Positions 1-37,269 of a stretch of DNA of 37,269 nucleotides are shown here, in pieces (the stretch's first letter is position 1; each line of letters begins with the position of its first letter). The notes beneath the pieces were generated by a model. That model searched no databases, was not told where the DNA came from, and saw only the letters and a list, made by a program, of their open reading frames with translations. A program made the translations under genes and the position numbers. The stretch is from the NCBI GenBank assembly GCA_023663285.1, contig JAMPHT010000033.1:1-37269 (forward strand), read 5' to 3'. The stretch comes from Bacillota bacterium. Lineage in GTDB: Bacteria > Bacillota > Clostridia > Lachnospirales > Lachnospiraceae.

Positions 1-60
1 AAGTTTGTGAAAAACAAATTTACCTCTTGACAAAAGTCACTTCATAACAGTTGTTTTTTC

Positions 61-140
61 ACGCTTTCCTTATAGAACTAAAGGCATTTTACCCCCCAAA
101 GGGTTTGTCAATATTTTTCTGTCATGAGTGGGAAAATGAT
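61..140. repeat. Dispersed ~80-bp repeat, copy A
   Basis: This block matches 1202-1281 in direct orientation over about 80 bp. The shared core contains ACCCCCCAAAGGGTTTGTC followed by GAGTGGGAAAATGA. In copy B the block is the promoter region of a small lipoprotein gene on the minus strand. Copy A has a TTGACA on the minus strand (106-111) but a poor -10 region, and would read toward a gene beyond the left edge of the window. Whether it is a duplicated promoter or a small mobile repeat cannot be decided here. Confidence 0.75.
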
Positions 141-175
141 ACAAAAACTGATTGAATGCATCGGCAAAAATCACT

Positions 176-203
176 TTGCAAATAAGCCCTTTCAGGGTAT
201 AAT
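176..203 (+). promoter_or_regulatory. Sigma-A promoter of the first toxin-antitoxin pair, with dyad operator
   Basis: TTGCAA (176-181) and TATAAT (198-203) are separated by 16 bp. The spacer contains the dyad CCCT-ttc-AGGG (187-197), where an antitoxin repressor could bind. Autoregulation is an inference from the usual behaviour of type II toxin-antitoxin operons. The promoter lies about 70 bp upstream of the first start codon. Confidence 0.6.
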
Positions 204-275
204 AAATTTAAACCAGTCAAATTGATTAAAGATAGAAATATGGCAGGCTTCCATCCGAAGCAGGGAGGGATCGCA

Positions 276-503
276 ATGAGCACATTAGACACTACTGTCT
301 CTATGGTTCAGAAATGTACAGAAGATGAATTGCAGGTCGTCCAACAGGTAATCCGGCAGTTTTTTCTGAACAGAGGACCGCACACTACAACAAAAAAACA
401 ATTCCTTGATGAACTACAGATTTCCAGAGAGCAGCACCAAAGCGGTCAGAGCCAGGAGGCCAGTGAAGCGCTGGCAGAACTGAGGGAAAAATATGGACTA
501 TAA
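276..503 (+). CDS. Probable antitoxin of a ParE/RelE-type toxin-antitoxin pair
   Basis: This 75-residue acidic protein is called an antitoxin because of its small size, its position and its coupling to the next gene. The chosen ATG at 276 follows the ribosome binding site AGGGAGGG (263-270); an in-frame ATG at 222 lacks one. The last 11 bp overlap the start of the toxin gene, which is typical of translational coupling in type II operons. The first half, with a TEDELQVVQQVIRQF segment, is probably helical; the C-terminal half is rich in Gln, Glu and Ala and could be the flexible toxin-binding tail. No DNA-binding motif was recognised, so the family is unassigned. The function rests on context. 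Confidence 0.7.
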   Translation: MSTLDTTVSMVQKCTEDELQVVQQVIRQFFLNRGPHTTTKKQFLDELQISREQHQSGQSQEASEALAELREKYGL

Positions 504-807
504 GGTGATATTTTCAGATATTGCCAAGCGGCAGCTTGATGACATTCTTTTTTACATTTATGTAACGCTAGGCAGCGAAGTGGCCGCCGCCCGCGTTTTA
601 GAGGATGCAGAGAATACCGTACAGAAGCTTGCTCAGGTTGGCGGTTCCTTAAAAGTGTGCGAAGAGCCGGAACTTGCCGAATATGGTTACCGGAAGATGC
701 ATTTTTTATCGCATCGCTACCTTATGTTGTATACGATAAACGACACCAGCATCCATGTGGATAGAATCTACCATGAACTTGAAGATTATAAAAATCTGCC
801 GGATTAG
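493..807 (+). CDS. ParE/RelE-superfamily toxin
   Basis: This 104-residue protein has the layout of the RelE/ParE plasmid-stabilisation family: an N-terminal strand (DYKVIFSDIAKRQL), a helical pair, then a C-terminal beta core with YGYRKMHFLSHRYLMLYTI and IHVDRIYHELEDY. The pattern of a positively charged strand followed by YLMLYTI and a final VDRIYH is usual in the family. Members inhibit either gyrase (ParE) or translation (RelE by cutting mRNA); the sequence alone does not settle which. The gene overlaps its antitoxin by 11 bp. It is the distal gene of the only plus-strand operon in the window. Length is normal and the frame is intact. Confidence 0.85.
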   Translation: MDYKVIFSDIAKRQLDDILFYIYVTLGSEVAAARVLEDAENTVQKLAQVGGSLKVCEEPELAEYGYRKMHFLSHRYLMLYTINDTSIHVDRIYHELEDYKNLPD

Positions 808-882
808 TCGCATCTCTGTATCATTTCAATATTTGTCACAAGTGGAATCACAGGTGCAGATGCCCGAAGCCGACCGACGCAC

Positions 883-921
883 AAAACGCCCCCTGCTTCC
901 ATCCCTGACCGCAGGGGGCGT
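883..921 (-). terminator. Rho-independent terminator of the small lipoprotein gene
   Basis: A 10-bp perfect stem pairs 886-895 with 912-921 (ACGCCCCCTG / CAGGGGGCGT). Read on the minus strand it is followed by TTTTGTG. It lies 50 bp downstream of the small lipoprotein stop codon. On the plus strand no T tract follows, so any effect on the toxin transcript would be weaker. Confidence 0.7.
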
Positions 922-970
922 GATCGTTATCGCTCTTCCTGATCTCCCACCGCCTTCAGCTTCGTTTGCA

Positions 971-1168
971 TCAGAGGTCGATTACTCCGTCCGAGCGTTC
1001 GGCTTCTTCTGTTGATTCTCTATCTGACCTTGATTCCCTGTCTGACCTTGTTTCCCTGCCGGATGTGGTCCGGCTTCTGGAAGAGTCCCCACAGCCTGCC
1101 AAAGACATAAGGAGTATGCTACCTATTGTTATCATTGTCAAAATTTTTCGCTTCATACTTAGTTTCAT
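971..1168 (-). CDS. Small lipoprotein, function unknown
   Basis: This 65-residue protein has a lysine/arginine N-region, a hydrophobic segment (ILTMITIGSILLMSL) and a clear lipobox, LAGC, predicting lipid attachment at the Cys and anchoring on the outer face of the membrane. The mature part is about 37 residues, built almost wholly of Ser, Arg, Asp, Glu and Thr, with RSDRES written twice in a row, and should be unstructured. The ATG at 1168 is preferred to a GTG at 1177 because GAGGTG lies six bases upstream of it. It has its own promoter and terminator, which supports a real gene. Nothing in it suggests a catalytic function; it could be a lipoprotein remnant or a charged surface peptide. Confidence 0.65.
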   Translation of the reverse strand: MKLSMKRKILTMITIGSILLMSLAGCGDSSRSRTTSGRETRSDRESRSDRESTEEAERSDGVIDL

Positions 1169-1201
1169 TTTTTGCACCTCGCTGTTTTAGTTGTCTTTTC
1201 T

Positions 1202-1281
1202 CACTTTTCTTTTAAAACTAAAAGCATATTACCCCCCCAAAGGGTTTGTCTATATTTTTTTGTCACGAGTGGGAAAATGAA
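1202..1281. repeat. Dispersed ~80-bp repeat, copy B
   Basis: This is the direct-repeat partner of 61-140. The two copies bracket the first toxin-antitoxin pair and the small lipoprotein, with about 1.1 kb between them. Copy B contains the small lipoprotein promoter on the minus strand. Confidence 0.75.
1223..1252 (-). promoter_or_regulatory. Candidate promoter of the small lipoprotein gene
   Basis: On the minus strand TAGACA (1247-1252) is followed after 18 bp by TATGCT (1223-1228). The spacer holds an unusual run, CCCTTTGGGGGGG, with dyad character that could be a regulator site. It lies inside repeat copy B. Confidence 0.4.
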
Positions 1282-1397
1282 ATTTTTTTATGATTGCCTG
1301 GAGATGCAAGGATATGAAAAACGAGAAGAGATATTCTTTTTGCGCTCTATTTGCCAGATACTGTGCTGCGATATGAATGATTTGTTTGGAATGTAAC

Positions 1398-1817
1398 TCA
1401 TTTCTCTAATTGTTTTTGACAATATCTTTCAACCATCTGAATAAATTCACCTGCCACAGCAATCTGTCGCTCAGCTTCTTCACGACTGGCTATATAAAAA
1501 TCATCATAATCACTGGCATGGCGGACTTCCACCGCTTCACTGATTTTTCTTCCTATTTCCCTGGAAAATATTTCAGTTTTCACATAATCTTTATTGAAGT
1601 TACCTATTGCATCTTTATGTCGCTTATATGCCTTTCCCCCTAGAGCATGTATTGCATTAACGGCATGAAAAATAGCATAGTAGGAACGATTATTAGCTCC
1701 TTTATATTCTTCCGCAGCAAATAGGATCTCTGCTGATTTTAATGTATCCTTAGCTGTCTGTATCCGATAACAAACAAGATCCTTCTTTGTCCCTGCTTCC
1801 TCTTTATGCTGCTCCAT
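1398..1817 (-). CDS. HEPN-domain protein, toxin half of a HEPN/MNT pair
   Basis: This 139-residue all-alpha protein carries marks of the HEPN family: RSYYAIFHAVNAIHAL (an R-x6-H arrangement, residues 44-51) and RHASDYDDF near residue 99. HEPN proteins paired with minimal nucleotidyltransferases act as ribonuclease-type toxins in type VII toxin-antitoxin systems, and are silenced by AMPylation from the partner. The start overlaps the end of the nucleotidyltransferase gene by 14 bp, so the two are translationally coupled, with the antitoxin first. The frame is intact and the length normal. Some HEPN/MNT pairs act in phage defence, but that role cannot be read from the sequence. Confidence 0.88.
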   Translation of the reverse strand: MEQHKEEAGTKKDLVCYRIQTAKDTLKSAEILFAAEEYKGANNRSYYAIFHAVNAIHALGGKAYKRHKDAIGNFNKDYVKTEIFSREIGRKISEAVEVRHASDYDDFYIASREEAERQIAVAGEFIQMVERYCQKQLEK

Positions 1818-2145
1818 ACAATACTATCCCCTCCTTCTGAATATTGGCATAAAACGGATAGTTTACCACCCACTTTTTAAAAAAGGCTTCACTCTTAACA
1901 ATAGGTTTTATATCAATGTCATTATCCAAATTAAAATCATACGTCATATAAGAAACCTGCTGACTATACTTTTTTAATTCCAAATCGGATATGTCCAGTA
2001 AAATCATTATATCTACGTCCGAGTCCGCCCTATAATCTCCTCTTGCATAAGAACCATATAATATAATTTGTCTGAGATGATCTCCATATATCTTTTTTAT
2101 TTCAACAATATACTGTTCCATCAAGCACTGTATTACCTGTATCAT
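1804..2145 (-). CDS. Minimal nucleotidyltransferase (MNT), antitoxin half of a HEPN/MNT pair
   Basis: This 113-residue protein has the polymerase-beta-like nucleotidyltransferase motif GSYARG (31-36), then SDVDIMI with the paired metal-binding aspartates D43 and D45, and a later acidic strand (NDIDIKPIV) that can supply the third carboxylate. All catalytic residues look intact. In characterised type VII systems this enzyme adds AMP to a tyrosine of the HEPN toxin. The ATG at 2145 was chosen because TAGGAGGATACG precedes it, rather than an upstream TTG-type start. It is the first gene of the pair, 15-20 bases downstream of the likely transcription start. Confidence 0.88.
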   Translation of the reverse strand: MIQVIQCLMEQYIVEIKKIYGDHLRQIILYGSYARGDYRADSDVDIMILLDISDLELKKYSQQVSYMTYDFNLDNDIDIKPIVKSEAFFKKWVVNYPFYANIQKEGIVLYGAA

Positions 2146-2166
2146 TTCGTATCCTCCTAATAACAT

Positions 2167-2195
2167 ATTATATTCTTTCTTCTATCTATGCGCAA
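2167..2195 (-). promoter_or_regulatory. Sigma-A promoter of the HEPN/MNT pair
   Basis: On the minus strand TTGCGC (2190-2195) and TATAAT (2167-2172) are spaced by 17 bp. The predicted leader is very short, and the ribosome binding site AGGAGG follows almost at once. Confidence 0.65.
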
Positions 2196-2247
2196 GCCCC
2201 TTTCATAAAAGTTTAAATGCAATTTGCTTCAAAAGTTGCAATATTTC

Positions 2248-2288
2248 AAAATCCCCTGCCTTTCCGTCGGGAAAAACAGGGGTTTTTT
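2248..2288 (-). terminator. Terminator after the GH43 gene (possibly bidirectional)
   Basis: CCCCTG (2253-2258) pairs with CAGGGG (2277-2282), and the flanking A and T runs can extend the stem. The plus side ends in TTTTTT; the minus side, the direction of the GH43 gene ending at 2336, ends in ATTTTG. Confidence 0.6.
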
Positions 2289-2335
2289 GGAAAAATTTGC
2301 AAGTTATCCTGCAATTTTCCTGCATATTCGACTTT

Positions 2336-4021
2336 TTACCGGTATTTCACACCCCAGACACTTTCATTACTGCCCACGGCGCTGAAGGTCATGACCTGGG
2401 TCCCCGCTTCATCATTCATCTGACAGAACACGCCGCTGTAGCTCTTCTCACCATAGGTAAGCTTCATATAACAGCTGCCTTCCTTTGCTTCCCAGTTGCC
2501 CCGGACGCCGTCTCCCCGCACTGTGCCGTCCTCTTCCAGATACAGGATAAAGGGCTGGGCGATCTGAGCATCAATGGACGTGCCCTGGTTTATCACATAA
2601 TACTTTCCCGTCAGTTCCCCGTTTTCGTATCCGGTCTCGCTGACCGTCTCGCCATCCGTAGCGTAAGGCAGCATACAGGGCCAGCCCTCCTCATTGACGA
2701 TGAACTGATGTACGCGGGGCTCGTGGAATTCGGAATTATTGTCAAACCTGGTGTGGTTTACAATATACTTTCTTCCATCCTCATCAATAAACGCCGAATT
2801 GTGTCCCGTCGCCATATAAGCCATTGATAAGCTGGGCAGATAATAATTGCCGGACAGCTTCAGGCCGTAAGGGCTCTGCTTCAGATTTCCCGTATCCAGA
2901 GGGTATTTCCCGTTCATATCCACATAATCGCCGTCAATGGTCTCGGAACGGAACACCCGGATCTGATAGCCGCCCGTCCTTGCAAGGCCGCCATAGGACA
3001 CAAACAGATAATAATAGCCGCTCTCCGCATCATACAGGATGTAGGGCCCCTCTATGGAAGTATGCAGTCCCCCCATCAGACGCTTTCCGAAGTAAGCATC
3101 CACACGGTTCGCCTCATCCGCCTCCGGATGGATCACCTCTCCCGTGTCCTTATCCAGCTCCAAAAGGTACATTCCGCCGGACCAGGAGCCGTACACCATC
3201 CACAGTCTCCCATCCTCATCATAGAGCACCGTCGGGTCGATGGCATTGGGGTATCTGTCAAAATTGTACTCACCGTTTGCCTTGATATACCGCGCTTTTG
3301 CCTCGTCCCTGTCCACATACTCCGTCACATCGGTGGCGCCTAAGGACCCTTCCGTGAAGCCGGAATAGATCATGGCCCCTTTCCACTCATAAGGCCCCTC
3401 TATGCTTTCGCTGGTGGCATAGCACAGATTGGAGGCATTCCATGTGGAGGACATACAAAAATAAAGATAATACAGCCCCGCGGACTCATTATAAATTATA
3501 TCCGGCGCCCACACGTGCCAGCCGCCGTCATCCGTGGGGATCACACTGTTCTTGCTTCCCGTATAGGCAAATGCCGTCTTATTCTCCATCAGCCCATAGT
3601 AAATGGGATTGCTGTTTTTATAGCCGTCCCCCACCGAGGTCCAGCTTCGCAGATCCTCGGATACCGCCGTGGACATATGGGAACCGAAAATATAATATTT
3701 CCCGTCCGCCCTGATAACAGAAGGGTCATGGACGCTGACTCCCGCCCTGATCTCCGCCGTGGCAATGCCGTCAAAGCTCACTATGTAATCTGAATCCGCC
3801 CCTGTCTCTCCCATGGCTTCTCCGCTGCCTTCCCCGTTTTCTTTTGTGTTTCCTGCGCCGCCTTCTCCGGTTTGTCCTGCGCCAGCATTGTCGGCGTCGT
3901 CAACGTCTCCGTTCTCTCCCGTTCCGCCGCTCTGCCCCTGCGTCCCTGCATCTGAACAGGCAGGCAGTGAGAAGGTCAGAACTGCGCCCAGTATACAGAC
4001 AAGTATGATTTTTCTTTTCAC
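2336..4021 (-). CDS. GH43-family arabinanase/arabinofuranosidase-like lipoprotein
   Basis: The protein begins with a lipoprotein signal (KRKIILVCILGAV, lipobox LPAC, Cys22), then about 60 residues of Gly/Asp/Glu-rich linker, then a five-bladed GH43 domain. The three GH43 carboxylates can be placed: the base Asp in VHDPSVI (about 99), the pKa modulator in AIDPTVLYD (about 262) and the acid Glu in TSIEGPYI (about 324). The C-terminal 130 residues resemble the beta domain that follows GH43 in endo-arabinanases. Expected role: cutting alpha-1,5-arabinan on the cell surface. I chose the GTG at 4021 because GGAGGG lies seven bases upstream and the signal peptide then starts cleanly. Exact substrate is inferred from family; xylan-type activity is possible. 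No sugar transporter lies next to it. Confidence 0.88.
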   Translation of the reverse strand: MKRKIILVCILGAVLTFSLPACSDAGTQGQSGGTGENGDVDDADNAGAGQTGEGGAGNTKENGEGSGEAMGETGADSDYIVSFDGIATAEIRAGVSVHDPSVIRADGKYYIFGSHMSTAVSEDLRSWTSVGDGYKNSNPIYYGLMENKTAFAYTGSKNSVIPTDDGGWHVWAPDIIYNESAGLYYLYFCMSSTWNASNLCYATSESIEGPYEWKGAMIYSGFTEGSLGATDVTEYVDRDEAKARYIKANGEYNFDRYPNAIDPTVLYDEDGRLWMVYGSWSGGMYLLELDKDTGEVIHPEADEANRVDAYFGKRLMGGLHTSIEGPYILYDAESGYYYLFVSYGGLARTGGYQIRVFRSETIDGDYVDMNGKYPLDTGNLKQSPYGLKLSGNYYLPSLSMAYMATGHNSAFIDEDGRKYIVNHTRFDNNSEFHEPRVHQFIVNEEGWPCMLPYATDGETVSETGYENGELTGKYYVINQGTSIDAQIAQPFILYLEEDGTVRGDGVRGNWEAKEGSCYMKLTYGEKSYSGVFCQMNDEAGTQVMTFSAVGSNESVWGVKYR

Positions 4022-4055
4022 TCCGTCACCCTCCATTTTGGCTCTTCTGATCTTT

Positions 4056-4084
4056 ACTATATCAGAACCGCAGAGCAGTTGCAA
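4056..4084 (-). promoter_or_regulatory. Sigma-A promoter of the GH43 gene
   Basis: On the minus strand TTGCAA (4079-4084) and TATAGT (4056-4061) are separated by 17 bp. It sits 35 bp upstream of the chosen GTG start. Confidence 0.6.
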
Positions 4085-4110
4085 CAAAATAAGCTTTTAC
4101 CTGAATCGTT

Positions 4111-4980
4111 TTACCTGGATTCCCCCATAAAGAACAGGGCAATGGTGCCGGGGCCTGAATGAGCGCCGATAACGGGACCCACGTTATTTATCAGGAAATG
4201 CTCCATGCCGAAGCGCTCCTGTATCTTACTTTTCACATACTCCGCATCCTCCAGCGAGTCCCCGTGGCTGATAAATACATAGTCCTCCTGATTTTCCTGC
4301 TTAAAGGAGCCCATTTTCTCCTCCATATAATCCACTAGGGAATCCAGGGATTTTCTTCGTCCCCTGACCTTGCCGATGAGAATCAGATGCCCCTCATTAT
4401 CCACGTGCAGCTTGGGCTTAATGGAGACCAGTGTGCCCAGAATGGCGGCCGTCCTGCTGACCCGCCCGCCTCTGTGGAGATGAAACAGGTCGTCTACCGT
4501 GAACGCATGGACCAGATTCAGCTTGTGGCTTTCCAGCCACTCTGCCGCTTCCTCCAGAGTTTTTCCCTGATCCCGCAGCTGCACCGCCTTATGTACCAGC
4601 AGCCCCTCCCCCAGGGAAGCCGCCAGGCTGTCGATCACCGCGATCTTCACATCCGGATGCTCTTCCATGACTTCCCCGGCTGCTATCCTCCCGCTGTTGC
4701 AGGTGCCGCTCAGGCCGGAAGAAAAGGCAATATACAGCAGCTGAGGATTCTCCTTGATGCATTCCTCAAAAAAAACTTTTGCCTCATCCGGGTTCACCTG
4801 GGAGGTGGTAGGCATCTTGCCGTTTCTCATCATTCCGTAAAAGTCCTTATAGTCCAGTTCCTTTTCCTTACCGTATTCCTCTCCGTCCAGTATATAGCGC
4901 AGAGCCATAAAATCCACATCATGCTCCCGCAGGTAATCCAAAGGCAGATCCGCCACATTATCCGTCACCAGCTTAAACAT
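4111..4980 (-). CDS. DegV family fatty-acid-binding protein
   Basis: This 289-residue protein fits the DegV (FakB-like) family over its whole length: FKLVTDNVADLP at the N-terminus, MPTTSQVNPDE, the fatty-acid carboxylate pocket IAFSSGLSGTCNSG, and late IGAHSGPGTIALFFMG. FakB proteins hold a fatty acid while a kinase, FakA, phosphorylates its carboxylate for phospholipid synthesis. No fakA gene lies in this window. The start at 4980 follows GGAGGTGCCT. It has its own promoter and is not obviously in an operon. The acyl chain bound cannot be told from sequence. Confidence 0.92.
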   Translation of the reverse strand: MFKLVTDNVADLPLDYLREHDVDFMALRYILDGEEYGKEKELDYKDFYGMMRNGKMPTTSQVNPDEAKVFFEECIKENPQLLYIAFSSGLSGTCNSGRIAAGEVMEEHPDVKIAVIDSLAASLGEGLLVHKAVQLRDQGKTLEEAAEWLESHKLNLVHAFTVDDLFHLHRGGRVSRTAAILGTLVSIKPKLHVDNEGHLILIGKVRGRRKSLDSLVDYMEEKMGSFKQENQEDYVFISHGDSLEDAEYVKSKIQERFGMEHFLINNVGPVIGAHSGPGTIALFFMGESR

Positions 4981-5035
4981 AGGCACCTCCATTATCAGCA
5001 GCACGTCATTTTGATGTGCCGATTTTGCTTACTAC

Positions 5036-5065
5036 ATTATATCATCCGGTAAACCTTGTTGTAAA
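5036..5065 (-). promoter_or_regulatory. Sigma-A promoter of the degV-like gene
   Basis: On the minus strand TTTACA (5060-5065) and TATAAT (5036-5041) are separated by 18 bp. The -10 lies about 55 bp upstream of the start codon. Confidence 0.6.
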
Positions 5066-5145
5066 GTGCCTTATCCGGCGGGCGCCTTTCATGGCCACGG
5101 TCCCTGCGCTAAGTGACGGCAAGATAGCTGCTGACGGGTGCCTCA

Positions 5146-6564
5146 TCACTTCCGGGACTCCGGCAGCCGCCTGCGCACCAGCCGGTTCTTCAGCTTCTTC
5201 CAGTCCAGAGGGATCAGCGGGTAGATATAGCTGCTCCTGGACACCGTCCTGTTGAAGCAGATGGAAAGCACCGCCAGCAGAACGCCTCCTATATAGCCCC
5301 ACAGCCCAAACCACTGGGTCAGGAGCAGGGTAAGGATACGCAGGAATTTCAAGGCATAGCCCAGCTCATAATTCTGCTGGGTATAATTTGCAATGGCCAC
5401 AAATGCCATATACAGCATGACCTCAGAATTGAACCAGCCGCTGTTCACCGAGAATTCCCCCAGCACCAGGGCCGCCATCACACTCAAAGGGGTGCTCAGC
5501 ATATTGGGCGTGTTCACCGCCGCCAGCTTCAGTCCGTCTATGGCAAGCTCCAGAATAAGGAACTGCCATATCAGAGGGATGTTGGGCTCCTCCTGCAGCA
5601 GGATAAAGGAAAAGCTTTCCGGCACCCACTCCGTATGGTTCATCAGCAGCAGAAAGGTGGGGGTCATAAAAAAGGTAAACAGCGTGATCAACAGCCTTGT
5701 AAGCCGCAGATAGGTCCCCGTGATAGGCGGGAAATAATAATCGTCCGCCTCCTCCACCACGTCAAAGATGGTGGTGGGAAGTATCATGGCGGATGGCGAG
5801 TTGTCCACCAGAATGACGATATTCCCCTCCAACACCTGGGCTGCCGCCGTATCCGGACGCTCTGTATACTTGAATTTCGGAAAGGGATTATACCACCGTC
5901 TCTTATAGAGGCATTCCGCCAGAGACTCCTGGTTCATGGTCAGGGAGTCCACTTGGATATTTTCGATTTTCCTTTTGATATCCTCCAGGAAAGCCTGATC
6001 CACCCTGTCGTTCATATAGCAGAGCACAATATCCGTCTTTGAGCTTTTTCCCGCATTCATCATCTCCATGCAAAGATCCGCGCTGCGGATCCTGCGGCGG
6101 ATCAGCGCCGTGTTGAACACAATAGTCTCCACAAACCCGTCCTTGGAGCCGCGCAGGACCTTATCCTTTTCCGGCTCCTCCACTCCTCTGGCGGGATAGG
6201 TCCTGGAATCTATCATCAGGGCCTTATCATATCCGTCTATCAGCAGCAGAAACATTCCTGACAGCAGAGAGTCGATCAGCTTGCTGAAGCTCCCCTCCAC
6301 ATCCACCTCCACATAGGGCATAAGCTGTTTGGAGATCCCGTGCATATCCTCCGGCATATCCTCCGGCTTCTGATCCATAAGGTACTGCAGCAGCTTTTGG
6401 ATCAAATCATCCTTACAAAAGCCGTCCACAAGGTACATACAGGCTTCCTTTCCGCCGATACGGACGACCCTGTAAATGACATCAAAATTTTTCTCCACCG
6501 CCAACGCTTGATTCAGGTACTGCATATCGCTCTGCAGACGCCCGGATATATATTCTTTTTCCAA
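5146..6564 (-). CDS. GerA-type spore germination protein
   Basis: This is the A subunit of a GerA-class germinant receptor, found in the inner spore membrane. The hydrophilic N-terminal domain (to about residue 240) contains SKTDIVLCYMNDRVD and the GNIVILVDNSPSAMILP segment, usual in the family. A membrane domain with several helices follows, starting near YLRLTRLLITLFTFF, and the protein ends with SYIYPLIPLDWKKLKNRL. It is an orphan: no GerB (amino-acid-permease-like) or GerC lipoprotein gene is next to it. The start is uncertain. A TTG at 6564 has AAGGAG eight bases upstream, but that site is part of the terminator stem of the preceding gene; an ATG at 6594 lies in the hairpin loop, and an ATG at 6525 has a weak site. 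Confidence 0.9.
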   Translation of the reverse strand: MEKEYISGRLQSDMQYLNQALAVEKNFDVIYRVVRIGGKEACMYLVDGFCKDDLIQKLLQYLMDQKPEDMPEDMHGISKQLMPYVEVDVEGSFSKLIDSLLSGMFLLLIDGYDKALMIDSRTYPARGVEEPEKDKVLRGSKDGFVETIVFNTALIRRRIRSADLCMEMMNAGKSSKTDIVLCYMNDRVDQAFLEDIKRKIENIQVDSLTMNQESLAECLYKRRWYNPFPKFKYTERPDTAAAQVLEGNIVILVDNSPSAMILPTTIFDVVEEADDYYFPPITGTYLRLTRLLITLFTFFMTPTFLLLMNHTEWVPESFSFILLQEEPNIPLIWQFLILELAIDGLKLAAVNTPNMLSTPLSVMAALVLGEFSVNSGWFNSEVMLYMAFVAIANYTQQNYELGYALKFLRILTLLLTQWFGLWGYIGGVLLAVLSICFNRTVSRSSYIYPLIPLDWKKLKNRLVRRRLPESRK

Positions 6565-6628
6565 AATAAAAACTCCTTTTCCGGTATTTGACATACTTCC
6601 TGTCAACCTTAGTATGCCGGAAAAGGAG
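6565..6628 (-). terminator. Strong rho-independent terminator between dut and gerA
   Basis: A perfect 12-bp stem pairs 6573-6584 with 6617-6628 (CTCCTTTTCCGG / CCGGAAAAGGAG). Inside it is nested a second 6-bp stem, TTGACA / TGTCAA (6588-6593, 6601-6606). On the minus strand TTTTTATTTT follows directly. The last bases of the stem are also the only good ribosome binding site for gerA, and the T tract runs up to its candidate TTG codon. Confidence 0.85.
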
Positions 6629-6680
6629 CCGATTATTCTTATGTCATGCGGCCTGTGTGGTACTGCCTATATGATGCTGC

Positions 6681-7190
6681 CTATGTGGTGCTGCCGAAGC
6701 CGCCGTTGCGCACACCCTCTGCTGCGTCGTTCACGGTAATGCCGTACTCCAGAAAAATCCCCTGGGCAAATCCACTGCCCCGCTCCACCTCCAGAGTCTT
6801 TCCCTCATTGGAGTCGTTTGTCAGCTTGATAAAAATATGGCCTTCGTTGTCTGAGTCGTAATAATCACTGTCAATGATCCCCACGGTATTGTTCAGCTGC
6901 AGGCGATACTTGAAGCCCAGTCCGCTTCTGGGATAAATATGCAGTACCCATCCCTCTTCCATTTTTACCCGAATCCCCGTAGGGATCTTTATGGTTGCGC
7001 CGGGAGCGAGGCTGAAAGAAAAGGGCGCCTGAAAATCATAGCCTGCGCTGCCCTTTGTTGCCCGCTCCGGCAATGTCAGAGACTCATACATATCCCGAAT
7101 AGCTTCCTCCGTGTACTGTGGAAATTCTTCCCTTACAGAGCTTATGAAATTCTCCCTGCTCACCTTAAAAAACTGTGCGATCCTTTTCAT
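6681..7190 (-). CDS. dut: dUTPase (dUTP diphosphatase), trimeric type
   Basis: The enzyme splits dUTP to dUMP and pyrophosphate, keeping uracil out of DNA and supplying dTMP synthesis. All five motifs of trimeric dUTPases are visible in order: ATKGSAGYDFQA (1), PRSGLGFKYR (2), NTVGIIDSDYYDSDNEG (3), ERGSGFAQGIF (4) and the C-terminal RNGGFGSTT (5), which closes over the substrate. The protein has about 25-30 extra residues before motif 1 (RIAQFFKVSRENFISSV), slightly longer than typical. The ATG at 7190 follows AAAGGGAAAACA; a TTG at 7220 has no clear site. The gene ends at a strong terminator. It stands near the anaerobic ribonucleotide reductase genes, a fitting dNTP-metabolism context. Confidence 0.93.
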   Translation of the reverse strand: MKRIAQFFKVSRENFISSVREEFPQYTEEAIRDMYESLTLPERATKGSAGYDFQAPFSFSLAPGATIKIPTGIRVKMEEGWVLHIYPRSGLGFKYRLQLNNTVGIIDSDYYDSDNEGHIFIKLTNDSNEGKTLEVERGSGFAQGIFLEYGITVNDAAEGVRNGGFGSTT

Positions 7191-7333
7191 TGTTTTCCCT
7201 TTCAACTTCCGTTCCGCCAATCTCTACTCATTTAAATTCCGTCTATCCGTTTTAGCCACTCCCTGTCTTATACGTTTTTACGTTTATCCATCTTCCGTAC
7301 AAAGCTTCTGATTATTATCCGGAACACTTTCTT

Positions 7334-7395
7334 CCCGCGGACAAAATATGCCCTTCAGACACATAAGCCAAGTCAGCGAATGCCGCCAGGGTCAA
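7334..7395 (-). repeat. Dispersed TTGGCT-core repeat, copy D1
   Basis: Read on the minus strand this stretch runs TTGACCCTGGCGGCATTCG, then TGACTTGGCTTATGTGTC, then a CCGCGGG end. The same blocks in the same order occur at 33267-33372 on the plus strand, with an insert between the first and second block. It lies 12 bp downstream of the nrdG stop codon. Confidence 0.7.
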
Positions 7396-7406
7396 TATGG
7401 CAGCTT

Positions 7407-7964
7407 TCACGAGCAGTCACAGGTATTTTCCGGCTTGCGGGTCAACTCATAGGAATCTGCGTAATCGCTGCAATGCAGTACGGGAATCAGGGGATCCGGC
7501 TGGGCAAGCGTCTTTCGGACGTCAATGACTCTCTGATTGGCGCTTCCTTTCCAGAGCAGCTTTGCATCTTTTTCTTCCTCATGGAACTCTCCGTCCACCA
7601 CCACATCCACAAACCGCATCATGGGGTAATACAAAATATTCTCCCAGGAATCTCCCGTATACAGCCAGATGGTTTTCTGCGGGTACTTTTCCCTGATCTC
7701 GGCCATCAACTCCCGCACCCCGATCCTGTTGGCAGGATGCAGAGGATCTCCCCCTGAAAATGTAATGCCGGAAATATAAGGTTTTTCCAACTGTTCAAAA
7801 ATTTCCTCTTTGGCGCTGTCGTCAAAAATAAGCCCGCCGTCCGGATCCCAGGTGACAGGGTTCTGGCAGTTCTTGCAGCAATGACCGCAGCCCGCCACCC
7901 ACAGCACCACCCGCAGTCCGTCGCCGTTCTTCATATCATCTTTCGTTATATCATGATACCTCAT
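7407..7964 (-). CDS. nrdG: Anaerobic ribonucleoside-triphosphate reductase activating protein
   Basis: This radical SAM enzyme makes the glycyl radical on NrdD. The [4Fe-4S] motif is the NrdG form of C-x3-C-x2-C, seen in AGCGHCCKNCQN. GITFSGGDPLHP is the SAM-binding GGD-type motif. YPQKTIWLYTGDSWE and VDVVVDGEFHEEEKD are also standard. Length, 185 residues, is slightly above average. The ATG at 7964 was chosen; GAAGGA lies 12 bases upstream, so the spacing is long. nrdD lies upstream on the same strand but 588 bp away, separated by a tandem repeat array, whereas the two genes usually adjoin. No separate promoter was found. Confidence 0.94.
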   Translation of the reverse strand: MRYHDITKDDMKNGDGLRVVLWVAGCGHCCKNCQNPVTWDPDGGLIFDDSAKEEIFEQLEKPYISGITFSGGDPLHPANRIGVRELMAEIREKYPQKTIWLYTGDSWENILYYPMMRFVDVVVDGEFHEEEKDAKLLWKGSANQRVIDVRKTLAQPDPLIPVLHCSDYADSYELTRKPENTCDCS

Positions 7965-8030
7965 ACCATATCTTATTCCTTCCAATTATTCTTCCATGCA
8001 AAATCTTCCGTGAAACTCCCCGCCCAGAAA

Positions 8031-8440
8031 CTGATTTCGGCTGGCACTTTCCACAGAGTCTGACAACTCCCAAAAAACGCTCCTTCCACGGGAAAAATCC
8101 GCTCTACCGGTCTTTCGGAGACTGATTTCGGCTGACGCCTTTCACAGAGTCTGACGACTCCGGGAAGAACGCCCCTTCCACGGAAAGAATCCGCTCTGCC
8201 GGTCCTTCGGAGACTGATTTCGGCTGACGCCTTTCACAGAATCTGACGACTCCGGGAAGAACACCCCTTCCACGAAAAGAATCCGCTCTGCCGGTCCTTC
8301 GGAGACTGATTTCGGCTGAAGCCTTTCATAGAGTCTGCCAACTCCGGGAAGAACGCCCCCCTCCACGGAAAGAATCCGCTCTGCCGGTCCTTCGGAGACT
8401 GATTTCGGCTGACACTTTCCACGGAGTCTAACGACTCCGG
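8031..8440 (-). repeat. Tandem repeat array, ~92-bp unit, about 4.5 copies
   Basis: Units begin with CTGATTTCGGCTG (plus strand) at 8031, 8122, 8214, 8306 and 8399, giving periods of 91, 92, 92 and 93 bp. Each full unit contains a GAGTC-n4-GACTC hairpin, GGGAAGAAC, CCGCTCTGCCGGTCCTTCGGAGA and the CTGATTTCGG block. The period is not a multiple of three, so a coding role is unlikely, although short frames do run through it. The outermost units differ most and the inner ones least, as expected from unequal crossing-over. The array fills most of the 588-bp gap between nrdD and nrdG; 7965-8030 shows nothing recognisable. Confidence 0.92.
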
Positions 8441-8552
8441 GAAGAACGCCTCTAAAGAGGCGTTGTTCAGTGTGAGATTTAGAATTTCTCCGCGAAACAG
8501 CCTATGCTGTGAGCGAAAATTGCCGAAGGCAATTAGAAATTCTTCTCACACT
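8421..8552 (-). repeat. Composite palindromic 3'-end element, copy E1 (after nrdD)
   Basis: Three hairpins follow one another. Outer stem: 8469-8489 with 8535-8552, AGTGTGAGA-type arms, enclosing small hairpins such as ATTGCCgaAGGCAAT. Middle stem: AACGCCTCT / AGAGGCGTT (8445-8464). Third: GGAGTC / GACTCC (8423-8438). On the minus strand the element starts at the base after the nrdD stop codon and runs straight into the 92-bp tandem array, which reuses the third hairpin. Related copies lie at 14372-14448 and 17683-17808. Confidence 0.8.
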
Positions 8553-10742
8553 TTACATGGACTTCCTCTCCGCGATCTCCGCCATCTTTGCATCATTCAG
8601 CCTGGTATCCCCATGCACACGGGAATAGGACAGGTAGCCGTTCATACGGTCGATCTTTGTCAGATTCCGGCTGCCGCACTTGGGACACACATCCATCTCC
8701 AGCTCCTGGTGGCCGCAGTCGTCACAATATGCCAGGGACAGGTTCACTCCCTCATAGAATCCCATATCCATAGCCCGGTGGATCAGAGTCTTGATGGCAT
8801 CTATATTATAATCGATAGGATATTTCACATACTGTATCTTGCCGCCGTTGCAGAGATTCCAGAAGCGGTCCTCCTTGTCCTGCTTTTCGATGGGCGTGAT
8901 ATCCTCGGACACATGGCAGTGGAAGCTGTTGCTCACATACTCCCTGTCGGACACCCCTTCCACAATGCCGTACTTTTTCCTGAACTGCTTTACCTGCACG
9001 CCGCAGAGATTCTCCGCAGGGGTCCCGTATATGGCATAGAGGTTCCCGTCCTCCTCCTTGAATTCGTTTACCTTTGCATTGATGTACTCCATGACCTCCA
9101 GCGCGAACTCGCCGTCCTCCACCAGAGACTTTCCGTTGTAAAGCTCCTGCAGTTCATTCAGAGCCGTGATACCGAAGCTGGCGGTAGCAGACTTAAGCAA
9201 AGGCTTGATCTTGTCATGGAGTCCCAGATGCCCTCCAAGGAAGCCGCCCTCGCAGTATGCCAGAGGATTGGTGGAGGCCCGCATCTCCCCCAGATAAGCA
9301 TAGGTTCTGATATGCAGCTGGCGGATCAGGTTCAGATAGTAATCCAGCACCTCATAAAAGTCTCTGCTTTCCTTCCGCGCCTTTGCCAGGATCATGGGCA
9401 AATGCAGGGACACCGCGCCGATATTGAAACGCCCTACAAATACAGGCACATCTTTATCATCCGCCGGATGCATACCGCCTCTCTCATACCAGGGAGACAG
9501 GAACGCCCGGCAGCCCATGGGCGAAATGATCTTTCCGTACTGCTTGTATATGCCTGCCACATAGCCTTTTCCGGTCAGGCTCAGCCAGTCGGGGTACATG
9601 GTCTTGGCGGAACACTTTACCCCCGCTTCAAACACATCCTCCAGGGGCTTTCCCGGCCCGTGAAGATTCTCGTCATATAAAAATACGATCTTAGGAAAAA
9701 GAACGGGCTTCTTACAGTCCTTCTTGCCCTGTCCCCGCCTTCTCACATTCAGCATGGTGATGGTAGCCAGCTTTGCGAATCTTCCGGTGCCCGTCCCCGC
9801 CGTAACGGTGATAAAGGGATAGTCTCCCCGGCTGCTTCCTACGGTGTTGAACTTGTACTCCCAGCCCTGAAAGCCCTGCTCAAACTCCCGCACCACATCC
9901 GCGTAAGCCTCCGCCTCCGCCGTGTCCCTGTCGATCCCCAGACGGATGTATTTGTCCACGTATTTATCATAGGACTTTTCCGCATAGGGCTCCAGGATCA
10001 GATCCACGCTGGGTACGGTGAATCCGCCGTACTGCTGGCTGGCGGCGCTTAAGACGATATCTCCGATCACGTCAAAGGCCACATCCAGAGACTTGGGCTC
10101 GTTGTACCACACATTTCCCATCTCGAAGCCGCCCTCCAGCACGTGCTGCACATCGAAAAGGCAGCAGTTCATGGTATCCCTTCTGGCGGACATATCATGT
10201 ACATAAATATAACCGTCCCGGCAGGCCTGGATCTCCTCCGTGGTCAGGAAAAACTTCTGGTACAGCTCCTTGTTCAGCTGATTAAAGATCAGGCTCCGTT
10301 TGGTAGCCACCAGGGCGGAATCCGTATTGGCATTCTCCTTGTCCCCGATGTACATGATGGACTGGCTCTTCTTGTACACATCATCCAGCATCCGCACAAA
10401 ATCCTGCTTATAGTTGCGGTAATCCCTGTAGCTTTTTGCCACCACAGGCTTTACCTGCTCCAAGGCGCTCTCCACGATATTATGCATGACGGGAATGGGG
10501 ATCTCATCCACATCCATCTCGTCCACCTTTTCGACCACATACCGGCAGATATTGCTTTCCTCCTCGCCGGTGAATTTCGTCAGCGCCCGGTAGGCGCTCT
10601 TTGCCACCGCGTTGATGACCTTCTGCACGTTAAAGATCTCCCGGCTGCCATCCTTTTTGATCACATACACATCTCTCTTGGGCTTAAACGCCTCGCCATA
10701 ATCAATATCTCCGGTAGCCGCCTGGTCAAAATTACTGCTCAT
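8553..10742 (-). CDS. nrdD: Anaerobic (class III) ribonucleoside-triphosphate reductase
   Basis: The enzyme reduces NTPs to dNTPs without oxygen, using a glycyl radical and, in this class, usually formate. An ATP-cone regulatory domain lies at about residues 20-110 (VYVIKKDGSREIFNVQKVI). The barrel domain includes NTVGSSRGDYPFITVT, PKIVFLYDENLH and GNLYAIYGTPAENLCG. Near the end the structural zinc ligands are seen in YCDDCGHQE and DVCPKCGSRN, followed by the glycyl radical site RMNGYLSYS (Gly about 702 of 729). The ATG at 10742 was chosen because the upstream open frame holds non-coding repeats and regulator sites; AGGGATGGAAAG precedes it. nrdG lies downstream. Transcription starts about 280 bases upstream, next to candidate NrdR boxes. 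Confidence 0.95.
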   Translation of the reverse strand: MSSNFDQAATGDIDYGEAFKPKRDVYVIKKDGSREIFNVQKVINAVAKSAYRALTKFTGEEESNICRYVVEKVDEMDVDEIPIPVMHNIVESALEQVKPVVAKSYRDYRNYKQDFVRMLDDVYKKSQSIMYIGDKENANTDSALVATKRSLIFNQLNKELYQKFFLTTEEIQACRDGYIYVHDMSARRDTMNCCLFDVQHVLEGGFEMGNVWYNEPKSLDVAFDVIGDIVLSAASQQYGGFTVPSVDLILEPYAEKSYDKYVDKYIRLGIDRDTAEAEAYADVVREFEQGFQGWEYKFNTVGSSRGDYPFITVTAGTGTGRFAKLATITMLNVRRRGQGKKDCKKPVLFPKIVFLYDENLHGPGKPLEDVFEAGVKCSAKTMYPDWLSLTGKGYVAGIYKQYGKIISPMGCRAFLSPWYERGGMHPADDKDVPVFVGRFNIGAVSLHLPMILAKARKESRDFYEVLDYYLNLIRQLHIRTYAYLGEMRASTNPLAYCEGGFLGGHLGLHDKIKPLLKSATASFGITALNELQELYNGKSLVEDGEFALEVMEYINAKVNEFKEEDGNLYAIYGTPAENLCGVQVKQFRKKYGIVEGVSDREYVSNSFHCHVSEDITPIEKQDKEDRFWNLCNGGKIQYVKYPIDYNIDAIKTLIHRAMDMGFYEGVNLSLAYCDDCGHQELEMDVCPKCGSRNLTKIDRMNGYLSYSRVHGDTRLNDAKMAEIAERKSM

Positions 10743-11022
10743 TCTTTCCATCCCTTCTGATTTTATTTCTTCAAAACACCGCGAAATTTTCCTGTCCGAC
10801 ACACGCTTCCGGACCATCTGCGCTGCAGAACATCGGGCCGTTTTGTTCCGCATAACCGGAACCCCTGCACTATATGGCATCGGGTCCCCCATCCTACGGG
10901 CCCTCCTGCACCGCAGAACATCGGGCCGTCTTTCGGCCGCCTGCTTCGCAGATTCCCCCTCAAGGGCCGCATACAAAATATTGTTTTTCACATTTCGCCC
11001 GACCCCTATATATTGTGTCGTC
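10743..11022 (-). other. Long 5' leader of nrdD with short direct repeats and hairpins
   Basis: Between promoter and start codon lie about 280 bases. A near-identical segment occurs twice (10817-10840 and 10908-10930, plus-strand core GCAGAACATCGGGCCGT). Each copy folds into a small CTGC-n3-GCAG hairpin. Other hairpins are GGCCG/CGGCC near 10924-10938 and GTTCCG/CGGAAC near 10846-10863. The frame stays open through the leader, but codon content and the repeats argue against translation. I did not recognise a known riboswitch class. Confidence 0.5.
10971..11018 (-). promoter_or_regulatory. Candidate pair of NrdR boxes
   Basis: Two 16-bp sites, 11003-11018 (minus strand ACACAATATATAGGGG) and 10971-10986 (minus strand AAACAATATTTTGTAT), have centres 32 bp apart, close to three helical turns. 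NrdR, the ATP-cone repressor of ribonucleotide reductase genes, binds paired 16-bp boxes with a similar AT-rich dyad at such spacings. The sites lie just downstream of the nrdD promoter. Each matches the consensus imperfectly. Confidence 0.45.
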
Positions 11023-11029
11023 ATCTAAC

Positions 11030-11058
11030 AGTATAAGGAAGAATTTATCTCTTGTCAA
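11030..11058 (-). promoter_or_regulatory. Sigma-A promoter of nrdD
   Basis: On the minus strand TTGACA (11053-11058) and TATACT (11030-11035) are separated by exactly 17 bp, one of the best promoters in the window. Confidence 0.8.
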
Positions 11059-11082
11059 GGAACATGATAAAAAAATGTGTAC

Positions 11083-11121
11083 AAAAAAGGCACCTGAATT
11101 TTAGAAATAAATTCAGATACC
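11083..11121 (-). terminator. Terminator of the WYL regulator gene
   Basis: A 13-bp stem with two G-T pairs joins 11089-11101 and 11109-11121. On the minus strand it is followed by TTTTTTG. It starts four bases after the regulator's stop codon. Confidence 0.85.
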
Positions 11122-11125
11122 TGAT

Positions 11126-12166
11126 TCAATCCCCCGCTTTTTCCGGATTCCGCACCGGCAATTCCGGCAGCTCCGCCGTCAGCTGCATGGTGGTCACAAT
11201 GTCGGTAAGCCAGCTCCTGTACTGCTCCTTCACCGAAGAGGGACCAAGCACCACCGCTTCTCTGCCAATGCCTGCCAGCCATCCGAAGAACTGGCCGCTG
11301 ACCGCTACCCTTACCCGAATGCGGAAAATTCTATCTGTCATGGGGCGGATATCCGCATCCCGGCCAAAGCGATCCAGCACCACTCCCACCAGTCTGTTGG
11401 GGAACTGCAGCGTCACCGTCTCCAGATCGCCGCTGAACATCCCGAAGGTCTGGTTGGTATAGACCGCCGGATCTATCTCCGAGAACTGCTCCATTCCTTC
11501 TCTGGGTTCCTTCAGCACCTTCACCTGGCCCATTTTGTCCACCCGGTAGTGCTTCATGATGCCGTCCGCTCCGTCATATGCTGCCAGATAGTAATTTTCT
11601 TCCTTCCATATCAACGCCCAGGGACTGGCCTGCTTTCTGCTCCCCACCCGCGGCGCAAGTTCTTTCTTCATATTCCAGTCCAGATACTGGAACTCGATCT
11701 GCCGGTTCCCCTGTATCGCCTTATGGATCGTATCAATGCTATAGTAGATACTCTCATTCTCTGTCTTGATACGGCCTGCCACATAGACCTGCCTCTGCAG
11801 CTTTCCGGCGTCATGCTTTCCCGCCATATGCTCCAGCTTCTTGATCAGGCTTCTGGACTTCCTGGTGGTAATGAATCGGGAGGATTGCACTGCGTCTACC
11901 AGCAGCTTTAACTCAGCCAGTTCAAACTCTCTGCTTGCCAGATAGTAGCCGCCTCCAAGCCTGTTGTGCACCTGGATGATGTCATAGCCGAAATCGCAAA
12001 GCTTCTCTATGTCATCATAAATACTCTTCCGCTCCGAATGAATGTCCTGAGCTTCCAGATACGCAATGATTTCCGCCGTACTCACCGGATGGTTCTCATC
12101 TGTATTTTCCGTCAGAAGCTTTATGATATATAAAAGCTTCAGCTTTTGCCCCGCCGACTTTGCCAT
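11126..12166 (-). CDS. WYL-domain transcriptional regulator
   Basis: This 346-residue protein has an N-terminal helix-turn-helix (about 8-75, VSTAEIIAYLEAQDI and RKSIYDDIEKLCDFGYDI) followed by GGGYYLA, the usual wing. The central WYL domain contains PWALIWKEENYYLAAYD and the RVDKMGQVKVL strand, and a WCX-like C-terminal part ends the protein. WYL proteins respond to ligands, often nucleic acids or nucleotides, and control stress or defence genes. The ATG at 12166 follows GGGGG with a nine-base gap. It is the second gene of an operon behind a 55-residue membrane protein and has its own terminator. The regulon is not deducible here; autoregulation is possible. Confidence 0.9.
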   Translation of the reverse strand: MAKSAGQKLKLLYIIKLLTENTDENHPVSTAEIIAYLEAQDIHSERKSIYDDIEKLCDFGYDIIQVHNRLGGGYYLASREFELAELKLLVDAVQSSRFITTRKSRSLIKKLEHMAGKHDAGKLQRQVYVAGRIKTENESIYYSIDTIHKAIQGNRQIEFQYLDWNMKKELAPRVGSRKQASPWALIWKEENYYLAAYDGADGIMKHYRVDKMGQVKVLKEPREGMEQFSEIDPAVYTNQTFGMFSGDLETVTLQFPNRLVGVVLDRFGRDADIRPMTDRIFRIRVRVAVSGQFFGWLAGIGREAVVLGPSSVKEQYRSWLTDIVTTMQLTAELPELPVRNPEKAGD

Positions 12167-12184
12167 ATCAAAAAACCCCCGGAA

Positions 12185-12352
12185 TTATGCCTCCTGCTTT
12201 TCCTCCGAAACCTCAAGAGCCGCATTCTTCGCGTTCTTTTTCTTGGCCATGGTGATACCGATAAATATTGCCACTGCGCATACCGCTGCAATGATCAGCA
12301 TCAGCAGTCCGTAAGACAAAAACATTCTACCAAATTCAATCAGTTTTCCCAT
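12185..12352 (-). CDS. Small single-pass membrane protein, function unknown
   Basis: This 55-residue protein starts at the ATG at 12352, nine bases after GAGG, and stops at 12185, 18 bases before the WYL regulator. One hydrophobic segment spans about residues 11-34 (SYGLLMLIIAAVCAVAIFIG), followed by a basic stretch, MAKKKNAKNA, and an acidic tail ending EEKQEA. The basic stretch after the helix suggests the C-terminus is in the cytoplasm. It has its own strong promoter, so it is very likely expressed. No family was recognised. Its coupling to the WYL regulator suggests a shared stress or signalling role, but that is inference. Confidence 0.72.
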   Translation of the reverse strand: MGKLIEFGRMFLSYGLLMLIIAAVCAVAIFIGITMAKKKNAKNAALEVSEEKQEA

Positions 12353-12388
12353 AATTTAAGACCTCGCTTCTGTTTCTGATATAATTAC

Positions 12389-12417
12389 AGTATAACAAGC
12401 CTGTCCGTTTCCGTCAA
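12389..12417 (-). promoter_or_regulatory. Sigma-A promoter of the small membrane protein / WYL operon
   Basis: On the minus strand TTGACG (12412-12417) and TATACT (12389-12394) are separated by 17 bp. The start codon lies about 37 bp downstream. Confidence 0.75.
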
Positions 12418-12504
12418 GTGCGGCGCCGCGTTTATTTCCGGTCTCGTGATCGTCTCCGTCTCGTACTATTCGTTACTTATTTTCAAGCTAAGGCTTTCGA
12501 TTTT

Positions 12505-12561
12505 GATTCCCGCGAACAATGAGCCAAGTGTCATGCCTGCATCGGGGTTGATGTGTCAAAC
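12505..12561 (-). repeat. Degenerate TTGGCT-core repeat, copy D2
   Basis: On the minus strand this stretch reads TTTGACAC, then GCATGACACTTGGCTCATTG, then TTCGCGGGAATC. It resembles D1 and D3 in block order (TTGAC, then a GCAT block, then ACTTGGCT, then CGCGGG) but is more diverged. It begins at the stop codon of the MutS-like gene. Confidence 0.4.
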
Positions 12562-14244
12562 AACTCCCCAGCTTCCTGTGGCAAGGAACTGCTCCGCCTG
12601 CCGGAAGGCGCAGTCCGTGATCTTACTGTCATAGCCCATCAGCTCCAACAGCCTGATAGCGTTCCTGCCGGATGCCTTTCCTGCCTGCAGACGATAATTA
12701 AAGCTGATATCGCCGTCCCGCACATCCTCCTCAAAGTGATAATTGTCAAAATCCTCCTGCAAAAGCTCCGTCAGTTCAATATCGTGGGTGGCTGCAAAGC
12801 AGAATATCCCCCCCAGAGACTTTAATATCTGAGTGGACGCCGCGATCCGCTCCACCGTATTGGTCCCCCGCAGCACCTCATCCACCACGCACAAAACAGG
12901 CCCATCCCCCGACGCCGCCGCATCCAGGATCCGCTTGAGGGCCTTGATCTCTACGATATAATAGCTCTCTCCCCCCGCCAGGTCATCCCGCAGAGCCATG
13001 GAGGTGTAGACCCGGAAAAAGGGCGCCCGGTAGCCCTCTGCCGCACAGGTATTTATGGATTGGGCCAATATGGCGTTGACTGCCACCGTCTTTAAAAATG
13101 TGGACTTGCCGGAAGCATTGGAGCCGGTGAGCAGCACCCCCCGCCCGGCAGAAATGCTGTTTTTCACAGGCTGTTCCAGCATGGGATGATACCCTTCCCG
13201 CAGGGTCACTCCACAGTCCTCTCCAAATTCCGGTCGGCACCAGCCGTTTTTCAGGGACTCCCTGAATATCCACACGGAAACGGCCGCTTCCAGATACCCA
13301 AGGGTACTGATAAGGCTGTCCACATCCTCCACATACTGCCGCAGCACACGGAGCATCTGGTTAAACTTGATCAGATCCACATGAAAAACCATGCGGATAT
13401 AGTCCATAAAGATCCCGATAATATCCCCGGAAGCATTTCCGCCCCTGGCGGAGCTGGAATTCATGACCCAGAAGCTGTTCCGTCTCAATGCCTGAAGCCG
13501 TTTCTTATGAAAGCGGATCGCTTCCAACTCCTCCCTGCATCCCGAAAGCCCTGTTTTTTCCAGCTCGTCACAGACCCCCAGCAGGCGTATGACATAGGCA
13601 AAGCTGATGATATAGGGGTCGATCTCGCCCTTCTCCTTAAAGTAGGACGCAATATTGTAACACATCAGCATAATGATCCCGGTGATTCCCAGAGGGAACT
13701 GTATCCAGCACAGAGCGATCAGCGGCAGAAAGAGAAGATCCAGAAACAGATGTTTTCTGCTGCTACGCTCCCCCAGGTAATCCAGGTTATCTATGTAATC
13801 ATAGAGAGAATATTTTCCCGTATGACCCAGCTTGTCCATACAGAACTGAAACCGCACCCGCTCCTTAGGGTTTTCGCCGAAAAAGCTGACCTTCCGCTCA
13901 AAGCGTTCCAGCTCTTCCTTTTTCCGGCTCAAAGTCCGCAGCCTGTAATACAGATACTCCTCCCCGGTGGCGGAAAGGGTATAGTTCATCCGCTTGAAGA
14001 TCTCATCCATCCCAAGATCGTTCCAGGTGATATCGTCGATCTGCCCCTCTTCCTGATGCCGCCTGTAAAAGCTGTCCAGCTTTTCAAAGCGTTCCGCGGC
14101 ATATTTTTTATCTGCAAGCTTCAAATAATCCTTCTGCAGCCTGGCAATAAAATCTTTTTTTTCTTTTTTGGCGCGGCGGACCTCCAGGGCAAATACCAGG
14201 ATCACAAACGCCCCCAGGGCCGCCGCCAGCAAAACATACTCCAT
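12556..14244 (-). CDS. Membrane-anchored MutS-family ATPase (MutS domain V only)
   Basis: The C-terminal half is a MutS-type ABC ATPase: Walker A TGSNASGKST (373-382), the DDLAGGESYYIVE signature (420-432), Walker B VLCVVDEVLRGTN and FAATHDIELTEL. The N-terminal half is not a mismatch-recognition domain; it has a hydrophobic segment at residues 3-20, charged helices, and a hydrophobic hairpin at about 168-196. At 562 residues it lacks the mismatch-binding and connector domains of MutS1 and the Smr domain of MutS2. Relatives are annotated as DNA mismatch repair protein MutS in Firmicutes, but a repair role is unproven. The ATG at 14244 follows GGAGGTTTGG. It is a monocistronic gene or nearly so. 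Confidence 0.88.
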   Translation of the reverse strand: MEYVLLAAALGAFVILVFALEVRRAKKEKKDFIARLQKDYLKLADKKYAAERFEKLDSFYRRHQEEGQIDDITWNDLGMDEIFKRMNYTLSATGEEYLYYRLRTLSRKKEELERFERKVSFFGENPKERVRFQFCMDKLGHTGKYSLYDYIDNLDYLGERSSRKHLFLDLLFLPLIALCWIQFPLGITGIIMLMCYNIASYFKEKGEIDPYIISFAYVIRLLGVCDELEKTGLSGCREELEAIRFHKKRLQALRRNSFWVMNSSSARGGNASGDIIGIFMDYIRMVFHVDLIKFNQMLRVLRQYVEDVDSLISTLGYLEAAVSVWIFRESLKNGWCRPEFGEDCGVTLREGYHPMLEQPVKNSISAGRGVLLTGSNASGKSTFLKTVAVNAILAQSINTCAAEGYRAPFFRVYTSMALRDDLAGGESYYIVEIKALKRILDAAASGDGPVLCVVDEVLRGTNTVERIAASTQILKSLGGIFCFAATHDIELTELLQEDFDNYHFEEDVRDGDISFNYRLQAGKASGRNAIRLLELMGYDSKITDCAFRQAEQFLATGSWGVV

Positions 14245-14371
14245 CCAAACCTCCACGCCGTCGTAAAAGCAGAACTTATTCTGATTTTGTGCCATTACAC
14301 GGCTTATTGGAATCACAATATGCTTTCAGCAAGTACATGATTCCGAAAAGGGACTGAATTAATGACTTTGG

Positions 14372-14448
14372 GAAGAATCGCGCAGCGATTCTTCGAGGCG
14401 AAACTTAGATTTTCTTAGGCATAAAATGCCTTAGAAAATCTTTTCGCC
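14372..14448 (-). repeat. Composite palindromic 3'-end element, copy E3 (after the NCS2 gene)
   Basis: A long hairpin pairs 14397-14403 with 14442-14448 (GGCGAAA / TTTCGCC) and, inside it, 14407-14422 with 14426-14441 (16 perfect pairs). A second hairpin, GAAGAATCGC / GCGATTCTTC, lies at 14372-14394. On the minus strand the element starts at the base after the permease stop codon. The second hairpin is identical in its arms to that of the copy at 17683-17808. The GGAGTC hairpin of the other copies is not preserved here. Confidence 0.8.
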
Positions 14449-15870
14449 TTAGGCGACCAGGAAAAACTTCACCAGGAAAATCGCCGACAGCACATAGGTC
14501 AGCACGGAGACATCCTTTGCCTTGCCTGTAAACAGCTTGATGACCGTGTAGGAGATCAGGCCGATACCGATGGCGTGTCCGATGGAGCCGGACACCGGCA
14601 TGGCGATCAGCATCAGCGCCGTGGGCACAGACTGGCAGATGTCGCTGAAATCAATATTTTTCAGCCCCGTGATCATCAGCACACCCACATAGATCAGAGC
14701 GGCCGAAGTAGCTGCGGGGGGAATCACTGCCGCCACGGGAGCCAGGAAAATGCAGGCCAGGAACACAATGCCCGTAGTCAGAGCCGTAAGTCCCGTCCGT
14801 CCGCCAGCTTCCACACCGGAGGCAGACTCCACAAAAGTGGTCACGGTGGAGGTGCCGGTTGCGGAGCCTACCACAGTACCTACCGCATCCGCCAGCAGAG
14901 CTTCCTTCATCTGGGGCATCTTTCCATCTTTGTCCAGCATACCTGCACGGCTTGCGGTGCCCACCAGGGTCCCGATGGTATCAAACATATCAATGATACA
15001 AAAGGTAACGATCAGCGTGATCACCGTGAACCAGCCGATCTGGGCAAAACCGCTGAAATTGAACTTAAACAGGGTTGTCTCCGCCATATCCTTAAAGGGC
15101 GGCAGGAAAGACGCGCCTGCCAGACCTGCAAAGGGATTGGTATGCAGGAATATAGCCTGTCCGGCCCAGTTGATAACGCTGGCCGCCAGCATTCCTAAGA
15201 TCACTGCAGCCTTGACGCCCTTCTGGGAAAGGATAATGATAACAAACAGGCCGATAAACATGGTCACAACAGTCAGAACCATTGCCGCATAGCTGTCTCC
15301 CATACTTGTCTTTGCAATGCTGGGAGTCAGCGCCCCGAAGAAATCCCGCATAACATAAAAGGAACTGGCGGGGCCTACACCGGCGTTGGAGCCCAGACCG
15401 ATATTCAACAGCATCATGCCGATAGCAGGCGCAATCCCCAGACGGACTCCCAGGGGAATGGCATCCACGATCTTCTCCCGCACATTCAGCACAGAGAGCA
15501 CCAGAAATACCAGCCCTTCCACCAGGATGATACAGAGAGCAGCCTGGAAGGAATCCAGATATGACATACCTGTCAGTCCCGCTATATTTGCCACCACCAC
15601 TGCAAAAAAGCTGTTCAGCCCCATGCCCGGCGCCATGGCAAAGGGTTTGTTTGCCACAAAGGCCATGACGAACATACCCACCGCTGAAGCGATACAGGTT
15701 GCCAGGAAAACGCCGTTCCACAGGCTTGTCCCCCGCTCCCCAAAGCCAACCAACAGATTGGGATTCAGGGCGATGATGTACGCCATCGTCATAAAGGTGG
15801 TCAGCCCGGCAATGATCTCCGTCCTGACTGTGGTTTTGTTCTCCTTCAGTTTAAAAACCTTTTCCAACAT
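14449..15870 (-). CDS. NCS2 (AzgA-type) purine permease
   Basis: A 473-residue membrane protein with about 12-14 hydrophobic segments. The N-terminal TEIIAGLTTFMTMAYIIALNP and NKPFAMAPGMGLNSFFA stretches are hallmarks of the AzgA/PbuG branch of the nucleobase:cation symporters, as are DMFDTIGTLVGTASRAGML and GTSTVTTFVESASGVEAGGRTG. Members take up adenine, guanine or hypoxanthine. The start at 15870 follows GAGGAGGAGATCGAG. It is the last gene of a salvage operon (pnp, cdd, amidohydrolase, permease), which supports a purine base as substrate. Element E3 lies directly after its stop codon. Confidence 0.93.
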   Translation of the reverse strand: MLEKVFKLKENKTTVRTEIIAGLTTFMTMAYIIALNPNLLVGFGERGTSLWNGVFLATCIASAVGMFVMAFVANKPFAMAPGMGLNSFFAVVVANIAGLTGMSYLDSFQAALCIILVEGLVFLVLSVLNVREKIVDAIPLGVRLGIAPAIGMMLLNIGLGSNAGVGPASSFYVMRDFFGALTPSIAKTSMGDSYAAMVLTVVTMFIGLFVIIILSQKGVKAAVILGMLAASVINWAGQAIFLHTNPFAGLAGASFLPPFKDMAETTLFKFNFSGFAQIGWFTVITLIVTFCIIDMFDTIGTLVGTASRAGMLDKDGKMPQMKEALLADAVGTVVGSATGTSTVTTFVESASGVEAGGRTGLTALTTGIVFLACIFLAPVAAVIPPAATSAALIYVGVLMITGLKNIDFSDICQSVPTALMLIAMPVSGSIGHAIGIGLISYTVIKLFTGKAKDVSVLTYVLSAIFLVKFFLVA

Positions 15871-15893
15871 TACTCGATCTCCTCCTCTTTCCT

Positions 15894-17195
15894 TCAGGTA
15901 TTTATAATGCGCTTAACGATCCTGTCGCATTTTGCATATATGTCCTCCACGCTCTCGCCAATGTTAAACTCGCCGTTCCGATACAGGATCCTGCCGTTTA
16001 TCATGGTCATGAGCACATTGGACTTACTGCCGCTGTACACCAGGTTCTTAGGAATATTGTGAATAGGCTGCATATTGGGCTGATGCAGATCCAGCAGGAT
16101 CAGATCCGCCAGCTTGCCCTTGGCCAGCACATCCGCCTTTGGCAGCCGCATTGCCTTTGCGCCGTTTACGGTAGCCATCCTCAGCACCCGCATGGCGTCC
16201 AGGCTGGCGGCGTCCTCCTCCCGCAGCTTGCTCAAGCCGGTCACCAGGAACATTTCCCGGAACATATCCAGACAATTGTTGCTGGCAGGCCCGTCCGTGC
16301 CGATAGCCACAGGGATCTTCCTCTTTTCAAACTCCGCCACCGGCGCGATCCCGCTGGCAAGCTTCATATTGGAAGCCGGATTGGTGACTGCGAACAGCCT
16401 GCGTCTGCGGAACAGCTCCATATCCTCCTCCGTCATGTGGACACAGTGATACCCGCCGCCCCCGTATTCAAATATCCCCATATTATCCAGAAACATGGCC
16501 GGGGTCACGCCATATCTCTCCTTACACTCCTCCACTTCCTTTTTCGTCTCCGCCAGATGGGTATAGACAGGAGCATGATATCTGTGGGCAAGCTGTGCCA
16601 CCCGGTAGATCAGCTCCTTGGAGCAGGTGTATTCCGCATGAAAGCCCAGTTGATAACTGATCAGGGGATCAGCCTTATTCCATTTCAGATACTCCTCCTC
16701 CATCTGCTCCAGGGAGGAACTGAAATCATTCAGCCCGCTGGTGAGCACACAGCGCATCCCCATGTCGATACAAGCCTCTGCAGACGCTCCGGGACTTAAA
16801 TACATCTCAAAGATGGAAGTGATGCCAGAGGTGAGATACTCCAGAACAGCCAGCCTGGTCAGATGATAAATGTCCTCCGCCGTCAGCTTTGCCTCCATGG
16901 GAAATATCTTCTCATTCAGCCACTGTTTAAGGGGCACATCATCCGCATAGGACCGCAGAAAGGTCATTGCGGAATGGGTGTGGGCATTCTTAAATCCCGG
17001 CATCAGCAGATTCTCCTTACAGTCCACCTCTACATCCCAGGTGATTCTGGGCACATTGCTGTCCCATTCGCTTTGCAGCTCCTCCCGGTCCGCCACATAG
17101 GCGATCTTGTCATTTTTTACCCAGACCTCACCCCTGAAAACCGGCCGGTTCTTCTCCATAGTCAAGATCCTTGCATTGTAAAGCCTGATGTTCAC
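15894..17195 (-). CDS. Amidohydrolase, probable MTA/SAH or purine deaminase
   Basis: This 433-residue enzyme belongs to the ATZ/TRZ branch of metal-dependent amidohydrolases. Metal and catalytic residues are in place: NAHTHSAMTFLR, LGFHAEYTCS, VYTHLAETKKE and VAIGTDGPASNNCLDMFRE. The last motif is typical of 5'-methylthioadenosine / S-adenosylhomocysteine deaminases, which make 5'-methylthioinosine or S-inosylhomocysteine and ammonia; guanine or adenosine deamination is an alternative. The GTG start overlaps the cdd stop codon in a GTGA, so translation is coupled. It sits between a cytidine deaminase and a purine permease in the salvage operon, consistent with deamination of purine nucleosides or bases. 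Confidence 0.88.
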   Translation of the reverse strand: MNIRLYNARILTMEKNRPVFRGEVWVKNDKIAYVADREELQSEWDSNVPRITWDVEVDCKENLLMPGFKNAHTHSAMTFLRSYADDVPLKQWLNEKIFPMEAKLTAEDIYHLTRLAVLEYLTSGITSIFEMYLSPGASAEACIDMGMRCVLTSGLNDFSSSLEQMEEEYLKWNKADPLISYQLGFHAEYTCSKELIYRVAQLAHRYHAPVYTHLAETKKEVEECKERYGVTPAMFLDNMGIFEYGGGGYHCVHMTEEDMELFRRRRLFAVTNPASNMKLASGIAPVAEFEKRKIPVAIGTDGPASNNCLDMFREMFLVTGLSKLREEDAASLDAMRVLRMATVNGAKAMRLPKADVLAKGKLADLILLDLHQPNMQPIHNIPKNLVYSGSKSNVLMTMINGRILYRNGEFNIGESVEDIYAKCDRIVKRIINT

Positions 17196-17620
17196 CTGAT
17201 CGATTCACCTCCAAATCCAAAGGGTTGGAGTTCCTCCAGCCGGTACTCCTGAAAATCCTCCGCGCTCTTTGCCACGATCACTTTAAAATCACTCCCGCAG
17301 AACTCCCGCATCACCTGCCTGCAGACGCCGCAGGGATAGGCGTAATCCACCGGCTCTTCCCCTTCCATGCCGCCTGCAATGGCAATAGCGGCAAAGCCTC
17401 TTTCCCCCTGGCTCACCGCCCGGAAAAAGGCTGTCCGCTCCGCGCAGTTTGTTGCGCCATAGGAGGCGTTTTCAATATTGCAGCCGGAAAAGATCTCTCC
17501 CCCCTTCGTCAAAAGCGCCGCTCCCACAGCGTAGTGGGAATATGGCACATAGGCGTTTTTTCTGGCTTCCAGCGCCGCCTGCACCAGCGCCGCCGCATCC
17601 GTCTTACTTTGTTTTTCCAT
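17192..17620 (-). CDS. cdd: Cytidine deaminase
   Basis: The enzyme converts cytidine and deoxycytidine to uridine and deoxyuridine. The homotetrameric-type signature is complete: AYVPYSHYAVGAAL, SGCNIENASYG, then NCAERTAFF with zinc ligand C59 and catalytic E61, and PCGVCRQVMREF with C97 and C100. Length, 142 residues, is usual. The ATG at 17620 follows AGGAGAAGAGG. It is followed by the amidohydrolase with a 4-bp overlap and preceded by pnp, from which it is separated only by the tail of element E2. The operon order joins pyrimidine and purine salvage. Confidence 0.95.
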   Translation of the reverse strand: MEKQSKTDAAALVQAALEARKNAYVPYSHYAVGAALLTKGGEIFSGCNIENASYGATNCAERTAFFRAVSQGERGFAAIAIAGGMEGEEPVDYAYPCGVCRQVMREFCGSDFKVIVAKSAEDFQEYRLEELQPFGFGGESIR

Positions 17621-17682
17621 CCTCTTCTCCTGTTTCATAAACCTGTAACCAATGAACCGCCGCAGGCACAAACCAATCCCAC

Positions 17683-17808
17683 GGAGTCTGCGACTCCGAG
17701 AAGAATCGCTTTCCTTGCGATTCTTCAGTGTGAGATTAGAATTCCTTTGTATGCGGATTTATCCGCATTATGCCCTCTGGCATGAGCATTAGAAATTCTT
17801 CTCACGCT
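17683..17808 (-). repeat. Composite palindromic element, copy E2 (inside the 3' end of pnp)
   Basis: Hairpins in order on the plus strand: GGAGTC/GACTCC (17683-17697), GAAGAATCGC/GCGATTCTTC (17700-17726), and an outer stem pairing AGTGTGAGATTAGAATT (from 17727) with AGAAATTCTTCTCAC (17791-17805). The outer stem encloses ATGCGGAT/ATCCGCAT (17751-17768). Unlike E1 and E3, which start after the stop codon, this copy has entered the reading frame: the pnp stop TGA (17725-17727) lies inside it. Confidence 0.82.
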
Positions 17809-18621
17809 TCGCACGGACTCCGTCACCAGCTTCTTGAAATTCGGCGCCGCCGCATCCGCTGCCGCCTGCACCTCCTCATGGCTCAAAGGTGTGGCCGTCA
17901 TCCCCGCCGCAAGATTGCAGATACAGGAAATACCGCATATTTTCATACCCATATGATTTGCCGCAATGGCTTCCACCACGGTGCTCATCCCCACTGCATC
18001 GCAGCCTAAGGTCCGCAGCAGGCGGATCTCCGCAGGAGACTCGAAAGATGGCCCCGTCAGCTGAGCGTATACCCCCTCCTGGAGGAAAATGCCGTTCTCT
18101 CTGGCTGTACTGCGGATGACCTGCTGCAACTCCTCGTCATACACCCGGCTCATGTCGGGAAATCTGACGCCCAGCTCGTCTATATTCGGCCCGATCAGCG
18201 GGTTGGGCGCGAAGACAGATATCTGATCCCTGATCAGCATCAGATCCCCTGCATGGAAGGAGGTGTTCACCCCGCCTGCCGCATTGGTGAGAAACAGTAT
18301 CCTCGCTCCCATCAGCTTCATCAGCCTTGTGGGAAGCACCACATCGCTGACAGGATACCCTTCATAATAATGCACTCTGCCCTTCATGCAGACCACAGGC
18401 GTTTCGTCCACATATCCGAAAATAAATCTGCCAGCGTGTCCCGGCACCGTGGATACAGGAAATCCGTCTATTTCACCGTAGGGCAGTTCATACTCCACCC
18501 GTATGCTTTCCGCGTAGTCTCCCAGACCTGACCCCAGGACAATGGCGGCCTCCGGCACAAAATCCGTCTTTTTCCGCACACAGTCGTAACATCTCATAAG
18601 CTTATCATACACTTCACCCAT
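17725..18621 (-). CDS. Purine nucleoside phosphorylase with repeat-encoded C-terminal tail
   Basis: The enzyme splits inosine, guanosine and their deoxy forms with phosphate into base and (deoxy)ribose-1-phosphate. The trimeric PNP family marks are present: IVLGSGLGDYAE (phosphate loop), TVPGHAGRF, RVHYYEGYP, LTNAAGGVN, YAQLTGPSFESPAEIR and AVGMSTVVEAIAANHMG. The usual protein ends soon after FKKLVTES; here about 26 more residues follow (VRRISNAHARG... to GILISH), encoded wholly by palindromic element E2. The ATG at 18621 follows GAGGGGGTGC. First gene of the salvage operon. The core is intact, so activity is expected; the effect of the tail is unknown. Confidence 0.94.
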   Translation of the reverse strand: MGEVYDKLMRCYDCVRKKTDFVPEAAIVLGSGLGDYAESIRVEYELPYGEIDGFPVSTVPGHAGRFIFGYVDETPVVCMKGRVHYYEGYPVSDVVLPTRLMKLMGARILFLTNAAGGVNTSFHAGDLMLIRDQISVFAPNPLIGPNIDELGVRFPDMSRVYDEELQQVIRSTARENGIFLQEGVYAQLTGPSFESPAEIRLLRTLGCDAVGMSTVVEAIAANHMGMKICGISCICNLAAGMTATPLSHEEVQAAADAAAPNFKKLVTESVRSVRRISNAHARGHNADKSAYKGILISH

Positions 18622-18661
18622 TTTGCAGCACCCCCTCGTTTTTAAATACCGCCTCGTCAAC

Positions 18662-18698
18662 CTTGTCTGCACAGCTTTTCAGGATCCGCACAGACAAG
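18662..18698 (-). promoter_or_regulatory. Hairpin in the pnp leader
   Basis: CTTGTCTG (18662-18669) pairs with CAGACAAG (18691-18698) in the short leader of the pnp operon. No T tract follows on the minus strand, so it is not a terminator. It lacks the conserved core of a purine riboswitch. It may be only an mRNA-stabilising stem. Confidence 0.4.
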
Positions 18699-18711
18699 CC
18701 GCTCTAACTTC

Positions 18712-18739
18712 ATTATACAGAAATCATTGAAAAAAGCAA
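18712..18739 (-). promoter_or_regulatory. Candidate sigma-A promoter of the salvage operon
   Basis: On the minus strand TTGCTT (18734-18739) and TATAAT (18712-18717) are separated by 16 bp. The -35 overlaps the T tract of the preceding terminator, a compact arrangement. Confidence 0.55.
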
Positions 18740-18776
18740 CGGTGGCAGACTGTAGAATTTCTCTACAGCTGCCACC
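18730..18776 (-). terminator. Terminator of the free-methionine sulfoxide reductase gene
   Basis: A long stem pairs GGTGGCAG..CTGTAGA (on the minus strand) with TCTACAG..CTGCCACC (18741-18776), followed by GTTGCTTTTTT. Its 5' arm includes the last codons and the TAG stop of the gene. Confidence 0.8.
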
Positions 18777-19227
18777 TCTCCCAGTCCACCTTATTTTCCA
18801 GCAGATCCACAATGCCCTGCAGTCCTGCACGATCCGCCTCTGTGAATCTGCTCTTCACAGGGCTGTCCAGATCCAGGACCCCTATCACCTGCCCGCCATA
18901 ATGAATGGGCAGAACCAGCTCCGCGCTGGAATTGCTGTCGCAGGCGATATGCCCCGGAAACTGATGGACATCCTCCACCAAAACAGCCCGATCAAGGGCT
19001 GCCGCAGTCCCACAGACCCCCTTTCCCACAGGGATCCGGATGCACGCAGCTTTCCCCTGAAAGGGCCCCAGCATCAATGAACCGCTCTCCAACAGGTAAA
19101 AGCCCGCCCAATTCAAGGCTTCCATATTTTCAAATAGTAGAGCCGCCGTGTTGGCAAGCGCCGGAAGCGGATGAGCTTCCCCCTCCAGCAGGCTGCTGCA
19201 CTGCTTTACCAGCATATTATAATCCAT
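18763..19227 (-). CDS. Free methionine-(R)-sulfoxide reductase (GAF type)
   Basis: This 154-residue single GAF-domain protein reduces free methionine-R-sulfoxide, protecting against oxidation. The three cysteines used by characterised fRMsr enzymes are all present: C62 in KAACIRIPVG, C72 in GVCGTAAA and C96 in FPGHIACDSNS. LNWAGFYLLESGSLMLGPFQG and PIHYGGQVIGVLDLDSP are family-typical. The ATG at 19227 follows AAGGAGGCGCTC. It is a single-gene unit with its own promoter and terminator. Confidence 0.93.
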   Translation of the reverse strand: MDYNMLVKQCSSLLEGEAHPLPALANTAALLFENMEALNWAGFYLLESGSLMLGPFQGKAACIRIPVGKGVCGTAAALDRAVLVEDVHQFPGHIACDSNSSAELVLPIHYGGQVIGVLDLDSPVKSRFTEADRAGLQGIVDLLENKVDWERWQL

Positions 19228-19325
19228 GAGCGCCTCCTTACTCCTGGTATGACTCTCCCTATGCTTCACTTGGCTAAATTCCCATCTGCTGCGTTGGTGT
19301 CGGCAGGCGTAATAGCTTTAACTTT

Positions 19326-19354
19326 ATTGTACCCCAAAAGCAGCCTGCTTTCAA
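19326..19354 (-). promoter_or_regulatory. Sigma-A promoter of the fRMsr gene
   Basis: On the minus strand TTGAAA (19349-19354) and TACAAT (19326-19331) are separated by 17 bp. The -35 lies about 20 bp from the stop codon of the preceding lipoprotein gene. Confidence 0.65.
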
Positions 19355-19374
19355 CCAAAACCGCTGCCGGCCCG

Positions 19375-21678
19375 TTAATTTCTCTCCGCCAGATACAGCC
19401 CTACACGGCTCTCCAGATGTTCGATAAGCATATCCTCCGTGATCGCGTCGGCAAAGTACAATTCCAATTCCTCACTGAGGATGTTCCGCAGCTCTATCGG
19501 GAAATACCTCTTGGGCTTTGCCTTATCGATCAGGTCATGCAGGGTTTCACCGTCCAATTCCCTGTTCAGGCTGTCCCCGATTACGACCTGGCCAAACCCC
19601 TCCTTCGCAACGGATGTATTTTTATTCATGGCGGCAATCTGCTCCTCCAGCACATCCCTGCGCACGCTTAGCAGGAAATTGATATCCCACCTTGCCCTTG
19701 ACTGACATTCATAGGAAAGACACATTTGGATAAATGCGCAGGCTATTTCCTTATCCTCCTTGGATGCCGTTCTGCGGACTGCCAGCGGAAAGTCATTACG
19801 TATATAATGAGCGGCTCCGTCCTTTGTGGGATAACCGATATAATTGACGTCCGGCCCATAACAAATGCGGTACAGCGTAATATGCTCCGGCTTGGAAACA
19901 GACAGCTCATTACAGAACACTCTCCCCGCCAGCATAGATCTGCCCGGATCTACCCTGTCATTGCGGACACAGTATTTTTTCGCCATCTCCAGCACTCTGC
20001 GAAACTCATCGCTGTCAAAATTTGTAGTTCCTGCTTCCGCATCCAGAAAATAGCTGTCTTCTATGCCATGGCTCAAAAAATTCATGATAAAATAGGTGCC
20101 GTAATCTCCCCCGTAAAGATTGAATATGGCCTCCAGCTCCGGTCTGTCGTCAACACCCTGTAAAAAGGTATCGTAATTCCAGTCCTTCAGATCGGTGTCT
20201 CCGGTCACTACCGTATCCAGTTCAAAATCCATCACAACGCCGTACAATGTCCCGTTGATCTTTCCCAGCTCCAGAGTGGAGGTCTCCAGCTCATCCAGGA
20301 TGCCCATCTGCTCCATCACCGCATCCAGCGGCTCCCACAGCTTTTCCTGTTCCTCAAAGCCTACCAGAAAGCCGTCGATCAGCACCGGACCCTTACCCGC
20401 GATCAGCTCCGTCAGCAGCGCTGTCTTATCGTAGTCGCTCTTCAGTTCAATATGACAGGTTGGATATTTTCTGTTAAACATTGCCGCCGCTGTCTGGTAA
20501 AACTCTAAATCCGCACCCTGCGACAGCGCAATTGTGACCTGATGGATCTCCACCTCCTCCGTAACAGGCTCCAGCCGCAGATAGTACGCATCCTTTGCGT
20601 CCTCATAGACAAGTGAAATATTTCCCGCCTCATCCGCCTGTATGACAGGTACCCCCGTCAGCAGGATCCCATGATTGCGCCAGAGATAGAGCGGCTCTAT
20701 TTCATTTCCGGACAAATCGCTTCGATACACGCCCTCCCCGTCCGCGTAGACCAGGGTATTGTCATCGAAAAGGGTATAACAATAAACCTCCTTTTTAGGC
20801 GCCGCCAGCGTCACCGTTCTGCCGCTTTCCCTGTCTGTACGCTGCAGAATCGTCGCCAGATCCGCCATATCTTCCACGGTACGCCAGGCAATGCTGCCGT
20901 CATACAGAGGGACAAATCCTCGAAACAGCTGGACGTTCCCGGAATATTCCGCCAGGATCTCCCCCTCCGCCGAAATGAACAAATAGCGCCACTCTTCTTC
21001 CTCCTTCTGCGCCAGATGGATCACTCCCTCGCCGTCTACTGCAAGACTGCAGTCCCAATAAAGATCGTATTGGCTGCTTCCGTTTAAAAAGTCCAGCGGA
21101 ACCTCCCTCACCGTTTCATTGTTTTCATCTTTTTCTGTGAGGAAAAAGCGGTAAATGTCTTCCTCTCCCTCCTGCGATTCCTGCAGTACACACTCTAACG
21201 CAGCATAATGATCCGTGCCGCAGACCGGTCCTGCTCCCCACAGCAGGTCTTCTCCTTCCAGCCTTATCGCATTTTTCCCGCCTTCTAACGTCGAAAAGGC
21301 AAGCTCATCCCAGTTCAGCTCCTGCTTAGCCAAAAAAGATTTATTATAATAATACGCTCTTGTGTTCCCCAGGAAAAACTGGCCCTTTATTCCTCCGCCC
21401 GGCGCTGCCGCCGCTATTTCTATCTGCTGCGGACCGTTTACCCAGGAATAGGCGTCCAATGAATTATCCTTTCCGGCCAGCTTAGAGATCGCAGACAGAT
21501 CCAAAACACTTTCCGGCCGGACGGGTTCATCCGTCCCATCCGTCTCACCCGTCCCGCTGACGTCTTGGACATCCTCCGTATCTACAGCTTCCGGGGAAGC
21601 TTTCCGTTCCGTACCGCACCCGCATAGCTGCGGGACAAGCATAACTGTTATCAGAATGCAGCTGATTATCTTTTTCAT
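19375..21678 (-). CDS. Large extracellular solute-binding-like lipoprotein with extra N-terminal domain
   Basis: A 767-residue surface lipoprotein (signal MKKIISCILITV, lipobox LCGC). After an acidic linker comes a region of about 330 residues that reads like a beta-propeller or WD-like domain (YDLYWDCSLAVDGEGVIHLA, GFVPLYDGSIAW, LVYADGEGVYRSDLSG). From about residue 375 a type-1 periplasmic sugar-binding fold begins (VTIALSQGADLEFYQTAAAMF), with NFDSDEFRRVLEMAKKYC and IGYPTKDG, ending in VGLYLAERN. The same two-domain plan and C-terminal marks occur at 34201-36486. No permease or ATPase gene is nearby, so a sensor or scavenging role is as likely as transport. It is co-transcribed with a small secreted Cys/His-rich protein 26 bp upstream. 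The start follows AAGGAGATCCC. Confidence 0.82.
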   Translation of the reverse strand: MKKIISCILITVMLVPQLCGCGTERKASPEAVDTEDVQDVSGTGETDGTDEPVRPESVLDLSAISKLAGKDNSLDAYSWVNGPQQIEIAAAAPGGGIKGQFFLGNTRAYYYNKSFLAKQELNWDELAFSTLEGGKNAIRLEGEDLLWGAGPVCGTDHYAALECVLQESQEGEEDIYRFFLTEKDENNETVREVPLDFLNGSSQYDLYWDCSLAVDGEGVIHLAQKEEEEWRYLFISAEGEILAEYSGNVQLFRGFVPLYDGSIAWRTVEDMADLATILQRTDRESGRTVTLAAPKKEVYCYTLFDDNTLVYADGEGVYRSDLSGNEIEPLYLWRNHGILLTGVPVIQADEAGNISLVYEDAKDAYYLRLEPVTEEVEIHQVTIALSQGADLEFYQTAAAMFNRKYPTCHIELKSDYDKTALLTELIAGKGPVLIDGFLVGFEEQEKLWEPLDAVMEQMGILDELETSTLELGKINGTLYGVVMDFELDTVVTGDTDLKDWNYDTFLQGVDDRPELEAIFNLYGGDYGTYFIMNFLSHGIEDSYFLDAEAGTTNFDSDEFRRVLEMAKKYCVRNDRVDPGRSMLAGRVFCNELSVSKPEHITLYRICYGPDVNYIGYPTKDGAAHYIRNDFPLAVRRTASKEDKEIACAFIQMCLSYECQSRARWDINFLLSVRRDVLEEQIAAMNKNTSVAKEGFGQVVIGDSLNRELDGETLHDLIDKAKPKRYFPIELRNILSEELELYFADAITEDMLIEHLESRVGLYLAERN

Positions 21679-21704
21679 GGGATCTCCTTGAATTCTGGAA
21701 TGGT

Positions 21705-22037
21705 TTATTTATGGCTGACACTATGCGTAGTCAATGCCAAATGTGTATGCGGCTCCAAATCACTATGAGTACTGCAGTATCGACATATGAATCTGCAATA
21801 ATTGTAATACTGGACTACGCGGCAGTCATTTTTGTATATCAGTTGATTCAAATGATCATACCCATATAAATACTGATGCGTCCCCAAATCCTTGCTGTAT
21901 CCTACGCCTGTTTTTAAGCATCTGTCAAAATGATGAACCCCATCCGGAGCATTCGCACAGACAGCGGCTGACGCAGGCAATGAACTGCATACAAAAACCG
22001 ACAATGCGATGCAAAATGCAAAAATTGTTTTTTTCAC
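21705..22037 (-). CDS. Small secreted Cys/His-rich protein, function unknown
   Basis: A 110-residue protein with a clear Sec signal peptide (KKTIFAFCIALSVFVCSSL, then ASA-like cleavage site near residue 24). The mature part of about 86 residues has six cysteines and about ten histidines and many tyrosines (HQYLYGYDHLNQLIY, RFICRYCSTHSDLEPHTH). Spaced Cys suggest disulfides or metal binding. The GTG start at 22037 follows GGAGGAAATCATA; the gene has its own strong promoter and a leader of about 150 bases. Its stop lies 26 bp before the large binding-protein-like lipoprotein, so they form an operon. I do not recognise the family. A secreted metal-binding or peptide-like signal is speculative. 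Confidence 0.75.
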   Translation of the reverse strand: MKKTIFAFCIALSVFVCSSLPASAAVCANAPDGVHHFDRCLKTGVGYSKDLGTHQYLYGYDHLNQLIYKNDCRVVQYYNYCRFICRYCSTHSDLEPHTHLALTTHSVSHK

Positions 22038-22193
22038 TATGATTTCCTCCTTCTCTAACCATTACTATTTTGTTCCCGCTTTTTCGATTCCACTATCTCC
22101 TGCTGTTTCCAATCTGCCTGCGGCATGAACAATTTCATTACATATCATACCTCAGCAAAGCAGTACAGTTTACTTACTATGCGGTGCACACCT

Positions 22194-22222
22194 ATTATAT
22201 ATCAGCACAATATCAGCGTCAA
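22194..22222 (-). promoter_or_regulatory. Sigma-A promoter of the secreted-protein / binding-lipoprotein operon
   Basis: On the minus strand TTGACG (22217-22222) and TATAAT (22194-22199) are separated by 17 bp. It lies in the 325-bp gap 22038-22362, which otherwise holds the spoIVA terminator and an AT-rich leader of about 150 bases with nothing else recognisable. Confidence 0.75.
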
Positions 22223-22290
22223 TAGTTTGTTGTATTAAGCTATCGTTAATGCTTGATTTAACCATAACAACATTATATTGTATCTGCAGG

Positions 22291-22333
22291 CGCACAAAAC
22301 AGCACCCGGTCTGTAAACAAACAGACCGGGTGC
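22291..22333 (-). terminator. Terminator of spoIVA
   Basis: A perfect 13-bp stem, GCACCCGGTCTGT / ACAGACCGGGTGC (22302-22314 and 22321-22333), has a 6-base loop and is followed on the minus strand by TGTTTTGTG. Confidence 0.88.
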
Positions 22334-22362
22334 CGTGCCTGCACGAGCATAAAGTCATGTAG

Positions 22363-23844
22363 TTATATGATGATACACACCATGCCGCCGTTGCTGTCGT
22401 TGACGATCTTCTGCATGGTGTCCTGCAGCTTCATCTGGCTCTCTTCCCCGATAACGGCCACCTTGGCGGTGATGCCGTCGTTCACCAGCTGTTCCACCGT
22501 CTTGCCGAATATGTTCGTGCCCCAGATGCCGTTCTGGGCGTCCGTCTGGTTGATGAAGGATATCAGATCCTCCGCCTGCTCCTGGGTGCCTACAATGGGG
22601 GCGATCTCCGTCTCAATGTTGGCGCGGATCATGTGGATGGAGGGGCTGGACGCCTTGATCTTCACACCGAATTTATTGCCGTGCTTGATCAGCTCCGGCC
22701 GCTCCAGCACGATCTCGTCTTTGTCCGGCGTGACCACGCCATAGCCCTTGATGCGGACCATGTTCACCGCGTCAAGCACCTTGTTGTATTCATGCTTCAT
22801 GGCCGCAAAGCTCTTCAGCTTGCCGATAAGCTGGTATTCGTCGGCAATACTCTCCCCCACCATCTCCGTCAGCATCTCATAATAATAGGAATCCTCCACA
22901 TCCAAAGTGATCCTGATACATCCGTCCGACAGAGAAACCGTGTCCGTCTTGCAGCGCCTTATGTACTCGCTCTCCAGAGCCACCGGCTTTTCCAGCGCAT
23001 CCCTGATGGCGGAATAATCCTTCATAAGCAGCTTTACTCTCTCGATCAGGTCCTGCTTCATCCTGTTGTCATCTGAAAGCATCTCCACCCATTTAGGCAT
23101 ATAAAACTCCATTGCCGAGATGGGGAATTCATAGAGCACATTTTCCAGGATCATATTGATATCGTCCTTTTTCAGCTGCTCGCAGTTCACAGCCATAGCC
23201 GACACCCCGTATTTTTCCCCCAGCTCCGCCACGGTATTCTTCGCGTCCTCAGAGTATGGCCTCTGGCTGTTGACCAGCACCAGGAAAGGCTTGCGCAGCT
23301 TTTTTAAAGCAAGGATCGTCCGCTCCTCCGCCTCCAGATAATTCGCTCTGGGGATCTCCCCGAAGCTGCCGTCCGTGGTAATGACCAGCCCGATGGTGGA
23401 ATGGTCGTTCATCACCTTGTCGGTGCCCACCTCCGCCGCCTGGGTAAAGGGTATCTCATGATCGAACCAGGGTGTTTTCACCATCCGTTCCGCATCTTCC
23501 TCCATATGTCCGGCAGCGCCTTCCACCATGTACCCCACACAGTCGATGAGCCTCACCGATACGGCAATGTCGCCGTTTAACTGTATCTGCGCCGCTTCAT
23601 TGGGAATAAACTTGGGCTCCGTGGTGGTGATGGTCTTTCCACCTGCACTCTGAGGCAGTTCATCCTGCGCCCGCTCCCTTGCGTGTTCATCCTCCATATT
23701 AGGGAGTACCATCTCCTCCATAAACCTCTTGATGAAGGTGGACTTTCCGGTGCGCACCGGTCCCAGCACCCCTATGTAGATTTCTCCTCCCGTGCGTTGC
23801 TGTATATCGTGATACAAGTCGTATGTAGTCGATACGTGTTCCAT
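22363..23844 (-). CDS. spoIVA: Stage IV sporulation protein A
   Basis: SpoIVA is the ATP-driven coat-basement protein that polymerises on the forespore surface and anchors coat and cortex assembly. The 493-residue length is normal. Walker A GPVRTGKST (28-36), the following ITTTEPKFIPNEA, DCVGYMVEGAAGH and DGSFGEIPRANYLEAEERT are conserved family segments, and the protein ends GGMVCIII as expected. The start at 23844 follows ACAGGAGGCTTTTGCT. Upstream is a candidate sigma-E promoter; downstream a strong terminator; so it is a single-gene unit, as in other spore formers. It is strong evidence that the organism sporulates. Confidence 0.97.
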   Translation of the reverse strand: MEHVSTTYDLYHDIQQRTGGEIYIGVLGPVRTGKSTFIKRFMEEMVLPNMEDEHARERAQDELPQSAGGKTITTTEPKFIPNEAAQIQLNGDIAVSVRLIDCVGYMVEGAAGHMEEDAERMVKTPWFDHEIPFTQAAEVGTDKVMNDHSTIGLVITTDGSFGEIPRANYLEAEERTILALKKLRKPFLVLVNSQRPYSEDAKNTVAELGEKYGVSAMAVNCEQLKKDDINMILENVLYEFPISAMEFYMPKWVEMLSDDNRMKQDLIERVKLLMKDYSAIRDALEKPVALESEYIRRCKTDTVSLSDGCIRITLDVEDSYYYEMLTEMVGESIADEYQLIGKLKSFAAMKHEYNKVLDAVNMVRIKGYGVVTPDKDEIVLERPELIKHGNKFGVKIKASSPSIHMIRANIETEIAPIVGTQEQAEDLISFINQTDAQNGIWGTNIFGKTVEQLVNDGITAKVAVIGEESQMKLQDTMQKIVNDSNGGMVCIII

Positions 23845-23873
23845 AGCAAAAGCCTCCTGTCATATCCTATAAC

Positions 23874-23902
23874 AGGATATGCGGAGGCCGGGAGACATAT
23901 GC
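23874..23902 (-). promoter_or_regulatory. Candidate sigma-E promoter of spoIVA, overlapped by a palindrome
   Basis: On the minus strand GCATATG (23896-23902), a 14-bp gap and CATATCCT (23874-23881) resemble the mother-cell sigma-E consensus. spoIVA is sigma-E dependent in Bacillus. CATATCCT also forms one arm of a perfect 8-bp inverted repeat with 23861-23868 (5-base loop), placing a possible operator or mRNA hairpin over the start of transcription. Confidence 0.5.
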
Positions 23903-23985
23903 AAAGGGAGCACCATTGTTTTTGCCGTCACCAAACCGGAAGAATCCGCGCCGGGCGCAGACGAAATCTGCAGCGGAAACAACCG

Positions 23986-26900
23986 TCAACGCAGCACCTG
24001 ATCCAGCATTTCCATCAAAATATTGATATCAATAGGCTTGGCAATATGTCCGTCCATACCGCTCTTTAAGGCTTCCTGCTTATCTTCTTCAAAAGCATTT
24101 GCCGTCATTGCCAGGATCGGAATAGATGCAAGCTTTTTGTTTTTCAGCTTACGGATCTTCTTTGTGGCCTCATAGCCGTTCATTTCAGGCATCTGGACGT
24201 CCATCAGTATGACCTGATAATATCCGGGTTCAGCGCCTGTCAGCATTTCCACGGCGATTCGGCCGTTGGATGCAACATCCACGGAAAAGCCCGCCTCTTC
24301 CAGAATGGCTACCGCGATTTCCTGATTCAGCTCATTATCCTCCGTCAGAAGGATACGCCCGGTGCGAAGAGGTTCCTTAGCTGCCTCTTCCGCCTTCTGC
24401 ATTTTATTATCCGTATCCACAATGGAATACAGACAACCCCTAAGCTCCGAGAAAAACAGCGGCTTGCTGCAGAATGCGGTGACGCCCGCCTCTCTTGCCT
24501 CTTCCTCGATATCGGTCCAGTCATAGGCTGTCAGTACAATGATCGGAACATCTTTCCCTGACTCCTGACGGATCCTGCGGGCAACCTCAACTCCGTTCAT
24601 ATCAGGCAGAAGCCAGTCGATAATGTGAACACAGTAAGGGTCGTTCCGGGACAGCGCCTGTCTGGTACGAAGCACCGCTTCCTTTCCGGACAGAGTCCAC
24701 TCCGCCCGCAGGCCGATCTGCTGAAGCATACCGGACACGTTGTCACAGGTGTTGAAATCATCATCCACCACCAGCGCCCGCAGACCCGTCAGCTCCGGAA
24801 TATCTTGGGGCGCCTTTTTCTCAGCGTTTATCCGCAGCGGCAGGCAGACCACGCATTCCGTGCCCACACCCCGCCTGCTGTTCACCTCGATAGTACCGTT
24901 CATCATGTCCACGATATTTTTCGTGATAGCCATTCCCAGCCCTGTTCCCTGGATGCCGCTGATAGTTGAATTCTGCTCCCGCTCAAAGGGCTCGAAAATG
25001 TGAGCTGTAAATTCCTCGCTCATGCCGATGCCCGTATCCTTGATGCGGAACTCATAGATCGCATAGCCTGCGGAGGTCCCCGGCTTCTCGATCACCTTCA
25101 TGCTGACCATGCCGCCTGCGCCGGTATATTTTACCGCGTTGCTCAGCAGGTTCAGCAATACCTGGTTCAGGCGCAGTCTGTCGCAGTAGATCTCTTCATT
25201 CAGAATATCCACCGCATCCATATACAGATCCAGCTGCTTGGAGTTGATATCCGCCTGGATGATATTCCGCAGCTCGTGCATGATGTCAGGCAGGCTGCAG
25301 GCATCCTCCTCCAGATGTATCTTCCCGCTCTCAATATGGCTCATGTCCAGCACGTCGTTGATCAGGCTCAGCAGATGATTGCCGGAGGTCATGATCTTCT
25401 TGAGATATTCCTGCACGTGCTCCCTGTTGTCAATGTGAGTAAGCGCAAGGGTGGTAAAGCCGATGATGGCATTCATGGGCGTACGGATATCGTGGGACAT
25501 ATTGGAAAGGAAGGTACTCTTTGCCTTGTTCGCACGGTTTGCCTGGGAAAGGGCATTCTCCAGCAAAGTCTTTTGCTCCCGCTCGCTGCGGGTCTCCTCG
25601 TCCACACTGCGGAAGCCCAGCACCACTCCATGGCTCTTGCTCCACTCTCCGGCACGCACCGCCTTCATCTGGAAATAGCGCAGCTCGCCGCAGCAGGTCA
25701 TCCGGTAACCCAGATGGAAAACAGCTTTCTCTGACAGCTGCTTCTCCATCTGTTCTCTGGAAAGCGCCCGCCGCACCTCATCCTTATCCTGTTCATACAC
25801 CCCTGCTTCTATGTAACGTTCCATGGCTTCGTCAAAGGAAAAATCTCCGTTGAAGATGGGACCCAGCACATTCTTTCTGCACTCCCCGATCCTAAGCGCC
25901 CTTGCCGCTCCCGTATTCAGGTCCACAATGCACACAAGGTTATAGTCGATGCTCAGCGCGTGGATCAACTCCACCTGCCTGCGCTCTTCCCGCCGCCGTT
26001 CTTCCTCCTCCTGAAGCTTCTGGGCGGTGCGGTCCACCAGGAAACGCTGATAATACTGTTCGCCGTTTTCCTCCACCAGCTTGATGCTGCCCAGCACATG
26101 GACAAGCTCACCGTCCTTGTGGAGTACGCGGTATTCCACACTGATACTGTCTCCCGGATTTTTTATGGACTGAATGCTCTTCTGCAGCTTGGGTTTGTCC
26201 TCATCCAGCACGGAAAAAGCAATCAGGGAAAAACCGTCCTGTTTCATCTCTTCCATGGATTCATAGCCTAAAATGCGCAGCGCTGCCTGGTTGATGCTGA
26301 TGATTCCGGTGCCGTCCAGGGTATGGCATATCATGCCGCAGTCCATGGTGGTAAACAGCATCTCCAGGGTCTGGTTCTTCTTCAGCAGCTCTCTGGCATA
26401 CTTATGCTCATTCGTCACATCGATCCCCACGCCAACGGTTCCCATGACGCTGCCATCCAAATCATACAGCGGGGATTTGTAGGTGGTCAACTCCCGTTTG
26501 CCCTCGCCGGTCTCTATGATCTCCTCAGCCACGCAGGTCTGCCTGCTCTCCATAACGATCCGCTCTGACTCGATACAGGCAGGGTCATCCTGCTCCACAT
26601 CCCATATGTATGCGTGCCCCCGCCCCTGGACCTGCTCCTTTGTCTTATTGACCGTCTTGCAGAAGCTGTCGTTCACCTTCTCGTGGATGCCGTTTTTATC
26701 CTTATACCAGATCAGATCCGGCGTGCTGTTGATGGTGCTTTCCAGATACTGGCTGGTCTGCCAGAAATCCCTCCGCATTTTGCAGGACCTCTGCCAGCGC
26801 AGGAACCGGAACCGAAGCTCCGCCTCCGTCATGGGCAGCGTCCACACATCCGCGACCTCAGACAGACTCTCCGAAAACTCCGCAAACTGCTCCTGCTCCG

Positions 26901-27141
26901 CCAGCAGGATAAGCTCCGCCTCCGGCTTCTTCCACCGGATCAGATTCTGTACTGCTTTTGCTGCATCTGCCCCCCGCAGGTCCGCCAGGATCACATCGGC
27001 CTTTGCCGCCAGCGCCTCTTCAAGATCGTCACTTTCGGTAAATTCATGGATAAAGGCCTCCAGAGGGGGCATCTTACTGATCGTGTCTGACAGCAGACTC
27101 TGCCTCCCTGCAATATAAAAACGCACATGACAATGATACAT
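23986..27141 (-). CDS. Hybrid sensor histidine kinase with three PAS-like and three receiver-type domains
   Basis: A 1051-residue soluble kinase without membrane segments. Order: an N-terminal receiver-like domain (1-115) keeping a phospho-acceptor-like Asp in ILADLRG but lacking the acidic pair, so probably a pseudo-receiver; PAS 1 (about 127-245, NSTPDLIWYKDKNG); PAS 2 (255-370); a third PAS-like region (390-515); a HisKA domain with H550 in NMSHDIRTPMNAII; an HATPase (NLLSNAVKYT, KDTGIGM, GTGLGMAI); a receiver with D842 in IIDWLLPDMNG; and a receiver with D981 in LMDVQMPEMNGYEA. The start follows GGAGGATAAGTT. Cytoplasmic signals are likely sensed. No response-regulator or output gene adjoins it, so partners must lie elsewhere. 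Confidence 0.93.
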   Translation of the reverse strand: MYHCHVRFYIAGRQSLLSDTISKMPPLEAFIHEFTESDDLEEALAAKADVILADLRGADAAKAVQNLIRWKKPEAELILLAEQEQFAEFSESLSEVADVWTLPMTEAELRFRFLRWQRSCKMRRDFWQTSQYLESTINSTPDLIWYKDKNGIHEKVNDSFCKTVNKTKEQVQGRGHAYIWDVEQDDPACIESERIVMESRQTCVAEEIIETGEGKRELTTYKSPLYDLDGSVMGTVGVGIDVTNEHKYARELLKKNQTLEMLFTTMDCGMICHTLDGTGIISINQAALRILGYESMEEMKQDGFSLIAFSVLDEDKPKLQKSIQSIKNPGDSISVEYRVLHKDGELVHVLGSIKLVEENGEQYYQRFLVDRTAQKLQEEEERRREERRQVELIHALSIDYNLVCIVDLNTGAARALRIGECRKNVLGPIFNGDFSFDEAMERYIEAGVYEQDKDEVRRALSREQMEKQLSEKAVFHLGYRMTCCGELRYFQMKAVRAGEWSKSHGVVLGFRSVDEETRSEREQKTLLENALSQANRANKAKSTFLSNMSHDIRTPMNAIIGFTTLALTHIDNREHVQEYLKKIMTSGNHLLSLINDVLDMSHIESGKIHLEEDACSLPDIMHELRNIIQADINSKQLDLYMDAVDILNEEIYCDRLRLNQVLLNLLSNAVKYTGAGGMVSMKVIEKPGTSAGYAIYEFRIKDTGIGMSEEFTAHIFEPFEREQNSTISGIQGTGLGMAITKNIVDMMNGTIEVNSRRGVGTECVVCLPLRINAEKKAPQDIPELTGLRALVVDDDFNTCDNVSGMLQQIGLRAEWTLSGKEAVLRTRQALSRNDPYCVHIIDWLLPDMNGVEVARRIRQESGKDVPIIVLTAYDWTDIEEEAREAGVTAFCSKPLFFSELRGCLYSIVDTDNKMQKAEEAAKEPLRTGRILLTEDNELNQEIAVAILEEAGFSVDVASNGRIAVEMLTGAEPGYYQVILMDVQMPEMNGYEATKKIRKLKNKKLASIPILAMTANAFEEDKQEALKSGMDGHIAKPIDINILMEMLDQVLR

Positions 27142-27191
27142 AACTTATCCTCCTGGTTCAGAACTGATTCTGTAAAACTCGGAATAGTTAT

Positions 27192-27220
27192 ATTTTATCA
27201 ATAATATAAATCAATGTCAA
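27192..27220 (-). promoter_or_regulatory. Sigma-A promoter of the hybrid kinase gene
   Basis: On the minus strand TTGACA (27215-27220) and TAAAAT (27192-27197) are separated by 17 bp. Confidence 0.75.
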
Positions 27221-27273
27221 TGATGCCGAATATTGTCTGTGAAGCTTTATTTTTGTCTTTATACGGCAAATTA

Positions 27274-27308
27274 ACATAAAAGCGCCTCTGACTGCTTTGT
27301 CAGAGGCG
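27274..27308 (-). terminator. Terminator of the MerR-family gene
   Basis: A 10-bp stem, CGCCTCTGAC / GTCAGAGGCG (27283-27292 and 27299-27308), with a 6-base loop; on the minus strand it is followed by CTTTTATGTT. Confidence 0.8.
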
Positions 27309-27332
27309 TGCCTGTGATCCTATATTTCCGCT

Positions 27333-28664
27333 TTACTCCCGTACAAATACATAATAATCAGTGTCATATCCGCCCCAGCGGTAATCCCCGCTCTTCCACT
27401 CAACGATCATATAATCCGTATCGTCCACGGTCACGATCTCATAAGCACAGGCGGTATGATTATAATGCTTCAGCACATACCCTTTTGTCCAACTCTGAAG
27501 ATCCCTGCCGGAAATCGTCTGATCCTGGTAAACACTGACGAACCCCCCGCCCTCCCCAAAGTGCATATGCTTATAGTACAGTCTGTCCTGCGGAAAATGA
27601 TTCTCTCCCGGCGAAAATTCCTCCTTCGTGCGGATGAAATCAACGGCTCTCCAATCTCCCAGAACCTTTTCGTCATTTACAAAGGGCAGGTTCGTGTCCT
27701 CTTCCCTGGCTATTTCCCGCCTGGTATACCTCTTGCTGTCCACCTGCTCCAGCACCAGCACAGTGGGCATTCCGCCCCGAAGGTATTCGTAGGATTTGTT
27801 TTCCACAAACATATAGCGGCGGCCCTCGTGATCCTCCACCTGATAACGGCACAGGCAGGACTCCCCGCCGCCGTTCAGCTTCAGATATCCCCTGGTCCAG
27901 CTGTATACCCAGTAATCCTCCCCACCCGGCAGGAAATAGATCTCCTTGTCCTTATTTCCATATGGGGACTCTCTTCGTTCCGCCGTCTGGCTGTAAAAAT
28001 CCTCCTTTACGGCATATTCGCCTACGACCTTCCATTTGCCCACTACCTGCTCATCCTCCTGAAACAGGAGATTGATATCCTCGTGCAGCTCCCCGATCTC
28101 ATCCCTAAGCTTTACTACTCTGGCAGCCACCTGAAGCTCGGCCTTATCCTGTTCCCCATAGGTCAAAAATCCTGAAATTCTCTGGTAATTATTTTTCTGA
28201 ATTTCCTCCTCCAGACTGCGGCACGCTGCCTTAAAGTCCTCTGCATCCAGAGGCAGGGGCAGGACCTTTCCTTTAAAAGTCATTTCTCCCAGTTCATTCT
28301 CTTCCACTACCGGCTGATTCTCCTGTCCCGGCTTCGTTCCTTCCTTTTCCCGCTCATACGTCATACGCTTGACCTCCTCGATGGCAGCAAGCATTTCTGT
28401 ATACTGAGATTCCCGTGACAGCAGAATGTCCTTTATCATTTCTTCGTTGTGGGCATTTTTCAGAATATCCCTGATCTCCTTCAGGGAAAGGCCGCACCGT
28501 TTCAGAAGCTCGATCCGCTGTACCTGCTCTATCTGTCCGGCCGAATAATAACGGTAGCCGGAAAAGCGGTCAACATAATCCGGACGCAGCAGTCCCTCCC
28601 TGTCATAATGCCTGAGTACCGATATGGGCATCCCCGCCATTCGGGCAAATTCTCCTATTTTCAT
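27333..28664 (-). CDS. MerR-family regulator with duplicated C-terminal domain
   Basis: The N-terminus is a classic MerR winged helix (MKIGEFARMAGMPISVLRHY, then GLLRPDYVDRFSGYRYY), followed by a dimerisation helix region to about residue 105. The rest is unusual: two copies of a roughly 100-residue beta-rich domain, about 207-308 and 334-443. They align at VGKWKVV / LGDWRAV, SWTRGYLKLN / SWTKGYVLKH and YMFVENKSYEY / YMIVEWKSGDY. This domain looks like a ligand-binding or envelope-stress-sensing module of clostridial regulators; ligand unknown. Total length, 443 residues, is far above the 120-280 usual for MerR proteins. The start follows AGAGGTACAGGC. Its promoter has the 19-bp spacer expected for MerR autocontrol. 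Confidence 0.88.
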   Translation of the reverse strand: MKIGEFARMAGMPISVLRHYDREGLLRPDYVDRFSGYRYYSAGQIEQVQRIELLKRCGLSLKEIRDILKNAHNEEMIKDILLSRESQYTEMLAAIEEVKRMTYEREKEGTKPGQENQPVVEENELGEMTFKGKVLPLPLDAEDFKAACRSLEEEIQKNNYQRISGFLTYGEQDKAELQVAARVVKLRDEIGELHEDINLLFQEDEQVVGKWKVVGEYAVKEDFYSQTAERRESPYGNKDKEIYFLPGGEDYWVYSWTRGYLKLNGGGESCLCRYQVEDHEGRRYMFVENKSYEYLRGGMPTVLVLEQVDSKRYTRREIAREEDTNLPFVNDEKVLGDWRAVDFIRTKEEFSPGENHFPQDRLYYKHMHFGEGGGFVSVYQDQTISGRDLQSWTKGYVLKHYNHTACAYEIVTVDDTDYMIVEWKSGDYRWGGYDTDYYVFVRE

Positions 28665-28720
28665 GCCTGTACCTCTTTCAATAACGATTAACAGTTACCT
28701 TTGAAGCGCTTCATGAACAT

Positions 28721-28751
28721 AGTATAAACCTGATGTATGGTTGAGAGTCAA
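28721..28751 (-). promoter_or_regulatory. MerR-type promoter with 19-bp spacer and dyad
   Basis: On the minus strand TTGACT (28746-28751) and TATACT (28721-28726) are separated by 19 bp rather than 17. The spacer carries the dyad AACC-n8-GGTT, where a MerR dimer would bind and twist the DNA. A perfect 12-bp palindrome, TGAAGCGCTTCA (28702-28713), lies just downstream. Confidence 0.65.
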
Positions 28752-28763
28752 TACGGTTTTATT

Positions 28764-28994
28764 TTATGCCGCTGCGTTATAATCCATAATAAAAATCTTA
28801 CTGGCAACTTTTTCGACTTTTTCTAACAATTCATCAATTTTTTCCAACACAGATGCCTTGTAAAACACTTCTCCGCACTGCTTACATTTATAGCAGGGAA
28901 CATTTTCAATAATAACATAGCAATTATTTAACTGGATAAAATATGCATTTGTTGATTCTGTCATTTCTTCCATTTTGCAGTTTAAACATACCAT
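28764..28994 (-). CDS. YgiT-type zinc-finger antitoxin, without a working toxin partner
   Basis: This 76-residue protein has two CxxC pairs (MVCLNCKMEE and YKCKQCGEVFY) making the zinc-finger of the YgiT/MqsA N-terminal family, followed by a C-terminal helix (VLEKIDELLEKVEKV). YgiT proteins are usually antitoxins to DUF4258 or MqsR-type mRNA interferases encoded just upstream. Here the toxin gene, nine bases upstream, is broken. The protein lacks the C-terminal helix-turn-helix of full MqsA, as many YgiT proteins do. The frame is intact, so it may persist as a relic or protect against a related toxin elsewhere. Confidence 0.82.
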   Translation of the reverse strand: MVCLNCKMEEMTESTNAYFIQLNNCYVIIENVPCYKCKQCGEVFYKASVLEKIDELLEKVEKVASKIFIMDYNAAA

Positions 28995-29003
28995 ACTATT
29001 ATT

Positions 29004-29185
29004 TTACCTGCCTTTCCTTGTTTTCAAATCCTTACACCATTTATCTTCATCAGGATAGTATGCCGTGATAATTCTACTCATCATTCCCTCATCACTCATC
29101 ACTATATGGATATACCTATTCTCCAATGTTTTTCCCAGAATCAATCTTCTTCATAACATTTCCTCAGCTTTTCAATTTCAATCAA
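29004..29185 (-). pseudogene. Remnant of a DUF4258-type toxin gene
   Basis: A TTG start at 29185, with GGGGAGAACC eight bases before it, opens the peptide MIEIEKLRKCYEED and then meets a TGA. In another frame, LILGKTLENRYIHIVMSDEG and then IITAYYPDEDKW..KTRK run to a stop at 29004. These are the first and last parts of a typical DUF4258 toxin (about 90 residues) with the middle, normally containing the H-ERM-ERGI segment, missing. A deletion of roughly 100 bp with frame loss explains this. The family assignment comes from memory of the pattern and was not searched. Confidence 0.65.
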
Positions 29186-29236
29186 TTTTGGTTCTCCCCA
29201 TACTTTTGCTATCCCTTATCGCTTCATTTTGATTCT

Positions 29237-29265
29237 ATTATATACGCATTTGCAGGCATTATCAA
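29237..29265 (-). promoter_or_regulatory. Sigma-A promoter of the broken toxin / YgiT unit
   Basis: On the minus strand TTGATA (29260-29265) and TATAAT (29237-29242) are separated by 17 bp. The -35 overlaps the stop codon of the lipoprotein gene upstream. Confidence 0.65.
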
Positions 29266-30938
29266 TAAAATAATACCGTCCAGTCCGACGGGTCCAGTCT
29301 CTGGTCCGTGACCAGCTCCTTCAGCAGCCTTTCAAATTCCTGCTTGTCCACTTCCCTTCCATCTACCTCATAGTAGGGGCAGGGATCCGTGCTGCTCTCG
29401 TCCCACAGCTCCGTCCGGGCAAACAGGCTGCATACTGTCACCTCGTCGCCGTCGCTCTGATAGCGGAAAAGATTGTATATATTCGTGCCGTTGGTGTCAT
29501 ACTGGCGGACCATGGTCCCATCTTTAAGAGGATAATCCCGGCAGGTCATCTCCACAGCGTCATGCTGCCAGCAGTACAGCCTGCCGTCCGCATAGTGAAA
29601 TACTCCGTTATAGCTTTCCGGGCTGTTAATATACTGCAGCAGCAGCTCCTCCACACCGTCTCCGTCCAGATCCATATAGACATACTCATAGACATACTCC
29701 AATTCTCCCCCGAAAGCAAAGGCAGGAAAATAATTATTCATCCAGGTGTTTAAGCCCCAGGTCTTTATATCCTCGGTATCAAAGAAAAAAAGATGTCCCG
29801 ACAGAAAGGAGCGGTATGCCGACCGGACAGGATCCGATGAGAAACCTTCGGACAATTTGCCGCCTTCAATATACCAGTCCCTGACATAGGAGCTTCCTGA
29901 ATCGTCCCAGTCGATCACGAAAACCGCATCCCCCACATACTCCGCAATACCGCCCGCATAGAGATATTCATACCCCAAAAGCACCGTATCCCCCTGATAT
30001 TCTCCTAATTTCAGGGAATAATACCCTCTGCAGTTCCCGCCCCTTGAATCGTCCACCGTCCTGCCTGCGGCAAATGCAAAAGTCTGGTCAAGCTCCCCGC
30101 AATATGCGGTATACTTTTTCCGTTCAGGGTCTCCTATGACGGAAACCTCGATCCCGCAGTCAACTCCATCAGATTCATTCGTGAGATTATTTGGAAGCTC
30201 CATCCGCCGAATGCCCGGAGCTTCATATTTCATCGCAAAAATACAGGAATCCCCCGGACCTCCGTTTCCTATCCCGCCCACCAGAAACAGGATCTCCGTT
30301 TTGCCGTCCCCGTCAATATCCGCCCCGAAATCATCCCTGATCGATCCAAGCCCATAGCAGCAGGCTTCCTCATAGATGCGATATGGCTCATCCTCATTCA
30401 TAAACAGGTACAGGCAGCCGTCTCCGTAATAATCCGCATTTTCCTCCAGGGAATACAAACAGACAACCATATCCGTATGTCCGTTCCCGTCGTAATCTCC
30501 GGCAGCCATGCCCGTAACAAGCATCCCCTCAAGCTCCATCACTCCGCTTTCCAAAAGCCGTCTGTAAAGATTCTCTGTCTCTTCCCCGGAAAGCCCCCTG
30601 TTCTCCGCGCAAGCGTTAAAGGCGTCCCTGCCCTGCTGAAGGACTGCCTCTGTGATGACGTTCCCGCCGCTTGCGCCGGGCTTGTCCGCATCCGCCAGAC
30701 TGCCTGTGGTCTTTTCATCCGCCGAATCGTCTGCACCCCCGCTTTCCGCTGTGGAATCGCTCCCACCTTCACGCTCCGGGCTGTTTTCGCCCGCTGTGCC
30801 GGCAGACTGCTCCTCCTGATTCCTTAAGCCATCCCCCTGCGCCCCTTCCTCTCCTGTATCCTTTGCCCCGCACCCGGACAGCAATACCAGCACAAGACCG
30901 AATATTATCGCCAAACCGCCTTTTTTCCTGTTTTTCAT
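29262..30938 (-). CDS. Lipoprotein with FG-GAP/VCBS-like calcium-binding repeats
   Basis: A 558-residue surface lipoprotein: signal segment GLAIIFGLVLVLLSGC with lipobox LSGC, then about 70 residues of Gly/Ser/Glu/Asp linker. The main part contains aspartate-rich loops of FG-GAP/VCBS type: AAGDYDGNGHTDMVVCLY, GADIDGDGKTEILFLVGG and DLDGDGVEELLLQY. Such loops bind calcium and build beta-propeller surface domains. No enzyme motif was seen. It is the last gene of an operon with two other lipoproteins; the gap to the preceding gene is 14 bp. The ATG at 30938 follows GAGGGG with a 10-base gap. Role unknown; adhesion or sensing at the surface are possible. Confidence 0.8.
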   Translation of the reverse strand: MKNRKKGGLAIIFGLVLVLLSGCGAKDTGEEGAQGDGLRNQEEQSAGTAGENSPEREGGSDSTAESGGADDSADEKTTGSLADADKPGASGGNVITEAVLQQGRDAFNACAENRGLSGEETENLYRRLLESGVMELEGMLVTGMAAGDYDGNGHTDMVVCLYSLEENADYYGDGCLYLFMNEDEPYRIYEEACCYGLGSIRDDFGADIDGDGKTEILFLVGGIGNGGPGDSCIFAMKYEAPGIRRMELPNNLTNESDGVDCGIEVSVIGDPERKKYTAYCGELDQTFAFAAGRTVDDSRGGNCRGYYSLKLGEYQGDTVLLGYEYLYAGGIAEYVGDAVFVIDWDDSGSSYVRDWYIEGGKLSEGFSSDPVRSAYRSFLSGHLFFFDTEDIKTWGLNTWMNNYFPAFAFGGELEYVYEYVYMDLDGDGVEELLLQYINSPESYNGVFHYADGRLYCWQHDAVEMTCRDYPLKDGTMVRQYDTNGTNIYNLFRYQSDGDEVTVCSLFARTELWDESSTDPCPYYEVDGREVDKQEFERLLKELVTDQRLDPSDWTVLFY

Positions 30939-30952
30939 ACTATATTGTCCCC

Positions 30953-31786
30953 TCACCTTTCTTCGAGCCATCCGAGCATTTCCTCCGCAGAAACCGCATT
31001 TTCCAGACAGGGCATGGAGCTTTCCCCTGTAACTCCCCAGGATTCCAACGTTTTATCGTACATTACCGCATCAACCTCATTGCTCATATAAAAATACTGA
31101 GTGACGCCCTCCCCTGTGTAAACGCCGTTCTCATCATAAACCGCATTATAGCTGTAGCTTAAGACAGGCATAAAGCCGTCCGCAATGGTCTCATGATAAT
31201 ATGTCCAGCCATAGCCTCCCTCATCACCGCCGCCGTTCCACCTGTCAAAGGTTGCAATGACTCCCTTCCGCTCATAATAAGTAAACTCCACAGTTGACAA
31301 TGAATTGATCAAACAGACCGCCTGGCCGTCCCTTGCGGTATAGACAGAATAAAAATCGTTGCCCCGATCCCCCGCCACCAGCTCCGGAATATCGTCGTCA
31401 TCCAGATAGATCAGGGAAAAGACCGTGGCGTCCGTGCTTTCCCTCACAACCTGCTCGTATACCGCCGCGGCGCTCACAGGCGCTTTTGATGCATCCACAG
31501 GTTCTTTTGATGCACCAGGACCCGCGTCAGAGGTATCCGCAGGCTCTTTTGATTCACTCGAATTTGTTCCGGCTGCATCTTTGACAGTACCGGCGGCACT
31601 TGGAGCATCCTGGCCCGTGCCGGAAGCATCTGCTGTATCCGCCCCGGCATCAGACCCATCGAGCGTTTCCGATAAGGGTTCCCCCTCCAGCGGAGCCACA
31701 GAATACGGATTTTCCTCCCACATTCCGCAACCGGAAAGCAGTGTCGGCACAAGAAAGAATATTACTGCCAAACTGATTTTTCTCAT
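30953..31786 (-). CDS. Lipoprotein with Ala/Asp/Ser-rich linker, function unknown
   Basis: A 277-residue lipoprotein (signal SLAVIFFLVPTLLSGC, lipobox LSGC). Residues about 30-105 are a low-complexity linker of Ala, Asp, Gly, Ser and Thr with repeated SKEPxDxSxA units. The C-terminal 170 residues form a compact domain with VFSLIYLDDDDIPELVAGD, resembling a single EF/FG-GAP-like acidic loop, and FDRWNGGGDEGGYGWTYYHE. The same kind of acidic loop occurs in the next gene, so the two may share ancestry. The start follows GGAGG with an 11-base gap. It is the middle gene of the lipoprotein operon. No function can be assigned. Confidence 0.78.
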   Translation of the reverse strand: MRKISLAVIFFLVPTLLSGCGMWEENPYSVAPLEGEPLSETLDGSDAGADTADASGTGQDAPSAAGTVKDAAGTNSSESKEPADTSDAGPGASKEPVDASKAPVSAAAVYEQVVRESTDATVFSLIYLDDDDIPELVAGDRGNDFYSVYTARDGQAVCLINSLSTVEFTYYERKGVIATFDRWNGGGDEGGYGWTYYHETIADGFMPVLSYSYNAVYDENGVYTGEGVTQYFYMSNEVDAVMYDKTLESWGVTGESSMPCLENAVSAEEMLGWLEER

Positions 31787-31868
31787 GTTAATTTAATCCT
31801 CCATGCCGCCGCTCTACGGCTGCTCAATTTCTCCTCAGATTTCCTGCAACAAAGTCAGCGCATTGGTA

Positions 31869-33137
31869 TTAATCCTCGTGGGAATAATTTTCCTGAATAT
31901 AGACCGCCGTCCGATTCTGGATGAGCTGTATCGCTTCCTCCATGGTTTTATCCCCGGCAAAGAAGGTCTCCGCCTCTTCCTCTACGATCTTCCAGATATT
32001 TTTATCATAGATCTGCGAAGATTTTGTATTATATATTACCTCATAAAGCGCATCACAGTCCGCCTGCGTAAATTTTTCTTCCTCTGACCCGCCTTCCGCA
32101 GCTCCGGTCAGGGCTTTCTCCAGCAGCCTCCGCAGGGAATCCCGGCGCAGGGGAAAATTGAATCGGATATGCTTCTCCTGAAATTCTTTTCCCAGCAGGG
32201 ATCTCACGAACTCCCATGCCGCCTTCTGCTTCTCTCCCCGACAGATCCCCACGGGCAGATAGGGCGTTATCAGCGCACCGCCTCCCTCAGATGAGGGAAA
32301 TCCGACGCATGATACCTCTTCCCCCTGGAATAAAGCCGCCGACGCCAGATATTCCTCCGGTTCGGAAAGATACAGTCTGTTTGCCAGCAGCTTCCCCTGG
32401 GCAATAGCCTGCTCCTCATCGTCAAACGAAGGAAAGGTATCCATAACGGCGGCAAGGCATAGCAGTTCTCTGAAAGCATCGCTGTCAAAGGAGCATGATC
32501 CCGCCTCCCAGTCCACATATTCGTTCATTCCCCGGTTCAGCACGATTCGCAGAAAGCCTATAGCACCCAGATAGTTGATAAAGCTGCTGTCCTCCGGCAG
32601 CCCCTCTACAAGCCCGCACATCTTTTCAACCGTCCATTCCTGCGAATCTCCCAATACGGATCGTCTGCCCATCACCGTCTCCAGCCGGTATCCCGGAGAA
32701 ATTCCGTATAAATGCCCCTCCGCCTCATACAGCTTCAGCCCGCCGGGCATAAAGGTATCCTGAGACAACTCAGAATCAGCCTCCAGAAAAGGATATATGT
32801 CCGTCAATATCCCCAGGGAGATATAGGGGGCCGTGTCAATATCGCTAAGATCCAGCAGATCCGGCCCTTCTCCCTTCATAAGCTCCGCATTCAGCCGAAG
32901 CAGCCCTTCCTCCGTGCCGCCCTGCCCATAATCCCGCACTTCGATCTGACAATCCTGATGAGCAAGATTAAATTCAGCGATCCAGCTGTCCATCTCCTGC
33001 TCCAGATGCAGGGTGCCATAGACTAATATCACCGGTTCCCCTTCTCCTGACTTGTCCCCGTCCGCGCCGCAGGCCGTCAGCAGGGCCGCCAGTATCAATA
33101 TTGCCGGAATCATCCGTTTTTTCCACTTATCAGGCAT
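31869..33137 (-). CDS. Extracellular solute-binding-like lipoprotein, short form
   Basis: A 422-residue lipoprotein (signal MIPAILILAALLTAC, lipobox LTAC) with a type-1 sugar-binding fold: EPVILVYGTLHLEQEMDSWI, GEGPDLLDLSDIDT, SFDSDAFRELLCLAAVMD, SCVGFPSSEGGGALITPY, ending NRTAVYIQENYSHED. It is related to the C-terminal halves of the proteins at 19375-21678 and 34201-36486 but lacks their extra N-terminal domain. No permease genes follow; instead two unrelated lipoproteins do. It may be a sensor input rather than a transporter part. The start follows GAGGAAAGCAAT. It is the first gene of the operon, below a large palindrome. Confidence 0.82.
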   Translation of the reverse strand: MPDKWKKRMIPAILILAALLTACGADGDKSGEGEPVILVYGTLHLEQEMDSWIAEFNLAHQDCQIEVRDYGQGGTEEGLLRLNAELMKGEGPDLLDLSDIDTAPYISLGILTDIYPFLEADSELSQDTFMPGGLKLYEAEGHLYGISPGYRLETVMGRRSVLGDSQEWTVEKMCGLVEGLPEDSSFINYLGAIGFLRIVLNRGMNEYVDWEAGSCSFDSDAFRELLCLAAVMDTFPSFDDEEQAIAQGKLLANRLYLSEPEEYLASAALFQGEEVSCVGFPSSEGGGALITPYLPVGICRGEKQKAAWEFVRSLLGKEFQEKHIRFNFPLRRDSLRRLLEKALTGAAEGGSEEEKFTQADCDALYEVIYNTKSSQIYDKNIWKIVEEEAETFFAGDKTMEEAIQLIQNRTAVYIQENYSHED

Positions 33138-33204
33138 ATTGCTTTCCTCTCATTTCCGGTCTCTGTCATAACGTCGACCGCCTTTAAGCCCATCTTTAGG
33201 AGTC

Positions 33205-33242
33205 ATGCAAACCTTATTATATATAATAAGCCTGATTTGCAT
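33205..33242 (-). promoter_or_regulatory. Large nested palindrome in the promoter region of the lipoprotein operon
   Basis: An 18-bp perfect palindrome, CTTATTATATATAATAAG (33213-33230), is framed by a second inverted repeat, ATGCAAA / TTTGCAT (33205-33211 and 33236-33242). It contains a TATAAT on the minus strand, a possible -10, though without a good -35, suggesting control by an activator or repressor. It lies about 70 bp upstream of the lipoprotein start. Confidence 0.55.
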
Positions 33243-33266
33243 CTTACTTGTATCTTAATGTCTCAT

Positions 33267-33372
33267 TTGACCCTCGCGGCATTCGTCAATCTGTCCAAGC
33301 CAACCACAAGTTGACTTGGCTTATGTGTCTGAAAGACAAAAATATGTCAAAAAGACATATTGGGCTCGCGGG
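33267..33372 (+). repeat. Dispersed TTGGCT-core repeat, copy D3
   Basis: TTGACCCTCGCGGCATTCG and TTGACTTGGCTTATGTGTC match D1 (7334-7395) almost base for base, then both end at CGCGGG. D3 has an insert between the blocks that can pair AAGCCAA with TTGGCTT, and an extra hairpin AATATGTC-aaaaa-GACATATT (33341-33361). With the adjacent palindrome it fills most of the 370-bp gap 33138-33507, where no gene is convincing. Confidence 0.7.
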
Positions 33373-33419
33373 AGTAAAATCAGAGCTTGGAATCCCTGCG
33401 CCGCCAGGTATATATAATA

Positions 33420-33455
33420 GTGGGCCGACATGAATTTCTTTCCATGTCAGCCCAC
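33420..33455. other. Inverted repeat between D3 and the RelE-type toxin
   Basis: GTGGGCcGACATG (33420-33432) pairs with CATGTCaGCCCAC (33443-33455) with one mismatch. It lies downstream of the toxin gene, where a terminator is expected, but neither side has a convincing T tract. Confidence 0.45.
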
Positions 33456-33507
33456 TGTCAGGATTCTCTTTTGATCCAGGCCGTCAAATAATTGTTCAAA
33501 TTCGTTG

Positions 33508-33825
33508 TTAATGGATGAGCCAACCGTAATCCTTACGGCAATCAGGGATATACTCCACATATACCGTACCGTCTTGGATTTGATAGATGACCAAATACCA
33601 CTTTTCTATAAACATCTTATGATATTTATTAGGGGTGATGTATAGTTCTTCAAAAAACGGAAAACGCTGCGGCATCTGGGACAATGAACGCATAGCGGTC
33701 ATGATTTCTTTCTTTTTGGCAGCTGCCGCTTCTTTGTTGACCTGTGCCATAAATCGAATGTGCGTTCCCAACATTCTTTTTGCCCTGTCGGAGACAATTA
33801 CTTTATATTTTTTATTTTCTGCCAT
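33508..33825 (-). CDS. RelE/ParE-superfamily toxin
   Basis: A 105-residue protein with the RelE/ParE fold pattern: KYKVIVSDRAKRMLGTHIRFM, a helical pair with KEIMTAMRSLSQMPQRFPFF, and the beta core KYHKMFIEKWYLVIYQI then VYVEYIPDCRKDYGW. The terminal DCRKDYGWL is common in this subfamily. It follows a Phd/YefM-like antitoxin gene with only three bases between them, so the pair forms an operon. It is probably a gyrase- or ribosome-directed toxin; the sequence does not tell which. Frame and length are normal. Confidence 0.87.
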   Translation of the reverse strand: MAENKKYKVIVSDRAKRMLGTHIRFMAQVNKEAAAAKKKEIMTAMRSLSQMPQRFPFFEELYITPNKYHKMFIEKWYLVIYQIQDGTVYVEYIPDCRKDYGWLIH

Positions 33826-33828
33826 ACG

Positions 33829-34095
33829 CTATGCCTCTGCAATCACATCATCAAGATATGCATCCAGTTCATCAAGAGTACAGCCATTCCTTCCTGCAAT
33901 CCTGTCCTCCTGTGCAGCAAGAAGCTCTTCACGCAGCTTCAGCATTTTTTCCCGCCTGTTATAAGTTTCAATGTCCATAACCACCAAATCCCCCTCGCCA
34001 TTTTTGGTAAGGAAAACTGGCTCCGCGGTCTTTCTGCACTGCTCCGCGATCTCATTATAATTCTGTCTGATTGCTGCTGATGGGCGAATATTCAT
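33829..34095 (-). CDS. Phd/YefM-family antitoxin
   Basis: An 88-residue protein with the Phd/YefM DNA-binding N-terminal half (MNIRPSAAIRQNYNEIAEQC, then EPVFLTKNGEGDLVVMDIETY) and a helical acidic tail (LDELDAYLDDVIAEA) that wraps the toxin. The ATG at 34095 follows GAGGAGGTGCCGCT and is preferred to an upstream start. The toxin gene follows after three bases. Phd/YefM proteins repress their own operon, and a strong promoter precedes it. Confidence 0.9.
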   Translation of the reverse strand: MNIRPSAAIRQNYNEIAEQCRKTAEPVFLTKNGEGDLVVMDIETYNRREKMLKLREELLAAQEDRIAGRNGCTLDELDAYLDDVIAEA

Positions 34096-34137
34096 AGCGG
34101 CACCTCCTCGAATCGACGGTAGTAATATTCTGCCCAT

Positions 34138-34166
34138 ATTATACTCGTTTCATGCAATGAAGTCAA
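34138..34166 (-). promoter_or_regulatory. Sigma-A promoter of the Phd/RelE-type pair
   Basis: On the minus strand TTGACT (34161-34166) and TATAAT (34138-34143) are separated by 17 bp. It lies in the short gap after the large lipoprotein gene. Confidence 0.72.
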
Positions 34167-34200
34167 CACGAGCATAACATTTTCACCACTTTTCACCACT

Positions 34201-36486
34201 TCAGCGGTTCTCGCAGTTCTCATCCACATAAAGCTGAACACGGTTTTGTATGAGGTCTGCCACAGCCTCCGCGCTCTTCTGCCCGCTGTAACAGGCTGCG
34301 GCCTCTTCGCTGATGATCCTGATGATCTCATCGTCCTCTACGGAAAAGAAGGGCGTTGCATCCGGCACCAGGTCAAGCGCCACATTGACATCATCCCAGG
34401 TAAACCAATCTCTTGCTATGGCAGTCTCTACTCTCTCATCCAATGTCTTTTTCAATACAGGATAGGTAAGCCATAGATCTGCATAGAGTTCACTTTTCTC
34501 CCGTGTCAGAGAATCCTCAATAAAGTCCCAGGCACTCTCCTTATGCTCCGACACGGCTGCAATGGCATACGCATCGCTGCCGATCAGAAGATGGCCTCCC
34601 CTGCCGTCCGCAGTGGGAAAGCCTACACAGACAGCGTCCCCTTCAAACATTTTTCGATAATCCCATAGCATATAGGGAGATGCCTCCTCTACGGCAAACA
34701 GTACCTCCGGGCTCCTTTCTCCCCCGCCCGCAAAAGCAGTTCCTGCGGAAGCCGCTTTTGTATCCGGGAATTGACTCACATACTCCAGCAGCGCCTTAAA
34801 ATCTTCCGAATCAAAATGACAGACGCCGTTATCCCAATCAATAAAGGTATCCTCGTTGAACATCAGACAATACTGCATCATAGCCTCCCTGGTCACACCG
34901 TCGAAGGCTTTCACACCCGGATAACGGTCTGCCATGGAATACAGCTCCTCCAATGTCAGCCCCGCTTTATTCTCCAAATACGCACTGCTTCCCACTACAG
35001 TCTGAATCATGAATTCCGCCGGAATTCCCACCAGAATATTGTCACAGGTATATACGTCCAATATTCCATCCACAAAATCCGATCGCTCAAACACCTCCGA
35101 CTGCTCCACATAAGGAGTCAGATCCTCCAGGAGCCCCCTTGCAGCCAGTCTTTCCACATTGACGCCGGACAGATCGATCAGATCCATGGGTTTCCTTGTC
35201 AATATGGCATTGTACAGATCCGTCAGGGATTCGTAAGTTTGCACGGTTAGGTGATACCGGCTGTTTCCCCTGTTGAACTTTACCGCCATTGCCGCCAGGT
35301 CGCTCCCTCCGTCCACGGTGACAAGCACAAGTTCTTCCCTTTGGGGCGCCTGCTCAGCCTTTGTCCTTTCCAGCGCCACGATCACCCTGTCATCGTTCAT
35401 CCAATCTGTCACTGTAGCGCACAGTCTGCCATCCTCCAGCAGATAAAGGCCGGTAACACAATATCCGTTGATGTCGCTGTCCATCCAGTCAAACAGTTCT
35501 TCCCCGGCTGACCCTGAATCGCTTTTCTGTGTGTCAAAACGATATCCATAGACAGCTCTGTCATCATATAGCAGCAGGTCATATCGCTCTTTCCCTGATG
35601 CAAGACCGTTGATGCCAGGAAGATTCTCTGCGACCTCCTGCAGTCGTGCATTCTCAAAATCAATTTCCAACAGAGAGCAGCGGATATTATCTGTCCCTTT
35701 CGTATTTCCCCCTGCCATGTTCATGCCTTCCTGACTGACGCAGACATAAAACTTTCCGTCAGCGCCTTCGCAGGCTCCCTTTATCCGAACAGAGTCCTGA
35801 TTCTCCGGAGAATTATACCTGACAGAGCCATGATACTCCCCGTCCCCTGTGTACAGCAGTATCTCCCCGTTGTCGAGAAAAACACAGAGCCTCCCCTGCC
35901 CATCCGCAGTCAGCCCGCAGAGAGAGACACTTCCCCCGGCCTGCTCCGTAATATCCCTGGAAAGCAGACAGTTTCCTTCCAGGTCAAACCTGCACAAAAA
36001 CCGTCTCATGGAGCCGGAATCAGGATAGACATTCGCAGTCATATACAATCCAAGATCCTGCGTAAAAAAACGATAGCCCACATCCCAATCATTCCCGCCC
36101 TCCGGCCAGTTGATGGGGACATTCGTCAGCTTCCCGTCTGTCAGGGAATACCGACAGATATTTTTGGTGCTGTTTGCTGCTTCTGCCGCCCGTGACACAT
36201 AAAAGAAGCTATCGCCCACAGGCTGCATTCTTTCATAGTCCGCATATTCATCCTCCACCGTGAACACCTCCGGCACATAGACCCACTCCCGATCCTGTTT
36301 CCAATTCTGTCCCGGCTTCTGCTCCCCGCTCTGTCCCTGTTCCGTTCCCTGCGCCGCGCCGCTCAAGCCGCTCTCCCCGGATAAGTTATTCCCGTAGGAC
36401 GTGTCATTCCTGCCGCAGGCCGTCATAAAAATAGCGCCACACAGCATCATACCGCATACAAATCTTTTTACATTATCTCTTCCCAT
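34201..36486 (-). CDS. Large extracellular solute-binding-like lipoprotein with extra N-terminal domain
   Basis: A 761-residue lipoprotein (signal RFVCGMMLCGAIFMTAC, lipobox MTAC). As at 19375-21678, a Gly/Gln-rich linker leads into a beta-rich region of about 300 residues with repeated short blades (ICRYSLTDGKL, FLCRFDLEGNCLLSRDI, GLTADGQGRLCVFLDNGEIL), likely a beta-propeller. From about residue 385 a sugar-binding-like fold starts (ELVLVTVDGGSDLAAMAVKF), with DLIDLSGVNVERLAARG, CHFDSEDFKALLEYVSQF and VGFPTADGRGG, ending NRVQLYVDENCENR. No permease or ATPase is nearby. The ATG at 36486 is preceded by GGCGG. It is downstream of an Rpn-type gene and has a weak candidate promoter. Sensor or substrate scavenging are both possible. 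Confidence 0.82.
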   Translation of the reverse strand: MGRDNVKRFVCGMMLCGAIFMTACGRNDTSYGNNLSGESGLSGAAQGTEQGQSGEQKPGQNWKQDREWVYVPEVFTVEDEYADYERMQPVGDSFFYVSRAAEAANSTKNICRYSLTDGKLTNVPINWPEGGNDWDVGYRFFTQDLGLYMTANVYPDSGSMRRFLCRFDLEGNCLLSRDITEQAGGSVSLCGLTADGQGRLCVFLDNGEILLYTGDGEYHGSVRYNSPENQDSVRIKGACEGADGKFYVCVSQEGMNMAGGNTKGTDNIRCSLLEIDFENARLQEVAENLPGINGLASGKERYDLLLYDDRAVYGYRFDTQKSDSGSAGEELFDWMDSDINGYCVTGLYLLEDGRLCATVTDWMNDDRVIVALERTKAEQAPQREELVLVTVDGGSDLAAMAVKFNRGNSRYHLTVQTYESLTDLYNAILTRKPMDLIDLSGVNVERLAARGLLEDLTPYVEQSEVFERSDFVDGILDVYTCDNILVGIPAEFMIQTVVGSSAYLENKAGLTLEELYSMADRYPGVKAFDGVTREAMMQYCLMFNEDTFIDWDNGVCHFDSEDFKALLEYVSQFPDTKAASAGTAFAGGGERSPEVLFAVEEASPYMLWDYRKMFEGDAVCVGFPTADGRGGHLLIGSDAYAIAAVSEHKESAWDFIEDSLTREKSELYADLWLTYPVLKKTLDERVETAIARDWFTWDDVNVALDLVPDATPFFSVEDDEIIRIISEEAAACYSGQKSAEAVADLIQNRVQLYVDENCENR

Positions 36487-36529
36487 AAAACATAGCCGCC
36501 TTTCCTCTTATTTCATTGCTAAATTTCAT

Positions 36530-36558
36530 TTTATACGGCTATGTATATAAGTTGTATA
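36530..36558 (-). promoter_or_regulatory. Weak candidate promoter of the large lipoprotein gene
   Basis: On the minus strand TATACA (36553-36558) and TATAAA (36530-36535) are separated by 17 bp. The -35 match is poor. Confidence 0.35.
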
Positions 36559-36568
36559 CTATCCAGAT

Positions 36569-37269
36569 TTAAAATTCATTTTGTTCAAATTCCCTCACAC
36601 TCTTTGCCGCAGATGCCGCAGCCAGCCAGGTACTCAATATGTCCATATCCTTCTGACTGCGGATCCTCTGCTCCAGTTCTTCAGAAATTTCTCCCTTTAC
36701 GGCTAATAGATCCAGTACCGCTTCCGCCTTTCCTTCAGTTCTTCCCTCTGCTCTTCCTTCAACCCTTCCCTCTTCTCTAACGTAATCATCTCTGGCATAT
36801 TTGTCCCGTATCTCCCTCATATGCCCTTCGTACAATGCCCGCAGATCCTTCCTCAGACTCATGACCTTTACCTCTTTGACTGCCTCCAGTATGCCCGGAT
36901 TCCCTGTCTTTGCCTTTATCATATCCAGCTCCGCCTCCGTCTCCGCGTTGAACAGCCGGATCCAGTCGTCCAACGGCTTCTCTCCGCTTATCTGCTTCTT
37001 CAGCTCGATCACGTGTATCTCGAACATATCCGAGAATTCTTCCCCATTCTCGTCCCGCAGCCTATACCTCCTGTGGTATGCCGGGGACTCGTTCAGGTCA
37101 AAGTCCAGAATATTGATGCAGATACACTTTTTCAGCTTATGATAGCGCTCCCCTGACAGCAGGTCCTCCGTGAACATCTTCGCCAGATAAAACAGGCTCC
37201 GCTTGTCCCATTGCGCCACCATCCGGATCTGCAGCTCTATGTTCACCCGGCTGTCGTCGTTCAGCTCCA
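36569..37269 (-). CDS. Rpn-family / PD-(D/E)XK nuclease-like protein, 5' end outside the window
   Basis: The frame is open to the right edge, so the N-terminal part is missing. The visible part starts LNDDSRVNIELQIRMVAQW then DKRSLFYLAKMF, the core of Rpn (recombination-promoting nuclease, transposase_31-like) proteins, in which the E-x-Q of NIELQI is part of the PD-(D/E)XK site. Later come a helical middle region and the characteristic low-complexity repeat EGRVEGRAEGRTEGKAEAV, then a short C-terminal helical end. These genes are often multicopy in Lachnospiraceae. A GTG at 37246 is an internal codon, not the start. Role in recombination or phage interference is known for relatives only. Confidence 0.82.
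   Translation of the reverse strand, partial: ELNDDSRVNIELQIRMVAQWDKRSLFYLAKMFTEDLLSGERYHKLKKCICINILDFDLNESPAYHRRYRLRDENGEEFSDMFEIHVIELKKQISGEKPLDDWIRLFNAETEAELDMIKAKTGNPGILEAVKEVKVMSLRKDLRALYEGHMREIRDKYARDDYVREEGRVEGRAEGRTEGKAEAVLDLLAVKGEISEELEQRIRSQKDMDILSTWLAAASAAKSVREFEQNEF

Follow-up and report, generated by a model that had tools for sequence, protein, structure and literature searches.

A Lachnospiraceae family of short composite palindromes, probably non-autonomous, MITE-like and inserting at TA mostly near stop codons, is represented by three copies in the window, the whole stretch of 37,269 nucleotides that was analysed (contig JAMPHT010000033.1). The home genome belongs to the Acetatifactor group of the Lachnospiraceae, and gut bacteria related to Acetatifactor bear dozens of copies, mostly on or beside the stop codons of ordinary genes and frequently providing the stop, so that the element could represent a novel type of gene-end tag. 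The copies are dispersed and keep their pairing, and the family joins near-constant orientation, docking at stop codons, lineage-specific empty sites and the replacement of one paired hairpin by another at the same stop. With this combination, one can test how very small mobile palindromes come to gene ends and persist there: whether they target such sites or are only tolerated, and whether the hairpins act on the message upstream.

Architecture and dispersal of the copies

The first-pass annotation had described three composite hairpin structures on the minus strand of the window, and all three were recovered (Table 1). Their folding is well above that of 200 dinucleotide shuffles per copy, with z scores of -9.3, -8.0 and -7.7 and no shuffle equal to the copy, and both strands fold nearly equally, as expected for palindromes. 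The copy at 8421 overlaps a 92-bp tandem array (8027-8452). Fuller copies of the family exceed the hairpins first described, extending through GGATTGGTTTGTGCC to GGCATGACTGGAAGTGTGA, and some copies of the family carry a purine-rich start-site sequence at their far end.

Table 1. Features of the three window copies and of the genes they adjoin
Feature	Position	Strand	Evidence or remark
nrdD stop codon TAA	8553..8555	-	One A separates TAA from the core hairpin; gene identified as NCBIfam NrdD
nrdD-end copy, first hairpin (core): outer stem GTGTGAGA/TCTCACAC, inner stem AGAATTTCT/AGAAATTCT, loop with two hairpins	8470..8551	-	R1 match 72.2 bits; fold
nrdD-end copy, second hairpin ACGCCTCTTTAGAGGCGT	8445..8464	-	Fold; common to relative G072 despite a different first hairpin
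nrdD-end copy, third hairpin containing GGAGTCGTTAGACTCC	8417..8443	-	Fold
Second copy, first hairpin: outer stem AGGCGAAA/TTTCGCCT, inner stem AGATTTTCT/AGAAAATCT	14396..14449	-	R1 match 53.1 bits; fold
Second copy, second hairpin GAAGAATCGC..GCGATTCTTC	14372..14394	-	Fold; G072 and G036 have a related hairpin at the orthologous position
Third copy, first hairpin, within the purine-nucleoside phosphorylase ORF	17728..17807	-	R1 match 59.1 bits; fold
Third copy, second hairpin GAAGAATCGC..GCGATTCTTC	17700..17726	-	Fold
Third copy, third hairpin GGAGTCGCAGACTCC	17682..17698	-	Fold
Element-encoded end of purine-nucleoside phosphorylase: some 26 C-terminal codons with the TGA stop (17725-17727)	17725..17807	-	Translation; end of NCBIfam profile

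A search for further copies in the source genome had been proposed as a test, and the family is indeed dispersed there: an 18-base arm with up to two mismatches occurs at 34 places, against none for the reversed pattern, and 59 copies were placed. A structural descriptor returned 47 matches against one on reversed sequence, most of the scanned loci having been fetched for the motif, with some places shared by two loci and a minimum of two matches that look unrelated. Beyond the source genome, the arm pattern is found in 48 of 101 genus genomes (0-35 copies each), and model R1 has matches in 60 of the 101. Exact matches to a 19-base arm number zero in viral contigs. Rfam reports no gathering match across the window and none at E<=5 in 8000-18000, and the titles and abstract openings of the papers searched give no description of such an element, in line with the earlier statement that no named family is known to have this plan.

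The arms vary between copies while their pairing is kept, as had been proposed from the window copies: 15 of 25 stem pairs are changed on both sides, 94.8% of the cells in the stem alignment are paired, and 45 cells are double-changed versus 11.3 in shuffles. The selection on structure that had been suggested from this stands as one reading, exact re-copying of palindromes by a putative mover being another. Wobble asymmetry was considered as a test of RNA-level selection and dropped, with G-T and A-C counts of 48 vs 25 for the home genome, 21 vs 15 elsewhere, no clear strand bias and some misaligned columns; these counts do not separate structure selection from exact re-copying.

Placement at gene ends, TA context and empty sites

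Clustering near stop codons, which had been named as supporting evidence, was borne out when distances were tabulated. In the home genome, the upstream gene is co-oriented for 56 of 59 copies, against 45% of intergenic control positions, and its stop ends from 13 nt ahead of the hairpin to 20 nt into it (-13 to +20) for 42 of 59, gene calls being based on a home-made codon model and, in places, on ORF length alone. The stop falls at -13 to +1 in 26 of 59 copies versus 3.9% in the control (P 2e-21), at -13 to +83 in 50, and is supplied from inside the element in 24; six copies lie 60-360 nt downstream of a stop. Stops at -13 to +20 are also found for 21 of 32 copies in other genera, and in G471, a genome with a recent burst, 10 of 14 copies have an upstream ORF whose end lies at -2 or +1. 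Against universality, the 19 copies fetched from the burst in G089 break the stop-docking rule: they represent a longer form, whose ends resemble TAG.CG.TTGC.AAAC and which shares the core hairpin with the family, and the nearest called upstream gene ends at least 79 nt away.

Two window copies had been placed right after the stop codons of nrdD and of an NCS2 gene. Both are on or adjoin a stop, but their exact offsets differ: a single base intervenes at nrdD, and in the second copy the outer stem opens with the last A of the upstream stop codon. This second upstream gene (473 aa) has no NCBIfam match at 1e-10, the NCS2 label coming from the first-pass annotation only. The third copy, likewise placed at a 3' end in the first-pass annotation, does not follow a stop and sits within the ORF of purine-nucleoside phosphorylase. 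The NCBIfam family profile stops at residue 289 of 315, and the first hairpin of the copy is absent from G072 (L080, 86% identical). Annotators should be cautious with the C-terminus of this phosphorylase, which is element-encoded.

Element-free relatives were compared at 16 sites, drawn from copies with a stop at most 15 nt upstream, so that the distribution is conditional. The native stop ends no more than 3 nt from where the core begins at nine sites, 4-13 nt upstream of that point at four, and 6-14 nt downstream of that point at the other three, which places the insertion point inside the last codons in these three cases. Empty sites in relatives read GAATA/GATTTTCAC (L155), GGTGGTA/GAATGAGG (L165) and GTGAAA/TAAATAGG (L179), the slash marking the junction.

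The TA context, as for MITEs that target TA, holds cleanly in G471 alone, with TA preceding 16 of 16 copies (base rate 5%). It is weaker elsewhere: 13 of 32 copies in other genera are at TA and four more at TAA, and in the home genome only 17 of 59 copies directly follow TA, TAA or TAAA (5.9% expected). TTA is present at five right ends in G471, other sites carrying a AAGTGTGA repeat instead, and these five right ends together with L024 only hint at a TA duplication at the right end. Among 42 right-end places, 30 were fetched and checked, and 14 of them are devoid of the core motif. One of the 14 (L220) belongs to the known copies and has a variant arm, and 10 of the other 13 have a co-oriented gene whose end lies from 77 nt upstream of the right-end motif to 7 nt into it. 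An autonomous long copy spanning both ends was sought in this way, and in the stretches inspected nothing resembling a transposase insert was noticed.

Turnover of copies between species is high. A different yet still paired first hairpin occupies 6 of 22 comparable sites in relatives, and at two of these six the gene and the next hairpin stay similar. Compared with G072, identity at the nrdD site is 91% for the gene, 58% for the first hairpin and 83% for the next 40 nt, and the corresponding values at the site of the second window copy are 94%, 47% and 74%, against a shuffled baseline with a mean of 44% and a maximum of 51%. At this second site, 36 of 80 orthologues were inspected; an intact copy at the stop is present only in L281 and L282, a remnant in L286 and a copy further downstream in L302, and the remaining automatic matches look like chance.

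Targeting, tolerance and RNA-level readings

In the reading that we consider probable, the element would insert at TA, usually on a stop codon or no more than about a dozen bases from one, and nearly always with the same orientation as regards the gene. The first bases of the element would create or provide stop codons in two frames out of three, so that the upstream protein would end within a few codons, while the third frame would give short protein tails, and the rest of the element would form a hairpin chain filling the gap up to the next gene. Movement would occur in trans through an enzyme, and hairpins might be exchanged by recombination or template switching. The co-transcribed hairpins may be tolerated, or kept because they provide compact, nuclease-resistant RNA between genes. 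Docking could also be a filter, a TA-targeting element inserting anywhere and only gene-end copies surviving selection. This passive tolerance is a tentative possibility that agrees with the high turnover between species, with short operon gaps (median 69 nt) in which 3' ends are the safest places, and with pneumococcal BOX elements, described as likewise supplying stop codons (PMC3049150). However, the native stops at the 16 conditionally sampled sites, nine of them no more than 3 nt from where the core begins, argue against it, and the co-orientation of 56 of 59 copies is not predicted for a tolerated palindrome alone. Conversely, the machinery might find sense-direction gene ends, the 5' end of the element regenerating the stop, with spread that breaks no genes and hairpins swapped like cassettes. 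We regard such stop-codon targeting as unlikely; if true, it would be a natural system tagging bacterial gene ends with exchangeable RNA structures.

An RNA device, in which the stop-adjacent hairpin keeps 3' exonucleases off the upstream message or delays ribosomes at termination, would account for the sense orientation, the transcribed position and the compensatory pairing. It has a precedent in E. coli, where REPs within 15 nt of a stop are described as slowing terminating ribosomes (PMC12306157, citing Liang 2015). This reading is nevertheless rather doubtful, given that relatives lack an intact copy at most compared sites, that the wobble pairs, some from misaligned columns, have no clear strand bias, and that both strands fold alike. 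Intrinsic transcription terminators are scarcely credible: strong hairpins do directly follow genes, but, as had been noted for the window copies, no T tract is seen by eye after the hairpins of these three and of 30 displayed copies. Nor is there any enrichment at convergent ends, the called downstream gene being co-oriented in 49 of 53 copies (baseline 84%).

Known palindromic families and candidate movers

Rickettsia palindromic elements are in-frame insertions inside coding sequences that extend proteins. The third window copy similarly extends a protein, but the present elements cap gene ends and end the protein, and the Rickettsia-type likeness proposed earlier was not retained. Integron attC sites follow stop codons and vary in sequence with their structure kept; this identity was set aside because the neighbouring genes are ordinary and syntenic in relatives.

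The best reading is that the family resembles BOX, ERIC and REP and belongs to none of them as far as tested. The BOX elements of streptococci are described as composite, with exchangeable modules and predicted hairpins, and 36 copies as encoding the stop codon of a gene at its very 3' end (PMC3049150). By description, they are set apart by varying in boxB number, whereas the present family varies the hairpin in each slot and has stop docking and co-orientation as its rule. ERIC, RUP and Correia/NEMIS are reported as short palindromic elements with TA at their termini (PMC2229807), NEMIS and ERIC being co-transcribed with flanking genes (PMC1590033). In contrast, the present family has no fixed terminal inverted repeat matching a resident insertion sequence: its outer arms vary (GTGTGAGA, GTGTGCAA, CGGAATGA, AGGCGAAA, GCGCGGAA), and IS630-type DDE_3, the IS family checked for this, is absent from the home genome. 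YPAL/RU-2 of Yersinia, about 168 bp with internal inverted repeats, known empty sites and a stated co-translation with upstream genes, differ from the TA context seen here by target duplications of 3-26 bp and by having no TA ends (PMC2229807).

REP, BIME and REPIN sequences are likewise palindromes, some near stop codons, arranged in mosaic arrays (PMC12306157, PMC3116915), but REPs, which are described with a GTAG or CGTC tag at one end, are given as 20-40 bp (PMC3733652), and no RAYT link was found for the present family. Membership in REP/BIME, the likeness first put forward, with movement by RAYT (a Y1 HUH transposase), is very improbable. Y1_Tnp matches do occur in the element-rich G000, G044, G074 and G095 (pieces only in G000 and G044), about 2.4 kb (G000) and 3 kb (G074) from a copy. 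However, no match was found in the element-rich G001, G036, G050, G053, G072, G081 and G089, several of these assemblies being incomplete, and none of the 12 Y1 loci examined has a copy inside about 1.5 kb. Y1_Tnp is present in 36 of the 101 genus genomes, and an IS630-type partner was rejected, DDE_3 being found in 13 of the 101 and not in the home genome; neither gene tracks copy number, which leaves no mobilising gene among these two. A DDE_3 match is present in the element-bearing G001 and G043.

Architecture and structural conservation of the element

The window belongs to a 3.07 Mb draft genome (90 contigs, 86% complete; the window lies on contig 26). Among named orthologues of the second gene, the nearest, the best of them 97% identical and from an Acetatifactor muris MAG, place this genome with Acetatifactor and related Lachnospiraceae. 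All three palindromic structures reported by the first-pass annotation were found at their positions, with fold z-scores of -9.3, -8.0 and -7.7 (200 dinucleotide shuffles each).

Coordinates of the repeat features in the window
Feature	Position	Strand	Remarks
Element, nrdD site	8421-8552	minus	
Element, second site	14372-14448	minus	
Element, phosphorylase site	17683-17808	minus	
Tandem array downstream of nrdD	8027-8452		~92-bp units, start spacing 91-93
Purine-rich GGAGGTT copy end	about 14240-14260		just before next start codon
Inverted 27-nt pair	7349-7375 and 33312-33338		93% complementary (GACACATAAGCC..)
75-nt AT-rich direct repeat	65-139 and 1206-1280		79% identical, close to contig end

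Each unit of the tandem array holds GGAGT..GACTC and GGATTCTTTCC-like pieces, which look derived from element modules. The inverted pair, which a piece at locus L174 of a relative resembles, is perhaps another dispersed palindrome.

The source genome contains further copies: allowing up to two mismatches, the arm GTGAGAAGAATTTCTAAT occurs at 34 places and the reversed control at none. Most of 30 fetched loci follow a common plan (L016 and L021 partially): AAGTGTGAGAAGAATTTCTAA, one or two loop hairpins drawn from a limited set, GAAATTCTA, an optional CGGCGC..GCGCC hairpin, CTCACAC, a GAAGAA..TTCTTC hairpin that can enclose a further hairpin in its loop, often GGAGTC..GACTCC, and then GGATTGGTTTGTGCC and GGCATGACTGGAAGTGTGA. 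Alternative outer arms are GGCGAAA, CGGAATGA, GTGTGCAA and ACGTAAAG. The right end by itself, with up to three mismatches allowed, matches 42 places, versus one in the control. The core motif is absent from 14 of 30 fetched right-end places, of which one is a known copy whose arm is a variant. Among the remaining 13, 10 have a co-oriented gene whose end falls in the interval from 77 nt upstream of the right-end motif to 7 nt inside it. Loci L025 and L365 are head-to-tail tandems of two different subfamilies, with a common boundary AAGTGTGA or TTA|GTGTGA.

In 16 diverse cores (the core being the first hairpin), 94.8% of cells are paired, a figure inflated because the rows were picked by a descriptor requiring near-complete outer and inner pairing. 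The arms vary while staying paired, as the annotation had noted: both sides have changed in 15 of 25 pairs, six of them supplied by loop hairpins outside the descriptor's demand, and double-changed cells number 45, against 11.3 in shuffles and 1-7 with slid structures.

Placement at stop codons

Placement was assessed for 59 distinct copies, 57 found with R1, the core search model (strands merged), and two by pattern (L015, L016), leaving out at least C29:14760, C13:6181 and any unlisted copies; genes were called with a codon-usage gene caller, and 97,910 intergenic position-orientations served as control. The upstream gene is co-oriented for 56 copies, versus 45% in the control. Copies cluster at stop codons: relative to the core start (minus, before the core; plus, inside the element), the upstream stop lies at -13..+8 in 38 copies, at +19 in four, at +41..+83 in eight and 60-360 nt upstream in six, three copies being antisense. 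The interval -13..+1 holds 26 of the 59, versus 3.9% expected (P 2e-21, copies taken as independent), and the stop is inside the element in 24, at +6 (9), +8 (3), +19 (4) or deeper (8). Of the 53 copies for which a downstream gene was called, 49 have it in the same orientation (baseline 84%, P 0.06), which gives no sign of terminators, in agreement with the annotation.

Some copies (L024, L020 and one in the window) have GGAGGTT as their end, shortly ahead of the following start codon, as if the element brought a ribosome-binding site. The L010 copy is flanked by two ORFs, one ending at +6 and one beginning just past the core; they may be halves of a single interrupted gene, perhaps of a PD-(D/E)XK transposase-like family.

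Empty and re-occupied sites in relatives

Orthologues of 23 home-genome sites, drawn from 50 co-oriented copies with a stop at most 15 nt upstream, and of the three window sites were sought in the relatives G072 and G036, and for the window sites in five more genomes; alignment was obtained at 22 sites. At L125, where G036 is empty (GAATA|GATTTTCAC), G072 has a subfamily other than that of the home genome, at the identical base. Neither relative has an element at L024, where G036 reads GGTGGTA|GAATGAGG and the next ATG begins no more than 2 nt from the stop. The native GTGAAATAA of L041 became GTGAAAACGGAATGA. Across 16 sites with an element-free relative (L133 and L134, remnants or poorly aligned, being excluded), the native stop ends no more than 3 nt from the core start at nine, 4-13 nt upstream at four and 6-14 nt downstream at three. 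Three of the four upstream cases carry a AAGTGTGAA extension ahead of the core, and this extends as far as the stop. In distant relatives, the offset at the phosphorylase site reaches 23. Element remnants occur at L043, L133 and L134.

A different first hairpin is present in a relative at 6 of 22 sites. Identities of gene, first hairpin and following 40 nt are 91%, 58% and 83% at the nrdD site versus G072, 94%, 47% and 74% at the second window site, and 92%, 72% and 93% at L018, the shuffled baseline, computed on one pair, averaging 44% with a maximum of 51%. A hairpin can thus be swapped in place with the adjoining sequence kept, as is clear at two sites and partially so at the third; at the other three, the following 40 nt are likewise unconserved (0.50-0.56).

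Distribution, precedents and proposed mechanism

The arm pattern occurs in 48 of 101 genus genomes. R1 matches 60 of these 101, 16 of 200 family genomes (15 of 199 genera), 11 of 295 order genomes (nine of this family, two weak ones of another) and none of 24 other-family genomes; few candidates were scored per genome in the large searches, and copy counts include opposite-strand matches to one palindrome. Among 32 copies placed in seven genomes of other genera, the stop lies at -13..+20 in 21 (17 from the gene caller, four from ORF length alone) and at +32 in one. Of the remaining ten, two look like second members of tandems, three lie beyond the end of a gene by 58-102 nt, two are antisense and three unclear. 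In G471, whose copies are near-identical, TA precedes all 16 examined of 17 listed (base rate 5%), and in 10 of the 14 first copies an upstream ORF ends at +1 (7) or -2 (3, including L363, where an antisense ORF is slightly longer), the other four being misfits. None of 19 similar copies in G089 (L182-L200) is docked at a stop. There, a longer element is repeated, bounded by inverted ends that resemble TAG.CG.TTGC.AAAC (a consensus from 18 aligned copies); it has the same core hairpin in its middle, a nested form.

Stop-proximal palindromes are already known, from BOX copies that supply stop codons (PMC3049150) and E. coli REPs lying no more than 15 nt from a stop (PMC12306157). Other known relatives are ERIC, RUP, Correia and YPAL/RU-2 elements (PMC2229807), NEMIS and ERIC (PMC1590033), and REP/BIME palindromes (PMC3116915). 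The annotation knew of no named family, and the titles and abstract starts surveyed contain no description of the element, which is weak evidence of novelty because most subscription papers fall outside this search.

The data show a repeat family with paired stems, docking at stop codons, a preferred orientation, a TA context in one genome, empty sites and replacement of hairpins. The best overall explanation, which we consider probable, is a non-autonomous, TA-inserting composite palindromic element, stop-docked and sense-oriented. It would be moved in trans by an enzyme, its hairpins might be exchanged via recombination or template switching, and its compact RNA may be tolerated or beneficial between genes. 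Within its first 19 nt, the 5' end of the element puts a stop in two of the three reading frames, which accounts for the survivability of insertion a few codons ahead of a stop; the third frame yields C-terminal tails, as in the purine-nucleoside phosphorylase.
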